DNA of 64,000 nt, from contig JASJCA010000014.1 in assembly GCA_030066215.1 (NCBI GenBank), forward strand, positions 1-64,000, given 5' to 3'. The translations under genes were made by a program, and so were the position numbers. Source of the DNA: Rhodobacter sp. (GTDB taxonomy: Bacteria; Pseudomonadota; Alphaproteobacteria; Rhodobacterales; Rhodobacteraceae). The notes beneath the pieces are model-generated. The model saw only the letters and a program-made list of their open reading frames with translations, ran no database searches and was not told where the DNA came from. Below, piece after piece: positions 1-64,000 of the stretch (its first letter is position 1; each line of letters begins with the position of its first letter).

Positions 1-627
1 GAGCGTGCCGTAGCAAAGAAGCTGCAGGCCGTGCTGCGCGGCCCAGGCCGTCAGGCCCGCCTCCGCCCGGCGGTCGAGCAGCGAATATTGCACCTGGGTC
101 GAGACCAGATCGGCGCCGGCGGCGACGAAATCCCGGGTCTCGGCCACGTCCCAATTGGTGACGCCGAGATGGGCGATCTTGCCCTTCGCCTGGCAGCGCT
201 GCAGCACCGCCATCGCCGCCAGCGGGTCGCCCACCGCCAGATCCCACCAGTAGAACTGCACCAGGTGCAGCCGCTCGATCCGCAGGCGTTTCAGCGAGCG
301 GTCGACGATCGCCTCGATGTCTTCCGGGCGGCAATTGGCCAAGAGCCCCAGATCCGGCACCAGCTTGGTATGCACCTGCACCCGGTCCGCCACGTCCGCG
401 CCCCGGCGGCGGCGCAGCTCGGCGATGAAGTCGCCGATCATCTCTTCGACGCCGGTATAGATGTCGGCGCAGTCGAGGGCGGTGATGCCGGCGTCCAGAA
501 ACGCCTCCATATCGCGCACCGCCTCGGCACGGTCGACCGGCCCGTGGTCGCCGGCGAGTTGCCAGCCGCCCTTGATCACCCGCGAAATCGCGTAGCCGGG
601 GCGCAGCGCGGCGGTCTCGACGGTCAT
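1..627 (-). CDS. Aldo/keto reductase, partial (C-terminus outside window)
   Basis: The frame is open from the ATG at 627 to the window edge (209 codons), so the C-terminal part is missing. The fold is an NADP-dependent aldo/keto reductase: D52 and Y57 (LDCADIY) and K88 (HTKLV) occupy catalytic positions. The usual catalytic His is a Tyr here (QFYWWD, Y126), whereas the paralogue at 1109-2569 keeps it (QFHWWD). The start overlaps the stop of the upstream gene by ATGA, so the two are translationally coupled. Substrate is unknown. The His-to-Tyr change may alter or weaken carbonyl reduction, so a non-reductase role is possible. Confidence 0.85.
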   Translation of the reverse strand, partial: MTVETAALRPGYAISRVIKGGWQLAGDHGPVDRAEAVRDMEAFLDAGITALDCADIYTGVEEMIGDFIAELRRRRGADVADRVQVHTKLVPDLGLLANCRPEDIEAIVDRSLKRLRIERLHLVQFYWWDLAVGDPLAAMAVLQRCQAKGKIAHLGVTNWDVAETRDFVAAGADLVSTQVQYSLLDRRAEAGLTAWAAQHGLQLLCYGTL

Positions 628-998
628 TCGCCGTCCCGCCAATAGGGCGTGCCGCGCGCCCCGGGCAGCCCGGTGGTCGCGGCGTGGGAGAACCAGCGTT
701 TTTCCAGCCGGGTGATCCGGAACCGCCCGCCGCAATGCGGATCCGGGCAGGCGATCTCGGCATCTGTGCTGACCCAGTCGGACGGATCGGTGTCGCGCTG
801 CTTGACCGGCAACAGCGGCAACAGCGCGGCCAGCGCGTACATCGAGACCCGCGTGCCGGGGCCGAAAACCAGCGTCTCGCCCTCGACCCGGAAGCTTTCG
901 CCCTCGACATGCCGGCAGACCGGCGTGCGGCCGTCGAGCACCGTCTCGACCTTCAGGTCGTAGAGCCAAAAGCCCGGACCGTCGTCGCCCTGTGCCAT
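624..998 (-). CDS. TIGR04076-like small protein
   Basis: A 124-residue soluble protein with no signal peptide. Features that recall the TIGR04076 family are an N-terminal beta stretch (YDLKVETV), a Cys followed by a Gly/acid pair (CRHVEGE), a central segment rich in Ala and Leu (YALAALLPLLP) and a late CPDPHCGG motif near residue 85. The function of that family is not established. The start at 998 has a strong GGGAGG-type ribosome site eight bases upstream. The stop overlaps the start of the aldo/keto reductase gene, and the pair is transcribed divergently from 1109-2569. The family call is from motif memory, so only moderately sure. Confidence 0.6.
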   Translation of the reverse strand: MAQGDDGPGFWLYDLKVETVLDGRTPVCRHVEGESFRVEGETLVFGPGTRVSMYALAALLPLLPVKQRDTDPSDWVSTDAEIACPDPHCGGRFRITRLEKRWFSHAATTGLPGARGTPYWRDGE

Positions 999-1108
999 CG
1001 CCTCCCTTCCGCTGGACAGCCGCCAGCGCTCGGTAGTATCCGGGGCAGGTTAGCGGAGTTGGCGCGGCTCTCAAGGGTCAATCGCGCCCAAGGGAGGACC
1101 CGGGCCCG

Positions 1109-2569
1109 ATGACCGACCCACGACGCCCCGCGCGCCTGCGCCTGTCGGACCGGCTGGAGATCTCGCAGGTCCTGACCGGGCTGTGGCAGGTGGCCGATAT
1201 CGAAAAGGATGGCGCGGTCATCGACCCCGAGACTGGGGCTGACCGGCTGGCGGCCTATGCCGCGCGCGGCTTCGACACCTTCGACATGGCCGACCACTAC
1301 GGCAGCGCCGAGATCATCGCCGGGCGGCTTCTGGCCCGCGGCGGCGCGCCCCGGCCGCTGGCCTTCACCAAGTGGTGCCCGGCGCCGGGACCGATGACGC
1401 CGGAGGCGGTGCGCAAGGGCGTGGAGGAGCGGCTGTCGCGCCTCGGCGTCGACCGCGTGGATCTCTTGCAGTTTCACTGGTGGGATTTCCGCCATCCCGC
1501 CTGGCTCGACGCGCTGCACGAACTGGCGCGGCTGCGCGACGACGGCCTGATCGCCGAGATCGGGGTGACCAATTTCGACGCGGCACATCTGCGCGTGGCG
1601 CTGGCCGACGGCGTGCCGATCCTGACCAACCAGGTGTCGTTCTCGCTGATCGACCGCCGCGCAGCAGGGCCGCTGGCCGCGCTTTGCGCCGAAACCGGCG
1701 TGCGGCTTCTGGCCTATGGCACGCTCTGCGGCGGGTTTCTCAGCGAGCGTTGGCTCGATGCGGCGGAGCCCGACGTCCTCGCCGACTGGTCGAAGATGAA
1801 GTACCGCCGCTTCATCGACGCAGCCGGCGGCTGGGCGGTGTTCCAGGGCGTTCTGAGCGCGGCGCACCGGATCGCCCGGAAGCACGGCGTGTCGGTCGCC
1901 AATGTCGCGACAAGATGGGTGCTGGATCATGCAGCCGTCGCCGGCGTCATCGTCGGCGCGCGGCTGGGCGAGCGGATGCATGCCGACGACACGCTGGGGC
2001 TCTTCGAGTTCGCGCTAGACGCCGAGGACCGCGCGCGCCTGGCCGAGGCTTTCGCGGCTTCCGCCCCTGTGCCGGGCGATTGCGGCGACGAATACCGCCG
2101 GCCGCCATTTCTGACTGCCTCGGGCGATCTCAGCCACCATCTCGACGCGATGCCGTTGCCGTTTCAGGCCACCGACGCGGCCGCGGGCGGACGCCAGGTC
2201 TTAAGCGGCGCGACCTGGGAGGATGTCGCCGGCTACGCCCGCGCCCGCCGCATCGGTGACCGCATCCTGGTCTCGGGCACCACGGCGACCGCCGGCGCCG
2301 ACCGCGTGGTGGCACCGGACGACGCCGCTGCGCAAACGACCTTTGTCCTCGACAAGATCCTCGCGGCTCTGGCAGCGCTCGGGGCCGGCGCCGAAGACGT
2401 GGTGCGCACCCGGATCTACATCACCGACACTGCGGATGTGGACGCCGTGGCCCGCGCCCACGGCCGGGTCTTTGGCCCGGTCAAACCCGCCAACACTCTG
2501 GTCGTGGTCGCCGGTCTGATCGGCGGGTATCGGGTGGAGATCGAAGCGGAGGCCGTCGTCGGTGATTGA
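1109..2569 (+). CDS. Aldo/keto reductase fused to a RidA (YjgF/YER057c/UK114) domain
   Basis: A 486-residue fusion. Residues about 15-335 are an aldo/keto reductase with D59, Y64, K88 and H123 (QFHWWD) as a complete tetrad. Residues about 365-486 are a RidA-like domain ending in VEIEAEAV. RidA proteins hydrolyse reactive enamines and imines using an Arg in an ARS-type motif. Here the equivalent is ANT, so the canonical deaminase Arg appears absent and the domain may bind or channel a ligand instead. The ATG at 1109 follows GGGAGG by about ten bases. The gene is divergent from the TIGR04076/AKR pair. Inferred role: reduction of a carbonyl that also forms a reactive imine or enamine. Confidence 0.88.
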   Translation: MTDPRRPARLRLSDRLEISQVLTGLWQVADIEKDGAVIDPETGADRLAAYAARGFDTFDMADHYGSAEIIAGRLLARGGAPRPLAFTKWCPAPGPMTPEAVRKGVEERLSRLGVDRVDLLQFHWWDFRHPAWLDALHELARLRDDGLIAEIGVTNFDAAHLRVALADGVPILTNQVSFSLIDRRAAGPLAALCAETGVRLLAYGTLCGGFLSERWLDAAEPDVLADWSKMKYRRFIDAAGGWAVFQGVLSAAHRIARKHGVSVANVATRWVLDHAAVAGVIVGARLGERMHADDTLGLFEFALDAEDRARLAEAFAASAPVPGDCGDEYRRPPFLTASGDLSHHLDAMPLPFQATDAAAGGRQVLSGATWEDVAGYARARRIGDRILVSGTTATAGADRVVAPDDAAAQTTFVLDKILAALAALGAGAEDVVRTRIYITDTADVDAVARAHGRVFGPVKPANTLVVVAGLIGGYRVEIEAEAVVGD

Positions 2570-2791
2570 TGCCGACTGGCGGGCGGTTTGACGGGGAATG
2601 GGGGCTGCGGGACTTTTGCCAGGACGCGCCGGGAATGGGGTGGGCAAGTGCAGTGGGGGGCTGTGGCCTGAGTTGGACCCTCGCGCGCCAGTTTTCCGCG
2701 GCTGACGCCAAGGGGAACAGGTGATCGGCGGGTTGCCGAGTAGGGCGACGACGGCGACGGACAGCGAGAGACCGAAATCCAGCGTTATGCT

Positions 2792-3886
2792 TCAGGCCGA
2801 TAGGTCTGCTTTCGATACGTCCACTTGGCGTTGCAGTTCCGCTTCGCGCATGAGCGCCGCCATGCGATAGAACCCGTGCGCCATCTTCGAATAGGGCGTT
2901 AGCAGGAAGAGGGTCAGGACGGTGCCGAGGTGCAGCGACAGGAGCGGGCCGGCGGCCGGGTGGTCGGTGGCGGCGTAGAGCGCCAGGCCCGTGGCGGCGA
3001 CCGCGAAAAGCAGTAGGACAAAGCCCATCTCGCCGTGCCACAGGCCGGGATGGCCGAGCCCGCGGTCGGCGCGCGTCTTCAGCCAGGCGAGGCCCGCGGC
3101 GCCGATGCACATCAGGACGCCGCCGGGCAGCCCGAAGAGCTTGGGCAGGCTGAACAGAGGGTAGGGGGCCGGCAAGTCGAAGCCGTAATGCAGGACGGTA
3201 CCGCTCGACGTGGCGGCGAAGCACAGCAGAAAACCGTAGAGCACCGCCTGGTGGTACAGGCGCCGGGCGTTTGAAAACCGGTCCTCGTCCTCGAAATTGC
3301 AGCCCTCGCCATGGCCGCCCGAGAGGTTGCTCATCCGGCCGGCCGAGACCAGGGCGGCACGCAGGTCGGCAAGGCGCGGGCGGCCGCCGCCGACGGCGCG
3401 CCAGTACCGCCGCAGCGACACAGCTAGGGCGACCAGCGGCACCACGAAGGCGGGGGCGAAGATCGCGACCATCAGCCCGTGCGACATGTGGGCGTAAAAG
3501 CCCTCACCCGTCTCAGGCCTCAGCGCCTGCGCCAGTGCGAAGATCAGCGCCAGCGCCAGGACCAGCACCGCCGCGATGGCGCCGCCCCAGCGGTCGAAGA
3601 GCGGGGCGAAGCCGCGGGGCCAGCTATGGTCGGCCCAGCTTTGGTGCCGCGCCTCGGCCAGGACCCGCGGCAGGTTGACGGCGAAGTCGTGCGGCGGGGT
3701 GTACTGGCAGGCGTAGTAGCAGCCGCGGCAGTTGTGGCAGAGATTGGCCAGATGCGCGATGTCGCCGTCGGCGAAGGCGCGGGCCCGGGCGATGGCGGGG
3801 AACACCGCGCAATAGCCCTCGCAGTACCGGCAGGCATTGCAGATCTCGATCTGTCGCCGGGCCTCTTGGGTGGTTTCATGCAACAT
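2792..3886 (-). CDS. tcuB: Tricarballylate utilization protein B (4Fe-4S, membrane heme-type electron carrier)
   Basis: A 364-residue protein of the TcuB/CitB family. The N-terminus carries two CxxCxxCxxxC iron-sulfur motifs (C16, C19, C22, C26 and C50, C53, C56, C60). The rest has about six hydrophobic membrane segments with conserved His. In Salmonella, TcuB reoxidises the flavin of tricarballylate dehydrogenase TcuA and passes electrons to the membrane. The start at 3886 overlaps the end of tcuA by 11 bases, so the genes are co-transcribed and likely coupled. No tcuC-type MFS permease is seen; transport is probably served by the tct genes or the AbrB-type protein. Confidence 0.9.
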   Translation of the reverse strand: MLHETTQEARRQIEICNACRYCEGYCAVFPAIARARAFADGDIAHLANLCHNCRGCYYACQYTPPHDFAVNLPRVLAEARHQSWADHSWPRGFAPLFDRWGGAIAAVLVLALALIFALAQALRPETGEGFYAHMSHGLMVAIFAPAFVVPLVALAVSLRRYWRAVGGGRPRLADLRAALVSAGRMSNLSGGHGEGCNFEDEDRFSNARRLYHQAVLYGFLLCFAATSSGTVLHYGFDLPAPYPLFSLPKLFGLPGGVLMCIGAAGLAWLKTRADRGLGHPGLWHGEMGFVLLLFAVAATGLALYAATDHPAAGPLLSLHLGTVLTLFLLTPYSKMAHGFYRMAALMREAELQRQVDVSKADLSA

Positions 3887-5258
3887 GGGCGGCGGCCTCC
3901 TTGCCCGCGATCCGGCCGAACACGGTGCCGATGGTCATGCCGAACCCCGCCAAATAGCCCTGGCCCAGGATCGACCCCGCCATGATCTCGCCCGCCGCCC
4001 AGAGGTTGTCGACCGGGCCCTCGGGCCCCTGCACCCGGGCCGTCGCGTCCACCTTGAGCCCGAGATAGGTGAAGGTGACGCCGGGGCGCAGCGCGTAGCC
4101 GTAGAACGGCGGTGTGTCGATCGGGCGGGCCCAGTTGGTCTTGGGCGGCTCTAGGCCGTCGGTGGCGAGGCCGTCGCGCTCGGTTGGGTGGAAGACGCCC
4201 GGGCGGCAGGCGGCGTTGAAGGCGGCGACGGTGGCTTCGAGCTCTGACCCCGGCAGGCCGAGTTGCTGGGCGAGCCCGCCGATGGTGTCGGCGCTGGCCG
4301 GCGGAAACACCGAGGGCATGAAGAGATCGAGCGACTTGGCGTCGATGATCGCATAGCCCACCTGGTCGGGTTGGGCGGCGACCAGGCGCCCCCAGATGGC
4401 GTAGCGCTTGGGCCAGACATCCTCGCCCTCGTCATAGAAGCGCTCGCCGTCCTTGTTGACGACGATGGAGAACGGCACGCAATCGAGCCGAGTGACGATG
4501 CCGCCGTCGTATTGCGGCGCACGGCCGTCGATGGCCACGGCGTGGCATTGCGTCGGGTCGCCGACCGAGTGCAGGCCCTGGTCCAAGAGATCGCGCAGCA
4601 CGACGCCGCGGTTGTAGGGCGTGCCGCGGATCAGGAAGTTCCGCGCCGCCGGGCCCCAGGCGTCGGCGAGCCAGTCGATATCGGCCTGAAAGCCGCCCGA
4701 GGCGACGACCACGGCACGCGGCGTGAACCGGCGGCTCTGGCCGTCGATCTCGGCCTCGACATGGGCGATGCGTCCGTCCGCAAAGGCCAGGTGCCGCACC
4801 TGGGCGTCATAGGCGACGGCGATGCCCAGGCGCTCGGCAGTCCGGTAGTAGGCGTTGACCAGGGCCTTGCCGCCGCCGAGAAAGAACGCATTGGTGCGCG
4901 ACAGCGACAGGGTGCCCGAGAGCGACGGCTGGAATCGCACGCCCTGCGCTTGCATCCAGTCATAGCACTCCTCGGACCGGCGGATCGTCATCCGTGCCAG
5001 TGCCTCGTCGGTCTTGCCGCCGGTGACCTTGAGGAGGTCGTCGAAATACTCGTCTTCGCCGTAGCTGTCGCTCAGCACGCCCATCGGGCCGGCATGCATG
5101 CAGCGAAAATTGCGCGTGTGCCGGCTGTTGCCGCCGCGATAGGGCTTCGGCGCGGCCTCCAAGATCAGGACCGAGGCGTCGGCCTGCCGCGCGGTGATCG
5201 CGGCGCAGAGCGCGGCGTTGCCACCGCCGACCACCAGGATGTCGGGATCGGGCGTCAT
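3876..5258 (-). CDS. tcuA: FAD-dependent tricarballylate dehydrogenase
   Basis: A 460-residue flavoprotein of the fumarate reductase/succinate dehydrogenase flavoprotein class. It has an N-terminal FAD motif (DILVVGGGNAALCAA) and a C-terminal FAD-contact segment (GSILGQGYLAGFG). TcuA oxidises tricarballylate to cis-aconitate. The ATG at 5258 is chosen because homology starts right after it and no in-frame start is sensible upstream. It has only a poor ribosome site of its own. Its ATG overlaps the stop of an 11-codon leader ORF (5255-5290) that has a strong site. Divergent from the GntR regulator across a clear operator. Confidence 0.9.
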   Translation of the reverse strand: MTPDPDILVVGGGNAALCAAITARQADASVLILEAAPKPYRGGNSRHTRNFRCMHAGPMGVLSDSYGEDEYFDDLLKVTGGKTDEALARMTIRRSEECYDWMQAQGVRFQPSLSGTLSLSRTNAFFLGGGKALVNAYYRTAERLGIAVAYDAQVRHLAFADGRIAHVEAEIDGQSRRFTPRAVVVASGGFQADIDWLADAWGPAARNFLIRGTPYNRGVVLRDLLDQGLHSVGDPTQCHAVAIDGRAPQYDGGIVTRLDCVPFSIVVNKDGERFYDEGEDVWPKRYAIWGRLVAAQPDQVGYAIIDAKSLDLFMPSVFPPASADTIGGLAQQLGLPGSELEATVAAFNAACRPGVFHPTERDGLATDGLEPPKTNWARPIDTPPFYGYALRPGVTFTYLGLKVDATARVQGPEGPVDNLWAAGEIMAGSILGQGYLAGFGMTIGTVFGRIAGKEAAAHVA

Positions 5259-5290
5259 GGCTGCCGGCTTCGGCGGGCGGGGCGCGTCAT
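5255..5290 (-). CDS. Putative 11-residue leader ORF upstream of tcuA
   Basis: Reads MTRPARRSRQP and then stop. Its ATG (5290) lies eight bases after an excellent ribosome site, AAAGGAGA (5299-5306), the best such site in this intergenic region. Its TGA overlaps the tcuA ATG as ATGA. The real tcuA frame is different and has no good site, so the leader would deliver terminating ribosomes to tcuA. This may be a coupling device or an attenuation leader; the Arg-rich peptide itself has no recognisable function. Confidence 0.4.
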   Translation of the reverse strand: MTRPARRSRQP

Positions 5291-5304
5291 GCGCGGGGTC
5301 TCCT

Positions 5305-5333
5305 TTGACATTGGGCGGCGCCTGGGATAGCGT
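5305..5333 (+). promoter_or_regulatory. Predicted sigma-70 promoter of the GntR gene
   Basis: A perfect TTGACA -35 hexamer (5305-5310), a 17-base spacer and a weak TAGCGT -10 (5328-5333). The operator palindrome at 5338-5355 sits where transcription would start, a classic position for autorepression. The -35 also overlaps, on the other strand, the ribosome site of the tcuA leader. Confidence 0.5.
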
Positions 5334-5337
5334 GTCT

Positions 5338-5355
5338 TGTATCCGATTGGATACA
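5338..5355. promoter_or_regulatory. Operator palindrome, probable GntR/FCD site
   Basis: TGTATCC-N4-GGATACA is a perfect 7-base inverted repeat with a four-base spacer, in the short region between divergent tcuA and the GntR regulator. The size and TGTAT half-site are typical of FadR/FCD-type GntR operators. A TTG in this palindrome could extend the regulator frame upstream, but that start would put coding sequence in the operator and is unlikely. Confidence 0.75.
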
Positions 5356-5372
5356 GAAAACAAGACCGGAAT

Positions 5373-6023
5373 ATGCCGCCTCCGACATCGACCCCGCAGC
5401 CAAGTGGCGAGGCCGCGTACGCCGCGCTGATGGCCTCGCTCCGCGACGGCGTGTTCCGCCCCGGCGACCGGCTGCGCGAAGAGGAGGTGGCCGCGCGGCT
5501 GTCGCTGTCGCGCACGCCGGTGCGCGAGGCGCTGCGGCGGCTCGAGGCCGACGGCATCGTCGAGCACCGGCCCCGGATCGGTGCGGTGATCCGCAAGCTC
5601 GACCATGCCGAGGTGGTGGAGCTTTACGAGATGCGGGTGGTTTTGGAGCGCACCGCGGCGGAGCTGGCGGCCAAGCACGGGACGGCGGCGGAATTCGACG
5701 CGCTCGACGACCTCAACGAGGCGTTGGCCGGGGAACGCGCGGCGCCGGCCAAGGCGGCGGCGCTCAACCAGGCGTTCCACCGCGGGCTGTATCTGGCGGC
5801 GCGCAACCGGTTCCTGGTCGCCGCGGCGCGGGCGCTGAACAATTCGCTGCTGCTTCTGGGCCCCACGACCTACACCGATCAGGCGCGGGTCGACGCGGTG
5901 GTGGGCCAGCACCGCAGCATCCTCGACGCCCTGCGCGAGGGTGATGCCGAGGCCGCGGGCGCGGCGGCCGAGGCGCATCTGCAGGCCTCGCTGCGCTACC
6001 GGCTGCGGACGCTAGCGGCATGA
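5373..6023 (+). CDS. GntR-family (FadR/FCD) transcriptional regulator
   Basis: A 216-residue regulator. The N-terminal winged helix holds the GntR signature (LREEEVAARLSLSRTPVREAL, about residues 33-52). The C-terminal FCD ligand domain is all-helical, with D/H metal-type residues (ALNQAFHRGLY; VVGQHRSIL). FCD regulators bind carboxylic acids, which fits control of tcuAB. The ATG at 5373 is preferred to the TTG at 5337, which lies in the operator. The gene overlaps the next gene by ATGA, so regulator and membrane protein form one unit. Inferred to repress itself and tcuAB until a tricarboxylate is present. Confidence 0.9.
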   Translation: MPPPTSTPQPSGEAAYAALMASLRDGVFRPGDRLREEEVAARLSLSRTPVREALRRLEADGIVEHRPRIGAVIRKLDHAEVVELYEMRVVLERTAAELAAKHGTAAEFDALDDLNEALAGERAAPAKAAALNQAFHRGLYLAARNRFLVAAARALNNSLLLLGPTTYTDQARVDAVVGQHRSILDALREGDAEAAGAAAEAHLQASLRYRLRTLAA

Positions 6024-7048
6024 GGCCGGTGCTCTACGCCTTCGGTGCAGGGTTCGCCGGGGTTGCGGCGTTCCAGGCGCTGGACCTGCCGCTGCCCTGG
6101 CTATTGGGGCCGATCGCGGCTTGCCTGCTGGCGGCGCTGGCCGGGGTGCCGATGCGCGGCATCCGGCCGCTGAACCAGGGGATGCGCACGATTCTGGGCG
6201 TCGCGGTGGGGGCGACGCTGACGCCTGCGGCGGTGGCAGGGTTTCCGGCGATGTGGCCGACGCTGCTGCTGGTGCCGGCGATGGTGGCGGCGATCGGCGC
6301 GGCGGGCATCCCGTATTTCCGGCGGGTCTGGGGCTACGACTTTCCGACCGCCTATTACGCCACCATGCCCGGCGGGCTGCAGGACATGCTGGTCTTCGGC
6401 GAAGAGGCCGGCGGCAACCCGCGCACCCTGTCGCTGATCCACGCCACCCGGGTGCTGGTGATCGTGGTGATCCTGCCGTTCCTGTTGAAAGGCATCTGGC
6501 AGGCGGATTTGAGCAACGCGCCCGGGGCGCCGGCGGCGACGGTGCCGGGGGGCGAGCTGGCGCTGATGGTGGTTTGTGCCCTTTTCGGCTGGTGGGCGGC
6601 GGCGCGGGTCGGGCTTTTCGGCGCGACGATCCTCGGGCCGCTGATCGTCACCGCGGCGGTGACCCTGGCGGGCTTTCTGCACCACCGCCCGCCGGCCGAG
6701 GCGATCTGGGCGGCGCAGTTCTTCATCGGCATCACCATCGGCAGCAAATATGCCGGTATCACGCTGGACGAGGTCCGCCGCGACCTCGCCGCCGGGGTCG
6801 GGTTCTGCCTGATTCTGATCGTTTTGACGCTGGTCTTCGTCGAGGCGATCGTGCTCTTCGGCCTGGCGCCGGGGATGGAGGCGCTGCTGGCCTTCGCGCC
6901 CGGCGGGCAGGCCGAACTGACCGTGCTGGCGCTGATCGTCGGCGCCGACGTGGCGTTCGTCGCGGCGCACCACGTGCTGCGGATCTTCATCGTGATCCTC
7001 GGCGCGCCGGTGGCGGCACGAGTCGTCAGGCCAGCGCCTCGGGGTTGA
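6020..7048 (+). CDS. AbrB-family membrane protein (PF05145 type)
   Basis: A 342-residue, very hydrophobic protein with about ten membrane segments arranged as two repeats. It has the family's duplicated Gly-rich core (PLPWLLGPIAACLLAAL; ATMPGGLQDML; FAPGGQAELTVLAL). The family is named after E. coli AbrB and often mislabelled ammonia monooxygenase; its transport function is not well proven. Coupling to the GntR regulator and closeness to tcuAB suggest it carries or exports a carboxylic acid here. The 3' end overlaps the end of the convergent hydroxyacid dehydrogenase gene by 23 bases. Confidence 0.85.
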   Translation: MRPVLYAFGAGFAGVAAFQALDLPLPWLLGPIAACLLAALAGVPMRGIRPLNQGMRTILGVAVGATLTPAAVAGFPAMWPTLLLVPAMVAAIGAAGIPYFRRVWGYDFPTAYYATMPGGLQDMLVFGEEAGGNPRTLSLIHATRVLVIVVILPFLLKGIWQADLSNAPGAPAATVPGGELALMVVCALFGWWAAARVGLFGATILGPLIVTAAVTLAGFLHHRPPAEAIWAAQFFIGITIGSKYAGITLDEVRRDLAAGVGFCLILIVLTLVFVEAIVLFGLAPGMEALLAFAPGGQAELTVLALIVGADVAFVAAHHVLRIFIVILGAPVAARVVRPAPRG

Positions 7049-7994
7049 TCACGTGGATCGGAGCGCCGGCGGCGAAGGCGTTCACCTGGGCGAAGATGTC
7101 GGCGAATTGCAGGTCGAACTCGTCCTCGGTGACGTAGCCGATATGCGGCGTGGGCAGCACGTTCGGGTGGGTCAAGAGCGGGTGGGACCGGTCGCGCAGA
7201 GGCTCGGTCTCGTAGACGTCGACGGCAGCGAAGATACGGCCGCGGGCGACCTCTGCCTCCAGCGCGCCGGGCGCGATCAGGCCGGACCGCGACGTGTTGA
7301 CCAGAAGCGACCGGGGCAGCATCGCGGCGAGGTCCTCTGCCGTGACGATGCCCCGCGTCGCCGGTTTCAGGCGGACGTGCAGGCTGACGATGTCGGAGCC
7401 TGCGAAGAACGCCGCACGGCTTTCGGCGACGCGTGCGCCGTCGGCGGCGGCCCGCGCGCGGCCCTCCTCCGACCCCCACCACTGCACCTGCAGCCCGAGC
7501 GCCGCAGCATAACCCGCCACCGCCCTAGCGATCCGGCCGTAGCCGTAGAGCCCCAGGGTGCGGCCGCGCAGGGTGCGGCCGACGCCCATCTGCCAGTCGC
7601 CGGCGCGGATCGAGGCGACTTGTTGCGGGATTTGCCGGTAGCTCGCGAGGATCAGTGCCAGGGTCAGCTCGGCGGCGGCATAGGACGGCGTGCCGGCATG
7701 CATGTTGGAGCAAAGGAGCACGCCGTGGCTTGTGCAGGCGGCGACGTCGACATGCGGGTAGACGCTGCGTTGCGAGATCAGCCGCAGCGCCGGCAGGCGC
7801 GCCAACAGGTCGGCGCCGATGGCGGTGCGCTCGCGAAAGAGGACCAGCGCCTCGGCCTCGGCGACCCGCGTGGCGAGGCGTTCGGGGTCGGGCTCGTGGT
7901 CGGTCCAGACGGTGACGTCGTGGTCTTCAAGCAGCGCAAAGCAAGGCAGGGTCCGCAGCGTGTCGAACCAGTCGTCGAGGATATGGACCTTCAC
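7026..7994 (-). CDS. D-2-hydroxyacid dehydrogenase family protein
   Basis: A 322-residue NAD(P)-dependent dehydrogenase. The Rossmann motif is GLYGYGRIARAVA (about residue 145). The catalytic trio is recognisable: Arg in VNTSRSGLI, Glu in DVYETEPL and His in PTPHIGYVTEDEFD. The GTG at 7994 is the start because it overlaps the upstream stop as GTGA; extension further upstream gives low-complexity antisense sequence. It probably interconverts a 2-hydroxy and a 2-oxo acid made from the tricarboxylate pathway. The exact substrate cannot be read from the sequence. Confidence 0.88.
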   Translation of the reverse strand: MKVHILDDWFDTLRTLPCFALLEDHDVTVWTDHEPDPERLATRVAEAEALVLFRERTAIGADLLARLPALRLISQRSVYPHVDVAACTSHGVLLCSNMHAGTPSYAAAELTLALILASYRQIPQQVASIRAGDWQMGVGRTLRGRTLGLYGYGRIARAVAGYAAALGLQVQWWGSEEGRARAAADGARVAESRAAFFAGSDIVSLHVRLKPATRGIVTAEDLAAMLPRSLLVNTSRSGLIAPGALEAEVARGRIFAAVDVYETEPLRDRSHPLLTHPNVLPTPHIGYVTEDEFDLQFADIFAQVNAFAAGAPIHVINPEALA

Positions 7995-8224
7995 CGGCTT
8001 TCGACGCCGGCGCCAGGCGCGGGGGTGCGCGGGGTTGCGACGAAGGCCGGGGTGTTGAGCGCGCCGAGCGCCTCGGTGACGGTGTTGCGCAGGCCGATCA
8101 GGTGGTTGTACTGCGCGTCGCAGCCAGAGATCGGCGTGGGGTAGGCGCGCAGCTCGTCCTGGATCAGGCCGCGGGCGGCCTGCAGCTCGGCCGCGGCGCG
8201 GTGCAGGTGGTCCTGGTAGGTCAT
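7991..8224 (-). CDS. Small helical protein of unknown function
   Basis: 77 residues, not recognised. The N-terminal two thirds (AAAELQAARGLIQDELRAYP and QYNHLIGLRNTVTEALGAL) read as two amphipathic helices, and the last 20 residues are Pro/Ala-rich. Its GTGA overlap with the dehydrogenase downstream supports it being translated. The start at 8224 has GGGAGG in good position. A GntR-like palindrome lies 22 bases upstream. Confidence 0.6.
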   Translation of the reverse strand: MTYQDHLHRAAAELQAARGLIQDELRAYPTPISGCDAQYNHLIGLRNTVTEALGALNTPAFVATPRTPAPGAGVESR

Positions 8225-8245
8225 GGGGCCTCCCTGGCGCTCTAC

Positions 8246-8261
8246 TGTATACCGTTGTACA
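8246..8261. promoter_or_regulatory. Candidate second GntR operator
   Basis: TGTATACCGTTGTACA is an imperfect palindrome (12 of 16 positions symmetric). Its TGTATA/TGTACA half-sites resemble the TGTATCC/GGATACA operator at 5338-5355. It sits just upstream of the two-gene unit ending at 7026. This suggests the hydroxyacid dehydrogenase operon belongs to the same regulon as tcuAB. Seen by eye only. Confidence 0.4.
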
Positions 8262-8278
8262 CCAAAATGGCGTGGGCT

Positions 8279-9370
8279 TCAATTCCCGTCCCAGACCGCG
8301 TGCGGCACGAAGACCGCGCCGGCGGCGAGCTTGCGCGCGGTGCGCACCAGCCCGGCGGAGGTCAGGGTGAAGTCGGTGCCGTCGAGGGCGTAGTCGACAA
8401 CGACCTCGAGCTTGCCCATCGGGTGTTCCAGGAAAAGTTGCGCCGGGGCGGCCGGCGGGACGGGCAGAAGGCCCTCGGCCACAGTGCCGGGGCAGAGCAG
8501 GCAGGCGGCGAGGCATTGCGACCCGGTGACGGCGAGCGTCGGGTGGCAGGACCACGGCATGAAATAGCGGATCGCGGCGGCGCCGCCGTCGCGGGCGGGC
8601 GCCAGCAGGCCGACCTTGGGCGTGACCGATTGCGCGACGTCGCCCATCCCCATCGCCGCGCCGGCGGCCCGGCGCACCGCCTCCATCCGCGCCAGAAAAT
8701 CGGCATTGGCGTCGAGTTCTTGCGGGGTCTCGTAGCCGGTCAGGCCGAAATCGCCGGCCCTTGCGATGACCATCGGCATGGCGACGTCCATGCAAGTGAC
8801 GTCGACGCCTTCGATGCGGTCCAGGCGGGCGCCGGTCGGGAACATCGCGCCGGTGGCGCCGCCGACGGTGTCGAGGAATTGCAGCCCGATCGGCGCGGCG
8901 GTACCGGGCACGCCGTCGATGGCGGTCGCGCCGTCATAGCGGACTTCGCCGCCTGGGGTCTCGACCCGCGCCACCACCCGCGCGCCGGTGTTGACGGCGT
9001 GGATGCGGACCTCGGTTTCGGGATCCCGCGCCGCGACCAGCCCCATCTCGATGGCAGCAGGGCCGACGCCGACCAGGATATTGCCGCAGGTTGGCTTGAA
9101 ATCGACCAGCCGGTCCTCGACGCCGACCTGGGCGAAGAAATAGTCCACATCGGCCTCTGGATCGTCCGAGGGCGACAGCATCGCCACCTTGGTGGTGACC
9201 GCGGTGCCGCCGCCGATGCCGTCGATGTTGATCGGGTGGCCGGAGCCCACCACGGCGACCAGCACCCGGGCCAGTGCGTCGCGGTCCTGGGGCAGGTCGG
9301 CGCGGTTCAGATACGGCCCGCGCGAGGTGCCGCCGCGCAGGAACAGAAATGGGATCGCGGTCTGGGTCAT
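8279..9370 (-). CDS. PrpF/GalD-family isomerase (4-oxalomesaconate tautomerase-like)
   Basis: 363 residues of the PrpF fold (diaminopimelate-epimerase-like duplicated barrels). It opens with the family motif FLFLRGGTSRG, then GIGGGTAVTTKVA, a catalytic Cys95 in KPTCGNILVGVGP and a second Cys in TGSQCLAA. Members isomerise aconitate or 2-methylaconitate (PrpF) or tautomerise 4-oxalomesaconate (GalD). Length matches both. In this operon it would act on cis-aconitate or a related unsaturated tricarboxylate. The ATG overlaps the upstream stop as ATGA. Substrate assignment is inference. Confidence 0.88.
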   Translation of the reverse strand: MTQTAIPFLFLRGGTSRGPYLNRADLPQDRDALARVLVAVVGSGHPINIDGIGGGTAVTTKVAMLSPSDDPEADVDYFFAQVGVEDRLVDFKPTCGNILVGVGPAAIEMGLVAARDPETEVRIHAVNTGARVVARVETPGGEVRYDGATAIDGVPGTAAPIGLQFLDTVGGATGAMFPTGARLDRIEGVDVTCMDVAMPMVIARAGDFGLTGYETPQELDANADFLARMEAVRRAAGAAMGMGDVAQSVTPKVGLLAPARDGGAAAIRYFMPWSCHPTLAVTGSQCLAACLLCPGTVAEGLLPVPPAAPAQLFLEHPMGKLEVVVDYALDGTDFTLTSAGLVRTARKLAAGAVFVPHAVWDGN

Positions 9371-10431
9371 GGCATCGCTCCGGTGATGTGGGCGGTGAGC
9401 TTTGCCGTGAAGCCGTGGGTGCCGAGCCGGCCGCCCAGGTCGGCGGTGCGGGTTTCGGGCCTGGCCAGGCAGGCGGCGAGGGCGGCTTCGATGCGCGCGG
9501 CGGCGGCAGGCTCGCCCAGGTGCCGCAGCAGCATCGCCAGCGACAGGATCAGCGAGGTCGGATTGGCGCGGTCCCGGCCGGCGATATCGGGGGCCGAGCC
9601 GTGCTGGGCCTGGGCGGCGGCGTGGTCCGGCCCGGCATTGAGCGAGCCCGCAAGGCCGAGCCCGCCGGCCAGTTCCGAGGCGAGGTCCGACAGGATGTCG
9701 CCGAACATGTTAGTGGTGACGATCACTTCAAAGCGGCTGGGGTCGCGCACCAGATGCGCCGCGGCGGCGTCGACGAGGACCTCGTCATAGGCGATGGCGG
9801 GGTGGGTGGCGGCGACGGCGCGCACCGTGTCGAGGAAAAGCCCGTCGGAGAGCCGCATGACGTTGGCCTTGTGGACCGCGGTGACCTGCTGGGCGGGCCG
9901 GGTCTCGGCCAGGGCGAAGGCGGCCTCGGCGATCCGGCGCGAGGCATCTTCGGTGATCCGGCGCACCGCCAGGGCGACGCCGGGCACGGGCATGAACTCG
10001 CCCGAGCCCTGGTGCATGTTGCGGTCGGCATAGAATCCTTCGAGGTTCTCGCGCATCACCACCAGATCGAAGGGCCGGCGCGCGGGCGCGTCGAGGCCGG
10101 GCCAGGTGCGCGCGGGGCGGATGTTGGCGTAAAGGTCGAGCGCCTTGCGCAGGACGCCCGAGGGGTTGAGGCCGCCCTCTTCGCGCGGCGGATAGGCGTT
10201 GTGCGACACCGGCCCCAGGAGCACGCCGTCGGCGGCGCGGGCGGCGGCGATCACCGGCTCGGGGATCGTCGAGCCGGTGGCTTTCAGCGCGGCAAAGCCG
10301 ATCTTGGCGCGCTCGACCTCGACCGCGCGGCCAAGCTGCGGCCGCACCGCGTCGAGCACGGCCAGCGCGGCGGCCATGATCTCTGGCCCGATGCCGTCGC
10401 CGTCGAGCGCAAGCAGCCGCAGCGCGGTCAC
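9367..10431 (-). CDS. Isocitrate/isopropylmalate dehydrogenase-family enzyme (tartrate dehydrogenase-like)
   Basis: A 354-residue NAD(P)- and metal-dependent beta-decarboxylating dehydrogenase. Motifs are LLALDGDGIGPEI, NPSGVLRKALDLYANIRPART, VVMRENLEGFYADR, VTAVHKANVMRLSDG and TTNMFGDILSDLASELAGGLG. The RENLEGFYADR form is seen in tartrate/D-malate and homoisocitrate relatives. The GTG at 10431 overlaps the tctAB stop as GTGA; upstream extension is antisense to the permease. It probably oxidises and decarboxylates a 2-hydroxy-tricarboxylate or tartrate-like acid imported by the Tct system. Confidence 0.9.
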   Translation of the reverse strand: MTALRLLALDGDGIGPEIMAAALAVLDAVRPQLGRAVEVERAKIGFAALKATGSTIPEPVIAAARAADGVLLGPVSHNAYPPREEGGLNPSGVLRKALDLYANIRPARTWPGLDAPARRPFDLVVMRENLEGFYADRNMHQGSGEFMPVPGVALAVRRITEDASRRIAEAAFALAETRPAQQVTAVHKANVMRLSDGLFLDTVRAVAATHPAIAYDEVLVDAAAAHLVRDPSRFEVIVTTNMFGDILSDLASELAGGLGLAGSLNAGPDHAAAQAQHGSAPDIAGRDRANPTSLILSLAMLLRHLGEPAAAARIEAALAACLARPETRTADLGGRLGTHGFTAKLTAHITGAMP

Positions 10432-12455
10432 GTCAGCGGCCAGGGCAGGTCGGCGTAGCTTTGCAAAAGCCCCGGCGGGAAGTCGCGGTTCAGAAGCCAG
10501 GCCATGGCGCACATGAACCCGATGCCCGCGGCGGTATAGGCGGCGGCATAGCCCCAACTGCGCCCGGCGCGGAACCGGATGAAGGCGAAGAGGAATATCG
10601 CCAACGCCAGGATGAAGCCCAGAAGCGCGGTCAGCACCAGAAGCCCCGCGAACCAGGCCAGCGTCGCCCAAAGCCCGTGCTGGTTGGTCTCGGCCGTGCC
10701 GTGTTCTCGGTCGGCGAAGAGCGCGTGGGTCTCGGGCCGCAGCATCATCTGCACCAGAAGGACCAGCGCGCCGACGATGGCGACGCCGGCGACGAACCGC
10801 GGGAACACCCGGTCGGCAGCGGCGAAATCGGGGATCAGCGAGGCGTTGACGAAGGCGGTGACCAGGTAGGCGAGCACCGCCAGCAGGAAGATCATCGGCG
10901 CACGCTTGCGGCCCGAGTCGACGGCGCCCTCGGCCATGATCGTCTTGGCCTGGCGCAGGCCGACGACGACCGAGATCACCGTGATCACGATCAGCACGAT
11001 GACGATGGGCGAGAAGATGTAGTCGATGCCCTCCTCGAAGCCCTTGCGAAACCGCGAGCGGGCGATCTGGACCGCCTGATTGGCATAGGTCTCGGCGGGG
11101 TTCGACAGGACGAAGCCGATCAGGAAGGCCGGCCGCGACCAGTCGAAGCGGCGCATCAGGATGCCCAGAAGCCCGATCGCGAAGAGGGCGACCAGGTCCA
11201 TCAGGTTCTGCCCCGACTGGAACGCGGCGAAGGCGATGATCATGAACAGAAACGGTGCGAGCAGGCTGAACGGGATCGTCGTCAGCCGCGCGATGCCGCC
11301 CGACGAGGCGATGCAGATCAGCGTGCCGGCGACGTTGGCCAGCGCGAGCAGCCAGACGATGGCATAGGTGATGTCGAGGTTGTTTTTCAGCATCGAGGGG
11401 CCGACCTCGATATTGCCGGATCCCAGAAGCGCGATGGCGCCGATGAAGATCGCCATCGAGCCGGAACCGGGAATGCCGAACAGAAGCGTCGGCACCAGAC
11501 CGCCGCCCTCTTTGGCGTTGTTCGACGATTCCGGGCCGATCACGCCGCGCACCTCGCCCGAGCCGAACTTGGACTTGTCCTTGGTGGTTTGCACGGTGTG
11601 GCCATAGGCGATCCAGTCGACGACGGACCCACCGAGGCCGGGGATCACGCCGACCACGACGCCGATGATCGAACAGCGCGCCGACAACCACTTGTTGGCG
11701 AACCAGTCACGCAGGCCCGCGGCCCAGCCGCCGCCCAGCACCGCGCCTTCCGAGATCGCCCGGTCCTGGCGCAGAAGCGCCACGATCTCGGGGATCGCGA
11801 AGATGCCGAGGCCCACGATCACCAGCTTCAGCCCGTCGACGAGATACGGCATGTCGTAGGTCGCCATGCGCAAGGCGCCGGCGCTGTCGCCCTCGCCGAT
11901 GGTGCCGACCATCATGCCCAAGCCCGCCGCGACGATACCCTTCAGCGCCACGCGGCCGGCGAGAATGCCGACCATGGACAGGCCGAAGACGGTGATCATC
12001 AACAGTTCCGGCGTGCGGAACTCCAGCACGATCGGCCGCGCCACCAGGATGAAGAGCGTCAGGAACGCCGCGCCGACGAGCCCGCCGAAGAGCGACGAGG
12101 CGAAGGCGGCCGAGAGCGCCCGCGCCGCCTCGCCCTTCTTGGCGAGCGGAAAGCCATCGAGCACCGTGGCCTGGCTTGCCGACGAGCCGGGGATGCCCAT
12201 CAGTACGCTGGCGAAGGTGTCCGAGGTCGGCACCACGGCCACCATGCCGATCATCAGTGCGAGGCCCAGGACCGGGTCCATGCCGAACATGAAGGGCAAC
12301 AGCAGCGACAGCCCGGCGATACCGCCGAGCCCGGGAAAGACGCCGATCGCCAGCCCCATGACCACGCCAAGGACCAGATAGCCCAGGACCAGCGGTTGCA
12401 GGATCAGGCCCGCCGCGTCGGAAAGGGCGGGCAGGGCGACCGACAGGAATTCCAT
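10428..12455 (-). CDS. Tripartite tricarboxylate transporter, fused large and small membrane subunits (TctA-TctB)
   Basis: 675 residues against about 500 for TctA alone. Residues 1 to about 505 are TctA, with the tandem Gly/Pro motifs FPGLGGIAGLSLLLPF, MGIPGSSASQATVLDG and the later GVIPGLGGSVVDW and LFGIPGSGSMA. Residues about 520-675 hold four membrane segments matching TctB. Fusion keeps the two membrane subunits equimolar. The gene lies downstream of tctC, separated by a hairpin, and overlaps the dehydrogenase gene. Inner membrane secondary transporter using the periplasmic TctC. Confidence 0.9.
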   Translation of the reverse strand: MEFLSVALPALSDAAGLILQPLVLGYLVLGVVMGLAIGVFPGLGGIAGLSLLLPFMFGMDPVLGLALMIGMVAVVPTSDTFASVLMGIPGSSASQATVLDGFPLAKKGEAARALSAAFASSLFGGLVGAAFLTLFILVARPIVLEFRTPELLMITVFGLSMVGILAGRVALKGIVAAGLGMMVGTIGEGDSAGALRMATYDMPYLVDGLKLVIVGLGIFAIPEIVALLRQDRAISEGAVLGGGWAAGLRDWFANKWLSARCSIIGVVVGVIPGLGGSVVDWIAYGHTVQTTKDKSKFGSGEVRGVIGPESSNNAKEGGGLVPTLLFGIPGSGSMAIFIGAIALLGSGNIEVGPSMLKNNLDITYAIVWLLALANVAGTLICIASSGGIARLTTIPFSLLAPFLFMIIAFAAFQSGQNLMDLVALFAIGLLGILMRRFDWSRPAFLIGFVLSNPAETYANQAVQIARSRFRKGFEEGIDYIFSPIVIVLIVITVISVVVGLRQAKTIMAEGAVDSGRKRAPMIFLLAVLAYLVTAFVNASLIPDFAAADRVFPRFVAGVAIVGALVLLVQMMLRPETHALFADREHGTAETNQHGLWATLAWFAGLLVLTALLGFILALAIFLFAFIRFRAGRSWGYAAAYTAAGIGFMCAMAWLLNRDFPPGLLQSYADLPWPLT

Positions 12456-12489
12456 GGCGGCGGCTTTCGCAAAAGGGAAAGGGGGTGTG

Positions 12490-12523
12490 CCCCGCCCGCG
12501 AAAATGCCGCGGACGGGGCGGGG
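12490..12523 (-). terminator. Stem-loop between tctC and tctAB
   Basis: CCCCGCCC (12490-12497) pairs with GGGCGGGG (12516-12523), with extra GCG/CGC pairing inside. There is no strong U run. Placed between a binding-protein gene and its permease gene, it probably trims readthrough so that TctC is made in excess. Confidence 0.5.
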
Positions 12524-12528
12524 GAGTG

Positions 12529-13635
12529 TTAGTTCAGCGACACGCCGTAGCGGTCCTGCAGCCAGCCGACCACGAAGGCCTTGGCCGAGTCGGGCACCTG
12601 CGTGGCGCTCGCCAGGGCGCCGGTGGCCTCGTCGCCGGTCATCTGCGGGTAGACGCCGAGCCGGCCGGCCGAAATCTCGGCGAAGTCGTCACGCGCCTTG
12701 ATCGCGTCGAAAGCGGCCTTGTAGGTGACCATTGCATCGTTCGACGCACCCGCAGGCAGGAACACCATCTTCTGCGCCGGGAAGCCCGCGACGAAGAACG
12801 CCTTCCAGGCATCCCACTTTTCGCCCGAGGTCTCGCAGCCCGGGGTCGCCTCGCAGACCTCCTTGAAGGTCGGCATGTCGGGGAAGGTCGGGTCGCGGAC
12901 GATGTTGCCGTCGGCGTCGAGCGCGCCCCAGGACATCATCGGCACGGCGGTGCCGGCCTCGACCAGCGGGGTGACGCCTTTGAGATACGAGGACGAGGTC
13001 TGGTAGTCGATGTTGGCCTCGCCGCGCTCGAACATCAGGCGGCCGTCGCCGCGGCCCTTGATGCCGAAGACCGGCTCGACCTGCAGACCCAGCATCTCCC
13101 AGGCCAGAAGCGGCACGAGATCGAGCCGCGTGGCGCCCTGGCTGCCGTAGATGAAGTCGGTGCCCTGCAGTGCGCTGGCGTCGAGGCCGTTCATCATGCC
13201 GGCCAGATCGGGCGGCAGGTAGGCCACGCCGCCGGTACCGGAGGCCAGAACGACGTTCCAGTCGTTATACTCGTAGCGCACGCGCGGATCGCCCAGAAGA
13301 TAGGGGAACTGGGTCGAGCCCGACGAGCCGAAGATCAGCGTGCCGTCGTCGTAGCTCTGCTCCTGAAACCAGTTGGCGCCCTTGGTCGAGCCCGCGCCGG
13401 GCATGAACTTGACCACCACGGTGGGTTCGCCGGGCAGCGCCTCGCTGAGCAGCGGGGCGTAGAAATTGGCCCATTTCGCCGAGCCGCCGGTCTCCGAGAA
13501 CGGGATCACCCATTCGACGGTCTTGCCGGCCAGATCGATGCCGTGCCCGCCGGCATGGGCCTGGGTGGCGAAACTCGCGGCGGCCGCAGCCGCAAGGCCG
13601 AGCGCCACCCGACGGGTGGTGGTGATGATGGTCAT
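12529..13635 (-). CDS. tctC: Tripartite tricarboxylate transporter substrate-binding protein
   Basis: 368 residues. A Sec signal peptide with cleavage near ATQAHA (about residue 28) precedes a Bug/TctC-type periplasmic domain (VEWVIPFSETGGSAKWANF, MPGAGSTKGANWF). The ATG at 13635 follows GGGAGGACACC directly and is preferred over an upstream in-frame ATG that would bury the signal peptide. First gene of the transport operon, divergent from the two-component regulators. Larger than many Bug proteins (about 320), with a Cys pair (EATPGCETSG) that may form a disulfide. Confidence 0.9.
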   Translation of the reverse strand: MTIITTTRRVALGLAAAAAASFATQAHAGGHGIDLAGKTVEWVIPFSETGGSAKWANFYAPLLSEALPGEPTVVVKFMPGAGSTKGANWFQEQSYDDGTLIFGSSGSTQFPYLLGDPRVRYEYNDWNVVLASGTGGVAYLPPDLAGMMNGLDASALQGTDFIYGSQGATRLDLVPLLAWEMLGLQVEPVFGIKGRGDGRLMFERGEANIDYQTSSSYLKGVTPLVEAGTAVPMMSWGALDADGNIVRDPTFPDMPTFKEVCEATPGCETSGEKWDAWKAFFVAGFPAQKMVFLPAGASNDAMVTYKAAFDAIKARDDFAEISAGRLGVYPQMTGDEATGALASATQVPDSAKAFVVGWLQDRYGVSLN

Positions 13636-13721
13636 GGTGTCCTCCCATATCGCGGGCGCTGTGGCCGCCCGCATCGCATTGAGACCGGTTTTGTCCGGCC
13701 TGACGGCGCCACCCTGGACCC

Positions 13722-13743
13722 TGAAGCTTGCACCAAGCCTTCA
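13722..13743. promoter_or_regulatory. Imperfect inverted repeat in the tctC/tctD divergent region
   Basis: TGAAGCTT followed after five bases by AAGCCTTCA, a palindrome with one extra base, lies about 90 bases from tctC and 20 from the regulator start. It is a plausible response-regulator site. No consensus was available to test it. Confidence 0.3.
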
Positions 13744-13763
13744 TCGGCGCGAAAATTCGGGCC

Positions 13764-14435
13764 ATGCGGATCGTGGTGGTCGAAGACAACGTCAGCCTCG
13801 CCAAGGGCATCGCCTACCGGCTGCAGGATGACGGCCATTCGGTCGACCTGCTGCACGACGGCGCGGCCGCCGACACATTCCTGGGCCAGGAGGGCGCCGA
13901 TCTGGTGATCCTCGACATCAACCTGCCGGGCAAGAGCGGGCTCGAGCTGTTGGCGGCGATGCGTCGACGCGGCGATCCGCGGCCGGTGATCCTGTTGACC
14001 GCGCGGTCGGGAACCGAGGACCGCATAACGGGGCTCGATGCCGGCGCCGACGACTACCTGGGCAAACCGTTTGCGATGGACGAGCTGGCGGCGCGGGTGC
14101 GGGCGCTGGGGCGGCGCAAGCACACCCCGCCGCGCCGCAGTCTGGATTTGGGCAGCCTGCGGCTCGACCTCGAAAGTCTGCAGCTCAGCAAGGACGGCGC
14201 GGCGCTGGATATCCCGCGGCGCGAACTGACCGTGCTGGCGTCGCTGGCCGAGGCCGGCGGCCGGGCGGTGTCGAAACAGGCGCTGCTCGACCAGGTCTAC
14301 GGCACCGGCAGCGAGACCGACGAGAAGGTGATCGAGGTTTACGTCTCGCGGCTGAGAAAACGCCTGGCGCGGCATGGCGTCCGGATCCGGGTCAGCCGCG
14401 GCATCGGCTATGCGCTGGCGGTCGAGCCGCCATGA
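13764..14435 (+). CDS. tctD: OmpR/PhoB-family response regulator
   Basis: 223 residues. The receiver domain has an acidic pair at 8-9, phospho-acceptor D51 (LVILDINLPG) and K101 (YLGKPF). The C-terminal winged helix has ELTVLASLAEAGGRAVSKQALLDQVYG and YVSRLRKRL. The ATG at 13764 matches the family start; a TTG 36 bases upstream is less likely. It overlaps the kinase gene by ATGA and is divergent from tctC, the typical TctDE layout that activates tricarboxylate uptake. The symbol rests on context and family. Confidence 0.88.
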   Translation: MRIVVVEDNVSLAKGIAYRLQDDGHSVDLLHDGAAADTFLGQEGADLVILDINLPGKSGLELLAAMRRRGDPRPVILLTARSGTEDRITGLDAGADDYLGKPFAMDELAARVRALGRRKHTPPRRSLDLGSLRLDLESLQLSKDGAALDIPRRELTVLASLAEAGGRAVSKQALLDQVYGTGSETDEKVIEVYVSRLRKRLARHGVRIRVSRGIGYALAVEPP

Positions 14436-15811
14436 GGCGCGCCCTGTCCTTGCGCGTCCGGCTGACGCTGATCGTGCTGCTGCCGCTGTTGGCGATCGCG
14501 TTTGCCACCGGGCTCTGGCAACTCGACACTGCGCGCCGCACCGCCGCCGACGTCTTCGACCGGAGCCTGTTGTCGGCCGCGCTGGCGGTGTCGAACGACG
14601 TCGCCATCTCGGGCGGCGACGCGCTGTCGCCCAGGACCGAACAGATTCTGTCGGACACCTCTGGCGGGCGCGTCTTCTACCACGTCTACGCCCCCGACGG
14701 CGTGATCGTAGCCGGCTATGCCACGCCGCCGGTGGGGATCCCGCGCGCCGCGACGGTGGAAACCGGCCCGACCTATTTCCAGGCCACCTATCTGGGCCGC
14801 GAGGTCAGCGGCGTGCGGCTGCAGACCCAGACCGAGATCGACGATTTCAGCGGCGTCTTCACCACCACGGTCTGGCAGGACACCGCGGTGCGCAGCGCGT
14901 TCATGCGCGACCTCGTCTTGCGTTCGCTGATCGCGATCTGCGGGCTGATCGTGTCGGTGGCGCTAGTGGTCTGGTTCGGCATCCGCCTGGGGCTGAGACC
15001 GCTGATCGATCTTCAGCAGGCGATCGAGCGGCGCTCGAGCGACGAGCTGTCGCCGATCCGGCGGCCGGTGCCCGAAGAGGTCACCGGCATCGTCGAGACG
15101 TTGAATTCGCTCTTCGCCCAGGTCTCGCGCAGCATGAGCGCCCAGGCCGAGTTCATCTCGAACGCCGCGCATCAGCTGCGCAACCCGATCGCCGGCGTGC
15201 TGGCCCTGGCCGAGGCGGTGCACGCGGCGCCGACGCAGGCGCAGGCGCGCGCCCGGTCGGCCGATCTCTTGGGTGCGGCGCGCGACACCGCCGATCTGAC
15301 CCAGCGGCTCTTGATGCTGGAACGCGCCAAGGCGACGAGCCCGGCCTCGCAATTCGAGACCGTCGATCTGGCGCACAGCCTCGGCATCTGGGTCGCGCCG
15401 GGCCGCCGCGCAGCCGGTCCCGGGGTCACCGTCGATCTGGAGGTGGCGGCAGATGTCGGCACGCTGACCTGCGATCCGACCATGCTGCGCGAGGCGGTCA
15501 GCAATCTCATCGACAACGCCCTGACCCATGGCGGGCCGGGGCTTGCCCGGGTGTGCGTCGCGGCCGAGCGTGCCGGCACGGCGGTCGAGATCAGCATCTC
15601 CGACGACGGCCGGGGCATCGCCGAGCCCGATATTCCGGCCGCAGTCGCGCGGTTTTCGCAGCTGTCGCCGGGCGCGGGCAGCGGGCTGGGGCTGGCGATT
15701 GCCGATGCGGTGGCGGCGGCCCATGGCGGGGCGATGCGGGTCGAGCCGCTGAACCCGGGGGTGCGGGTGACGCTATCGCTGCCGCTGCGGGGCGGGCCAA
15801 GCGCGTCTTGA
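14432..15811 (+). CDS. tctE: Sensor histidine kinase, TctE-like
   Basis: 459 residues. A first membrane helix (about 12-28), a periplasmic sensor domain of roughly 130 residues (2CSK_N type), a second helix (about 163-183), then HAMP, a dimerisation/H-box with H247 (SNAAHQLRNP), an N box (NLIDNALTHG) and G boxes (DDGRGIAEPDIPAA and GAGSGLGLAIADAV). It autophosphorylates and passes phosphate to the response regulator encoded just upstream. It presumably senses the tricarboxylate, perhaps with TctC. Confidence 0.88.
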   Translation: MRRALSLRVRLTLIVLLPLLAIAFATGLWQLDTARRTAADVFDRSLLSAALAVSNDVAISGGDALSPRTEQILSDTSGGRVFYHVYAPDGVIVAGYATPPVGIPRAATVETGPTYFQATYLGREVSGVRLQTQTEIDDFSGVFTTTVWQDTAVRSAFMRDLVLRSLIAICGLIVSVALVVWFGIRLGLRPLIDLQQAIERRSSDELSPIRRPVPEEVTGIVETLNSLFAQVSRSMSAQAEFISNAAHQLRNPIAGVLALAEAVHAAPTQAQARARSADLLGAARDTADLTQRLLMLERAKATSPASQFETVDLAHSLGIWVAPGRRAAGPGVTVDLEVAADVGTLTCDPTMLREAVSNLIDNALTHGGPGLARVCVAAERAGTAVEISISDDGRGIAEPDIPAAVARFSQLSPGAGSGLGLAIADAVAAAHGGAMRVEPLNPGVRVTLSLPLRGGPSAS

Positions 15812-15826
15812 ACCGGCGTCGCGGCG

Positions 15827-16783
15827 TCAACGTGCGCCGCGCCACAGCATGTCCTGCTGGTGCTGCTGGATCGTCACCGCCAGCCCGCCGAACTGCTTGG
15901 CGACGAAGGCCTTGAATCGGGCGGCGGCGGGCGAAGCGGGCGCGGCCCGTGCCGTCAACAGCCCCAGGTCGCGGTCGGGATGGCCGATCTGCAGCGACAG
16001 CGCGCCGAGCGTGTTTTGCCGCCGCAGCATGAATACCACGGAATAGGGCAGGACGGTCAGCGCGTCCGATCCGGTCAGGATGCTGATCACCGAGGCCAGC
16101 GTGCCGCCGGTGAAGCTGATCTTGAACGCCTCGGTGCCGATATTGGCCAACGCCCGGCGCAGGTCCTTGTAGAGCGGGCTGTCGACCGGCGGCGCGATCC
16201 AGGGGAACTCGGCCAGATCCGCCGGCGTCACCAGTGTGCGCCGCATCAGCGGATGTCCGGCGCGGCAGGCGACGACGTTGAGCCCGGGCAGGATCGGCTG
16301 AAACTCGACACCCTCGGCGCGGGCGTCCCGGCGCATCGGGCAGATCGCCAGATCCAGCGTGCCGGCGGTCAGCGCCGCGGTCAGGTCCTCGGCATAGCCA
16401 TAGGACTGGTCGATCCGCACGTCGGGGTTCTGCTGCTGGAAATCGGCGATCATGCCGGCGATCACCCCGTCCATGAAGACTGGCGTGCCGCCGACGCGCA
16501 CCAGGCCCGACTTGCCGCCGCGATACTTGGTCACGATGCTGGAGGCGGCGGCGTTGGCGGTCAGGACCTGCCGCCCGCGCTCGGCCAGCGCACGGCCCAG
16601 TTCGGTTGGCCGCAAGGGCCGGCGCCCGGGCTCGAAGAGCGGCGCGCCGATGCGGTGTTCGAGCTGCGACAGCGTGCGCGACAGGCTCGGCTGCGACTTG
16701 CCGAGCGCCCTTGCACCCTCGGTCAGCCCGCCTTCGTCGACGACGGCCGCCAGGATTTCCAAGTGACGCGGGTCCAGTTTCAT
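15827..16783 (-). CDS. LysR-family transcriptional regulator of the aromatic cluster
   Basis: 318 residues. The N-terminal winged helix (LEILAAVVDEGGLTEGARALGKSQPSLSRTLSQLE) is followed by a periplasmic-binding-type effector domain. It lies divergent from maleylacetate reductase with a T-N11-A palindrome over its own start codon. LysR proteins in this setting usually activate the catabolic genes when the ring-cleavage intermediate is present and repress themselves. It lies 15 bases downstream of, and opposite to, tctE, so the two islands meet tail to tail. Confidence 0.88.
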   Translation of the reverse strand: MKLDPRHLEILAAVVDEGGLTEGARALGKSQPSLSRTLSQLEHRIGAPLFEPGRRPLRPTELGRALAERGRQVLTANAAASSIVTKYRGGKSGLVRVGGTPVFMDGVIAGMIADFQQQNPDVRIDQSYGYAEDLTAALTAGTLDLAICPMRRDARAEGVEFQPILPGLNVVACRAGHPLMRRTLVTPADLAEFPWIAPPVDSPLYKDLRRALANIGTEAFKISFTGGTLASVISILTGSDALTVLPYSVVFMLRRQNTLGALSLQIGHPDRDLGLLTARAAPASPAAARFKAFVAKQFGGLAVTIQQHQQDMLWRGAR

Positions 16784-16797
16784 AACATCACGTTATG
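16781..16797. promoter_or_regulatory. LysR-type T-N11-A box
   Basis: CATAAC-ATCAC-GTTATG is a perfect 6-base inverted repeat containing a T-N11-A core. It overlaps the start codon of the LysR gene and faces the maleylacetate reductase promoter region about 85 bases away, fitting autorepression plus activation of the divergent operon. Confidence 0.65.
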
Positions 16798-16880
16798 TAG
16801 ACCCGCAGAGATTCGATCAAGTTTCGAAATCGGCCGCCCTATAACCCCGATCAGGCCCGGTACGCGGGCCGGGGGGCGCC

Positions 16881-17954
16881 ATGTCGTACTTTCAGCCGGA
16901 ATTTCAGGCCACGACCGCCGCGGTGCGCGTCGCCTTCGGCGCCGGCGCGCGGCATCGGGTGGCCGACGAGATCCGGGCTTTGGGCTGCAGCCGGGCGATG
17001 GTGCTGTCGACGCCGCCGCAATCGGACACCGCGATGGCCTTTGCCGAAGACATCGGACCGCTGGCCGCCGGCGTTTTTACCCGCGCGGCGATGCACACCC
17101 CGGTCGAGGTGACCGACGAGGCGGTGCGGCACGTGGCCGAGACCGGCGCCGATTGCCTGGTCGCGGTGGGCGGCGGGTCGACCACAGGGCTCGGCAAGGC
17201 CATCGCCTACCGCACCGACCTGCCGCAAATCGTGGTGCCGACGACCTATGCCGGGTCCGAGGCGACGCCGATCCTGGGCCAAACCGAAGCCGGGCGGAAG
17301 ACCACCGTGAGCGACCCCAAGGTGCAGCCCGAGGTGATCCTCTACGACGCCGAACTGGTGCGCAGCCTGCCGGTGGCGATGACCGTGACCAGCGCGCTCA
17401 ACGCCATGGCGCATGCGGCCGAGGCGCTTTACGCGCAAAACCGCAATCCGGTCTCGACGGCGCTGGCGATTGAAGGGCTGCAGGCGTTCCACGACGCGCT
17501 GCCGCGGGTTTTGACCGATCCCGGCGACCTTCAGGCGCGCGGCGAGACGCTTTACGGCGCCTGGCTGTGCGGCACGGTGTTGGGGCAGGTCGGCATGGCG
17601 CTGCACCACAAGCTTTGCCACACGCTGGGCGGCTCCTTCGGGCTGCCGCATGCCGAGACCCATGCCGTCGTTCTGCCGCACGCCACCGCGTTCAACGCCC
17701 GCGCGGTGCCGGACCTGCTGCGCCCGGTCTGTGACATCTATGGCGGCGACAATGCCGGGCTGGCGCTGCATCGCTTCGCCCGCAAGGTCGGCGCACCGCT
17801 GGCGCTGCGCGACCTGGGGTTGGCCGAGGCCGATCTGGACGTGGCGGCGCGCCAGGCCACCGAGAACCCGTATTGGAACCCGCAGCCTGTCGAGCGCGAC
17901 GCGATCCGCGCGCTGCTGCAGGCCGCTTGGGCCGGCGAGACGCCGGTTCATTGA
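16881..17954 (+). CDS. Maleylacetate reductase
   Basis: 357 residues of the iron-containing alcohol dehydrogenase superfamily, typical length for the enzyme. A Gly-rich NAD(P) motif (LVAVGGGSTTGLGKAIA) is followed by IVVPTTYAGSEATPILG and the metal/active-site His region (HHKLCHTLGGSFGLPHAETH). It reduces maleylacetate to 3-oxoadipate with NAD(P)H, the last dedicated step of hydroxyquinol degradation. The hydroxyquinol 1,2-dioxygenase at 25399-26292 in the same operon makes its substrate. First gene of the operon, 97 bases from the divergent LysR gene. Confidence 0.93.
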   Translation: MSYFQPEFQATTAAVRVAFGAGARHRVADEIRALGCSRAMVLSTPPQSDTAMAFAEDIGPLAAGVFTRAAMHTPVEVTDEAVRHVAETGADCLVAVGGGSTTGLGKAIAYRTDLPQIVVPTTYAGSEATPILGQTEAGRKTTVSDPKVQPEVILYDAELVRSLPVAMTVTSALNAMAHAAEALYAQNRNPVSTALAIEGLQAFHDALPRVLTDPGDLQARGETLYGAWLCGTVLGQVGMALHHKLCHTLGGSFGLPHAETHAVVLPHATAFNARAVPDLLRPVCDIYGGDNAGLALHRFARKVGAPLALRDLGLAEADLDVAARQATENPYWNPQPVERDAIRALLQAAWAGETPVH

Positions 17955-17976
17955 GACATCTCGAGGGAGGAGAGAC

Positions 17977-19251
17977 ATGCTCACACGCAGGAAACTGTTG
18001 AAATCATCCGCCGCCACCGGATTGACCCTGGCCGCGGGCGGGCTCGCCGCGCCGGCGATCGCGCAAGGCGCGAAGATCAAGCTGGGCTATGTCAGCCCGC
18101 AATCGGGGCCGCTGGCGGCCTTCGCCGAGGCCGACCAGTTCATCCTCGACGGCTTTGCCGGCACCGAGGCGGCGTCCAACTTCGAGGTGATCGTCAAGGA
18201 CAGCCAGTCGAACCCCAACCGCGCGGCCGAGGTGGCCAAGGAGCTGATCGTCGACGACGAGGTCGACCTGATGCTGGTGGCCTCGACGCCGGAGACGACG
18301 AACCCGGTGGCCACGACCTGCGAGAACGAAGAGGTACCGGTGATCTCGACCGTTGCACCGTGGCAGCCCTGGTTCATCGGCCAGCAGGGCAATCCCGGCG
18401 ATCCCGGCTCGTGGGAGCCCTTCGCCTATGCCTATCACTTCTTCTGGGGGCTCGAGGACGTGATCGCGGTCTTCACCAACATGTGGGGCCAGCTCGACAC
18501 CAACAAGTCGGTGGGCGGGCTCTTTCCCAACGACGGCGACGGCAATGCCTGGGGCGATCCGGTGGTGGGCTTCCCGCCGGTGCTGGATAGCCTTGGCTAC
18601 GCGCTCACCGATCCAGGCCGCTATCAGAACCTCACCGACGATTTCTCGGCCCAGATCAACGCCTTCAAGCAAGCCAGCGTCGAGATCGTCACCGGCGTGG
18701 TGATCCCGCCTGACTTCACGACGTTTTGGACCCAGGCCAAGCAGCAGGGCTTCACGCCGAAAGCCGCTTCGATCGGCAAGGCGATCCTGTTCCCGCAGGC
18801 GGTCGAGGCCCTGGGCGACACCGGGCACAATCTGTCGTCGGAGGTCTGGTGGTCGCCGTCGCACCCGTTCGCGTCGTCGCTAACCGGCCAGTCGTCCGCC
18901 GAGGTCGCGGCGGGCTACGAGGCGGCGACGGGCAAGCAGTGGACCCAGCCGATCGGCTTCGTGCACGCGCTGTTCGAGCTTGCCGCCGACGTGATGGGCC
19001 GGGTCGACGATGCCGGCGATCCGGATGCGGTGGCCGAGGCGATCGCGGCCTCGAGCCTCGACACGGTGGTCGGGCCGATCGCCTGGAACGGCGCCAAGCT
19101 GCCGCCGTTTGCGGCGGCTAACGTGGCCAAGACGCCGCTCGTCGGCGGCCAGTGGCGGCTGAAGGACGGCGGCGGCTATGACCTTGTCATCGTCGACAAC
19201 CAGACCGCGCCCGACGTGCCGACCGGCGGCACGATGGAGGCCATCGTCTGA
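17977..19251 (+). CDS. ABC transporter substrate-binding protein (branched-chain amino acid/amide type)
   Basis: 424 residues. It begins with a Tat-type signal (TRRKLLKSSAATG) ending near APAIAQG, then a Peripla_BP_6 fold (KIKLGYVSPQSGPLAAFAEAD). The start at 17977 follows GGGAGGAGAG. It is the periplasmic receptor for the LivGFHM-like transporter encoded next. Its place between maleylacetate reductase and the ring hydroxylase suggests the ligand is an aromatic compound rather than an amino acid. A Tat signal would let it fold in the cytoplasm before export. Confidence 0.88.
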   Translation: MLTRRKLLKSSAATGLTLAAGGLAAPAIAQGAKIKLGYVSPQSGPLAAFAEADQFILDGFAGTEAASNFEVIVKDSQSNPNRAAEVAKELIVDDEVDLMLVASTPETTNPVATTCENEEVPVISTVAPWQPWFIGQQGNPGDPGSWEPFAYAYHFFWGLEDVIAVFTNMWGQLDTNKSVGGLFPNDGDGNAWGDPVVGFPPVLDSLGYALTDPGRYQNLTDDFSAQINAFKQASVEIVTGVVIPPDFTTFWTQAKQQGFTPKAASIGKAILFPQAVEALGDTGHNLSSEVWWSPSHPFASSLTGQSSAEVAAGYEAATGKQWTQPIGFVHALFELAADVMGRVDDAGDPDAVAEAIAASSLDTVVGPIAWNGAKLPPFAAANVAKTPLVGGQWRLKDGGGYDLVIVDNQTAPDVPTGGTMEAIV

Positions 19252-19263
19252 CGACCGAATTGT

Positions 19264-19315
19264 GTCCCGGCCCCGGGGCCGGGACTCTGGTTTCTCCCCG
19301 TCCTGACGGACGGGG
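19264..19315 (+). terminator. Tandem hairpins after the binding-protein gene
   Basis: GTCCCGGCCCC/GGGGCCGGGAC is a perfect 22-base palindrome (19264-19285). CCCCGTCC-TGAC-GGACGGGG (19296-19315) follows. Both lie between the binding-protein gene and the first ATPase gene without a long U run. They probably stabilise the upstream message and attenuate transcription into the ATPase and permease genes. Confidence 0.6.
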
Positions 19316-19347
19316 CCCCGCCGCACTGACGCGGGCGAAGGAGTGAG

Positions 19348-20067
19348 ATGTCGATCCTGGCGCTGCAGAACGTGTCGAAGAGCTTTGGCTCGCTGAAGGT
19401 CACCGACGGGGTAAGCTTCGAGGTGCCCGAGGGCCAGGCGCTGGGCATCATCGGGCCGAACGGCGCCGGCAAGTCGACATTGTTCAACCTGATCACCGGG
19501 AACCTGTTTTCGGATGCCGGGACAATCCGGTTTCTGGGGCGGGACGTGACGCGGGTGCCGGCGATGACACGGTGCCTGAACGGGATCGGCCGGTCGTTCC
19601 AGATCCCGCAGCCCTTCGAGAAGCTGACGGTGTTCGAAAACCTCGTCGTTGCGGCGGCTTTCGGGCAGGACGCGCGCGAGGCCGAAGTGCACGGATTCTG
19701 CGCCGAGGTGCTGGACGAGACGGGGCTGATCGGGCGGGCGAACGAGCCGGCGGGGGGGCTGTCGCTTTTGGAGCGCAAGCGGCTGGAGCTGGCCCGCGCG
19801 ATGGCGACGCGGCCGAAGCTGCTGTTGCTGGACGAGATCGCGGGCGGGCTGACGGATGCCGAATGCGGCGCGCTGATCGCCACCATCGGAGAGATCCACG
19901 GTCAGGGCACGACGATCATCTGGATCGAGCATGTACTGCATGCCCTGACCGCGGTGGTCGAGCGGCTGTTGGTGCTGGATTTCGGACGGGTGATCGGGAT
20001 CGGCGATCCGGCCGAGATCATGGAGAGCCGCGAGGTCAAGGAGATCTATCTGGGGATCGAGGTATGA
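19348..20067 (+). CDS. ABC transporter ATPase, LivG-like
   Basis: 239 residues. Walker A GPNGAGKST (about residue 36), Walker B LLLLDEIAGGLTD and switch His in IEHVLHAL. The signature region reads LSLLERKRLELARA rather than the LSGGQ form; LLxRKRLELARA variants occur in this transporter subfamily. Cytoplasmic partner of the LivF-like ATPase, whose start it overlaps by ATGA. The initiator at 19348 follows GGAG. Confidence 0.9.
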   Translation: MSILALQNVSKSFGSLKVTDGVSFEVPEGQALGIIGPNGAGKSTLFNLITGNLFSDAGTIRFLGRDVTRVPAMTRCLNGIGRSFQIPQPFEKLTVFENLVVAAAFGQDAREAEVHGFCAEVLDETGLIGRANEPAGGLSLLERKRLELARAMATRPKLLLLDEIAGGLTDAECGALIATIGEIHGQGTTIIWIEHVLHALTAVVERLLVLDFGRVIGIGDPAEIMESREVKEIYLGIEV

Positions 20068-20846
20068 GCCTGCTTGAGACCCACGGACTGACGGCGTTCT
20101 ACGGCGATTTCCAGGCGCTTTTCGGCGTCGACATCCGGCTGGAGCGCGGCGAGACGGTGGCGATCATCGGCGCCAACGGGGCTGGCAAGACGACGCTGAT
20201 GCGCTCGATCGCGGGGGTCTTGCGGAACGCGCCCGGCATGATCCGGCATGACGGGGCCGAGGTCGGCGCGCTGCCGGCGGACACGGTGATGAAGCGCGGC
20301 ATCGCGATGGTGCCCGAGGGGCGGCGGCTGTTTCCGTCGCTCAGCGTCGAGGAGAACCTGGTGATCGGCGGCCAGCACAAGGGCGGGCGGGATTTCGGCG
20401 ACCGGCTGGATGCGATGCTGGGCCGTGGCGCGGCGACGTTGGCGGCGCATGCGCATGGCTCGGGCTATTGGACGCTGGAGACGGTCTATGCGCTGTTCCC
20501 GATCCTTGAGGAGCGCAAGGACAATCCCGGCACGGCGCTCAGCGGCGGGCAGCAGCAGATGGTCGCCATCGGCCGGGCGCTGATGTCGAACCCCGAGGTG
20601 CTCTTGTGCGACGAGATCAGCCTGGGGCTGGCGCCGGTGGTGATCAAGGACATCTACGCGGCGTTGCCGAAGATCAAGGAGAGCGGCGCAAGCGTCATTG
20701 TGGTCGAGCAGGACATCGGCCAGGCGCTGAAGGTGGCCGACCGGGTCTATTGCATGATGGAGGGCCGCGTGACGCTGGAGGGGCGGCCGGGCGAGATTGG
20801 CCGCGAGGCGATCCACGAGGCGTATTTCGGGGCGAAGGCGCAATGA
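20064..20846 (+). CDS. ABC transporter ATPase, LivF-like
   Basis: 260 residues, about 20 longer than typical LivF owing to an insert near residues 110-140 (GGRDFGDRLDAMLGRGAATL). Walker A GANGAGKTT, signature LSGGQQQMVAIGRAL, Walker B EVLLCDEISLGLAP and the switch region VVEQDIGQAL. The ATG at 20064 overlaps the end of the LivG-like gene. Pairs with it to power the permeases at 21088-23012. Confidence 0.9.
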   Translation: MSLLETHGLTAFYGDFQALFGVDIRLERGETVAIIGANGAGKTTLMRSIAGVLRNAPGMIRHDGAEVGALPADTVMKRGIAMVPEGRRLFPSLSVEENLVIGGQHKGGRDFGDRLDAMLGRGAATLAAHAHGSGYWTLETVYALFPILEERKDNPGTALSGGQQQMVAIGRALMSNPEVLLCDEISLGLAPVVIKDIYAALPKIKESGASVIVVEQDIGQALKVADRVYCMMEGRVTLEGRPGEIGREAIHEAYFGAKAQ

Positions 20847-20863
20847 CTGGCGCGTGCGCCAGT
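20846..20863 (+). terminator. Palindrome at the end of the LivF-like gene
   Basis: ACTGGCGC-GT-GCGCCAGT, 8-base arms, begins in the stop codon. A second short inverted repeat, ATTGGC-GCA-GCCAAT, follows at 20886-20900. Both probably act as message-stabilising hairpins or weak terminators in the 241-base gap. Confidence 0.4.
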
Positions 20864-20947
20864 ACGCGCCGAGTGCGGGGACGCGATTGGCGCAGCCAAT
20901 TGCGGCCGGACACCCCGGAAATTGGGGGAATTTCGGCTGTCTGTAAA

Positions 20948-20980
20948 ACGTCGGTACTACGTCGGTATCACGTCGGTACT
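20948..20980. repeat. Three tandem copies of an 11-base unit
   Basis: ACGTCGGTACT, ACGTCGGTATC and ACGTCGGTACT lie head to tail with an 11-base period (about one helical turn) in the gap between the ATPase and permease genes. The phasing would place three identical faces on one side of the DNA, as in a protein-binding array. No protein is known for it here. Confidence 0.6.
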
Positions 20981-21028
20981 GCAGCGCAGAATTTCGAGCG
21001 GTTTCGCCGCGCTCTGCGCGTCGACCGG

Positions 21029-21047
21029 CTGGGGGCTCTGCCCCCAG
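21029..21047 (+). terminator. Stem-loop before the LivH-like permease gene
   Basis: CTGGGGGC-TCT-GCCCCCAG, 8-base arms, followed by a C-rich stretch and then GAGATATTTC. G-rich/C-rich hairpins followed by such a stretch recur between genes of Rhodobacteraceae, from memory of those genomes. It precedes the ribosome site of the permease by about 25 bases. Confidence 0.45.
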
Positions 21048-21087
21048 ACCCCCGAGATATTTCTTGCCAGATGAAGGAGCCATCGCG

Positions 21088-21951
21088 GTGATCTGGGTCG
21101 ACACCATCGTGCAGGGCGTTCTCTTGGGCGGGCTCTATGCGCTCTTTGCCGCGGGGCTGAGCCTGGTCTTCGGGATCATGCGGCTGGTGAACCTTGCCCA
21201 TGGCGATCTGATCGTGATGGGGGCCTATCTGATCCTGGTCCTGGTGACGGCGTTGGGGCTGGGGCCGTTTCTGGCCGCGTTGGTGGCGGCGCCGGTGATG
21301 TTTCTGATCGGCTGGTCGTTGCAGAAATTCGTGCTGAACCGGACGCTGGGCGAGGACATCCTACCGCCGCTACTGGTGACCTTCGGGCTGTCGATCGTGC
21401 TGCAGAACGTGCTGCTTGAGGGCTTCTCGGCGGACAGCCAGCGGATTTCGGCGGGGGCGCTGGAGACGGCGTCGCTGGCGCTGGGGCCGGTGAACGTGGG
21501 CGTGATGCCGCTGATGACCTTTGCCAGCGCGGTTTTGGTGATCGTGGCGCTGAACCAGATCTTCTATCGCACCGCCATCGGGCGGGCGTTTCGGGCGACC
21601 TCGGACGATGCGGTGACGGCCTCGCTGATGGGGATCCGGCCGGGGCGGGTTTTCGCGACGGCGACTGGGATCGCGATGGTCGTGGTGACGATCGCGGCGC
21701 TGTATCTGGGCGTGCGGGCCAACTTTGACCCCTCGATCGGGCCGGCGCGGCTGATCTACGCCTTCGAGGCGGTGATCATCGGCGGTTTGGGCTCGCTCTG
21801 GGGCACGCTGGCGGGCGGGATCATCATCGGGGTAGCGCAGACCGTGGGGGCGGCGATCAACCCGGAATGGCAGATCTTGGCGGGCCATGTCGCGTTTCTG
21901 GTCGTTCTGCTGCTGCGGCCCCGGGGCCTCTTTCCGCGGGGGAGCGACTGA
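21088..21951 (+). CDS. ABC transporter permease, LivH-like
   Basis: 287 residues with about eight membrane segments and the family signature regions (GLSLVFGIMRLVNLAHGDLIVMG and GLGSLWGTLAGGIIIG). The GTG at 21088 is taken as the start because AAGGAG lies eight bases upstream; a TTG at 21064 would overlap that site. The final TGATG overlaps the next permease. It forms the transmembrane channel together with the LivM-like protein. Confidence 0.9.
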   Translation: MIWVDTIVQGVLLGGLYALFAAGLSLVFGIMRLVNLAHGDLIVMGAYLILVLVTALGLGPFLAALVAAPVMFLIGWSLQKFVLNRTLGEDILPPLLVTFGLSIVLQNVLLEGFSADSQRISAGALETASLALGPVNVGVMPLMTFASAVLVIVALNQIFYRTAIGRAFRATSDDAVTASLMGIRPGRVFATATGIAMVVVTIAALYLGVRANFDPSIGPARLIYAFEAVIIGGLGSLWGTLAGGIIIGVAQTVGAAINPEWQILAGHVAFLVVLLLRPRGLFPRGSD

Positions 21952-23012
21952 TGGCCTATCAGGTGTCCACCCGGACCCGGGCGTCGTCGGTGGCGGCCAT
22001 TGTGGCCGTGGCCGTCGTGGCGCTCTTAATCGTCGCGCCAGCCTTCGCGTCGCGCGGGCTGATCCAGGATTTGTTCTTCATCCTCACGATGCTGGTCCTG
22101 GCGCAGTTCTGGAACCTGCTGGCCGGCTATGGCGGGCTGGTGTCGGTGGGGCAGCAGGCGTTTGTGGGCTTCGGGGCCTATGCGCTGTTCGGCGCGGTGA
22201 TCCTGTGGGGGCTGGACCCGGTGCCGGCGGTGCTGGCGGCCGGCGTCGCGGCGCTGGTTCTGGCGTTTCCGACGGCGTTCTTCGCCTTCCGCCTGGCGGG
22301 TGCCTATTTCGCCATCGGCACTTGGGTGATCGCCGAAGTCACACGGCTTTCGGTGGCGCAGTGGAAGGCGGTGGGCGGCGGCACCGGCACCTCGCTGCCG
22401 CGGTCGGCGACCCGCGACATGTGGTTCGTCGACGCCATCAAAGCGCTGTTCGACGTCAAGACCAGCGCGGCGCGCGACATCCTGGCCTACTGGCTGGCGC
22501 TGGCGCTGGCGGTGGCCACGATCGGCGGGATCTACTGGCTTTTGCGCACCAAGCGCGGCCTCGCCCTGGCTGCGGTGCGCGACAACATCGAGGCGGCGCG
22601 GTCGGTGGGCGTCGATGCCGGGCGGATGAAGTGGGTCGTCTTCCTGGTCTCGGCCTTCGGCACCGGGCTCGCCGGCGGGCTGATCTATATGCAGAAGGCG
22701 CGGATTTCGCCGGACGCGGCGTTCAGCGTGGTCGACTGGACCGCCTACGTGATCTTCATCGTGGTGATCGGCGGCATCGGCACCATCGAGGGGCCGATCC
22801 TGGGCGTGCTTGTGTTCTTCGTGCTGCAATCGGTCCTGGCCGATTACGGGTCGTGGTACCTGATGCTGCTAGGACTGATCGGCATCGGCGTGATGCTGTT
22901 CGCCCCACGCGGCCTTTGGGGGCTGATCTCCGAACGAAGCGGGTTGCAGCTTTTCCCGGTGCGGCGGCGGCTGATCGGGCCCGGGACGCAAGCCAACACA
23001 AAAGGAGGATAA
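21951..23012 (+). CDS. ABC transporter permease, LivM-like
   Basis: 353 residues, about nine or ten membrane segments. The LivM core is clear (FWNLLAGYGGLVSVGQQAFVG, then LAAVRDNIEAARSVGVDAGRMKW, and GGIGTIEGPILGVL). The ATG at 21951 overlaps the LivH-like stop by one base. The stop lies in the strong ribosome site (AAAGGAGG) of the exported VOC protein gene, so translation is probably continuous. Confidence 0.9.
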   Translation: MAYQVSTRTRASSVAAIVAVAVVALLIVAPAFASRGLIQDLFFILTMLVLAQFWNLLAGYGGLVSVGQQAFVGFGAYALFGAVILWGLDPVPAVLAAGVAALVLAFPTAFFAFRLAGAYFAIGTWVIAEVTRLSVAQWKAVGGGTGTSLPRSATRDMWFVDAIKALFDVKTSAARDILAYWLALALAVATIGGIYWLLRTKRGLALAAVRDNIEAARSVGVDAGRMKWVVFLVSAFGTGLAGGLIYMQKARISPDAAFSVVDWTAYVIFIVVIGGIGTIEGPILGVLVFFVLQSVLADYGSWYLMLLGLIGIGVMLFAPRGLWGLISERSGLQLFPVRRRLIGPGTQANTKGG

Positions 23013-23016
23013 TCCG

Positions 23017-23604
23017 ATGCGGAGGACGATTTTGGCAGGCCTATGCGCGGCATTCGCGGTGCCGGCGCTGGCGGGGGGCCATGGCGGGCTGCCGGGCATG
23101 AAGGGGATCGACCATATCGGCTTCACCGTGCCGGATCTCGGCGAGGCGGTGGCGTTTTTCCGCGACGTGCTGGGCTGCGGCGAGTTCTATCCGCTGGGGC
23201 CGTTTTCGGGTGGCGACTCGACCTGGATGGCGGATCATCTGAACGTTGACGCCAAAGCGACGATCCCCGAGATGCGGCTGATGCGCTGCGGCAATGGCGC
23301 GAACCTGGAGATCTTTCAGTACACCGCGCCGGACCAGACCATGACCGGGCCGCGAAACTCGGACATTGGCGGGCATCACATCGCGTTTTACGTCGACGAT
23401 ATGGAGGCTGCCGTGGCCTATCTGCGCGACAATGGCGTGCAGGTGCTGGGCAACCCGACGACGATGACCGAGGGGCCGTCTGCGGGCGAGACCTGGGTCT
23501 ATTTCCTCGCCCCCTGGGGCATGCAGCTGGAACTTGTGAGCTATCCCGACGGCAAGGCCTACGAGGCCGAATTCGACGGGCGGCTCTGGGATCCGCGGTC
23601 GTAA
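23017..23604 (+). CDS. Exported VOC (glyoxalase/dioxygenase-fold) protein
   Basis: 195 residues. The first 19 form a clean Sec signal (RRTILAGLCAAFAVPALAG), which is unusual for the vicinal-oxygen-chelate superfamily. The rest is a two-module VOC fold with likely metal ligands at IDHIGF (His), LEIFQY (Glu), GGHHIAFYVDD (His) and MQLELVSY (Glu). VOC enzymes open, isomerise or epimerise small substrates on a divalent metal. Sitting between the transporter and the hydroxylase gene, it may modify or bind the aromatic substrate in the periplasm. Exact reaction unknown. Confidence 0.82.
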   Translation: MRRTILAGLCAAFAVPALAGGHGGLPGMKGIDHIGFTVPDLGEAVAFFRDVLGCGEFYPLGPFSGGDSTWMADHLNVDAKATIPEMRLMRCGNGANLEIFQYTAPDQTMTGPRNSDIGGHHIAFYVDDMEAAVAYLRDNGVQVLGNPTTMTEGPSAGETWVYFLAPWGMQLELVSYPDGKAYEAEFDGRLWDPRS

Positions 23605-23628
23605 CGCAAGCAGACGGGAGACGCCGCC

Positions 23629-25386
23629 ATGGCAAAGTATGAAACGGATGTTCTGATCATCGGCACCGGCCCGGCCGGGTCCGCCACGGCGGCGCTTTTG
23701 TCGAGCTACGGCATCGAGAACATGGCGATCAACCGCTACCGGTGGCTCGCCAATACGCCCAGGGCGCATATCACCAACCAGCGCACGATGGAGGTGCTGC
23801 GCGATCTCGGCCGCGAGGTCGAGGATGAGGCCTATATGCACGCCACCGAGCAGGACCTGATGGGCGAGAACGTGTTCTGCGAAAGCCTCGCGGGCGAGGA
23901 AATCGGCCGGATGAAGTCCTGGGGCAAGCACCCGTTGAGCCGGGCCGAGCACCACCTATCCTCACCCTGCCACATGAACGACCTGCCGCAGACCTTCATG
24001 GAGCCGCTTCTCTTCAAGACCGCCTGTTCGCGGGGCACGCAAGCGCGGATGTCGACGGAATACCTCAGCCACGAACAGGACGCCGACGGCGTGACGACGA
24101 CCTGCCGCGACCGGCTGTCGGGCGAGGAGTATCAGGTGCGATCGAAGTACCTCGTCGGCGCGGATGGCGGCAATTCGCTGGTGGCCGAGCATGCGGGTCT
24201 GGACTTCGAGGGCAAGATGGGCGTCGGCGGGTCGATGAACATCCTGTTCCGAGCGGACTTGTCGCGTTACGTCGCGCACCGGCCGAGCGTGCTTTACTGG
24301 GTGATGCAGCCCGGCGCGGATGTGGGCGGCATCGGCATGGGGCTGGTGCGCATGGTGCGGCCCTGGAACGAGTGGCTGATCGTCTGGGGCTACGACATCA
24401 GCCAGCCAGCGCCGGAGGTCGACGCGGCGATGGCGACACAGGTGGCGCGCCAGCTCGTCGGCGATCCGGAGCTGGAGATCGAGCTTCTCAGCGCCAACAC
24501 CTGGACGGTCAACAATATGTACGCCACGACGATGTCGGCGGGCCGGGTGTTCTGCATGGGCGACGCCACGCACCGGCATCCGCCGTCGAACGGTCTGGGG
24601 TCGAACACCTCGATCCAGGACAGCTTCAACCTCGCCTGGAAGCTGGCGGCGGTGCTGAAGGGGCAGGCGGGGGCGGCGCTGCTCGAGAGCTACAATGCCG
24701 AACGCGCGCCGGTGGCCAAGCAGATCGTGACGCGCGCCAACCAGTCGATCGCCGAGTTCGGGCCGATCTTCGAGGCCCTGGGCATGGCCGAGGGCGTGGA
24801 CCCCGAGGTGATGCAGCAGAACCTTCTGGCGCGCTGCGACGCGACGCCCGAGGCCGAGACGCAGCGTGCCGCGATCCGCGAGGCGATCGCCTTCAAGAAG
24901 TACGAATTCGACGCCCACGGGGTCGAGATGAACCAGCGTTACCGCTCGGACGCGATCGAAACCGACGGGCAGATCGAGCCGGCCTTCGAGCTCGATGCCG
25001 AACTGCACTACCAGCCCACCACCTGGCCCGGCGCGCGCCTGCCGCATTCCTGGGTCTTCGACCACGACACCGGGGCGCAATTCTCGACCCTCGATCTCTG
25101 TGGCCGGGGCAAGTTCACCTTGCTGACCGGGATCGGCGGCGAGGCCTGGCAAGGCGCGGCGAAGACTGTGGGCGACGCGCTTGGCATCGAGATCGCGGTG
25201 CACATCATCGGACCGCGGATGAAATACGTCGATCACACCGGCGACTGGGCCCGGGCGCGCGAGATCACCGATTCGGGCTGCGTGCTGACCCGGCCCGACC
25301 AGCACGTCGCATGGCGCGCGGGCGCGGTGACCGACGATCCGGCGGGTGACCTGCGCCGGGTGATGACCAAGATCCTGGCCCGCTGA
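23629..25386 (+). CDS. FAD-dependent phenol/resorcinol hydroxylase (TfdB-like)
   Basis: 585 residues, the length of 2,4-dichlorophenol 6-monooxygenase-type enzymes. An N-terminal FAD motif (VLIIGTGPAGSATAALL), the mid DG region (YLVGADGGNSLVAEHAG) and the GD motif (VFCMGDATHRHPPSNGLG) are followed by a C-terminal thioredoxin-like domain. It would add an ortho hydroxyl to a phenolic ring using NAD(P)H and O2. With hydroxyquinol dioxygenase immediately downstream, the product is most likely hydroxyquinol, so resorcinol or a related diphenol is the likely substrate. Confidence 0.88.
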   Translation: MAKYETDVLIIGTGPAGSATAALLSSYGIENMAINRYRWLANTPRAHITNQRTMEVLRDLGREVEDEAYMHATEQDLMGENVFCESLAGEEIGRMKSWGKHPLSRAEHHLSSPCHMNDLPQTFMEPLLFKTACSRGTQARMSTEYLSHEQDADGVTTTCRDRLSGEEYQVRSKYLVGADGGNSLVAEHAGLDFEGKMGVGGSMNILFRADLSRYVAHRPSVLYWVMQPGADVGGIGMGLVRMVRPWNEWLIVWGYDISQPAPEVDAAMATQVARQLVGDPELEIELLSANTWTVNNMYATTMSAGRVFCMGDATHRHPPSNGLGSNTSIQDSFNLAWKLAAVLKGQAGAALLESYNAERAPVAKQIVTRANQSIAEFGPIFEALGMAEGVDPEVMQQNLLARCDATPEAETQRAAIREAIAFKKYEFDAHGVEMNQRYRSDAIETDGQIEPAFELDAELHYQPTTWPGARLPHSWVFDHDTGAQFSTLDLCGRGKFTLLTGIGGEAWQGAAKTVGDALGIEIAVHIIGPRMKYVDHTGDWARAREITDSGCVLTRPDQHVAWRAGAVTDDPAGDLRRVMTKILAR

Positions 25387-25398
25387 GGAGAACAGACA

Positions 25399-26292
25399 AT
25401 GGATGCACACGAACTGGGCTACTTCACCGAAGCGACCTCGGCCGAGGTCGTCGCTGGCCGCAACAAGAACGCCGAAAGCGACCGGCTGCGCGAGGTGATG
25501 GAGGTGATCACCCGCAAGCTGCACGAGGCGATCAAGGAGATCGAGCCGACCCAGGAGGAGTGGTTCGAGGCGATCATGTTCCTGACCCGCACGGGCCATA
25601 TGTGCGACGACTGGCGGCAGGAATTCATCCTGCTCAGCGACGTCCTGGGCGTGTCGATGCTGGTCGACGCGGTGAACTCGCGGCGGCCCACCGGCGCCAG
25701 CGAGAACACCGTGCTGGGGCCGTTCCATGTGGGCGACGCGCCGGAATACCAGATGGGCCACAACATCTGCCTCGACCAGAAGGGTGACGATATGGTGGTC
25801 CGCGGCACAGTGCGCGACGTCGATGGCAACCCGCTGGAGGGCGTCAAGATCGACGTCTGGCAGGCCAACGACGAAGGCTTCTACGACGTCCAGCAAAAGG
25901 GCATCCAGCCCGATTTCAACCTGCGCGGCGTGTTCCGGACCGGGGCCGACGGCACCTATTGGTTCCGCGCTGTGCGGCCCAAGCACTACTCGATCCCCGC
26001 CGACGGGCCGGTAGGCGACCTGTTGCGGCGCCTGGGGCGGCACCCGTTCCGGCCGGCGCATCTGCACTACATCGTGTCGAAGGACGGCTATGACGAGCTG
26101 ACCACGCATATCTTCGACCCCGACGACGAATACCTGCACTCGGACGCCGTGTTCGGGGTCAAGCAGTCGCTGATCGCCGAGTTCGTCCGCGTCGAGGAGC
26201 CCGAGCGGGCCAAGGCGGTCGGCTTCGACGGGCCCTATTGGGACGTCGAGTTCGACTTCGTCCTGGCGCCCAAGGCGGCGAAGGCGGCCTGA
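25399..26292 (+). CDS. Hydroxyquinol 1,2-dioxygenase (intradiol)
   Basis: 297 residues. N-terminal helical dimer domain, then the intradiol barrel. The four Fe(III) ligands are Y162 (EGFYDVQ), Y197 (KHYSIP), H221 and H223 (PAHLHY), as in characterised hydroxyquinol dioxygenases. It cleaves hydroxyquinol between C1 and C2 to maleylacetate, the substrate of the reductase at 16881-17954. It lies 12 bases after the hydroxylase gene, with AGGAGA before its ATG. Confidence 0.93.
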   Translation: MDAHELGYFTEATSAEVVAGRNKNAESDRLREVMEVITRKLHEAIKEIEPTQEEWFEAIMFLTRTGHMCDDWRQEFILLSDVLGVSMLVDAVNSRRPTGASENTVLGPFHVGDAPEYQMGHNICLDQKGDDMVVRGTVRDVDGNPLEGVKIDVWQANDEGFYDVQQKGIQPDFNLRGVFRTGADGTYWFRAVRPKHYSIPADGPVGDLLRRLGRHPFRPAHLHYIVSKDGYDELTTHIFDPDDEYLHSDAVFGVKQSLIAEFVRVEEPERAKAVGFDGPYWDVEFDFVLAPKAAKAA

Positions 26293-26296
26293 CGCG

Positions 26297-26965
26297 ATGA
26301 AGGACATGCCCCCGACCGACACCGAAACGCTCGACCGCGAGGCCCGCGCCGCGGCGCAGGCGCTGCAGGACGAGCGGTTGATCGCCGACCCGGACACGCT
26401 GCGGCTGCTCTTCACAGAGGCGCGCACGCATTACGGCTGGCACGGCCGCGAGGTGACCGACGAAACCCTGCGGCGGATCCATGAGATCGCCAAGATGGGT
26501 CCGACCTCGATGAACCAGCAGCCGATGCGGGTTCTGTTCATCCGGTCGGACGAGGCCAAGGACCGGCTGGAGCCGTGCCTGTTCAAGGCTAACAAACCCA
26601 AGATGCGCGCCGCCCCGGTGACCGCCATCGTCGCCTACGACCTGAACTTCTGGGAGGAACTGCCGCGGCTCTTCCCGCCCAACAAGGACGCCAGCGACAT
26701 CTTCCGCAACAACGCCACCGCGGCGCAGATCAACGCCTTCCGCAACGGCACGCTGCAGGGCGCCTATCTGATGCTGGCGGCGCGCGCGGTGGGGCTCGAT
26801 ATCGGCGCGATGTCGGGCTTCGACAACGCCAAGCTCGACGAGGAGTTCTTTCACGGCACCTCGCTGAAATCGAATTTCCTGATCAACCTGGGCTACGCGG
26901 ACACCGCCAAGATCTTCCGGCGGCTGCCCCGGCTCGACTACGACACAGTGTGTCAGACGCTATAG
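26297..26965 (+). CDS. Nitroreductase-family oxidoreductase, RutE-like
   Basis: 222 residues of the FMN nitroreductase fold, subfamily of malonic semialdehyde reductase RutE (KMGPTSMNQQPMRVLFI, AFRNGTLQGAYLMLAARAVGLDIGAMSGF). RutE reduces malonic semialdehyde to 3-hydroxypropionate. In a hydroxyquinol operon it might instead reduce a quinone by-product of the labile trihydroxybenzene or a semialdehyde. About 25 residues longer than RutE at the N-terminus. Spacing to its neighbours is 4 and 12 bases, so it is in the operon. Confidence 0.85.
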   Translation: MKDMPPTDTETLDREARAAAQALQDERLIADPDTLRLLFTEARTHYGWHGREVTDETLRRIHEIAKMGPTSMNQQPMRVLFIRSDEAKDRLEPCLFKANKPKMRAAPVTAIVAYDLNFWEELPRLFPPNKDASDIFRNNATAAQINAFRNGTLQGAYLMLAARAVGLDIGAMSGFDNAKLDEEFFHGTSLKSNFLINLGYADTAKIFRRLPRLDYDTVCQTL

Positions 26966-26977
26966 GGAGGCGCGCCA

Positions 26978-27370
26978 ATGTCCGGACCGACGATCACCAA
27001 AGACGACATCCTGAAGGCCTCGGCCGGTATGCTGCAAAAACAGCTCTACGCCGTCTTCACCACGCCCACGAACGGGTTGGGCCCGGTGATGGAGAACATC
27101 GAAGAGCACCTGAAATTCCAGGTCGAGCTGGAACAGAAGGGCATCATGCTAGGGGCCGGGCCGTTCTGGGCCGATGACGAGCATACCTGGAATGGCGAGG
27201 GCATGGTGATCATCCGCGCCGACAGCCTGGCCCTCGCCCGGCAGATCGCCGAAAGCGACCCGATGCACAGCTCTGGCGCGCGGTCCTTCACCGTGCGGCC
27301 CTGGCTTTTGAACGAAGGGCGGATCACCGTCACGGTCGATTTCTCGACCGGCCAACACGCCGTCGCATGA
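26978..27370 (+). CDS. YciI-like protein
   Basis: 130 residues with a ferredoxin-like YCII domain (KQLYAVFTTPTNG, EHLKFQVELEQKGIMLGAGPF, MVIIRADSLALARQIAESDP). YciI proteins resemble muconolactone isomerase in fold and can act as small hydrolases or isomerases. Between the ring-cleavage genes and the TRAP transporter it may handle a lactone or act as an accessory protein. It has an N-terminal extension of about 20 residues. Confidence 0.8.
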   Translation: MSGPTITKDDILKASAGMLQKQLYAVFTTPTNGLGPVMENIEEHLKFQVELEQKGIMLGAGPFWADDEHTWNGEGMVIIRADSLALARQIAESDPMHSSGARSFTVRPWLLNEGRITVTVDFSTGQHAVA

Positions 27371-27399
27371 CCGGCGGCGACCATAGAGGGAGGAGACCG

Positions 27400-28446
27400 A
27401 TGAACACGAAGATTGCGGCGCTGGCGATTGGTCTGGCGGCCACCGCGGCGGGGGCGGAGACCTACAATTTGACCATGGCCTCGAGCCATCCCACCGTGCT
27501 GCCCTGGGTCGGGCAGTTGTCGACCCTGGTGGTGGCGGAGTCCAATGCCCGGCTCGAGGCGATGGGGTCAGAGGACCGGATCGAATGGACCGAGGCCTAT
27601 GGCGGCGCGCTGTACGGCTTCAAGGACACGCTGGAGGCGGTTGGCGACGGTCTGACCGATGCCGGCTGGGTCGGCACGCTGTGGGAGGGCTCGAAGATGC
27701 CCCTGCAGAACGTGACCTACTTCACGCCGTTCGTCAGCGACGACCTGGTGGCCACTCTGCAGATCATGAACGAGCTACACCGCGAACTGCCGCAGCTGCA
27801 GGAAGCCTGGGACGACCAGAACGTGGTGTTCCTGGGCGCCAGCGGGGTCGAGACCTATCACCTTCTGACCAACTTCCCGGTGACCTCGATCGCCGATCTC
27901 GAGGGCCGCAAGATCCTCGCCCCCGGTCCCTCGGCGAACTGGATCAAGCACCTGGGCGCGGTGCCGGTGAACGGCGCGCTGCCGACCTATTACAACCAGG
28001 TCCAGACCGGCGTCGCCGATGGTATGGTAGTGATCCTGACCGGCGCCTTCCCCAACAAGCATTACGAGGTGGCGCCCTACGTCACGCTGGTGGGGATCGG
28101 CGCGCATATGACCGGCGGGCTCGGCATCAACAAGGACGTCTGGGACGGGCTGTCGGACGACGTGCGCCAGGTGCTGCGCGCGCTCGGCGAGGACTACACC
28201 GTCGCCCATGCCGAAGAGGTGATGGCGCGCTACGAGACCTTCCTGGCCAAGCTGCCCGAAGTCGGCGCGACGGTGACCGAGCTGCCGATGGCCGATGTCG
28301 AGGCCTGGAAGGCGGGGCTGCCGAACCTGGCCGGGGACTGGGCCGCAGCCAATGCCGATGCCGGCGCCGCCGAGGTGATCGCGGCCTACATGGCCAAGGT
28401 GCGCGCGGCGGGGCTGGAGCCCAAGATCGCCTGGGACGACCGTTAG
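27400..28446 (+). CDS. TRAP transporter substrate-binding protein (DctP-type)
   Basis: 348 residues. Sec signal to about residue 19 (ATAAGAETY), then a DctP fold (WTEAYGGALYGFKDTLEAVGDGLTDAGWVGT; GRKILAPGPSANWIKHLGAVPV; YNQVQTGVADGMVV). The ATG at 27400 follows GGGAGGAGA and is preferred over a frame start 33 bases upstream. Receptor for the fused DctQM permease encoded next. Ligand probably an aromatic acid or a pathway intermediate. Confidence 0.9.
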   Translation: MNTKIAALAIGLAATAAGAETYNLTMASSHPTVLPWVGQLSTLVVAESNARLEAMGSEDRIEWTEAYGGALYGFKDTLEAVGDGLTDAGWVGTLWEGSKMPLQNVTYFTPFVSDDLVATLQIMNELHRELPQLQEAWDDQNVVFLGASGVETYHLLTNFPVTSIADLEGRKILAPGPSANWIKHLGAVPVNGALPTYYNQVQTGVADGMVVILTGAFPNKHYEVAPYVTLVGIGAHMTGGLGINKDVWDGLSDDVRQVLRALGEDYTVAHAEEVMARYETFLAKLPEVGATVTELPMADVEAWKAGLPNLAGDWAAANADAGAAEVIAAYMAKVRAAGLEPKIAWDDR

Positions 28447-28459
28447 GCCCGGGCCGGGC

Positions 28460-30421
28460 GTGGTCCTGACCGAACGCCAGCTCCGCCACGGTGCGGACCG
28501 GATCGAGGCGGGCGTCGCGGCGCTGACCGGCGCGGTCAGCGGCGCGGCGTCGGTCTGGATTTTTTGCCTGATGATCCTGATCTGCGCCGACATCTTCGGG
28601 CGCAGCGTGCTCAATGCCCCGGTCCAGGGCGTGGCCGAAATCGTCGCCAATTCGATCGTCGCCATCGTGTTTCTGCAGGCGGCGCATGCGCTGATGACCG
28701 GGCGGATGACCCGCACCGACATCCTGATCGGCGCGCTGGAGGACAAACGCCCCTTCGCCGCCGCCGCGATCCGGCTGGTGTTTCACGCCGCCGGGCTCGC
28801 GGTCTTCGCGCTGATCGCTCAGGGCACCTGGCCCAAGCTGGTGGACGCCTGGGTCGAGAACGAGTTCTTCGGCGCCCAGGGCGTCTTCACCGCGCCGGTC
28901 TGGCCGATCAAGGCCTGCCTCTTCGGCGGTTCGCTGCTGACCTGCCTGGCCTTCGCCGCCAAGGCGCTTCTCGACGTCAAGGTGCTGGTGGGCGAGGGCC
29001 GGGTGGCGCCGCTGACGGTTCGGCACACGGTGCTGCAGACGCCGAAGGGCTGGCCCTTCGTCATCGGCTTCGCCGTTCTGTTGGTGCTGGGCTACGCGGT
29101 CTTTGCCGCCGATCTCGGCCGGATCCAGATCGGATTCGCCGCCATCGCCTTCATGCTGGTGCTGATCTTTTCCGGCGCGCATATCGCGGTGGCGCTGATC
29201 GTGCTGTCGTTTCTGGGCATCTGGCTCATCCGCGACAACCCGACCGTGGCGGTGCGCAGCCTGGCCTTGGCCGCCGACGGGGCGATCAACCGCTATCTTT
29301 TCGGCGTGGTGCCGCTGTTCGTGCTGATGGGGCTGGTGGTCGATGCCGCCGATATCGGCCGAGACGCGTTCCGGGTGGCGGCCTGGCTGTTGCAGCGGGT
29401 GCGCGGCGGGCTCGGCATGGCGACGGTGGCGGCGAACGCCGTCTTCGCCTCGATCACCGGCATCTCCATCGCCTCGGCCGCGGTCTTCGCCCGGGTGGCG
29501 GTGCCGCAGATGGTCGCCAACGGCTACAACAACCGCTTCGCGCTCGGCGTCGTGGCCGGGTCCTCGGTCTTGGGCATGCTGATCCCGCCCTCGCTGTTGC
29601 TGATCATCTACGGGGTTTTGGCCGAGCAATCGGTGGGCGCGCTGTTTCTGGCCGCGATCGTGCCGGGGGTGCTGCTGGCCACGGTCTTCGGGCTCGGCAT
29701 CTACGGCATGGCGCGGCTGCGCCCGCGGATGGTGATGCAATCCGACCGCCCGACCGTGATCGAGGGCGAAAGTTGGGGCAGCGCTGCGGCGAAGCTCGCA
29801 CCGATCGGGGCGCTGGTGCTGATCGTGCTGGGCGGGATCTATTCCGGCGTCTTCACCCCCACCGAGGCCGGCGCGGCGGGTGCGGCGGCGGCGATCCTGG
29901 TGGCGCTGGCGCGGCGCAAGCTGAACTGGCGCCGCTTCTGGCGCGTGCTGGTCGAGACCGGCCTGGTCTCGGTCTCGATCCTGATGCTGATCGTTGCCGC
30001 CTCGATGTACTCGCGCATGCTGACCCTGTCGACGATCCCGCAGGAGGTGACGGGGATGTTCACCGAGGCCGGGTTGGGGCTATACGGCTTCCTGCTGGTC
30101 TATGTCGCCATCGTGATCGTGATGGGGATGATCCTCGATTCGACCTCGATCATGCTGATCCTTTTGCCGCTGGCGCTGCCGATCGTCACCGGGCTCGGCG
30201 GCGATCTGATCTGGTTCGGCATTGTCACCGTGATCGCGGTCGAGATCGGGCTGTTGACGCCGCCCTTCGGGCTGACCGTCTACGTGGTCAAGGCCACCAT
30301 TGCGGACCGGTCGACCACCCTGGGCGACATCTTCGCCGGGACCTTCCCGTTCGTGGTGATGATGACCCTGGTCACGCTGATCCTGATCTTCGTGCCGTCC
30401 CTCAGCCTGGTGTTCCGATAG
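28460..30421 (+). CDS. TRAP transporter fused small and large permease (DctQM)
   Basis: 653 residues. Residues 1 to about 180 are DctQ (four membrane segments, DIFGRSVLNAPVQGVAE). Residues about 205-653 are DctM (VVPLFVLMGLVVDAADI, GSSVLGMLIPPSLLLIIYGVLAEQSVG, IYSGVFTPTEAGAAGA, EIGLLTPPFGLTVYVVK). The GTG at 28460 is the only sensible start. Sodium or proton gradient-driven importer in the inner membrane, working with DctP. Confidence 0.9.
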   Translation: MVLTERQLRHGADRIEAGVAALTGAVSGAASVWIFCLMILICADIFGRSVLNAPVQGVAEIVANSIVAIVFLQAAHALMTGRMTRTDILIGALEDKRPFAAAAIRLVFHAAGLAVFALIAQGTWPKLVDAWVENEFFGAQGVFTAPVWPIKACLFGGSLLTCLAFAAKALLDVKVLVGEGRVAPLTVRHTVLQTPKGWPFVIGFAVLLVLGYAVFAADLGRIQIGFAAIAFMLVLIFSGAHIAVALIVLSFLGIWLIRDNPTVAVRSLALAADGAINRYLFGVVPLFVLMGLVVDAADIGRDAFRVAAWLLQRVRGGLGMATVAANAVFASITGISIASAAVFARVAVPQMVANGYNNRFALGVVAGSSVLGMLIPPSLLLIIYGVLAEQSVGALFLAAIVPGVLLATVFGLGIYGMARLRPRMVMQSDRPTVIEGESWGSAAAKLAPIGALVLIVLGGIYSGVFTPTEAGAAGAAAAILVALARRKLNWRRFWRVLVETGLVSVSILMLIVAASMYSRMLTLSTIPQEVTGMFTEAGLGLYGFLLVYVAIVIVMGMILDSTSIMLILLPLALPIVTGLGGDLIWFGIVTVIAVEIGLLTPPFGLTVYVVKATIADRSTTLGDIFAGTFPFVVMMTLVTLILIFVPSLSLVFR

Positions 30422-30430
30422 GAGGAAGAG

Positions 30431-30736
30431 ATGCGTTTCGTGGTTCATGCCTTGGACAAGCCCGATGCTCTGCCGCGCCGGTTGGAAGTGCTTGCCGCCC
30501 ACCGCGCCTATCTCGACACCGCCCCGGCGCGGCACGGGGTGAGGGTGCTGCTGTCGGGCCCGATGACGGCGGATGACGGTGAGGCGATGCTGGGCTCGTT
30601 CTTCCTGCTCGAGGCGCCGAACCGGGCAGCGGTCGAGGCGATGTTCGCCGAAGACCCGATTGCCACGGCGAATGTCTGGGCCGCGGTCACCATGACGGCG
30701 GTCTCGATCCGGCAGAACAACATGGGTGGCGGGTAG
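30431..30736 (+). CDS. YciI family protein, second copy
   Basis: 101 residues. The YCII His/Asp pair is visible (VLAAHRAYLDT and FAEDPIA), with the LSGPM turn typical of the family. Nine bases after the TRAP permease gene, with AGGAAGAG before the ATG, so it ends the aromatic operon. Shorter and closer to canonical YciI than the one at 26978-27370. Function in the pathway unknown. Confidence 0.85.
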   Translation: MRFVVHALDKPDALPRRLEVLAAHRAYLDTAPARHGVRVLLSGPMTADDGEAMLGSFFLLEAPNRAAVEAMFAEDPIATANVWAAVTMTAVSIRQNNMGGG

Positions 30737-30795
30737 GGTGGCTTTGGCGCGACTTTGCGTGCTTGCGGATTGGTTGGCGCCAAAAACCCTCCACA

Positions 30796-30960
30796 GGCGC
30801 GGAATCAAGGCCGCAGGCCGCCGCGCCATCGCCGACCCGCCCCGGAGGGGCGGCGATTAGTCGACACCTGCACACCGCGTGAGGTCCTACGGACTTGATT
30901 GCCATAAAGCACAGCAGAACGAACGTCGGTTCGCCACCCCGCGGGTCGGCGATGGCGCGG
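30796..30960 (+). repeat. R1 repeat, copy 1
   Basis: Intergenic element of 165 bases. Stem A: GGCGCGG (30796) pairs with CCGCGCC (30821), with inner hairpin GGCC-GCA-GGCC. The 20-base segment 30821-30840 is the exact reverse complement of 30941-30960, giving terminal inverted repeats. A central block holds TCCTACGGA and CATAAAG, followed by a right hairpin beginning TCGCCACCCC. It lies between convergent genes. Three other copies are at 41281, 58726 and 61993. Confidence 0.85.
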
Positions 30961-31022
30961 CTCCGCTCTGCGGTGTCAACGCACCTTCAGTCGAAAACCA
31001 CCCACGCGCGCCGCCCCGCGCC

Positions 31023-32240
31023 TCAGATCACCGCCCGCTCCAACAGCGGCGCGCCGGCGGCGATCCGGTCGTAGCGCAACGGCGTCAGGTCGAGGCTGCG
31101 GAACACGCCATAGGTCAGCCATTCGGCGGTGGCACGCCCCATGGCCGGCGCCTGCTGCAGGCCGTGACCGGAAAACCCATTGAGAAACAGGAAGTTCTCC
31201 ACTTCCGGATGCGGACCCACCACCGCATTCTGGTCGAGCGTGTTGTAGGCGTAATGCCCGGCCCATTCGCTCACCACCCGGATCGCCTCGAATTGCGGGA
31301 TGCGCGTGGCGAGCACCGGCCAGACGTGGTCCAGCCAGCGGCCCGGGTCCATCTCGAAATCGTCGGGGTCCACCGCCGGATCGGGGTCGGGCGCGGCGCC
31401 GGCGAGGTAGGTCTCGGGCCCGTCCTGGCGCACGTGCACGCCCGAGGGGTCGATGGTCAGCGGCAGCGCGCGGTCGAGCGGGCGCTCGGCGCGGAACACC
31501 CAGGAAAAGCGCTTGCGCGGCTCGACCGGCAGGTCGAGCCCGGCCATCGCCGCGGTGCGCGCCGCCCGGGGGCCGGAGGCGTTGACCACATGGCCGCAGG
31601 CGACGCGACGCCCCGAGGCCAGCGTCACGCCCGTCACTTGCGCGCCCTCGCGGGTCATCGCCACGACCTCGCCGGCCACATATTCGACCCCGCCCTCGCG
31701 GGCCTTGCGGCGGAACCAGTCGAACACGGTGCCGCCGTCCCAATAGCCCTCGTCCTTGCGGTTGATCGAGCCCAGCAGGATATCGTCGAGCCGGTAGAAC
31801 GGGTAACGGGCGGCGATCTCATCGGGCGTCAGCAGCTCGGTCTCGGCCCCTTCGGCGCGCTGCACCGTCTGATTGGCGCGCAAGATTGCGGCCGCGGCCT
31901 CGGTATCGGCCAGATACATGTAGCCGAAGGTCTGGATCGTCAGGTCCGGCACCCGCGGGTCGCCGCCCATCCGCCGGCGCAGGTCCTTCACGAAGCGGGC
32001 AGTGAACTGCGACATGCGGATGTTTAGCGGGTGCGAGAACTGCTGCCGGATCGAGGAATTGGTGTGCGCGGTCGAGCACATCGCGTAGCTCGGGTCACGT
32101 TCAACGACCAGGACCGAGCCGTCGAAGTCGGGATTGTCGGCGAGAAACCAGGCGGTCGACGAGCCCATGATTGCGCCGCCCACGATCACCACGTCGTAGG
32201 CGCGCCGCGATGGCTCGGTCGGCAACCTACTGTCGGTCAT
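31023..32240 (-). CDS. FAD-dependent oxidoreductase, DAO family
   Basis: 405 residues. FAD-binding motif DVVIVGGAIMGSSTAWFLA near residue 16, SSIRQQFSHPLNI typical of sarcosine/dimethylglycine oxidase relatives and a C-terminal GFSGHGLQQAPAMG that contacts the flavin. Members oxidise secondary or tertiary amines or 2-hydroxy acids. The substrate is not readable. The gene stands alone, convergent with the aromatic operon and upstream of metG on the same strand by 78 bases, so the two could be co-transcribed. Confidence 0.85.
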   Translation of the reverse strand: MTDSRLPTEPSRRAYDVVIVGGAIMGSSTAWFLADNPDFDGSVLVVERDPSYAMCSTAHTNSSIRQQFSHPLNIRMSQFTARFVKDLRRRMGGDPRVPDLTIQTFGYMYLADTEAAAAILRANQTVQRAEGAETELLTPDEIAARYPFYRLDDILLGSINRKDEGYWDGGTVFDWFRRKAREGGVEYVAGEVVAMTREGAQVTGVTLASGRRVACGHVVNASGPRAARTAAMAGLDLPVEPRKRFSWVFRAERPLDRALPLTIDPSGVHVRQDGPETYLAGAAPDPDPAVDPDDFEMDPGRWLDHVWPVLATRIPQFEAIRVVSEWAGHYAYNTLDQNAVVGPHPEVENFLFLNGFSGHGLQQAPAMGRATAEWLTYGVFRSLDLTPLRYDRIAAGAPLLERAVI

Positions 32241-32318
32241 GGTACGCCCTCTTGCCCTAGCGCCGCCGCAGGCTGGCGGGTCAGGCCCCAGCGTAGCACG
32301 GATCGGGGCGCGGCGGGG

Positions 32319-34037
32319 TCAGCCGCGGGTCCCGGCGAACCGGTCCTGCCAGTCGGCGCGCTCGTCGTCGGTGATCTTGCGGAAGAGGTTGTCGGGCACG
32401 GTGAAACCGTGGCCGGGCGGCAGCGCGGAAAGCGCGGCGCCGACATCCTCGGGCCAGGCCGCGTCGCCTGCGTCGAGCGCATCCAGCAGCGTCGTCGCCG
32501 CATCGGGCAGGAAAGGTCGCGACAGCACCGCGTAAAGCCGGATCAGGTTCAGCGACAGGCGGATGATCACGGCGGCCCGGTCGGGGTCGTCCTTAAACGC
32601 GGCCCAAGGCGCGGCCTCCTGCAGATATTCGTTGCCGGCCGCCCAGATTGCGCGCAGCTCGGTCGCCGCCTTGCGCACCTCGATCGCCTCCATGTGGCCC
32701 TCGTAGGCACGCACCCGCGCGGAGAGATCCGCGATCAGCGCCGTCTCGCGCGCGCCCGGCGCGCCGCCTTCGGGCACCGCCTCACCGAAGCGAGACCGGC
32801 AGAACTTTGTCACCCGGCTGACGAAGTTACCCAGCACGTCGGCGAGATCCTTGTTCACCGAGGCCTGGAAATTTTCCCAGGTGAACTCGCTGTCCGAGGA
32901 TTCCGGCGCGTGGGACAACAGCCACCAGCGCCAGTAATCGGCGGGCAGGATCGCCAGCGCCTGGTCCATGAACACGCCGCGGCCCTGGCTCGTCGAAAAC
33001 TGCCCGCCGTCGTAATTGAGGTAGTTGAACGATTTGATGAAGTCGACCAGCTTCCAGGGATCGCCGGAGCCGATGATGGTGGCCGGGAACGACAGCGTGT
33101 GGAACGGCACGTTGTCCTTGCCCATGAACTGGACGTAGCGGACGTCGTCCGCGCCCTCGTCGGTGCGCCACCAGCGGCGCCAGGCGCCGTCGCCCTTCCC
33201 CTCGCCGTCGGCCCATTCCTTGGTCGCGGCGATGTATTCGATCGGCGCGTCGAACCAGACGTAGAACACCTTGTCCTCCATCCCCGGCCACGGCGCGTCG
33301 CCCCTTTTCACCGGCACGCCCCAGTCGAGATCGCGGGTGATGCCGCGGTCCTGCAGCCCGTCGCCGTCGTGCAGCCATTTCTTGGCGATCGAGGTTGTCA
33401 GGATCGGCCAGCCCTCTTGCGCGTCGATCCAGGCATCCAGCCGGTCCTTCAGCGCCGACTGCCGCAGAAAGAGGTGCGTGGTCTCGCGTACCTCGAGGTC
33501 GGTCGAGCCCGAGATCGCCGAGCGCGGGTCGATCAGGTCGGTGGGGTCGAGCTGTTTGGTGCAGTTCTCGCATTGGTCGCCGCGGGCGCGATCGTAACCG
33601 CAATTGGGGCAGGTGCCCTCGATATAGCGATCCGGCAGGAACCGGCCGTCGGCGTTGGAATAAACCTGGCGTTCGGCTCGCTCTTCGATCAGCCCGTTCT
33701 CGGCCAGGCGTCCGGCGAAATACTGCGTCAGGCGGCGGTTCTGCGGCGAGGACGAGCGGCCGAACTTGTCGAAGGACAGCCGGAAGCCGTCGCCGAGCTC
33801 TTTCTGCACCGCCCACATCTCGGCGCAGTATTCGGCCACCGGCTTGCCGGCCTTGGCGGCGGCCAGCTCGGCCGGGGTGCCGTGCTCGTCGGTGGCGCAG
33901 ATGAACATCACCTCGTGGCCGCGGGCGCGCATGTAGCGGGCATAAAGATCGGCCGGCAGCATACTGCCGACGAGATTGCCCAAGTGCTTGATCCCATTGA
34001 TATACGGGATCGCCGAGGTGATCAGGATACGTGCCAT
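32319..34037 (-). CDS. metG: Methionyl-tRNA synthetase
   Basis: 572 residues. The ATG at 34037 gives the family start [20 protein letters not shown], which holds the HIGH-type motif (KHLGN). The zinc knuckle is [17 protein letters not shown]. The KMSKS loop reads FSTSQGRG, a variant form found in alphaproteobacterial enzymes. The anticodon-binding domain is complete and no C-terminal tRNA-binding extension is present. Essential cytoplasmic enzyme that charges initiator and elongator tRNA-Met. Confidence 0.95.
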
Positions 34038-34214
34038 GCGCGCCGTCCGGGTCAGGGTCGCGCCCGCTTTAGCCCAAGCCGCCGGGCGGCGCCAGCCGCC
34101 GCTTGCCTGGGATCCGGCGGCAACGCGCGCCAGGATGGAGATCCAGCCGATCACCCGGTCGTGGTCCCAGGACGGCGATGAGCTGTGCCCTAGGACCGCC
34201 CGACGTCCGGATCG

Positions 34215-35438
34215 CTATCGCCCGCCGCGCAACCGCGCGGTCAGCCGGCCGATCAGGAACGAGGTCCGGGGCGCGTAGATATAGCTCGTCCGCTCGGCCC
34301 TGGTCGGCCGGGCCCGCATCCGCGCCAACCCAAACACCAAGAGCGCCGCATGCCCCAGGGCGATGAAGCCGAACAGGGCGCTGGGCCCCATCGCCTCGAT
34401 CAGCGCCGACGCGATCAGGGGCGAAGCGATGGCGCCGAGCGCGTAGTAGAACAACAGCGCCGCCGACAGCTCGACACGCTGGTCGACCTCGGCGAAGTCG
34501 TGGGCATGCGCGGTCGAGACCGAATAGACCGGAAACGTTGTGAATCCGAAAAGCCCCGCCGCGAACAGGATCGCCGCCAGCCCGGCGGTGCTGGCGGCCA
34601 CGGTCACCGCAGAACTCGCGGCGGCGGCCACTGAAAACAGGATCAGCACCCAACGCCGGTCGAATTTGTCGGCCAGCCACCCCGCCGGCACCTGCGCCAG
34701 CGCACCGCCAAGAACGAAGGCGGCGAGAAACCAGGCCAGTTGCCCGGCGGCCAGCCCGACCTCTTGCCCATAAACCGGCCCGACCATGCGGAACGCGGCG
34801 CCGGTGAGCCCGGCAATCACCACGCCAAAGACGGCCAGCGGCGACATGGCCCAGGCCAGCCCGGGCCGCAACCGCGGCGCTTCCGGCATCTCTGGCTGTC
34901 GCACCCGGGTCAATGTCAACGGCAACAACGACGCGCAACACAAAAGCGCAAGCAAGTTGTATGAGACGTAAGAGGCCGGCTCTAGAACCCCGATCATCAG
35001 TTGCGCGGCCAGCGATCCGGCGAGGTCGACCGCCCGGTAGGCACCGATCGCCCGGCCCCGGGTGGCGTTGGTGACCTTGGCCTGCAGCCAGGATTCGATC
35101 ACCGTGTAGCAGCCCGCGATGCACAAGCCCGTGGCCACCCGCATCGCCGCCCAGGCATAGGGGTCGATCACCAGCATATGCGCCAGCAGTCCGATGGCAC
35201 CCGCGGCGGTGCAGGCGGCAAAGGCCCGCGAATGGCCCACCGCGCCCATCAGCCGCGGCGCCCACCAGCAGCCGATGAAGAAGCCCAGGAAATGCGCCGA
35301 GCCCAAGAGACCGACCTCGGCGCGGGAAAACCCGATGGCCAGCCCCGACAGCGCGTCGAGCGGCCCGACCCCGCCGGAGGAAAGCTGCAACAGCACCACC
35401 GACAAGAGCAAAGCGGCGAAGGAGATCAGTAGGCGCAT
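34215..35438 (-). CDS. MFS transporter, YcaD/UMF-type
   Basis: 407 residues, about 12 membrane segments. N-terminal half has GFFIGCWWAPRLMGAVGHSRAFAACTA and ATGLCIAGCYTVIESWLQ, a feature of the YcaD-like MFS subgroup. C-terminal half has ALAQVPAGWLADKFDRRWVL (the MFS inter-helix motif). Substrate unknown. 177 bases upstream of metG on the same strand, 195 bases after the YceI gene end. Confidence 0.85.
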   Translation of the reverse strand: MRLLISFAALLLSVVLLQLSSGGVGPLDALSGLAIGFSRAEVGLLGSAHFLGFFIGCWWAPRLMGAVGHSRAFAACTAAGAIGLLAHMLVIDPYAWAAMRVATGLCIAGCYTVIESWLQAKVTNATRGRAIGAYRAVDLAGSLAAQLMIGVLEPASYVSYNLLALLCCASLLPLTLTRVRQPEMPEAPRLRPGLAWAMSPLAVFGVVIAGLTGAAFRMVGPVYGQEVGLAAGQLAWFLAAFVLGGALAQVPAGWLADKFDRRWVLILFSVAAAASSAVTVAASTAGLAAILFAAGLFGFTTFPVYSVSTAHAHDFAEVDQRVELSAALLFYYALGAIASPLIASALIEAMGPSALFGFIALGHAALLVFGLARMRARPTRAERTSYIYAPRTSFLIGRLTARLRGGR

Positions 35439-35633
35439 GCGTCGGGTCCAGATCCTCTGCCGCGCATCCCACGAGGCATTGCGCGCCGCTCTCCGGTTTT
35501 CGACCCAAGGGTGTCGTTTCTGCGCCTTTGCCGCGACCCATGTGCCGTGCGGTCAGGTGCATGGCCTGGCGCCGCTTGGCCTAGGTGGCGGCAGCCAGGT
35601 GCTCGAAGTGTCCGGCGATGATCACCGGCGGCC

Positions 35634-36203
35634 TTACGGCGCTTTGCGAATCCAAGCCAAGACCCGAATTTCGATCCGATCCGCCACGAGTTCCGGATAG
35701 CCCGAAGCGCCAAAGTCAGACCGGTCGACCGCACCGCTGAGAAGGATCGCAAGCCGGTCGCGGTCTCCCGGCGCGGATCCGCTCGGCCGGTAAAGCCGCG
35801 CGTCCAGCGTGACCGGCCGCGTCACGCCGCGGATGGTGATGTTGCCCGCCAGCCGAGCGCCCGCGACGTCGCCGCTGACGGCGGTGCTGGCGAAGGTGAT
35901 TTCGGGATGGCGCCTTGTATCCAACACCGCGGCGCTGCGCATCGCCTCGGTGGCAAAGACCACGCCGGCCCGCGCCCGCGCCGCGTTCATCGCCACCCTG
36001 ACGGAGGATGCGGCAAGCCGGTCGAAATCGATCGCCACCTCCGCCTGCTGCACTGGCATCGAGCCCTGGACCGGCTGGTCGCCGAAGAAATAGGTGAAGC
36101 CAACGGTCGAGTCGTCCGGCTCCAGCACATAGCGCACCGGCGCCGCCGCAGCCGGCAGGCTTGCGAAGATGAGTGCCAGACCAAGGGTGAACCGCACGAT
36201 CAT
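35634..36203 (-). CDS. YceI family periplasmic lipid-binding-type protein
   Basis: 189 residues with a Sec signal cut near LPAAAAP (about 20). The lipocalin-like YceI fold shows YVLEPDDSTVGFTYFFGDQPVQG, FATEAMRSAAVLDTRRHPEITFAST and GNITIRGVTRPVTLDARL, with a terminal VADRIEIRVLAWI. YceI proteins bind isoprenoid-type lipids in the periplasm; physiological role is mostly unknown. Stands alone between the MFS gene and the ImuA-like gene. Confidence 0.88.
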   Translation of the reverse strand: MIVRFTLGLALIFASLPAAAAPVRYVLEPDDSTVGFTYFFGDQPVQGSMPVQQAEVAIDFDRLAASSVRVAMNAARARAGVVFATEAMRSAAVLDTRRHPEITFASTAVSGDVAGARLAGNITIRGVTRPVTLDARLYRPSGSAPGDRDRLAILLSGAVDRSDFGASGYPELVADRIEIRVLAWIRKAP

Positions 36204-36355
36204 GCCGCAGACATAGCGCGGTCTCGGCTGACATCCGCCTCACTCTGGCGTGAGCCGTCTTTGCGGCCCGGATACGCGCGCCCATTGCCTGCCGGCCCGA
36301 ACCGGCGCGGCGGCTTCTGAGCGGCAAGCTACGCGCGCGTGGGTGCGCGATCGGG

Positions 36356-36973
36356 TCAGGGCCCGTCGGTCAAATCCTGCAGCCGAAACCCGCCCTTGTG
36401 GGGCAGCAGGTGCCAGCTTTTCGGCGGCGCGGTGCGGGCGCGGCGGCGGTCGAGCCGCCAGGCGCGGCGTCCCTCGGCCCCATGGTCGCCTGCGATGTGC
36501 CAGCGGCTCTCGATCCCCTGCGCACCGCCGTCGCCAGGGGTCAGGAGCAGCCCCAAGGGCAGCGTGCCGGCCTCGGCTGCACCGGTCTCGGCAGCCAGGT
36601 GTAGCCGCCGCACCGCGGTCAGGCTCGGGGGCGCGGGTAAGTCGGCCACGCATAGTGGCACCGCGCCCGAGCGCAGCACCTCTTCCATTGTCCACAGCAG
36701 ATCCTCGGCCCGGATCGGGTCCAGAAATGTGATCCGCCCCGGATTGACCAGTCGTTGCGCCGCCTCGGGGTTCAGCCGCTCCGGCACCCAGGATGGCGCA
36801 ATCCAGAATACCGGCCCCTGCGTCCGCGCCGCTACCAAGAGCGCCAGAAACCGCCGCGCATTGCCGCAGAACTCGTGCACCCGCGTCAAGGGCAGCGCCA
36901 GATCGCCCAGAAAGGGCAAGGCGGGGCGCGCCTCTTCGCGGCGGCGCGTCCGGGTCAGCAGCGGGCTGGTCAT
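36356..36973 (-). CDS. ImuA-like SOS-response protein, orphan
   Basis: 205 residues. Resembles the ImuA/SulA-like RecA-derived family: LTRVHEFCGNARRFLALL, PVFWIAPSW, DLLWTMEEVLRSGAVPLCVADLP, LTAVRRLHLAAE and GIESRWHI. The P-loop is not intact. An SOS box lies 15 bases upstream of its start, which supports the call strongly. ImuA normally works with ImuB and DnaE2 in mutagenic translesion synthesis, yet the next gene on this strand is YceI and no imuB or dnaE2 is in the window. Confidence 0.72.
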   Translation of the reverse strand: MTSPLLTRTRRREEARPALPFLGDLALPLTRVHEFCGNARRFLALLVAARTQGPVFWIAPSWVPERLNPEAAQRLVNPGRITFLDPIRAEDLLWTMEEVLRSGAVPLCVADLPAPPSLTAVRRLHLAAETGAAEAGTLPLGLLLTPGDGGAQGIESRWHIAGDHGAEGRRAWRLDRRRARTAPPKSWHLLPHKGGFRLQDLTDGP

Positions 36974-36988
36974 GGGGTGATTATAGAT

Positions 36989-37003
36989 GTTCTATTTTTG
37001 TTC
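36989..37003 (-). promoter_or_regulatory. LexA SOS box (GTTC-N7-GTTC)
   Basis: GTTC-TATTTTT-GTTC is an exact match to the alphaproteobacterial SOS direct repeat. The AT-only spacer is also typical. It sits just upstream of the ImuA-like gene start at 36973. Confidence 0.85.
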
Positions 37004-37085
37004 TCAAGCTTTCAAAGCCGGCGCTATGCGGCCAAGACCCCGAAGCGGCTCGCCATTCAGACCGACCCGGTAAAACCGACCCGCA

Positions 37086-37466
37086 TCAATCGCTGCCGCA
37101 GGCGCTCGGATCGGCCAACGCCGCGGTCCGCCGCCCGGTCAACCAATCCGTGGTCAGGCGAACGCAGACTTCTTCGCCGCGTGCGGGATGCAAGATCGTC
37201 GCGCGGGTGTCCACCAGACGCCGTTCGTCGCCGATACGCACCGTCAGCACCTGCCTTGGCCCGGCCTCGGTCAGCAGCGGCATCGCGGTTTCCATGATGC
37301 CCGTTCGATGTGCGATTTCACCGGGAATGCGCACGGTTGCGACCAGAACCAACGCGAGGATACCGACCGCGGCAAGCGCCGTCAGCCAGGTATGCCGGTT
37401 GAATACGCGATACCGCCAAAGCTCGCGGTTCAGACGCTCGTGCACACTCTCATTGCGGTTCGTCAT
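37086..37466 (-). CDS. Small membrane-anchored hypothetical protein
   Basis: 126 residues, not recognised. An N-terminal basic stretch, one membrane helix (about residues 29-46, LTALAAVGILALVLVATV), then a small outside domain with a Cys pair (GEEVCVRLTTDW and DPSACGSD at the end). Type II topology predicted. Divergent from the aldo/keto reductase at 37550, upstream of the ImuA-like gene but not obviously in its SOS unit. Confidence 0.7.
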   Translation of the reverse strand: MTNRNESVHERLNRELWRYRVFNRHTWLTALAAVGILALVLVATVRIPGEIAHRTGIMETAMPLLTEAGPRQVLTVRIGDERRLVDTRATILHPARGEEVCVRLTTDWLTGRRTAALADPSACGSD

Positions 37467-37549
37467 TCAAGTCGCCCAATCCCGGTGATATTCGCTGTCT
37501 CGGACCGACATTCTGCACCGCCAAAATCACACGAAAAAAGGGTACCATC

Positions 37550-38593
37550 ATGGACATGCGACGGCTAGGCCGCAGCGATCTGACCGTCTCGGCGCTTTGC
37601 CTCGGCTCGATGAGCTGGGGCAGCCGCAACAGCGCCGAGGAAGGCCACCGCCAGATCGACCGCGCGCTGGCGGCCGGCATCAATTTCATCGACACCGCCG
37701 AGATGTACCCGACCTACCCGGTCAAGGCGGAAACGGTAGGACGGACCGAAGAGATCATCGGCGATTGGGTCGCGGCGTCCGGCCGGCGGAACGAGGTCAT
37801 CTTGGCCACCAAGGTCTCGGGCAAGAACGGCGGCTTCATCCGCGACGGCAAGGGCTATGACGGCCGGATCATCCCAGAGGCAGTCGACGCCTCGCTGCGG
37901 CGGCTGAAGACGGATGTCATCGACCTCTACCAGCTGCACTGGCCGAACCGCGGCAGCTACCACATGCGGCAGAATTGGGCCTATGATCCCTCCGGCCAGA
38001 ACCGCGCCGAGACGCAGGCGCATATGCTTGACGTGCTCGAGGTGATGCAAAAGGTCATCGACGCCGGCAAGGTGCGCTGGTTCGGCCTGTCGAACGAGAC
38101 CGCCTGGGGCACCGCGCAGTGGCTGCGCATCGCCGAGGACAACGGCCTGCCGCGCGCCGTGTCGATCCAAAACGAATACTCGCTGATGTGCCGCCACGCC
38201 GACCTCGACCTGGCCGAACTGTGCCACAACGAAGACGTGGCGCTTCTGCCGTTCTCGCCCCTCGCCATGGGGCTCTTTTCCGGCAAATACGCCCCCGACG
38301 TGACCCCGCCGAACACTCGCCGCGCCGTCGAGTCGACGCTCAATGGCCGCATCACGCCCCGGGTCTGGCCCGCCATCGACGCCTACCGCGCGGTCGCCGA
38401 CGCGCACGGGCTCGACGTCAACACAATGGCGCTGGCCTGGACGCTGACCCGCCCCTTCGTCGCGTCTTCCATCTTCGGCGCCAGCGACGATGCCCAGCTC
38501 GGCGCCGCCTTGGCCGCCGCCGACCTGACGCTGTCCGACGATGTGCTGGCGGCACTCGCCGAGGTGCACAAAGCGCATCCGATGCCGTTCTGA
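37550..38593 (+). CDS. Aldo/keto reductase, Tas-like
   Basis: 347 residues. Catalytic residues visible as NFIDTAEMYPTYP (Asp and Tyr), LATKVSG (Lys) and LYQLHWPNRG (His). The loop VKAETVGRTEEIIGDWV is typical of the Tas group, which reduces aldehydes and ketones with NADPH. ATG at 37550 or 37556 is possible. Separate from the two reductases at the left of the window and not closely similar to them. Confidence 0.9.
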   Translation: MDMRRLGRSDLTVSALCLGSMSWGSRNSAEEGHRQIDRALAAGINFIDTAEMYPTYPVKAETVGRTEEIIGDWVAASGRRNEVILATKVSGKNGGFIRDGKGYDGRIIPEAVDASLRRLKTDVIDLYQLHWPNRGSYHMRQNWAYDPSGQNRAETQAHMLDVLEVMQKVIDAGKVRWFGLSNETAWGTAQWLRIAEDNGLPRAVSIQNEYSLMCRHADLDLAELCHNEDVALLPFSPLAMGLFSGKYAPDVTPPNTRRAVESTLNGRITPRVWPAIDAYRAVADAHGLDVNTMALAWTLTRPFVASSIFGASDDAQLGAALAAADLTLSDDVLAALAEVHKAHPMPF

Positions 38594-38775
38594 TCCCGGC
38601 GACAATTCCTGCCGCACGCGGCTGCTGTTTCCGCTCGTAGAACACTGCCCCGGAGAAACCTCGACCGCGCCGAACAGTTTTCCGAAAATCCGCCGATAAT
38701 CGCGGGAATTCGGCCGGTTTTGGCCCCTGCGCTGCCTTACGCACGGGGCGAAGCGGGCCATCTTCGGGGATCGCG

Positions 38776-39744
38776 ATGCCGGCCACGCTCTACGACACGT
38801 TACGGATCGACCCGGCGCAGCCCTTCGTTGCCGACGGCTCCACCGTCAACGCCTACAAGCAGTCGATGCTGACCAAGGTCGAGCCGGTCACCGTCTCGAC
38901 CACCACGCCCGGCGAATTCAGCGCCGGCGACACCTTCAACGGCGTGCTGATCCAGGACGTCGGCAAGGCCTCGCTCACGATCACCTACAACGGCGGCAGC
39001 TCGTCGACGACGATCACCGGCTACTTCGTTACGCTCACCAGCGGCGAGACCTACCTGCTGCCGCCCGACGGTGCATCCTACCCCGCGATCACCGAAATCT
39101 CGGCGGTCGCCGAAGTCGGCAAGCGGATCACGGTGTCCGACGTCGACGACGACGAGACCGTCACCATCGCCTGTTTCACCGCCGGTACCCTGATCGACAC
39201 CGCCGAGGGACCGACGGCGATCGAAGACATCGCACAGGGCGCCCGCATCGTTACCCGCGACGCCGGGCTGCAACGCGTGCGCTGGATCGGCGCCACTGAA
39301 ACGCTCGCCGTCGGCGCCGCCCGCCCGGTGCGGATCGCCGCCGGCGCGCTCGGCAATGCAGGCGCCCTGACCGTTTCGCCGCAGCACCGGTTGCTCTGGT
39401 CCGACTGGCGGGCCGAGCTGCTGTTCGGTGCGCCCGAGGTCCTGGTCAAGGCCAAGGACCTCGTCGGCCAGCCCGGCATCGACTGGTGTCCGACCCGCGG
39501 CATCGTCGCCTACTGGCACCTGCTGTTCGACGCCCACCACCTGGTTCTGTCGAACGGCCTCTGGTCCGAAAGTTTCCAGCCCGGCGCCCGCACCGGCGCG
39601 CAGCTGCCCGGGCCCGCCGGCGCGGCGCGGGCGATGCAAGCAGCACGGCCCGATCTGAAGCCGCACGAAGTGCAAGTTCTGCTGAGCTACGGTATGCCGA
39701 TGCCACTCGCCCAGCCCGCGCCGTTTTCGGCGCTGGCCGCCTGA
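38776..39744 (+). CDS. Hint-domain protein (Hedgehog/intein type)
   Basis: 322 residues. N-terminal 130 residues are Thr/Ser/Gly-rich beta sequence (PGEFSAGDTFNGVLIQD). C133 (ACFTAGTLIDTAEG) starts a Hint_2 domain with VSPQHRLLWSDWRAELLFG and the late FDAHHLVLSNGLWSES. Such proteins are frequent in Rhodobacterales and are thought to be self-processing surface or secreted proteins. The catalytic Cys is present. The usual C-terminal HN of inteins is not seen, so splicing is unlikely. No signal peptide; secretion route unclear. Confidence 0.85.
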   Translation: MPATLYDTLRIDPAQPFVADGSTVNAYKQSMLTKVEPVTVSTTTPGEFSAGDTFNGVLIQDVGKASLTITYNGGSSSTTITGYFVTLTSGETYLLPPDGASYPAITEISAVAEVGKRITVSDVDDDETVTIACFTAGTLIDTAEGPTAIEDIAQGARIVTRDAGLQRVRWIGATETLAVGAARPVRIAAGALGNAGALTVSPQHRLLWSDWRAELLFGAPEVLVKAKDLVGQPGIDWCPTRGIVAYWHLLFDAHHLVLSNGLWSESFQPGARTGAQLPGPAGAARAMQAARPDLKPHEVQVLLSYGMPMPLAQPAPFSALAA

Positions 39745-39827
39745 CCCTCCCGCCCCGGGTCGGATTAGCGCTTGATCCGCGCCGCGATTTTCCGCCTACT
39801 CGGCCCCGCACCAGGGGAGGGCCGCCG

Positions 39828-40742
39828 ATGCCGCTGACCATGACCCGCGAGGTCTTCATCACCTGCGCCATCACCGGGTCGGGCTCGACCCAGGACCGCA
39901 GCCCGCACGTGCCGCGCTCGCCGCAACAGATCGCCGAGGCCGCCATCGACGCCGCCAAGGCCGGCGCCGCGATCGTGCATTGCCACGTGCGTGAGCCCGA
40001 CAGCGGCGCGCCCTCGCGCCGGCTGGAGCTCTACCGCGAGGTCACCGACCGGATCCGCGCCGCCGAGACCGACGTCGTTTTGAACCTCACCGCCGGCATG
40101 GGCGGCGATATGGTGTTCGGCTCGACCGAGCACCCGCTGCCGCCCGCTGACGGCACCGACATGATCGGCGCCGCGGCACGAGTGGAACACATCAAGCAAT
40201 GCTTGCCCGAAATCTGCACGCTCGATTGCGGCACGATGAACTTCGCCGAGGCCGATTACGTGATGGTCAACACGCCCGGCATGCTGCAGGCGATGGCCCG
40301 GATGATGACCCATCTCGGCGTCAAGCCTGAGATCGAGGCCTTCGACACCGGGCATTTGTGGTACGCGAAACAGCTTGTTTCGGAAGGGATTCTTGACGCC
40401 CCAGCCTTGGTTCAGCTCTGTATGGGCGTGCCCTGGGGGGCGCCGGACGACCTCAACACGTTTTTGGCGATGGTGAACAACGTGCCGCAAGACTGGACCT
40501 TTTCCGCCTTCTCGCTCGGGCGCAACCAGATGCCGTTTGTCGCGGCGGCGGTGCTGGCCGGCGGCCATGTGCGCGTCGGGCTCGAGGATAACCTGATGCT
40601 CGGCCGCGGCGTCCTGGCGACGAACGCGCAACTGGTTGAGCGCGCGGTGACCATCATCGAGAGCCTCGGCGCCAAGGTGATCGGCCCCGAGGCGGTCCGC
40701 GCCAAGCTCGGGCTGCAGAAACGCGCGGCGGCACCGGCATGA
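39828..40742 (+). CDS. BKACE-family beta-keto acid cleavage enzyme (dehydrocarnitine cleavage likely)
   Basis: 304 residues of the 3-keto-5-aminohexanoate cleavage family. Zn-binding His appear in AAIVHCHVREPDSGAPS, and GAAARVEHIKQCLPEICTLDCGTMNF follows. BKACE enzymes condense a beta-keto acid with acetyl-CoA and split it. With carnitine dehydrogenase encoded at 41722 the likely substrate is 3-dehydrocarnitine, giving acetoacetate and betainyl-CoA. The ATG at 39828 follows GGGGAGG. Overlaps the lipoprotein gene by ATGA. Confidence 0.88.
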   Translation: MPLTMTREVFITCAITGSGSTQDRSPHVPRSPQQIAEAAIDAAKAGAAIVHCHVREPDSGAPSRRLELYREVTDRIRAAETDVVLNLTAGMGGDMVFGSTEHPLPPADGTDMIGAAARVEHIKQCLPEICTLDCGTMNFAEADYVMVNTPGMLQAMARMMTHLGVKPEIEAFDTGHLWYAKQLVSEGILDAPALVQLCMGVPWGAPDDLNTFLAMVNNVPQDWTFSAFSLGRNQMPFVAAAVLAGGHVRVGLEDNLMLGRGVLATNAQLVERAVTIIESLGAKVIGPEAVRAKLGLQKRAAAPA

Positions 40743-41200
40743 TTCGGGCCGGCCTTTTCGCCGCACTGACGGTACTGCTGATGTCCTGTCAGCAGTTGGG
40801 GTTCGGCCAGGCCGAAGCGCCGGCCGCTGACCCGCCTGCGGCTGAGGCCGAGGCGGAGGCACCGCCCGCTGCCACCGAGGCCCCACCTGCCGCCACCGAG
40901 GCTCCGCCAGCGCCCGCCCCGACGCCGGACCCGCCGCGCGCCCCCGAAGCGCCTCCCCAATCCAGCGCCGCGCAGGACGCCTGCGAGAAAAAGAGCGGCA
41001 ATTTCATCAGGGTGGGACAAACCGGGGCGCGGGTCTGTCAGACGCGCACCCGCGACGCCAACAAGGTCTGCACCGCGTCGAGCCAATGCGACGGCGTCTG
41101 TCTCGCCCGCTCCGGCACCTGCTCGCCCGTCACGCCGCTTTTGGGCTGCAACGATATCGTCACCGATAGCGGCGGAATGGCGACGGTGTGTTTGGATTGA
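40739..41200 (+). CDS. Cys-rich Pro/Ala-linker lipoprotein, unknown function
   Basis: 153 residues. A signal peptide with lipobox LLMSC (Cys17) is followed by a linker of about 60 residues rich in Pro, Ala and Glu, including near-repeats of PPAATEA. The C-terminal domain has eight Cys (DACEKK, RVCQTR, KVCTASSQCDGVCLA, GTCSP, LLGCND, ATVCLD), suggesting four disulfides. Not recognised. ATGA overlap with the BKACE gene says it is co-translated, which is odd for an envelope protein. Confidence 0.75.
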   Translation: MIRAGLFAALTVLLMSCQQLGFGQAEAPAADPPAAEAEAEAPPAATEAPPAATEAPPAPAPTPDPPRAPEAPPQSSAAQDACEKKSGNFIRVGQTGARVCQTRTRDANKVCTASSQCDGVCLARSGTCSPVTPLLGCNDIVTDSGGMATVCLD

Positions 41201-41280
41201 CGGCGGGGCCTTGCGGCCGAGCGCGGCAGCTATCGTTACTTCAAAGGTCACGGCTCTGCGCTGACGTCGCAAACCGCCCC

Positions 41281-41493
41281 GGCGCGGAGTCAAGGCGCGC
41301 AGCGCCGCCGCGCCATCGCCAGTTCGTAGCCCGAAAGAGGTCCAGTGGACCTCTTTCGGGCGGCCGCGAACGCCCCGGAGGGGTGGCGATTGGTCGAGAT
41401 CTGCGTGTTGCGTGAAGTCCTACGGATTCGATAGGCATAAAGCACATCCGAACAAACGTCGGTTCGCCACCCCGCGGGTCGGCGATGGCGCGG
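41281..41493 (+). repeat. R1 repeat, copy 2, with inserted palindrome
   Basis: Same element as at 30796-30960: stem A GGCGCGG/CCGCGCC with the longer inner stem GGCGC-GCA-GCGCC, central CATAAAG and right hairpin ending GGCGATGGCGCGG. It is 48 bases longer because a palindrome is inserted in the left arm after CGCCATCGCCA. It lies in the 521-base gap between the lipoprotein and carnitine dehydrogenase genes; the rest of that gap shows nothing recognisable. Confidence 0.85.
41330..41360. repeat. Perfect 31-base palindrome inside R1 copy 2
   Basis: CCCGAAAGAGGTCCA, one base, then its exact reverse complement (15-base arms). It is flanked by GTTCG and CGAAC, a further inverted pair, so the whole inserted piece is a nested palindrome. 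Absent from the other three copies. Confidence 0.85.
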
Positions 41494-41721
41494 CTTGTCT
41501 CTACGTTCAACGCCTCCTTCCTCAAAACCCGCAACCGCGAGCCCAGCACGTCACCCGCCCCCGGCGCGGCTCATCCCAATGTAGGCATCCAACATCGCCC
41601 CGGCATCCGCCCATGACGGTCCCACGACCGGGGATGGCGCTTTTGGCAATGACCGGGGCCCTTGCGGCGGCATAGTTCCGCGAACCACCCCGCGACCCAC
41701 GATCCGGCGAAAGGCAGCACC

Positions 41722-43197
41722 ATGACACCAGGCACGGCAGCGATCATCGGCGGCGGGGTTATCGGCGGCGGCTGGGCGGCGCGGTTTGCGCTGATGGGCT
41801 GGAATGTGCGGGTGCTCGACCCGGACCCGGACTCGCAGCGCAAGATCGGCGAAGTTCTGGCCAATGCCCGCCGGGCGCTGCCCGGCCTCGCCGACGCCGC
41901 CCTCCCGCCCGAGGGCCGCATTACCTTCTGCACCGACGCCGCGGTAGCCGTCTCGGGCGCCGACTGGGTCCAGGAAAGCGTGCCCGAGCGGTTGGAGCTG
42001 AAACGTGACGTCTACCGCACCCTGCAAGAGCACGCCGGCGACGCCATCATCGCCTCGTCCACCTCCGGTTTCAAACCCTCCGAACTGCAGGCCGGCGCCA
42101 CCGACCCGGGCCAGATCCTCGTCGCCCACCCGTTCAACCCGGTCTACCTGCTGCCCGTGGTCGAACTCGTCGGCACAGAGGCCAACCCGCCCGAAACCCT
42201 CACTCGCGCCGACGCCATCCTCAAAGACATCGGCATGCACCCGCTGCACCTGGAACACGAGATCGACGCCCACATCGCCGACCGGCTGATGGAGGCCGTC
42301 TGGCGCGAGGCGCTCTGGCTCGTCAAAGACGGCGTCGCGACGACGGAAGAGATCGACGACGTGATCCGCCTGGGCTTCGGTCTCAGGTGGGCGCAAATGG
42401 GCCTGTTCGAGACCTTCCGCATCGCCGGCGGCGAGGCCGGCATGCGCCACTTCCTGCACCAATTCGGTCCGGCCCTGAAATGGCCCTGGACCAAGCTGAT
42501 GGACGTCCCCGACCTGACCGAAGAGCTCATCGAGACCATCGCGGGCCAATCCGACGTCCAATCAGGACGGCACAGCATCCGCGAACTCGAACGCCACCGC
42601 GACACCAACCTCGTTGCCCTAATGCGCGCGCTGAAAAGCCAGGACTGGGGCGCTGGCGCCGTGCTCAACGCCACGGACGCGGTGCTGCGGAAGAAAAACG
42701 GCATGGTGCAAAGGTTCGAAGACATCTACGACCTCACGCAGCCGATCCTCACCCTTGACCGCACCGTGCCCTTGGACTGGACCGACTACAACGGCCACAT
42801 GAACGAGGCGAAATACCTGCAGGCCTTCGGCGACGCCACCGACCGGTTCATGGAGATCGTCGGCTGCGACGCCGAGTATATCGCCACCGGCGGCAGTTAT
42901 TTCACGGCCGAAACCCACATCCGGCATCTGGACGAAATCCACGCCGGCCATCGGATCCACATCAAGACCCTCTGCGTGGGCGGCCAGGGTAAGAAAATGC
43001 ACCTCTTTCACGAGCTTTGGGAAGCCGACAGGCTCTGCGCGACGGGCGAGCACTTTTTGCTGCACGTCTCGCTCGACACCCGCCGCCCGTCCGAGCCTTC
43101 GCCGGCCATCGCTCGCCACCTCGCGGCGATCGAAGCGGGGCACCAAGGCCTGGCGCGGCCAGCCGGCCTTGGCCGGGCGGTCGGCCAGCCGCGCTGA
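41722..43197 (+). CDS. L-carnitine dehydrogenase fused to a hotdog thioesterase
   Basis: 491 residues. Residues 1-320 are a 3-hydroxyacyl-CoA-dehydrogenase-like carnitine 3-dehydrogenase (AAIIGGGVIGGGWAARFALMGWNV; STSGFKPSELQAGATDPGQILVAHPFNPVYLLP). Residues about 345-475 are a 4HBT thioesterase domain (PLDWTDYNGHMNEAKYLQAFGDATD). The dehydrogenase makes 3-dehydrocarnitine with NAD; the thioesterase would release betaine from betainyl-CoA made by the BKACE enzyme. The fused form is known in alphaproteobacteria. ATG at 41722 follows AAAGGCAG. Confidence 0.92.
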   Translation: MTPGTAAIIGGGVIGGGWAARFALMGWNVRVLDPDPDSQRKIGEVLANARRALPGLADAALPPEGRITFCTDAAVAVSGADWVQESVPERLELKRDVYRTLQEHAGDAIIASSTSGFKPSELQAGATDPGQILVAHPFNPVYLLPVVELVGTEANPPETLTRADAILKDIGMHPLHLEHEIDAHIADRLMEAVWREALWLVKDGVATTEEIDDVIRLGFGLRWAQMGLFETFRIAGGEAGMRHFLHQFGPALKWPWTKLMDVPDLTEELIETIAGQSDVQSGRHSIRELERHRDTNLVALMRALKSQDWGAGAVLNATDAVLRKKNGMVQRFEDIYDLTQPILTLDRTVPLDWTDYNGHMNEAKYLQAFGDATDRFMEIVGCDAEYIATGGSYFTAETHIRHLDEIHAGHRIHIKTLCVGGQGKKMHLFHELWEADRLCATGEHFLLHVSLDTRRPSEPSPAIARHLAAIEAGHQGLARPAGLGRAVGQPR

Positions 43198-43209
43198 GCC
43201 CCCGGACCG

Positions 43210-43881
43210 TCAGAGTTTTTTCGCCACGACGAACCAATTGTTCGGCGCGCCGTCGAACGCCCGCGCCTCTATGATCTCGAACCCGGCCGCGCGGATCGTC
43301 GCCTCCAATTCGGCCTTGCGGAAGTACAGAACACCGGGCGCTTTGCCGATAAGCTGCATCGCGCCGATGACCGGCTTGAGGTACCACATGTGCCCAATGC
43401 ACGGCGTCTTGCTGATGAACAACCCGCCGGGTTTCAGCAGCTCCTGCGCCCGAACCACCGAAGCCTGCAAATCATCGACCAGATGATAGATGCTCGACCC
43501 GAACACCACGTCGAAAGTGCCCGTCTCGAACCGCGTCTCCACCACCGGCGCCACGGTGAATTCCAAGTTTTTCGCTCCGTCCGCCGCCAGCTTCTCGCGC
43601 GCGATCTCGATCATTCCGGGCGAGACATCGCTCGCCACGTAGGCCGCGACCTCGGGCGCCAAGGTCAGCGCCGTCGAGCCGGTGCCGCAGCCCACCTCCA
43701 ACACTCGGTCCTCAGGGCGCAAGTAGCTGCGCACCCGGTCCAGCGTTGCCTCATAGGCCGGTAGGTTCTTGACCGGCTGCGACGCGTATTTCCGCGCGAT
43801 CCGGTCCCAGAATTTCGTCTCGCTTTTCATGCCGGGTCTCTTGGACTGAACCACAGGGTCGATTTCTACACTCACACTCAT
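43210..43881 (-). CDS. Class I SAM-dependent methyltransferase
   Basis: 223 residues. SAM motif I is VLEVGCGTGSTALTLA, post-I ASDVSPGMIEIAREKL, motif II FDVVFGSSIYHLV. The start is set at 43881 because AAAGGAG lies six bases upstream; an ATG six bases earlier touches that site. Convergent with carnitine dehydrogenase, 12 bases apart, and divergent from the LysR gene at 43993, which may control it. Substrate unknown. Confidence 0.85.
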   Translation of the reverse strand: MSVSVEIDPVVQSKRPGMKSETKFWDRIARKYASQPVKNLPAYEATLDRVRSYLRPEDRVLEVGCGTGSTALTLAPEVAAYVASDVSPGMIEIAREKLAADGAKNLEFTVAPVVETRFETGTFDVVFGSSIYHLVDDLQASVVRAQELLKPGGLFISKTPCIGHMWYLKPVIGAMQLIGKAPGVLYFRKAELEATIRAAGFEIIEARAFDGAPNNWFVVAKKL

Positions 43882-43992
43882 CGTCATCTCCTTTCAAATC
43901 TTGCGGGCCGTCTCTGGCCGTCGTCAGCGATCTATCCATGCGTAGACCGAAAAGAAATTGCCGAAGCGCGTTGGTTTGATATACGTAAATGC

Positions 43993-44889
43993 ATGAATTG
44001 GTCATCCATGACGTTTGATTGGAATCAGGTTCGCGCGTTTCTCGCGACCGTGGAAGAAGGCTCGCTTTCCGCCGCCGCGCGTGCTTTGGGTCAAACCCAG
44101 CCAACCCTCGGCCGCCAGGTCGCGGCACTGGAAGAGGCGCTGGGCCTGCCGCTTTTCGAGCGCGCCGGCCGGTCGCTGATCTTGACCCAGTCTGGTGAGG
44201 ACTTGCTTGATCACGTTCGGGCCATGGGCGAGGCTGCCAGCCGTATCTCGCTCGCCGCATCGGGGCAATCGCAAGCCATCGACGGCCGCGTCAGCATCAC
44301 CGCCAGCGACGGCATGTCGGCCTATTTCCTGCCCAAGGTCCTGAAAACCCTACGGGCCACCGCCCCCGGCATCACCATCGACGTGGTGTCCTCGAACGCG
44401 ATCCAGGATCTGCAGCGGCGCGAGGCCGACATCGCCATTCGCCACGTCCAGCCCGACCAGCCCGACCTGATCGCCAAGCGGGTGCGCAACTCCACCGGCC
44501 ATCTCTATGCCGCGACCCGGTATCTCGACGCCCGTGGTCGCCCCGAGACCGCCGACGATTTGGCAGACCACGATTTCATCGGGTTGCAAAACCCCGAGCG
44601 CTTCACCGCCGAGATCAACCGCCGCATGGGGCTCAACCTGTCGCCGGACGTCCTGAAAATCACCTCCGATAGCGGCGTCGCCGGGTGGGAAATGGTGAAA
44701 CAGGGGCTGGGCATTACCGTGATGATGAAAGACCTCGCCGAGGCCACCCCCGGCATCGAGAAGGTTCTGCCCGACCTGCCGGCCGTCGAGGTGCCCGTCT
44801 GGCTGACCGTGCATCGCGAGTTGCGCTCCAGCCGTCGCATCCGCGTGGTGTTCGATGCTCTGGCAGAGGCATTGGCCAAGCCCAATTGA
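43993..44889 (+). CDS. LysR-family transcriptional regulator
   Basis: 298 residues. HTH (FDWNQVRAFLATVEEGSLSAAARALGQTQPTLGRQVAALEE) and effector domain are complete. MNW start matches close family members; an ATG at 44008 is also possible. Neither has a good ribosome site. It lies about 110 bases from the divergent methyltransferase, the usual LysR/target layout. Confidence 0.87.
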   Translation: MNWSSMTFDWNQVRAFLATVEEGSLSAAARALGQTQPTLGRQVAALEEALGLPLFERAGRSLILTQSGEDLLDHVRAMGEAASRISLAASGQSQAIDGRVSITASDGMSAYFLPKVLKTLRATAPGITIDVVSSNAIQDLQRREADIAIRHVQPDQPDLIAKRVRNSTGHLYAATRYLDARGRPETADDLADHDFIGLQNPERFTAEINRRMGLNLSPDVLKITSDSGVAGWEMVKQGLGITVMMKDLAEATPGIEKVLPDLPAVEVPVWLTVHRELRSSRRIRVVFDALAEALAKPN

Positions 44890-45067
44890 ACGGAGCCCAC
44901 GGACCATAGCCTAGCGAACTGAAATCTTTGGGCTGAACCGGACCTTGGTCACCGGAGGAAACGAGGCCCTCAATCGCCGTGGCCAAAGGGCCGCTTTGAA
45001 CCGGTCCACCCTGCTGCCCACGGCTTTGCAACGAAAAGAACCAACTCAGGCCTACCCGGACGAGGCG

Positions 45068-45925
45068 TCAGACCACATCGCCCAACAACCCACCCAAATA
45101 CCCCTCGATCTCGCGATCCGACACCGCCGCCTCCTTCACCAAGCCGTCAAAATGCCGGCTGAAGGTCTGCACCCGCTCGCTGTCGCGGAACGCGATGTAG
45201 TTCCGCCCCACGTAAAGCACCGCCAACAGCGGCCCGAACACCGTCACCGGCGCCGAAAACACGCGCCGGGCGTCGTAGAGATAGAGGCGCAGCGTCGGAT
45301 AAAGCTGGCGGTAGAGCGTCAGCAGCTGATCCAGCTGCGCCTGCCGCAGTTCCGCCGCCAATCCGCGGTAATAGCCCTCGCCGCGCGCCATACTCTGGAT
45401 CTCGTGCGCCGGAATCGCGATCTCGAAATCCGACCGCGACGCCCGCATGAAATCCAGCCGGTCCTTCGACGCCCCGATCGCCTGCTCGGTCGTACGCCCC
45501 AGATGCGGTCGGTATTCCCACTCCAGCATCGCCCGGGTCTTCAGCATGTCGGGCAGCCCCGCCGGTACATGCCGGATCTTGTAGCCCACCGCCTCCTTGT
45601 GCCAGTCGAAGATCTGCTCGTCGACCAATGCTCGTGGTGCCTCGGTCATGGTCAGGTTGATCGCCATCAAATCGGCCGCGCTTTCCGGCCGGTCGCTCAG
45701 GCCCAACAACCAGTCCGACGACACCCCCAATTCGACGGCGCATTCGCCCACCACCTGCGCGTTCGGCAGCCGCGCCCCATTGCCGGTCAGAAGCTGTGAG
45801 ATCGTCGACCGGTCCACGCCAATGGCACGGGCAAGCGCGCTTTGATTGATGCCGGCCTCGCCCATGGCCTGCGCCAGCCGGGCGCGGAAGGCCTCCGCGC
45901 GATCACGTTTGTCCTGTTTTGTCAT
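45068..45925 (-). CDS. XRE-family helix-turn-helix regulator
   Basis: 285 residues. The HTH is at about 19-60 (GINQSALARAIGVDRSTISQLLTGNG). The remaining 200 residues are a larger sensor or effector domain not recognised, with LYLYDARRVFSAPVTVFGPLLAVLYVG in the middle. No partner gene is obvious. The AT-rich region upstream (45926-46034) separates it from divergent DUF2061. Confidence 0.8.
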   Translation of the reverse strand: MTKQDKRDRAEAFRARLAQAMGEAGINQSALARAIGVDRSTISQLLTGNGARLPNAQVVGECAVELGVSSDWLLGLSDRPESAADLMAINLTMTEAPRALVDEQIFDWHKEAVGYKIRHVPAGLPDMLKTRAMLEWEYRPHLGRTTEQAIGASKDRLDFMRASRSDFEIAIPAHEIQSMARGEGYYRGLAAELRQAQLDQLLTLYRQLYPTLRLYLYDARRVFSAPVTVFGPLLAVLYVGRNYIAFRDSERVQTFSRHFDGLVKEAAVSDREIEGYLGGLLGDVV

Positions 45926-46034
45926 GATTGGTTCAGAAATTCACATTACGCCAGATTAAGTTAACCATATCCAGAATTCAAATAACCCGACGAGCGGGCT
46001 AAACCAGTGTCACATTCTCGTTACCGGAGATCGA

Positions 46035-46241
46035 ATGGAAACAGGGCGCCGCACTGTTGTCAAAGCCGTTTTGTGGAACCTGCTGGGGCTTACGGTGATG
46101 GCTCTCGTGGGGTTCGCAGCCACCGGGTCGATGGCGCTCGGCGGCGGGATGGCTGTGGTCAACGCCGCGCTCGGCTTCGTCGTCTATCTGATCTACGAGC
46201 GGATCTGGACCCGCATATCCTGGGGCCGTGTCCAGCCATGA
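46035..46241 (+). CDS. DUF2061 small membrane protein
   Basis: 68 residues with two membrane helices and the DUF2061 pattern (RTVVKAVLWNLLGLTVM; VNAALGFVVYLIYERIW). Function unknown. ATG at 46035 follows CCGGAGAT. Its end overlaps the start of the desaturase gene by ATGA, so it may assist or be co-regulated with that enzyme. Confidence 0.8.
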   Translation: METGRRTVVKAVLWNLLGLTVMALVGFAATGSMALGGGMAVVNAALGFVVYLIYERIWTRISWGRVQP

Positions 46242-47125
46242 GGCGGGTTTTGTCCGAATGGCCGACCCTGGCCCTTTTGGCCATCTGCTACGCCGCCTGG
46301 GGCGTCGGCACCACTGCCGCCGCCGCACTCTGGCTGCCGCTGGGCATCGCCGTGACCACGCTCGCCATCGCGCTTTTCGCCTCGCTGCAGCACGAAATGA
46401 TCCACGGCCATCCGTTCAAGAACGCCGCGGCCAACGCCGCCCTGGTGTTTCCCGGACTGACCCTCTTCATCCCCTATGGCCGCTTCCGCGACACCCATCT
46501 CGATCACCACCAGGACGCGCGCCTGACCGACCCCTATGACGACCCCGAGACCAACTATCTCGACCCCGCCGTCTGGCACCGCCTGCCGCGTGCGGTCCGT
46601 GCGGTCTTGCGCTTCAACAACACGCTTCTCGGCCGTTTGACCGTCGGTACTGCCGTGTCGCTGGTCACGGTCGCCGTCGCCGACCTGCGTGCCGCGCGAA
46701 CCGGCGACGCCCGTGTCCTGCGCGGCTGGCTTTGGCACATCCCGGCGCTCGTCCCGGTCATCGCCTGGCTTGCCACCGCCGCCCAAATGCCGCTTTGGGC
46801 CTACATCCTGTCGGCCTATGCCGGCCTGTCGCTGATCAAGATCCGCACCTTCCTCGAACACCAGGCGCATGACCGCGCCTCGGGCCGCACCGTGATCATC
46901 GAGGACCGCGGCCCACTGGCCTGGCTCTTTCTCAACAACAACCTGCACGTCGTGCACCACATGCACCCGCGTGTCGCCTGGTACCGCCTGCCGCGGCTAT
47001 ATGCCGACAACAAGGAGCGGTTCCTCGAACGCAACGGCGGCTACGTCTACCGCTCTTACGCCGAGATCTTCCGCCGCTACCTGTTCCGCCGCAAAGACCC
47101 GGTGCCGCATCCGTTCTGGCCCTGA
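46238..47125 (+). CDS. Fatty acid desaturase family protein
   Basis: 295 residues. The three His boxes that bind the di-iron centre are HEMIHGH (about 52-58), HLDHH (about 87-91) and HVVHHMHP (about 230). About four membrane segments. It could desaturate fatty acyl chains or hydroxylate another lipid. The family does not reveal regiospecificity. Coupled to DUF2061. Confidence 0.88.
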   Translation: MRRVLSEWPTLALLAICYAAWGVGTTAAAALWLPLGIAVTTLAIALFASLQHEMIHGHPFKNAAANAALVFPGLTLFIPYGRFRDTHLDHHQDARLTDPYDDPETNYLDPAVWHRLPRAVRAVLRFNNTLLGRLTVGTAVSLVTVAVADLRAARTGDARVLRGWLWHIPALVPVIAWLATAAQMPLWAYILSAYAGLSLIKIRTFLEHQAHDRASGRTVIIEDRGPLAWLFLNNNLHVVHHMHPRVAWYRLPRLYADNKERFLERNGGYVYRSYAEIFRRYLFRRKDPVPHPFWP

Positions 47126-47152
47126 CCTGACCCCCATGCCATAGCAGGCGGC

Positions 47153-48049
47153 ATGGAGCTTTGGATCGCCGTCACGATCGCCGCCGCCGCGGTGCAGACC
47201 GTGCGCTTCATGCTGCAAAAGCAGATCAAGGCGGCGGGCCTGTCGACCGGCGGCGCCACATTCTCGCGCTTCATCTTCGCAGCCCCCTTGGCCGCCCTGA
47301 CCGTCGCTGTCCTGATGCAGGCGATGGCCGAACCCTGGCCCCCGTTGACCGCCGCCTTTTGGGCCTATGCGCTCGGCGGCGGGCTCGGCCAGATCGCCGG
47401 CACCTTCTGCACCGTGGCGCTGTTTTCGTTGCGGAATTTCGCCGTCGGCATCGCGTTCACCAAGACCGAAACCGTCCAGGTCGCCATCTTCTCGGCCATC
47501 GTTTTGGGAGAGGCCGTCACCGGCACCGGCCTTCTCGCCATCCTGATCGGCGCCGCCGGCGTCATCCTGCTGTCGATTCCCGCCACCGGCTTTGCCGGCG
47601 GCTCACTCATGAACCGCGCCACCGCCCTCGGCCTCTTCGGGGGCGCCGCCTTCGGCATCGCCGCCATTGGCTACCGCGGTGCGGCATTGACCCTGGGCGA
47701 GGCGCATTTCTTTTTCCGCGCTGCCTTCACGCTGGCCGCCGTCACCGCCCTGCAGACCGTGATCATGGCCGCCTGGCTGCGCGCGCGGGAACCCGGCCAG
47801 ATCACCCAAGTCCTGGCCGGCTGGCGCATCACTGCGCTGGTCGGTCTCACCGGCATGCTCGGCTCGTTGGGCTGGTTCACCGCCTTCACCCTGCAAAACG
47901 CGGCCTATGTCCGCGCCCTGGGTCAGGTCGAGCTGATCTTCGGCTTTCTCGTCACGGCGCTCGTCTTCCGCGAGCGCGTGAGCTGGCGGGAATTCACCGG
48001 TATCGCGCTCTTGGGCCTGAGCATCGTGTTGATCGTGCTGTTGATTTGA
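47153..48049 (+). CDS. EamA/DMT-superfamily transporter
   Basis: 298 residues with ten membrane segments in two EamA repeats (FTKTETVQVAIFSAIVLGEAVTG; VRALGQVELIFGFLVTALVFRERVS). Metabolite exporter or importer of unknown substrate. 27 bases after the desaturase gene. Confidence 0.85.
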   Translation: MELWIAVTIAAAAVQTVRFMLQKQIKAAGLSTGGATFSRFIFAAPLAALTVAVLMQAMAEPWPPLTAAFWAYALGGGLGQIAGTFCTVALFSLRNFAVGIAFTKTETVQVAIFSAIVLGEAVTGTGLLAILIGAAGVILLSIPATGFAGGSLMNRATALGLFGGAAFGIAAIGYRGAALTLGEAHFFFRAAFTLAAVTALQTVIMAAWLRAREPGQITQVLAGWRITALVGLTGMLGSLGWFTAFTLQNAAYVRALGQVELIFGFLVTALVFRERVSWREFTGIALLGLSIVLIVLLI

Positions 48050-48261
48050 GGGACGGAGCCGAAGATCACTCCAACCGAGACCTGAGGAACAGTCCTGCCG
48101 ATCGCTCATGGCCAGGACCTGGCTTTTGTGAGCGCTTCTTGGCGCACTGCCTTTGCTGCACAGCGTCGGGCAGAAAACCGGAAACGGCCGGGCTTCAGAA
48201 TCGCATTGTCGCCGTCGTGGTCGCTGGTAGTGTGCGACTGAACGTTTTCTGGAGAGCCCTG

Positions 48262-48861
48262 ATGAGACGTCACCAAGTAGCTTTCTTTGCGGGCATTGCG
48301 GCGGTGATGCTCGCTTTGCTGTCTACGTCCGCCTCGGCCCACACGGGCGAGGGCATCAACAGCGGTTTTGCCTCCGGCTTCTGGCATCCGATCCTTGGGT
48401 GGGATCATGTCGTGGCAATGGTCGCCGTCGGTCTGTGGGGGGCGTTTCTAGGGTTGCCGGCGCTGTGGATCCTGCCGGTGGTTTTCCCGTTGGTCATGGC
48501 GTTCGGGGGTGCCCTGGGCGTCATCGGCGTGCCGGTCCCGGCGGTGGAGACCGGGATTGCGCTCTCTGGCGTCATCCTTGGCCTGTTGATTGCCTTCGCG
48601 GTGCGCGCGCCCCTTTGGGTCGCTGCGGTCATCGTGGGGGTGTTTGCGGTCTTTCATGGCCATGCCCACGGCACAGAGCTTCCCGAGGCGTTCAATGCCT
48701 ACGGCTACGCAGTGGGATTTGTGGTCGGAACCGGACTTCTGCACCTTGCGGGCATCGGCCTAGGCTTTCTCACCAAGTCGAGTGTGGGCGCCGCCGCCGT
48801 CCGTGGCGTCGGGGGTCTCATTGCATTGGTCGGTGCCGCCTTCCTGTTCGGTTTCGCCTGA
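48262..48861 (+). CDS. HupE/UreJ family membrane protein
   Basis: 199 residues. Signal-like N-terminus (LSTSASAHTGEG), then the family metal motif HPILGWDH (residues about 41-48) and FHGHAHG in a later loop, with about six helices. HupE/UreJ proteins move nickel (or cobalt) across the inner membrane for hydrogenase or urease. ATG at 48262 follows GGAGAG. No hydrogenase or urease gene lies in the window. The 212-base gap before it contains nothing recognised. Confidence 0.85.
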   Translation: MRRHQVAFFAGIAAVMLALLSTSASAHTGEGINSGFASGFWHPILGWDHVVAMVAVGLWGAFLGLPALWILPVVFPLVMAFGGALGVIGVPVPAVETGIALSGVILGLLIAFAVRAPLWVAAVIVGVFAVFHGHAHGTELPEAFNAYGYAVGFVVGTGLLHLAGIGLGFLTKSSVGAAAVRGVGGLIALVGAAFLFGFA

Positions 48862-48869
48862 GCCCAATC

Positions 48870-49478
48870 TTGCGGGGACGCGTATGCATCCTGGTCCTGG
48901 CGGCCGGTCTTTCCGCCGCGCGGGCCGAGGCGCATGCCTTTCAGTCCGGGGCGGATTACTACGCTCAATTCCTTGAAGGCGCGGGTGTCATCCTCTGGTA
49001 TCCGGAGACGCTGCTTCCGCTTCTGTCGCTGGGGATTTTGCTGAGCCTCTGGCACCCCGAAGGCATGTTGCGGGCCTGGCCCGCGTTCCTGATGGGACTC
49101 TTGGCCGGCATCCCACTGGCGGCATTTGTCGGAACGTGGGTGACCTCGGTCCTTCTGATTGCCGGTATCCTGACTGCGATCCTCGCCGCGCTCCTGCAAC
49201 GGCACATCCGGGCCGAGGCGCTTGCGATCAGCCTTAGTTTGGGGCTTCTCGCGTCCGCGGCAAGCCTTCAGGGGCACGGCGTCCTGGAGCTGCCGGTCTT
49301 CATCTACGTTGGGATTGTCTTTGCCGCCAATATGGTGACGGCTTGTGCCGCGGGTATCGCAAGTCTTGCTATGGAGCGGGTCGAGGCGAACTGGATGCGA
49401 ATTCTTTGGCGCATCGCGGGCTCTTGGCTCGCCGCAATCATGACGCTCGTCTTTGCCTTCACTCTAACTGCGACTTGA
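48870..49478 (+). CDS. Membrane protein paired with HupE
   Basis: 202 residues from a TTG at 48870, the most sensible initiator in frame, nine bases after the hupE stop. N-terminal signal ends at AARAEAHAF, and exposed His recalls mature HupE. About six membrane helices (LPLLSLGILLSLWHPEGML; FLMGLLAGIPLAAFVG). Not a clear match to a named family; probably the second half of a two-part transporter. Start codon choice is uncertain. Confidence 0.65.
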   Translation: MRGRVCILVLAAGLSAARAEAHAFQSGADYYAQFLEGAGVILWYPETLLPLLSLGILLSLWHPEGMLRAWPAFLMGLLAGIPLAAFVGTWVTSVLLIAGILTAILAALLQRHIRAEALAISLSLGLLASAASLQGHGVLELPVFIYVGIVFAANMVTACAAGIASLAMERVEANWMRILWRIAGSWLAAIMTLVFAFTLTAT

Positions 49479-49773
49479 GCGCCTCAAAAACCATCCGGAG
49501 AGCACCGCCCATGACCCCAAGGGTGTGGCGCCGTGAAGATCGCGAGCCAAGGACCGGTCGTCTTTGCCACAACCCGCCGCATCCCGAGACATCAGGTACC
49601 CGCTGACGTATATTTCTCTGATGGCAACTTAGCCTCGTAGGATAGGTGATCTCACCAATCATCCTCCAATGAAACACAGATTCACCGGGTTCCGGATTCT
49701 CCACCTATTTGCGCCAATATGAACAATATCAATAGTTTAAACATATGTCCCCATGAGGAAACTTACCGGATCC
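49479..49773. other. AT-richer intergenic stretch, no gene
   Basis: About 295 bases between the HupE-partner gene and the NUDIX gene end. The part from about 49600 to 49760 is clearly lower in GC than the neighbours, but no coding frame, hairpin or repeat stands out. Confidence 0.5.
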
Positions 49774-50472
49774 TCACCCCCGCGCGGCCATCGGTCCGAC
49801 GCCGCCGAGACGGCGGAACAGGCTCTCTTCGGCGCCGTTGTCGAAGAACGGCACCGTTGCGGGCGGGCCCAGGTCCGGCAGCGCGGCGGCCACCTCCGCC
49901 AGCACCACCTCGGTGATGAAGGGCAGTTGGAATTCCCGCACCCTCTCAAGCTCAATCCACTGAAGATGGCTCAATTCGTCCGAGGCCCCGCTGAAATCAT
50001 CCGGATCCCCCAATAGGGCCGCTGCGTCGACCAGAAAGAACCGCGCATCGAAGCGGCGTGGCCGGCCCGGCGGGGTGATCGCGCGGAACACGAAGGACAG
50101 TCTGTCCGCCGCCGGCACCACGCCGGCTGCCGCAAAGCCTTGCCAGTCGGGCGGCGCCGCGCCGGGCCAGGCGCCGGGACGGCCCAGCCGTAATCCGGTC
50201 TCCTCCCACAATTCGCGCACCGCCGCCGCCGCCAACCCCGGCCCCAGTCCAGGTGTGCTGCGTTCCTCGATCCGGCTCAGACAGAGCTCGGGCAGTGCCC
50301 CGGCCAGCGGTACGTCGTGATCGCCCGCATCGAGCGCTCCGCCGGGGAACACGAACTTATTGGGCATGAAGGCCGCCTGCGCGCCCCGCTGCCCCATCAG
50401 CACCCGCGGACGAACGGCGGCGTCCCGCACCACGATCACCGTCGCCGCGTCCCGGATCGCCGTTTTGTCCAT
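49774..50472 (-). CDS. NUDIX hydrolase, NUDT19-like
   Basis: 232 residues. The NUDIX box is split by an insertion: PGGALDAGD, then about 30 residues, then AAVRELWEETGLRLG, as in the NUDT8/NUDT19 coenzyme A diphosphatase-type group. It hydrolyses a nucleoside diphosphate linked to another moiety, perhaps CoA esters. ATG at 50472 is used; longer frames upstream run through DUF983. Same strand, 23 bases after the DUF983 gene. Confidence 0.88.
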   Translation of the reverse strand: MDKTAIRDAATVIVVRDAAVRPRVLMGQRGAQAAFMPNKFVFPGGALDAGDHDVPLAGALPELCLSRIEERSTPGLGPGLAAAAVRELWEETGLRLGRPGAWPGAAPPDWQGFAAAGVVPAADRLSFVFRAITPPGRPRRFDARFFLVDAAALLGDPDDFSGASDELSHLQWIELERVREFQLPFITEVVLAEVAAALPDLGPPATVPFFDNGAEESLFRRLGGVGPMAARG

Positions 50473-50495
50473 GACACCCCGCGCCAGCGGGCCGC

Positions 50496-50885
50496 TCAGG
50501 CGGGTCGTCCGAAGCCATGCATCCGCTTGGCCCACTGGAACGCCACCATCAGCCCCTTCAGTCGCGGCAACAGGTACAGCGAAAGCGCCACCGCGCCAAC
50601 CGAGAACACCGCCGCCAGCACCAGTGGCTCCGGCCGGTAGGCGACGAAGGCGTACAGCATCAAGGGCGCCACCACGTGACCGACGATCAGGATCGTCAGG
50701 TAGGCCGGCCCGTCGTCGGCCCGGTGATGGTGCAGCGCCTCGCCGCAGACCGGGCATTCGTCGCGGACCTTCAGATAGCCGCGCAGCATCGGCCCCGACC
50801 CGCAGTTCGGACAGCGCCGCCGCCAGCCGCGCCGGATCGCCGGTCCAACCGGCCGGTCCGCCGTGGTCTCCAGAGTCTGATCCAT
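50496..50885 (-). CDS. DUF983 family protein
   Basis: 129 residues. A zinc-ribbon-like Cys quartet (RRCPNCGSGPM and DECPVCGEAL) precedes the HHHRADDGPAYLTI motif and two membrane helices, the DUF983 arrangement. Function unknown, often next to the NUDIX gene in Rhodobacteraceae. ATG at 50885 is chosen since the domain starts soon after it. Confidence 0.85.
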   Translation of the reverse strand: MDQTLETTADRPVGPAIRRGWRRRCPNCGSGPMLRGYLKVRDECPVCGEALHHHRADDGPAYLTILIVGHVVAPLMLYAFVAYRPEPLVLAAVFSVGAVALSLYLLPRLKGLMVAFQWAKRMHGFGRPA

Positions 50886-51086
50886 CGAAACCGCCCCTGC
50901 TCGAATTGCAGGCAGGATAGGCCAACGTCCCCGGCGCTCCATCCCGCGCATTGTCCTTGCGGCGGTCTGTCGCAAAGCTCATCGAAAAAATGCGCGTGCC
51001 CCGCGACGGAAATCCGGACCGCGTCCGTTTTTAGGCTCAGAACGCGGCGCAGAGTGCGGCGCGTCAGCCCAAAAAGGAGACACGAT

Positions 51087-51683
51087 ATGAACCGCACTTC
51101 CCTGATCGCCGCCGCCGTGATCCTGGCCGTGGCCTCTGGCGCCGTCGTCGGCACCGCCCATGCCCGCGGTGGCCCCGGCGAGTTCGGCGGCATGCGCGGC
51201 GGCCCGTTCGGCCCCGGCTTCATGCAGCAGCTCGACTTCAGCGAGCTCGACGCCGACGGCTCGGGCGCGATCACCGTCGAGGATCTGCAGGCCGCCGCGC
51301 AAACCCGCTTTGCCGACGCCGACGCCAACGGCGACGGTCAGTTGAACGAGGCCGAAATCGCCGCCCGCATCAAAGCACGCATCGAAGAGCGTGGCCTGGA
51401 ACCGCGGCGCCGGGGCGGCGTCGAATGGACGCCCGCGATGGATGAACGTCAGATCGCCTGGATGGCCGAGGGCATGATCATCCGCATGGATGACGACGGC
51501 AACGGCACCGTCAGCGCCGAAGAAGTGACGCCGGACCCCGACCGGCTGAGCCGGATGATCGACCGGTTCGACACCAGCGGTGACGACGCGGTCTCGGCCG
51601 AGGAGTTCGAAGAGGCCAAGGCGGCGATCGCCGAGCGCGGCAAAGGCCGCTGGGGCAAGCGCCACGGCCGCGGCAACAACTAG
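51087..51683 (+). CDS. Exported EF-hand calcium-binding protein
   Basis: 198 residues. A Sec signal to about residue 26 (VGTAHARGG), then four EF-hand loops: DADGSGAITVED (55-66), DANGDGQLNEAE (79-90), DDDGNGTVSAEE and a last one starting DTSGDDAVSAEE. C-terminus is basic and Gly-rich. Probably a periplasmic calcium-binding or sensing protein. ATG at 51087 follows AAGGAGA. It precedes the ECF sigma operon on the same strand by about 100 bases. Confidence 0.88.
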   Translation: MNRTSLIAAAVILAVASGAVVGTAHARGGPGEFGGMRGGPFGPGFMQQLDFSELDADGSGAITVEDLQAAAQTRFADADANGDGQLNEAEIAARIKARIEERGLEPRRRGGVEWTPAMDERQIAWMAEGMIIRMDDDGNGTVSAEEVTPDPDRLSRMIDRFDTSGDDAVSAEEFEEAKAAIAERGKGRWGKRHGRGNN

Positions 51684-51785
51684 GGACCCACCCGCGGTCC
51701 TGGCACCGGCGGCGCCCCTCTTCCCCGTTTTCCCCGGGCGCCGCCGATTGCCGCGTAACAGGTTTCAGGATACGCCGACGGGACG

Positions 51786-52373
51786 ATGCAGATGCCGTTT
51801 GACGCCCTGAACGACGTCTCGGACGAGGCGCTGCTGGTCGCCTACGGCAACGGCGATGCCGAGGCCGCGCGGGCCTTGACGCTCAGGTTGACGCCCAAGG
51901 TGCTGGGCTTCGCGGCTCGCATGCTGGGCGGCGACCGGGCCGAGGCCGAGGATGTCGCGCAAGAGGCGATGCTGCGGCTCTGGCGCCAGGCGCCGAGCTG
52001 GCGGCAGGGCGAGGCGAAGGTCACGACCTGGCTCTATCGCGTGGTTGCCAACCTCTGCACCGACCGGTTGCGCAAGGCAAGCGGCGTGGCGCTCGACGCC
52101 GTTCCCGAGCCGGAGGACGACCGGCCGAGCGCCGCCGAAGGCCTGCAACAGGCCGCCCGCGCGGCGGCGCTGGACCGGGCACTGGCGGATCTGCCAGAGC
52201 GGCAACGACAGGCGGTTGTGCTGCGCCATATCGAGGGGCTGTCGAACCCCGAGATTGCGGCAGTGATGGACATTGGCGTCGAGGCGGTCGAAAGTCTGAC
52301 CGCCCGGGGCAAACGGGCGCTGGCAAAGGCCCTGGCCGGTCGGCGCGAAGAACTGGGGTATGACGATGGCTGA
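51786..52373 (+). CDS. RNA polymerase ECF sigma factor
   Basis: 195 residues. Region 2 (AEDVAQEAMLRLWRQAPSWR) and region 4 (LPERQRQAVVLRHIEGLSNPEIAAVMDIGVEAVESLTARGKRAL) are intact. Region 4 HTH suits -35 recognition of extracytoplasmic-stress promoters. It overlaps the next gene by 14 bases. Likely controlled by the membrane proteins encoded downstream. Confidence 0.9.
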   Translation: MQMPFDALNDVSDEALLVAYGNGDAEAARALTLRLTPKVLGFAARMLGGDRAEAEDVAQEAMLRLWRQAPSWRQGEAKVTTWLYRVVANLCTDRLRKASGVALDAVPEPEDDRPSAAEGLQQAARAAALDRALADLPERQRQAVVLRHIEGLSNPEIAAVMDIGVEAVESLTARGKRALAKALAGRREELGYDDG

Positions 52374-52725
52374 AAGACCGGACCTCACCGACACCGAACT
52401 CGACGGGCTGTTCCAGGCCGCGCGCGACACCGCGCCGATGCCATCGGCCGATCTCATCGCGCGTGTCATCGCCGATGCCGAGGCAGAGCTGGAGCCGGGC
52501 GTGGAGCCTGCCGCCCCACGCCCCGGCATTCTCGCCGCCGTTCTGGCGACGATTGGAGGCTGGCCCGCCGCTGCGGGACTCGCGACTGCGGCTGTCGCCG
52601 GACTGATGATCGGAATTGCGACCCCGGACACGCTGCAAGATCTGTCCGGGGGGTATTTCGCCGCTGCGGGCTATCAGCTCGAAGACCTGCTGCCGTCCTA
52701 CGGTGATCTGTTGGGCGAGGGCTAG
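52360..52725 (+). CDS. Small membrane protein, candidate anti-sigma factor
   Basis: 121 residues. An acidic N-terminal half (ELDGLFQAARDTAPMPSADLIARVIADAEAELEPG) could bind the sigma factor; one membrane helix (about 70-87) and a short outside tail follow. No zinc anti-sigma motif (HxxxCxxC) is present. Its overlap with the sigma gene and its topology suggest anti-sigma function; not recognised by family. Confidence 0.6.
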   Translation: MTMAERPDLTDTELDGLFQAARDTAPMPSADLIARVIADAEAELEPGVEPAAPRPGILAAVLATIGGWPAAAGLATAAVAGLMIGIATPDTLQDLSGGYFAAAGYQLEDLLPSYGDLLGEG

Positions 52726-52729
52726 GGCA

Positions 52730-53233
52730 ATGGCCGACACCAATCCGCCCAAACCTCGGAAGCGCCGCCGCTGGGGCAAAGTCGTGCTGTTCGTCTCGCT
52801 GGCCTTCAACCTGCTGGTCGTCGGCCTGATTGCCGGCGCGATCCTCAGTGGTCCGCGCGACCGTGACCGCAACCCGCTGTTGCGCGACCTCGGCTTCGGG
52901 CCGTATGCCCAGGCGCTGCCGGCTTACGACAAGATCGCGCTGACCCGGGCGCTGCGGCGCGAGGCCGGCGCGTTCCGGGAAAATCGCGCTGTCCTGCGCC
53001 AACAGTTCGAGGCTTTTCTCGCCGCCCTGCGAGCCGAGCCCTACGATCATGCCGAGGTTACCCGGCTGGTCACCAGCCAGCAGGACCGGATCCAAGACCG
53101 CCAGCGCCTCGGCCGCGATCTACTGCTCGAACGCATCGCGGCCATGGATGCCGCCGAACGGGCGGCATATGCCGACGCGCTCGATAAGTCCCTACGCCGC
53201 CGCAAACCGAACCGCCCTCCACGCGGCGAGTGA
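52730..53233 (+). CDS. Periplasmic heavy-metal sensor-type protein (CnrR/Spy-like)
   Basis: 167 residues. A basic N-terminus, one membrane anchor (about 18-40, VVLFVSLAFNLLVVGLIAGAIL) and a helical periplasmic domain of the RsnX/CnrR kind (ALRREAGAFRENRAVLRQQFEAF, RLVTSQQDRIQDRQRLGRDLLLERIAAM). Such domains sense metals or misfolded proteins and control an ECF sigma. With the EF-hand protein it makes a plausible calcium/metal-linked stress module. Confidence 0.75.
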   Translation: MADTNPPKPRKRRRWGKVVLFVSLAFNLLVVGLIAGAILSGPRDRDRNPLLRDLGFGPYAQALPAYDKIALTRALRREAGAFRENRAVLRQQFEAFLAALRAEPYDHAEVTRLVTSQQDRIQDRQRLGRDLLLERIAAMDAAERAAYADALDKSLRRRKPNRPPRGE

Positions 53234-53884
53234 CCGCAGATCGCGCCCGGTTGGGCGGCCGGCGAATCGGCGATTGCTCGCTCCGCGTTCGACGTCCGTG
53301 AACCCCACCGACGCGCCAAGTGACCGGGTTTTGTCCTTCGCCGTCGCTCGAGACAGCCTCGGAGATGACGGCTCAACTGTAGGAATGCGATCGCGCCCGG
53401 CCCTGAGGATGCGCGCATTGCAACCTGCGTTGCAATCAAGCGATGGCCCAAACGCCGCAACGATTTCAGTCGTCTCGATGCAGTCCGCCAACCCCTTGGG
53501 CGGGGCTGGGCGCGATTCTCGGCTAGTGGCGCGTGAACCAAGTGAGCGGGAAGCGCCAAAACACCGACGAAAGCGGGTGCCGCCTCCCGGTCAATTCTAA
53601 CCAACCAGCTTGCGCGATAGCCAGCGTCCTCAAGTTGCGCATCGCGTGTACCGGAATAACGCGCGATGGTTGGCCGAGGTCCGCCACTTGCGCCGATTGG
53701 ATCGCAATGACGATCCGGGGCATCGGTGCCGGTGTCGCCGACTTCGCGCGATCTGGCGGCCGGCATTGACCCCAATCGCAATCCGCTCACCGCACGCGAA
53801 AGCGCGACCTCCCTCACACCAGTCGGATCGCGCAAGCGACCCAAGACAAGTGCGCTCGTCAGTGCAAACGGTATCGCGCCGGCC
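53234..53884. other. 650-base non-coding region
   Basis: No convincing frame on either strand. Apparent frames here have no recognisable protein and are read out of neighbours. One inverted repeat (53417-53436) stands out. It could be decayed coding sequence or a structured region. Confidence 0.5.
53417..53436. repeat. Inverted repeat in the 53 kb gap
   Basis: ATTGCAAC-CTGC-GTTGCAAT, perfect 8-base arms. No flanking U run, so an operator or fold rather than a simple terminator. Confidence 0.4.
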
Positions 53885-55240
53885 TCACGCCGCGCACCGC
53901 CCCATCGTCACCTGGTTGCGCCCCTCGGCCTTGGCGGCATAAAGCGCCCGATCGGCGCGATCGATCAGCGTCGCCGCAGCTTCGGCATTGCCGCCCATCA
54001 CCAGCCCGGCGCTCACCGTCACGGCGATGCCGCCCGGGACGCCGGGCAACGCCACCGTCGACCCGCCGACCGATTGCCGCAACCGGTTCGCTGCGCGTCG
54101 CGCCTGGGCGACGTCGCAATTGCGGATAACGGCCAAAAACTCCTCGCCGCCGATCCGCGCCAGCACGTCCTGACGACGCAGGCACGCCTGCATCCGCTGC
54201 GCCACGTCGCGCAGCACGACGTCGCCTGCGGCATGCCCGAAGCGATCGTTCACCGACTTGAACCGGTCCAGATCGAGCACCATCACCGCGAACCGCTCGC
54301 CGGATTGCTGTGCGGTTTCCGCCACCGCGGCAAGGGCCCGCTCGGCGTAGCGGCGGTTATAGAGCCCGGTCAGCTCATCGGTTTCGGCGAGCCGAAGCCC
54401 GTCCTTCAATGCCGCGCGCGCCCGGTCGTCGCGCGCCTTGCGCGCCATTTCCCGCCGCAGCCGCAACGCCAGTTCCTCGGCGTCGAAGCCAGTCTCCATC
54501 AGATCGCTGACGCCGAGGTCCAACGCCAGAACCGTGCGCTCCGGATCCGGCCGGTCCTCGACCAGAACGATCGCAGAGCGCAGCGTCTCACTGCGGCAGC
54601 GCAGATCGGCCACCAGCGTCACCGCGGACGCCGACCCGCCCGCCATCACGATCGCATCCGGCGCGGCCGCATCGATCGCCGCAAGCGCCGTGTCAGGGGT
54701 CAAAAGCGTGATCCGGTCGCGGATCCGCGGCGCCAGCGCCGTCTTCCACCGCAGTCCTGCTGCCGCCGTGGATGCAATCAGCGCAACCCGACCAGGCGGC
54801 GTCAGCGCGGGCGTCGGCGCCTCGGCAAACCCGAAGGCCGGGGCATCCTCGCGCGCCAATTCGCGTTCGGCCGCGCGCCGGCGCAGCAGGTTGCGGATCC
54901 GCGCCCGCAACAGACCGATATCGGGCGGCGCTGCCATAACTGCGTCCGCCCCCGCTTCGAGTTGCTCCAGCCGCGCCGCTCGGGCTTGATCGGCGGTCGT
55001 CACGACGATCGGCACCTGCGCCATTCCCGGAACCGCTTTCAGGCGCCGGCAGAGCTCCGCGCCGCCAGCCGCCATCGCCGCCGACAGAACCACAAGATCG
55101 GGGGTCTGGGCCTGCGCCATCGCCACGGCCTCGGCGCCGGTATCGGCCTGCGCGATGTCATAGGCCGCCGCCGACAACCGCGCCTTCAGGATGATCCGGT
55201 TGGTGGCCAGATCGTCGGCGATAAGAATGCGACCCGGCAT
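53885..55240 (-). CDS. PleD-like diguanylate cyclase with degenerate receiver domains
   Basis: 451 residues, as for Caulobacter PleD: two receiver domains and a GGDEF domain. GGEEF is intact (364-368) and the product-inhibition RxxD site (355-358) is in place, so it should make cyclic di-GMP. However the REC1 phospho-acceptor Asp53 is Ser (LVVLSAAM), the conserved Lys is Ala (AVMAAPPD), and REC2 also lacks an Asp at that point (AIVMAGGS). Phosphorylation control is likely lost. ATG at 55240 is the family start. Divergent from DUF3572. Confidence 0.9.
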   Translation of the reverse strand: MPGRILIADDLATNRIILKARLSAAAYDIAQADTGAEAVAMAQAQTPDLVVLSAAMAAGGAELCRRLKAVPGMAQVPIVVTTADQARAARLEQLEAGADAVMAAPPDIGLLRARIRNLLRRRAAERELAREDAPAFGFAEAPTPALTPPGRVALIASTAAAGLRWKTALAPRIRDRITLLTPDTALAAIDAAAPDAIVMAGGSASAVTLVADLRCRSETLRSAIVLVEDRPDPERTVLALDLGVSDLMETGFDAEELALRLRREMARKARDDRARAALKDGLRLAETDELTGLYNRRYAERALAAVAETAQQSGERFAVMVLDLDRFKSVNDRFGHAAGDVVLRDVAQRMQACLRRQDVLARIGGEEFLAVIRNCDVAQARRAANRLRQSVGGSTVALPGVPGGIAVTVSAGLVMGGNAEAAATLIDRADRALYAAKAEGRNQVTMGRCAA

Positions 55241-55335
55241 GGTTCCTCGCAATTTTAGCCAAATCTTGTATGTCCCCTTCAGTTTTCGCCCAGATAGGTT
55301 AAAAATTGGTTGCAGTTTTTCCAAGGAGTCGGGCA

Positions 55336-55614
55336 ATGCAGCAGGATCGCGCCGAGATCATTGCCGCCCAAGCTTTGGCCTGGCTTGCCGCCAACGATGA
55401 CCTGCTGCCGGTGTTTCTTGGCTCCACCGGCGCCTCGGCCGACGACATTCGTGCCCAGGTCGGAGATACTGATTTTCTCGGGTCGGTGCTGGACTTCCTG
55501 GCGATGGACGATGCCTGGATCGTCGCCTTCTGCGACGCCGCCGGCCTGTCCTACGAGACCCCGATTCTAGCTCGCCAGGCGCTGCCGGGCGGGGGCCAGG
55601 TGCACTGGACCTGA
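55336..55614 (+). CDS. DUF3572 family protein
   Basis: 92 residues, matching DUF3572 (AAQALAWLAANDDLLPVFLGSTGASADDIR; GSVLDFLAMDDAWIVAFCDAAGL). A small all-helical cytoplasmic protein of unknown function, typically next to pleD in Rhodobacteraceae. ATG at 55336; an earlier start would run into the pleD upstream region. Confidence 0.82.
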   Translation: MQQDRAEIIAAQALAWLAANDDLLPVFLGSTGASADDIRAQVGDTDFLGSVLDFLAMDDAWIVAFCDAAGLSYETPILARQALPGGGQVHWT

Positions 55615-55645
55615 CCCGGCGACCAACCGATCGGCGTGTGCGGCC

Positions 55646-56095
55646 CTAGATCCCTGGCAGTCCCATATCCTCGCCGGCCCGAAGCTTGGTCAACAGCCTG
55701 CGCATTGCCTCCGGTTCGCCGGGGGCCAGCCGCGCCTCCATCCTTGCATTGTTGCGTTGTGCAAGCGGCGTACCGCGGGCCAGCCGCTCGTGGCCAAGAC
55801 CCGTCAGTGCCACCGATCGGGTGCGCTTGTCGCCGTCGCCGGCGCCGCGGGCGATCAACCCGGCAGCCTCCATCCGCCGCAGCGCTCGGCTTGTGGCGGT
55901 GCGGTCGATGCCCACGAATGCGGCGATGTCAGAGGGCTGGCGCATCCCCTCGTTGCCGATCGCCAAAAGCACGCACCAGGTCACACGCGTCAGGCCGAGC
56001 GCCCGGAGCCCCTCGTCGAGCCGCCGTTCCTGCAGCCGGGCGGCGAGCGACAGCTGATAGCCCAGCGACTCGTGCAGACGATACGGATCGGACAT
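55646..56095 (-). CDS. MarR-family transcriptional regulator
   Basis: 149 residues. Winged-helix core (VTWCVLLAIGNEGMRQPSDIAAFVGIDRTATSRALRRMEAAGLI, then RSVALTGLGHERL) is complete. ATG at 56095, with longer frames upstream being antisense to the HAD gene. Divergent from the HAD phosphatase by 78 bases and may regulate it. Confidence 0.85.
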   Translation of the reverse strand: MSDPYRLHESLGYQLSLAARLQERRLDEGLRALGLTRVTWCVLLAIGNEGMRQPSDIAAFVGIDRTATSRALRRMEAAGLIARGAGDGDKRTRSVALTGLGHERLARGTPLAQRNNARMEARLAPGEPEAMRRLLTKLRAGEDMGLPGI

Positions 56096-56172
56096 GATTG
56101 TCACTGTCAACCAACCCATTGCCCCTGTCAACGCGGGGCCGTCTATGGCAGGGGAAGGGCGGGAGGAGCGGC

Positions 56173-56874
56173 ATGGCGGACCCGATACGCGGCGTTCTGT
56201 TCGACAAGGACGGCACGCTCTTTGATTTCGAGGCAACCTGGAATGGCTGGGCGGCGATGATGCTGGCCGATCTCGCCGGCGGGGATCTGGACCGCGCAGC
56301 GGAGCTCGGCGCGCGCATGGGCTACGATCTAGCGGCGCGGCGCTTCGACCCCGACAGCGTGGTGATCGCCGGCACCCCCGACGACATCGTACGGCTATTG
56401 TTGCCCGGCGTGCCGGAATTGTCGCCGCCGGAACTCATCACCCGCCTCAACGCCACCGCGGCGCGCGCGCCGCAAGCCGAGGCGGTGCCGCTCGAACCGC
56501 TTCTGGCGAAGTTGCGCGGGATGGGGCTGGCCTTGGGCGTGGCCACCAACGATGCCGAGGCGCCGGCGCGGGCGCATCTGGCAGGCGTGGGGCATGCGGC
56601 GGCGTTCGACTTCATTGCCGGCTACGACAGCGGCTACGGCGGCAAGCCCGAGCCGGGCATGTGCCTGGGTTTCGCTGCGGCGGTTGGCCTGGCGCCCGAG
56701 ACGGTGGTGATGGTCGGCGACTCGACCCATGATTTGGAGGCCGGGCGCGCGGCGGGCATGCGCACAGTGGCGGTTCTGACCGGAATGGCTCCGGAAGCAG
56801 AGCTCGCGCCGCTGGCCAACGCGGTTCTGCCGGACATCGGGCATCTGCCGGATTGGATCTCGGCTCAGGGCTAG
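56173..56874 (+). CDS. HAD-family hydrolase (phosphoglycolate phosphatase-like)
   Basis: 233 residues. HAD motif I FDKDGTLFDFE (about 10), motif II GVATND, motif III Lys in GGKPEPGM and motif IV MVGDSTHDLEAG. Cytosolic phosphatase of the Gph/PGMB group; phosphoglycolate is one possible substrate. ATG at 56173 follows GGGAGGAG. Confidence 0.88.
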   Translation: MADPIRGVLFDKDGTLFDFEATWNGWAAMMLADLAGGDLDRAAELGARMGYDLAARRFDPDSVVIAGTPDDIVRLLLPGVPELSPPELITRLNATAARAPQAEAVPLEPLLAKLRGMGLALGVATNDAEAPARAHLAGVGHAAAFDFIAGYDSGYGGKPEPGMCLGFAAAVGLAPETVVMVGDSTHDLEAGRAAGMRTVAVLTGMAPEAELAPLANAVLPDIGHLPDWISAQG

Positions 56875-56888
56875 GCCCGCGTCGGCGG

Positions 56889-56934
56889 CCAGAATTTCGG
56901 CGAAATTCTGGGCCCAAAATCTCGTCGAGATTTT
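56889..56934 (+). terminator. Two adjacent AT-stem palindromes
   Basis: CCAGAATTTC-GGC-GAAATTCTGG (56889-56911) and AAAATCTCG-T-CGAGATTTT (56916-56934) lie 15 bases after the HAD gene stop. They look like bidirectional terminator or message-end hairpins between the HAD and MttB-family genes. Confidence 0.55.
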
Positions 56935-57036
56935 GCCCAGGCCCGGAATTGGCGCGAGAAACGACGCAATCCGTCGCATTCCGGGCATCCCCCGCCGGGC
57001 GCGGCTGGTGTCATGGCAGCAAAGGGGAGACGCGCG

Positions 57037-58593
57037 ATGGCAGAGGTGGCGACACGCAGGCGGCGGGCCGGGGGGCGGGCGGGCAACACCCGGCGCACAA
57101 GCCCGCTGGTGATCCAGCAGATGCCTTGGCGGGTGCCGGTCAACCCTGACCGGCCGACCGAGCCGCTGACCGAGGACGGCGTCGCGGCGATCCACGACGG
57201 CGCGATGCGCATCCTCGAAGAGATCGGCATCGAGTTTTTGAACGAGGAGAGCCTGGCGATCTTCCGTGAAGCCGGCTGCAGGGTCGATGGCAGCAACGTG
57301 CGCATGGGACGCGACTGGGTGATGGAGATGGTGGCCAAGGCGCCCGCGAGTTTCACCCTCACCCCCCGCAATCCCGACCGCACCCTGACCATCGGCGGCA
57401 GGCACATCGTCTTCGGCAACGTGTCCTCGCCGCCCAACTATTGGTCGCTCGACACCGGCAAAACCCCCGGCACCCGGGCGCAATGCGCCGATCTGCTGAA
57501 GCTGACCCAGTACTTCAACTGCATCCATTTCGCCGGCGGCTATCCGGTGGAGCCGGTCGACATCCACGCCTCCGTCCGTCATCTCGACGTGCTCTATGAC
57601 AAGCTGACGCTGACCGACAAAGTCATGCACGCCTACTCGCTGGGTAAGGAGCGGGTCGAGGACGTGATGGAGATGGTGCGCATCGCCGGCGGGCTGAGCC
57701 ACGACGAGTTCGCCGCCAGCCCGCGGATGTACACCAACATCAACTCGACCTCGCCCCTGAAACACGACCACCCGATGATCGACGGCTGCCTGCGGCACAT
57801 CCGCAAGGGCCAGGCGGTGGTGGTCTCGCCGTTCACGCTGGCGGGCGCGATGGCGCCGGTCACCATGGCCGGCGCGGTGGCGCAGTCGATCGCCGAGGCG
57901 CTGGCCGCGATCGCGCTCTTCCAATACGTCGCCCCGGGCTGCGCCTGCGCGATTGGCACCTTCACTTCGAACGTGGACATGAAATCCGGCGCTCCGGCCT
58001 TCGGCACCCCGGAATACATGCGCGCGACCCAGATGACCGGCCAACTGGCGCGGTTCTACGGCCTGCCGATGCGCGCCAGCGGCGTCTGCGCCGCCAACGT
58101 GCCCGACGGTCAGGCGATGTGGGAGACCTCGAACTCGCTTTGGTCGGCGGTGCAGTCGGGCACCAACATGGTCTACCATGCCGCCGGCTGGCTCGAGGGC
58201 GGGCTGATCGCGAGCCCCGAGAAATTCGTGATGGACTGCGAGGTGCTGCAGATGATCCAGCGCTATTTCGAGCCCGAGATCGTCGCGACGGGGGCGGAGG
58301 ACATCGCGCTGGAGGCGATCCGCGAGGTGGGCTCGTCGGGCCATTTCTTCGGCATCCAGCACACCCAGGACCGCTATGAGCACGCCTTCTACCAGCCGTT
58401 TGTGTCGGACTGGCGCAATTTCGAGGCCTGGCAGCTTGGCGGCGCGGTCTGGACCGCCGAGCGCGCGCACCGGCTGGCCAAGGAGATCGTCGCCAGCTTC
58501 GAGCCGCCGCCGCTGGACATAGCGATCCGCGACGAGCTTGCCGATTTCGTCGTGCGGAGAAAGGCCGAGGGCGGCGCGCCGACGGATTTCTAG
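57037..58593 (+). CDS. Trimethylamine methyltransferase (MttB) family protein
   Basis: 518 residues of the MttB superfamily (TEDGVAAIHDGAMRILEEIGIEFLNEESL, then GGRHIVFGNVSSPPN, and GTFTSNVDMKSGAPAFGTPEYM). No in-frame amber codon is present, so it is the non-pyrrolysine type, which includes glycine betaine and other quaternary-amine methyltransferases. ATG at 57037 follows GGGGAGA. With carnitine degradation also encoded, betaine is a possible substrate. No corrinoid protein gene is adjacent. Confidence 0.85.
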   Translation: MAEVATRRRRAGGRAGNTRRTSPLVIQQMPWRVPVNPDRPTEPLTEDGVAAIHDGAMRILEEIGIEFLNEESLAIFREAGCRVDGSNVRMGRDWVMEMVAKAPASFTLTPRNPDRTLTIGGRHIVFGNVSSPPNYWSLDTGKTPGTRAQCADLLKLTQYFNCIHFAGGYPVEPVDIHASVRHLDVLYDKLTLTDKVMHAYSLGKERVEDVMEMVRIAGGLSHDEFAASPRMYTNINSTSPLKHDHPMIDGCLRHIRKGQAVVVSPFTLAGAMAPVTMAGAVAQSIAEALAAIALFQYVAPGCACAIGTFTSNVDMKSGAPAFGTPEYMRATQMTGQLARFYGLPMRASGVCAANVPDGQAMWETSNSLWSAVQSGTNMVYHAAGWLEGGLIASPEKFVMDCEVLQMIQRYFEPEIVATGAEDIALEAIREVGSSGHFFGIQHTQDRYEHAFYQPFVSDWRNFEAWQLGGAVWTAERAHRLAKEIVASFEPPPLDIAIRDELADFVVRRKAEGGAPTDF

Positions 58594-58617
58594 CCGTGGG
58601 GATGCTGCAGCGCAGAA

Positions 58618-58635
58618 TGTTTCGCGCGCGAAACA
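58618..58635. repeat. Perfect 18-base palindrome after the MttB gene
   Basis: TGTTTCGC-GCGCGAAACA is fully self-complementary and lies 25 bases after the stop. No poly-U follows. It might be a protein-binding site or the end stem of the message. Confidence 0.45.
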
Positions 58636-58725
58636 AGTTAACGGGCTGTAATCAGTGTGGAATTTCCGTTTAGCCACCGTGCGGTGGTGCGGGGTGAGGG
58701 ATGCGAGTTGGGATCAGTTTGGGAG

Positions 58726-58894
58726 CCGGGCCCATCGCCAACCCGCGGGGTGGCGAGCCGACATCTGAACGGCGGCGTTTTATGGCCGCCGAGTCCGTAG
58801 GGCATCGAGCGGTGCGAAGGTGTCGACAAATCGCCACCCCTCCGGGGCGGGTTGGCGATGGGCACGGCGGCGCTGCGCGCCTTGATTCCGTGCC
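58726..58894 (-). repeat. R1 repeat, copy 3 (reverse orientation)
   Basis: 169 bases. Read on the minus strand, stem A is GGCACGG/CCGTGCC, with inner GGCGC-GCA-GCGCC. The left arm ATCGCCAACCCGCCCC is followed by GGGGTGGCGAT, then the central CATAAAA and a right arm ending GGGTTGGCGATG. It fills most of the 390-base gap between two convergent genes (58593 and 58984). Confidence 0.85.
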
Positions 58895-58983
58895 TGGCGC
58901 GTAGCGCGGGTGAAGCTCTAGGCCAACCTGGACGCGGCACACAGCGCTCTGCTCTGAAGCCCGCGTCCAGCGCGGCGCACGCC

Positions 58984-60009
58984 TCACGCGGCTCCATACG
59001 CCGGTGTCACCAAAACGATCTTGCCGGCGACGCCGCCCGCCTCGATGCGGTCGTGAGCCGCGCGGGCTTGGGCGAGCGGCAGGATGTCGGCGATGACCGG
59101 GCGGATCTTGTCCTCGGCGAGAAGGCCGAAGATCGCCGCGAGGTCGTCGCGGAACCAGTCGGGGTGGCGCTTGCGCATCGCGCCGATGGAATAGAACGCC
59201 GTCGCGCGCCGGTTGGGCAAGAGGTTCCACAGTTTGATCCGCAGGAAATCCCAGGCCACGCCGCCGCCGCGGCCGAGCGTGGCGTCGAGAAAGCCGAAGG
59301 CGACCAGGATCCCGCCGGGCCGCAGCAGATCGAGCGAACGGCGAAAGCTCGCTCCGCCGATCGGATCGAAGACCATGTCGAAGCCCTCGCCCGCCTCTGC
59401 CCGCAGCCGCGCCGCCAGCCCATCCGGCGCCCGATCGACCGCGACCCCGCCGAGGTCCTCGATCAGTTGGTGCTTTTCGGGCCGGTCGGTCCCGACCGCG
59501 CGCAGGCCGGCCAGCCGCGCCAGCTGCAGCATCGCCGTGCCCACCGCGCCGCCGGCGCCGTGGATCAACAGGCTCTGGCCGGCCCGGGCCCGCGCCACCC
59601 GGTGGAGCATCTGCCACGGCGTGACGAAGGACAGGACGCAGGCCACCGCCTGCGCCGGGTCGAGCCCGTCCGGCACTGCGGTCAGCCGGTCCTCGGGCAA
59701 ACAGAGGTACTCGGCCTGCGCGCCGATGACGGTGAGGTCGGCGACCATCTGGCCGGGCGCGAACCGCCCCGCCCCCGGGCCGGCCGCATCGACCCGTCCG
59801 ACCATGTCGTAGCCGAGCGCGAAGGGCGGCCTCGCCTTCACCTCCGGGTACAGGCCCTTGCGGATCATCACGTCGGTGAACGAAGCGCTGGCGGCCAGCA
59901 CCTGGACCCGCACCTCGCTCGGGCCGGGCTGCGGCAGGTCGGGCTCGGTCACCAGTTGCAGCCGCTCGGGCCCGCCGAACCCGGTCAGGAGAACCTTGGT
60001 GTTTGCCAT
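58984..60009 (-). CDS. Zinc-independent quinone oxidoreductase-type MDR enzyme
   Basis: 341 residues of the medium-chain dehydrogenase/reductase superfamily. The nucleotide motif is SLLIHGAGGAVGTAMLQLAR (about 145-165) and FDMVFDPIGGASF follows. No zinc Cys/His set is present. NADPH-dependent reductase of quinones or enones is likely. ATG at 60009 follows AAAGGGG. Convergent with MttB, 390 bases away. Confidence 0.85.
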   Translation of the reverse strand: MANTKVLLTGFGGPERLQLVTEPDLPQPGPSEVRVQVLAASASFTDVMIRKGLYPEVKARPPFALGYDMVGRVDAAGPGAGRFAPGQMVADLTVIGAQAEYLCLPEDRLTAVPDGLDPAQAVACVLSFVTPWQMLHRVARARAGQSLLIHGAGGAVGTAMLQLARLAGLRAVGTDRPEKHQLIEDLGGVAVDRAPDGLAARLRAEAGEGFDMVFDPIGGASFRRSLDLLRPGGILVAFGFLDATLGRGGGVAWDFLRIKLWNLLPNRRATAFYSIGAMRKRHPDWFRDDLAAIFGLLAEDKIRPVIADILPLAQARAAHDRIEAGGVAGKIVLVTPAYGAA

Positions 60010-60178
60010 CCCGGCCCCCTTTCGCGCCCCGCGCCTCTCCGCATCCAGACTTGCCCCGCGCCGTCGCACCGCGCCTTGACGCCGATCAAAGCCGGCCAGA
60101 TCGGGGCGCGCCATGCTGCGGGCGGGACTGGCGCTGTGTGTGGTGTCGGTCTAACCTGGATGCGAACGGGGGACGCCG

Positions 60179-61945
60179 ATGCCAGCCCAGACCGACGCTC
60201 AGGTCACCCGCGACCGCCTGGCGATGACGGCTATCGGCGCGCTCGCCGGGTTCGCCGCCTACGCGCTGGTCGAGATCCTGCCTGACCGGATCGACGACGA
60301 GCGGCTGCTTCTGTTCTTGGTCACCGCGACCGGTGGCTTCTTCGCCGCGCTTCTGGCCGCCGTCGGGCCCTTGAGCCCCGCCCGAGCGTTGATCGCCGCG
60401 GCCGTCACCGCGCTGCCGGCGGCTGGACTTTTGACTTGGGCCAGCACGCGCTACGACGATGTCGAGGACTTCCTCGATACCCTGCACGCACCCGCCGCCT
60501 TCGCCTTGATCGTCGCGATCGGCCTGCCGTTCATGATCGCCGCGCAGCGCCCGGGCGAGGGCTGGCGTTGTTACCCGACGCTGTTCCGCGAATCCTGGAA
60601 CATCGTCGTACGCTACGCCGCGGCTTGGCTTTTCACCGCGGTCGTCTGGGCGGTGGTCTACCTGTCGGACGCGCTCTTTGGCCTGGTCGGTCTGACCATC
60701 ATCGAGGACCTCCTCGACATCGAGCCCGTGCCCTACCTGGTCACCGGCGCGGTGCTGGGCCTGGCCCTGGCCGTCGTGGTCGAGCTGTCGGATTACGTCT
60801 CGCCGTTTTTGATCCTACGGCTCTTGCGCCTGCTTCTGCCCGTGGTCCTGGTCGTCACCGCGGTGTTCCTGGCCGCGCTGCCGTTCCGCGGGTTGTCGGA
60901 TCTGTTCGGCGGGTTGTCGGCGGCCGCGACGCTGATGGCGATGGCGCTTGGCATCGCGACGCTGATCACATCGGCGCTCGACCGGTCCGACGCGGATGCC
61001 GCCGAAGCGCTTGCCCTGCGCGGTTCGGCCCAGCTTTGCGCCCTGGCGATCCCGGTTCTGGCCGGGCTGGCGCTTTACGCGATCTGGCTGCGCGTCGACG
61101 CCTACGGGCTGAGCCCCGACCGCATCGCCGCCGGCTGCGCCGCGGCGGTCACCCTTGGCTACGGCGTGCTCTACAGCCTCGCCGTTCTGGCCCGCCGCGC
61201 CTGGATGGAGCGGATCCGCGGCGCGAATATCGCCATGGCGCTAGCCGTCGTCGCCTTGAGCGCGCTGTGGCTGACCCCGGCGTTGAACCCCGAGCGGATG
61301 TCGGCGCAAAACCAGATCGCGCGCTTCGCCGCCGGCAAGGTGGGCGCCGAGCAGCTCGACCTGTGGTTCATCGGTCGCGAGCTTGGCACCGCCGGGCCGC
61401 CGGCATTGGAGGCGCTCGCCGCGCTCGACCACCCCCAGGCCGCCGTGCTCGCCACCCGTATCGCCCGGCTCGACACGGCGCAGAACCGCTACACGTACAA
61501 TGAGGCCGAAGAGGTCGTCGCGCGCCCCGAACTGATTGCCCGCATCGAGGCTCGCGCGGTGGTGTTGCCCGAGGGCGCCACCCCGCCCGATAAGGCGTTC
61601 GACAAGATGGGTCCCCGGCAGCTGGAGCTGCGCGCCGAAGGCTGCGAGCGGGATACTCCCGGCGGCCGGCCTGGCTGCGTCATCGTGGTCGCCGATTTCC
61701 TGCCGAGCCGGCCCGGGCCCGAGGCGATGCTGGTCTGGCTGTCGGGCGCCAGCCGCGCCTCGATCGAGGTGCTTTGGCCCGACACCCAACGCAACGTGGC
61801 GCGGCCGCTCTTCGTCGCCGGCAGCCAGGTGCAGGACATCACGCCCGAGGCGCTCGACCGGCTGCAGCGCGACGGCGCGAAGGTCGCACCCGCCGAGTTG
61901 AATGCGCTGACGATCGGCCGTGCCGAGGTCGTGCTGCTGCCGTGA
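60179..61945 (+). CDS. DUF4153 multi-pass membrane protein
   Basis: 588 residues. About 11 membrane helices in the first 370 residues (RCYPTLFRESWNIVVRYAAAWLFTAVVWAVVYL), then a soluble C-terminal domain (DLWFIGRELGTAGPPAL; RYTYNEAEEVVARPELIARIEAR). Matches DUF4153, whose function is unknown. Divergent from the MDR gene by 170 bases. Confidence 0.8.
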   Translation: MPAQTDAQVTRDRLAMTAIGALAGFAAYALVEILPDRIDDERLLLFLVTATGGFFAALLAAVGPLSPARALIAAAVTALPAAGLLTWASTRYDDVEDFLDTLHAPAAFALIVAIGLPFMIAAQRPGEGWRCYPTLFRESWNIVVRYAAAWLFTAVVWAVVYLSDALFGLVGLTIIEDLLDIEPVPYLVTGAVLGLALAVVVELSDYVSPFLILRLLRLLLPVVLVVTAVFLAALPFRGLSDLFGGLSAAATLMAMALGIATLITSALDRSDADAAEALALRGSAQLCALAIPVLAGLALYAIWLRVDAYGLSPDRIAAGCAAAVTLGYGVLYSLAVLARRAWMERIRGANIAMALAVVALSALWLTPALNPERMSAQNQIARFAAGKVGAEQLDLWFIGRELGTAGPPALEALAALDHPQAAVLATRIARLDTAQNRYTYNEAEEVVARPELIARIEARAVVLPEGATPPDKAFDKMGPRQLELRAEGCERDTPGGRPGCVIVVADFLPSRPGPEAMLVWLSGASRASIEVLWPDTQRNVARPLFVAGSQVQDITPEALDRLQRDGAKVAPAELNALTIGRAEVVLLP

Positions 61946-61992
61946 TGCCGGGAGCGGGATGGGTCTTCTCGAATTTCGGCGAACCGGCCCCG

Positions 61993-62159
61993 GGCACGGA
62001 ACCAAGGCCGCAGGCCGCCGTGCCCATCGCCAACCCGCCCCGAAGGGGTGGCGATTGATTGACACCATCGCACCGCTTGATGCCTTACGGACCGGGCAGC
62101 CATAAAGCGCAGCCGTCCAGACGTCGGTTCGCCACCCCGCGGGTCGGCGATGTGCCCGG
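61993..62159 (+). repeat. R1 repeat, copy 4
   Basis: 167 bases. Stem A is GGCACGG/CCGTGCC with the short inner stem GGCC-GCA-GGCC. The left arm ATCGCCAACCCGCCCC/GGGGTGGCGAT, the central CATAAAG and the right arm GGGTCGGCGATG are present, while the outermost bases no longer pair perfectly. It lies in the 349-base gap between DUF4153 and the H-NOX gene. Confidence 0.85.
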
Positions 62160-62294
62160 CTCCGGACATTGAATGATGTGTTCGTGCCAGGCCAAATCCA
62201 AAGGCAGGCATCGCCGCCAATAGCATTCATGCGCTAGCGGTTTTTTAACCCGGCCACGGTACCGATGCCGCCAGACATCGAGAGAGGCGGCGCC

Positions 62295-62882
62295 ATGCAC
62301 GGTCTGATCAACCGGTCGATCCAATGTTTCCTCCGGGACACCTATGGGGCCGAGGCCTGGACCCAGATTGCTCAGCTCTCCGGTACTGACGAGGCAGGGT
62401 TCGAGGCTATGCTCCTCTACGACGATGCCGCCACCGGCGCCGTCCTGGATGCGGCCGCCAAACACCTGGAAAAACCGCACGACATGCTGTTGGAAGATCT
62501 GGGCACCTACCTGGTCTCCAACCCGCAGATCGAGGCGGTGCGGCGGCTGCTGCGCTTCGGCGGCGCCAGCTTCGTCGACTTTCTGCATTCATTGGACGAA
62601 TTGCACGACCGTGCGCGCCTGGCGGTGCCCGATCTCGACATGCCCGCGCTCGAGATGCGCGATCACGGGGGCGGCGCCTGGTCGATCGCGGTGACGCATC
62701 CGCATCCGGGCTTCGGCCACGTCATGGTCGGCGTCCTGCGGGCCATGGCCGACGATTACGGCGCGCTGGTGCTGTTGGACCATCAGGGACGCGTGGACAA
62801 GGCTGAAATCATCCGAGTGGAGCTGCTTGAGGCGAGCTTTGCCGAAGGCCGCGATTTTCATCTGGGGCTGCGCGCATCATGA
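62295..62882 (+). CDS. H-NOX (heme NO-binding) domain protein
   Basis: 195 residues. N-terminal MHGLINRSIQCFLRDTYGAEAW is diagnostic, and H104 (LDELHDRA) is the probable proximal heme ligand. The heme-propionate motif YxSxR is not seen; by eye its place reads VTHPHPG, that is VxHxH. H-NOX proteins bind NO (or O2) and signal to a partner cyclase or kinase. Its ATGA overlap with a diguanylate cyclase gene identifies that partner. ATG at 62295. Confidence 0.85.
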   Translation: MHGLINRSIQCFLRDTYGAEAWTQIAQLSGTDEAGFEAMLLYDDAATGAVLDAAAKHLEKPHDMLLEDLGTYLVSNPQIEAVRRLLRFGGASFVDFLHSLDELHDRARLAVPDLDMPALEMRDHGGGAWSIAVTHPHPGFGHVMVGVLRAMADDYGALVLLDHQGRVDKAEIIRVELLEASFAEGRDFHLGLRAS

Positions 62883-63901
62883 CCGTTCATATCACGCCGA
62901 AAATCACTCTGTCTTTGCCGTCGTTGGCGGCGCTGATGCCCATGGGTCTGGTCGTTGGACCGACCGGCCATATCGTGCAAATCGGCCCAACACTGGCCAA
63001 GCTGCGACCAGAGCGCGACCTTTTGGGGCAGCGGTTTCTGGAGCTTTTCGAACTCAAGCGACCGCGCCACGTCGTGAACATGGGGCACCTCAAGGCGGCA
63101 GCGGGCGCGCCGCTCAGCCTGCGGTTCCGCGACAACCCGCGGTCCGAGCTGAAGGGGCTCGCGGTGGCGCTCGAGGGCGAGGGCGGTCTGCTGGTCAACC
63201 TATCCTTCGGTATCGCGGCGGTCGAGGCGGTCGGCACCTATCAACTGTCGAGCAGCGATTTCCCGGCGACCGACTTGACCGTCGAGATGCTCTACCTGGT
63301 TGAAGCCAACGCCGCGGTGCACGCGGTGTCGCAAGACTTGCTGAGCCGGCTCGACAGCGCCAAGGTCGCAGCGCAGGAACAGGCCTTTACCGACACGCTG
63401 ACCGGGCTGAGGAACCGCCGGGCAATGGACATGGTGCTGGGCCGCTATGCTCGGCGGCGCGACAGCTTTGCGCTGATGCACTTGGACCTCGACCATTTCA
63501 AGGCGGTCAACGACACGCTGGGCCACGCCGCAGGCGATCACGTGCTGCAAGAGGTGGCGAAGATCCTGGTCGAAGAGACCCGCGCCGAGGACACGGTGGT
63601 GCGCCTTGGCGGCGACGAATTCCTGATGATCTTCCACAATCTCACCCGCCCCGACCAACTGACCCGCATCGCCGAGCGGCTCTTGGAGCGGTTGGAGGCG
63701 CCGATCATGTTCGGTACGGATCCCTGCGCAATTTCGGGCAGCATCGGTATCACCACGTCGGACACCTATACCGACATCGATGCCGACAAGATGTTGCATG
63801 ACGTTGACATGGCGCTTTACGCCTCCAAACACGCCGGCCGCGCGCAGCACACCTTCGTGGGCGAACCAGCCACCTCTGAAGGCCATGACACGGTTCATTG
63901 A
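62879..63901 (+). CDS. H-NOX-associated diguanylate cyclase (HNOBA-GGDEF)
   Basis: 340 residues. An N-terminal HNOBA/PAS-like domain (MPMGLVVGPTGHIVQIGPTL; FELKRPRHV), a coiled linker (about 140-168) and a GGDEF domain with GGDEF (244-248) and RxxD inhibition site (235-238). It makes cyclic di-GMP, with activity likely gated by NO through the H-NOX protein encoded just upstream. The last 99 bases of the window hold no complete gene. Confidence 0.9.
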   Translation: MTVHITPKITLSLPSLAALMPMGLVVGPTGHIVQIGPTLAKLRPERDLLGQRFLELFELKRPRHVVNMGHLKAAAGAPLSLRFRDNPRSELKGLAVALEGEGGLLVNLSFGIAAVEAVGTYQLSSSDFPATDLTVEMLYLVEANAAVHAVSQDLLSRLDSAKVAAQEQAFTDTLTGLRNRRAMDMVLGRYARRRDSFALMHLDLDHFKAVNDTLGHAAGDHVLQEVAKILVEETRAEDTVVRLGGDEFLMIFHNLTRPDQLTRIAERLLERLEAPIMFGTDPCAISGSIGITTSDTYTDIDADKMLHDVDMALYASKHAGRAQHTFVGEPATSEGHDTVH

Positions 63902-64000
63902 ACGGGTGTCCTCGTCCATCAGGCAGTTGGTGGATTTGGGGCGTGGTAGTCAGGTCTGCAGCCGCGACTTGGGTTTGCGGTTCCGGCAACGATCCGAGGT

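Follow-up and report, generated by a model that had tools for sequence, protein, structure and literature searches.

In a 64,000-nucleotide stretch of Rhodobacter sp. DNA (hereafter the window), a minus-strand gene encodes a homologue of PleD whose first receiver domain (REC1) has lost its phospho-acceptor and the pocket lysine Lys105. PleD is a classic phosphorylation-activated c-di-GMP synthase. With a probability of about one half, we interpret the window protein as a phosphorylation-independent, probably product-inhibited diguanylate cyclase with a structural REC1, orphaned from DivK. Specifically, the PleD that the family inherited vertically would have been orphaned by the loss of DivK (and, by report, of the kinases DivJ and PleC) and would have become a cyclase whose REC1 no longer takes phosphate: REC1 would act as the fixed half of a REC1–REC2 pseudo-dimer, two chains would assemble on it without phosphorylation, and output would depend on the amount of protein and on feedback inhibition by c-di-GMP through RxxD. 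As judged from sequence comparison, this reading draws on the homology to PleD, the missing acceptor and Lys105, their repeated disappearance among family members, catalytic retention, uneven decay of REC1, and the lack of a divK next to pleD in most family loci examined.

A PleD homologue without a REC1 phospho-acceptor

The open reading frame runs from an ATG at 55240 to a stop codon ending at 53885, and its product begins MPGRILIADD (Table 1). Residues 1–448 match Caulobacter crescentus PleD (2wb4, phmmer E 4e-65; 1w25 alike), and structural alignments to PleD cover residues 2–449, with about one third of the aligned residues identical. Pfam assigns a receiver to REC1 and a GGDEF domain to the C-terminal part; for REC2 there was no Pfam match at E up to 1, and residues 151–286 form receiver-like alternating strands and helices in the AlphaFold model (mean pLDDT 93.8, pTM 0.77; 10-residue means of pLDDT 92–98 over residues 1–120). 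An earlier, sequence-only reading had taken the protein for a PleD homologue by length and domain order, which is borne out by the end-to-end alignment, the REC-REC-GGDEF order, and a position inside the PleD tree. The NCBIfam PleD equivalog NF007135 is also its best-scoring model, at 311.1 bits over residues 1–446, below the cut-off of 474. The closest matches of the AlphaFold model are all PleD, both activated and non-activated, at rmsd 8.5–17.1 Å, so the domain arrangement, and hence an on or off state, is unreadable from the model; the VIA list of the structural comparison tests mostly residues 149–451.

Table 1 Features of the PleD-like gene and its upstream neighborhood (positions in the window).
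Feature	Position	Strand	Basis
PleD-like diguanylate cyclase, REC1-REC2-GGDEF, 451 aa	53885..55240	-	ORF, Pfam, phmmer, AlphaFold model
REC1, now pseudo-receiver, residues 1-124	54869..55240	-	Pfam Response_reg 5-115; pocket decay across family
Arg15 in helix alpha1, family mark	55196..55198	-	146/151 family rows, 4/104 others
Ser53 (codon TCG) replacing phospho-acceptor Asp53	55082..55084	-	alignment to PleD
Val at PleD Phe102 column (beta5)	54938..54940	-	alignment to PleD
Ala replacing Lys105 (window residue 104)	54929..54931	-	alignment to PleD
REC2 adaptor, residues 150-272; no acidic pocket, no acceptor	54425..54793	-	alignment, AlphaFold model
GGDEF domain, residues 285-443	53912..54388	-	Pfam PF00990, 154 bits
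RxxD product-inhibition site, Arg355-Asp358	54167..54178	-	sequence
GGEEF catalytic motif, residues 364-368	54137..54151	-	sequence
Conserved intergenic element GGTTAA-N7-TT between DUF3572 and pleD	55297..55313	+	conservation in related loci
DUF3572 protein, divergent neighbor of pleD	55336..55614	+	Pfam PF12096, E 1e-31

The residue changes noted in the sequence-only reading, i.e., Asp53 to Ser and Lys105 to Ala next to intact GGEEF and RxxD motifs, are all seen in the sequence. Asp9, Asp10, and Thr83 are present, so that REC1 retains three of the five residues of a phosphorylatable receiver; with a PF00072 match, no acceptor, and a well-modeled receiver fold, it qualifies as a pseudo-receiver. 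Valine occupies the Phe102 column, which we take to be the switch aromatic of beta5, and the protein deviates at two otherwise conserved positions, with Ala in column 101 and Leu in place of Arg224. The Arg390 column and the catalytic GGDEF/GGEEF site are intact as well, and the protein may be an active diguanylate cyclase. REC2 had also been described as having no Asp: the residue is indeed absent in the window, but this is no loss, as Caulobacter PleD has Asn in that column and Asp occurs there in 7/104 non-family and 31/151 family rows of the alignment described below.

Two alternatives are that another residue takes the phosphate and that codon 53 was misread in sequencing. The window retains Asp9 and Asp10, which speaks for the former. 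However, the protein of locus L002, from the same genus and 68% identical to the window protein, also has Ser53, making an error unlikely, and the next two relatives, L003 and L004, have Ala and Val at this position. The window and these three loci form one starred tree group in which Asp53 is absent from all four members, which further argues against an error at the codon; with Lys105 gone and no acceptor in REC2, this pair of explanations is very improbable overall. The claim that normal phosphorylation is impossible in this PleD homologue is thus supported, and since other family members have lost the site repeatedly, this is no isolated case.

Recurrent loss of Asp53 within the family

We equate the family (code f1) with Rhodobacteraceae, since the tree places L031, a record named as Aliiroseovarius, within it. 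Of its 149 genomes, 133, including that of the window, have a match to the window protein at E 1e-40 or lower. We aligned 151 family rows (150 loci plus the window) with 104 rows of other alphaproteobacteria, the latter from 103 genomes since one (G283) was entered twice, as L175 and L275. Among the 132 other family genomes with a match, G022, G132, and G074 were left out; a second family match set of 58 others contributed its 18 closest new loci, with 12 already in and 28 left out; and outside the family, where 116 genomes had a match, 13 partial or GGDEF-only matches were left out. Because the 18 added family rows were the closest new ones, the family proportions given here are no unbiased census.

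Asp53 is kept in all 104 non-family rows and in 73 of the 151 family rows; the remaining 78 carry ten different residues instead (Ala 36, Ser 18, Gly 13, Asn 4, Glu 2, and five singletons). The full set Asp9-Asp10-Asp53-Thr83-Lys105 is found in 34/151 family rows versus 103/104 non-family rows, and 40/151 family rows look competent if Ser is allowed at 83. Even among the 73 Asp53-keeping family rows, 29 are without Asp10 (neither Asp nor Glu) or without Lys105. Clade-wide loss across Rhodobacteraceae, which the sequence-only reading had put forward for checking by alignment, is excluded by these 73 rows: as far as the alignment goes, the loss is recurrent and patchy.

The spread of residues at column 53 bears on whether a small molecule, e.g., c-di-GMP or (p)ppGpp, has taken the place of phosphate in a ligand-gated pseudo-receiver. 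PleD structures solved with c-di-GMP and ppGpp or pppGpp are on record (9g85 and 9g86, by their titles), and the c-di-GMP-binding pseudo-receivers ShkA and Cle are tabulated in an excerpt of PMC10333796. Against this, no single new residue has settled at column 53, and a literature search on (p)ppGpp-bound PleD gave no paper assignable to those structures. We consider this alternative unlikely.

To count the losses, we used a maximum-likelihood tree of 160 rows from which columns 9, 10, 53, 83, and 105 had been excluded. Loss-only counts gave 22 events on the tree as drawn, 11 with branches of support below 80 collapsed, and, as a conservative figure, 8 with branches of support below 95 collapsed, and simple parsimony gave 19 changes on this tree and 20 on a 255-row FastTree. 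As the 160-row tree is a quick one with long branches, and 59 of its 157 inner branches are weak, the count is trustworthy only as "several, about eight or more". The family is monophyletic on the PleD tree, with no outside row within it.

History of the locus: divK, DUF3572, and an intergenic element

No divK adjoins pleD in the window, where DUF3572 is the direct neighbor. Across the data set, divK lies directly before pleD in 96/104 non-family loci versus 5/150 family loci, and these five (L098, L120, L126, L129, and L134) fall near the tree base and all keep Asp53. Seven of the 149 family genomes gave a DivK match at E 1e-25, with 71–79% identity in three, and the window's genome, which is 89% complete, gave none at this threshold; at E 1e-35, 114 of 241 genomes of the class have a match. 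In the basal family members L120, L126, and L129, DivK is encoded beside pleD and is 71–79% identical to DivK from outside the family.

A passage of PMC2877005 describes DivJ-PleC-DivK as missing in one cluster of Rhodobacterales, and an excerpt of PMC9430884 reports that DivK and the kinases were lost in Rhodobacterales, with DivK in one species only, through a divK-pleD transfer. That excerpt allows DivK in a single species of the order, whereas here three basal family genomes have it. Horizontal divK-pleD transfer as the source of L120, L126, and L129 is unsupported, given the monophyly of the family on the PleD tree, though other routes may apply.

Loss of divK is excluded as a sufficient cause of acceptor loss by rows that have no divK and still keep the pocket, both within and outside the family. 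All eight non-family loci without an adjacent divK retain Asp53, and for five of them (L228, L239, L268, L273, and L274) the genome has no DivK match at E 1e-35. Within the family, the divK-less basal rows L110, L087, L101, L115, L113, and L118 keep the whole pocket.

The protein encoded divergently from pleD, DUF3572, had been suggested as a gating partner. It is the opposite-strand neighbor of pleD in 143/150 family loci, whether Asp53 is kept or lost, and lies next to pleD in at least 12 of 104 non-family loci, a lower bound since 78 of these loci had only 600 flanking bases; in 8 of the 12, divK lies between the two. These eight loci, ordered DUF3572-divK-pleD, have an intact phospho-pocket, from which it follows that the DUF3572 neighborhood predates the acceptor loss. 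Basal family members also carry divK between DUF3572 and pleD and, most simply, divK dropped out from between them. DUF3572 is absent from the fetched flank in 7/150 family loci, six of which have lost Asp53 (five of the six in one clade), so that, within the flanks searched, it looks not required. As an obligate partner DUF3572 is therefore unsupported; as a partner in the broader sense it has weak support, since the synteny is older than the loss.

The spacer between DUF3572 and pleD holds a conserved element, GGTTAA-N7-TT (often TTTC) on the DUF3572 strand, in 62/78 acceptor-lost and 45/73 acceptor-keeping rows, where shuffling expects 0.1–0.2. A loose form of it has 4 matches in the window's genome versus 10 for a reversed control, i.e., no regulon was seen there. 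The CtrA site is TTAA-N7-TTAA, a motif that is its own reverse complement, and by its letters the element resembles a diverged CtrA site. An exact site upstream of pleD is found in 1/151 rows. Forms with one mismatch occur in 28/150 rows versus ~6 after shuffling and forms with two mismatches in 117/150 versus ~40, an excess that largely stems from the conserved GGTTAA-N7-TT element, so that a diverged site of the CtrA kind may be present.

Elsewhere in the window, an ECF-type sigma factor with Sigma70 regions 2 and 4 (51786–52373, plus strand) lies ~1.5 kb past the 3′ end of the pleD-like gene. The window's genome (G000) has eight GGDEF matches, two of them within the window. A GGDEF protein with a borderline HNOBA match is encoded at 62879–63901 (plus strand), and its gene directly follows, with a 4-base overlap, that of an HNOB (H-NOX) haem-NO-binding protein at 62265–62882 (plus strand); judging by these domains, the gene pair at 62265–63901 is likely an NO- or oxygen-sensing c-di-GMP pair.

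Uneven receiver decay, helix alpha1, and known systems

Catalytic residues are essentially invariant among the 78 acceptor-lost rows: residues 327, 331, 332, 335, 336, 340, 344, 368, 369, 371, 372, and 442 are unchanged in every one, position 370 carries Glu in 76 rows and Asp in the other two, position 446 carries Arg in 77 rows and Lys in the remaining one, and Gly339 is retained in 70/71 acceptor-lost rows of a smaller set. The RxxD site is intact in 63 of the 78 rows and in the window; it is absent in 15/78 lost versus 5/73 kept rows (Fisher p 0.03, with ancestry uncontrolled). These 15 rows speak against product inhibition as a universal brake.

We compared retention at positions conserved outside the family, i.e., 49 in REC1 (conserved in at least 93% of outside rows), 15 in the linker and REC2, and 39 in the GGDEF domain, between lost rows, Asp53-keeping rows, and 41 pocket-complete rows (those with Asp/Glu10, Thr/Ser83, and Lys105). 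Mean retention for these three groups, in that order, was 0.52, 0.69, and 0.79 in REC1, 0.59, 0.68, and 0.75 in the linker and REC2, and 0.95, 0.96, and 0.96 in the GGDEF domain. Decay within REC1 is uneven. Switch residues are poorly retained in lost rows (Asp10 0.26, Thr83 0.31, Lys105 0.27, and Phe102 0.04), and Met55, Met56, Gly61, Leu85, and Gly94 have decayed as well; Arg91 (0.88), Arg115 (0.90), Gly98 (0.99), and Arg121 (0.97) are kept, as are Leu95, Leu112, and Leu119, along with Asp250 (0.87), Glu260 (0.97), and Arg264 (0.97) of REC2. In an independent-pairs test with 11 pairs, loss of Lys105 leans with loss of Asp53 (5.2 versus 0.3 pairs, median p 0.06), and Phe102, Asp10, Thr83, RxxD, and Ile16 show no joint change with Asp53. 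Since only Lys105 leans with Asp53, the joint loss of Phe102, Asp10, and Thr83 may mostly reflect shared ancestry.

The kept charged residues, Arg91, Arg115, Asp250, Glu260, and Arg264 among them, probably form the REC1–REC2 interface. In activated PleD, the two REC domains of one chain pair as an alpha4-beta5-alpha5 dimer that has salt bridges of the OmpR type, as stated in part of PMC8041772. Conservation of the catalytic site and of this presumed interface makes the "always on" state proposed by the sequence-only reading one good reading of the alignment. However, the WspR receiver dimer is already matched by the REC packing of PleD in its inactive, monomeric form (a passage of PMC2270323), so a kept interface cannot separate the active from the inactive state and would also be expected in an enzyme that stays off. 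A mostly silent enzyme, i.e., a protein that stays largely monomeric without phosphate and is kept for low synthesis or c-di-GMP binding, would accommodate this packing, and PleD goes from monomer to active dimer on BeF3, so that an acceptor-less version could stay off (PMC8041772, same part). Yet such a protein is hard to reconcile with the near-invariance of the catalytic residues in 78/78 lost rows alongside loss of RxxD in 15/78, and a c-di-GMP receptor should show the opposite, like PopA, which combines a degenerated GGDEF with RxxD (PMC10333796, excerpt). We therefore hold this option to be rather improbable, ranking it second among the rivals. For the phosphorylation-independent cyclase that we favor, we infer enzyme activity, phosphate-free dimerization, and feedback as the main brake; for WspR, phosphorylation-independent regulation has been proposed, and receiver active-site mutants were stated to equal wild type in vitro (unpublished there; PMC2270323, in a passage).

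Two observations run against a structural REC1: Asp9, which is Asp or Glu in 77/78 lost rows, and a conserved helix alpha1, neither of which a purely structural REC1 would predict. Arg15 is present in 146/151 family rows, 76/78 lost rows, and 4/104 non-family rows, with corresponding counts of 128/151, 71/78, and 0/104 for Ile16 and 130/151, 66/78, and 1/104 for Ala25. Kinases bind receivers at helix alpha1, so these marks look like a change in partner specificity. Given this, the main rival to our reading is a partner-gated cyclase, in which REC1, via the re-coded alpha1, would bind a histidine kinase without phosphotransfer, a polar protein, or DUF3572, and binding would switch the enzyme. 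A protein contact that outlived the acceptor is best argued from the alpha1 marks, which stay fixed after its loss, and an excerpt of PMC9430884 provides a parallel in the receiver-like Osp of Rhodobacter sphaeroides, which is reported to act unphosphorylated on CckA. Conservation of alpha1 could alternatively reflect a dimer interface or shared ancestry, Ile16 does not track Asp53 loss in independent pairs, and DUF3572 as the partner faces its ancestral synteny and its absence beside pleD in the seven loci described above. We regard partner gating as a minority prospect, albeit the strongest of the rivals.

The distribution of Arg15 also bears on DivK. Within the family, L098 and L134 already have it, with Asp53 retained and a diverged divK as neighbor, and it is absent in L120, L126, and L129, where DivK is well preserved. 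Outside the family, only four rows have it: L224, with a DivK match of 58% identity, and L228, L273, and L274, whose genomes gave no DivK match at E 1e-35; L239 and L268, also without a DivK match at that threshold, nevertheless lack Arg15. The link between Arg15 and DivK rests on few events and is suggestive at best. L228, L273, and L274 form one non-family group, and their Arg15 repeats the change seen close to the root of the window's family.

Taken together, PleD proteins of Rhodobacteraceae may form a natural series that begins with a phospho-switched enzyme and ends with a pseudo-receiver cyclase. In this series, DivK decay and loss and alpha1 re-coding came first, followed by repeated dismantling of the switch, and REC1 would have persisted to bind a protein or to support assembly, with a new input through alpha1. 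We advance this wider scenario tentatively, as one that may well not hold. Because the switch was lost several times and the enzyme is intact, annotation as a two-component response regulator is likely misleading for many family members. Close orthologues with and without the switch make pseudo-receiver control directly testable. According to part of PMC12632262, pseudo-receivers arose many times, and what switches bacterial ones on or off remains a mystery. PleD acceptor loss in this family was not described in the titles or opening abstracts of the full-text literature searched, with subscription papers mostly outside this set, and the whole words PleD and DUF3572 are absent from the main text of PMC9756655, on c-di-GMP genes in five alphaproteobacterial orders.

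Among known systems, the window protein is closest to Caulobacter crescentus PleD (1w25, 2v0n, and 2wb4), with which it shares the REC-REC-GGDEF order, length, GGEEF, RxxD, Arg390, and an acceptor-less REC2; unlike it, the window protein is without Asp53, Lys105, Phe102, and an adjacent divK, has a re-coded alpha1, and scores below the NF007135 cut-off. WspR of Pseudomonas, a REC-GGDEF protein, offers a likeness in its proposed phosphorylation-independent regulation, but it has one REC with an acceptor and belongs to the Wsp chemosensory system, and an effect of phosphorylation was not ruled out there (both from a passage of PMC2270323). Osp of Rhodobacter sphaeroides is likewise a receiver-like Rhodobacterales protein reported to work unphosphorylated (PMC9430884, excerpt), but is a single-domain CckA inhibitor and no cyclase. 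With the pseudo-receivers FrzS, ShkA, and REC2 of PleD, the window's REC1 shares a receiver fold without phosphotransfer residues (PMC12632262 and, for ShkA, PMC10333796, each in part); unlike other pseudo-receivers, it belongs to a family in which close orthologues with and without a complete pocket stand side by side.
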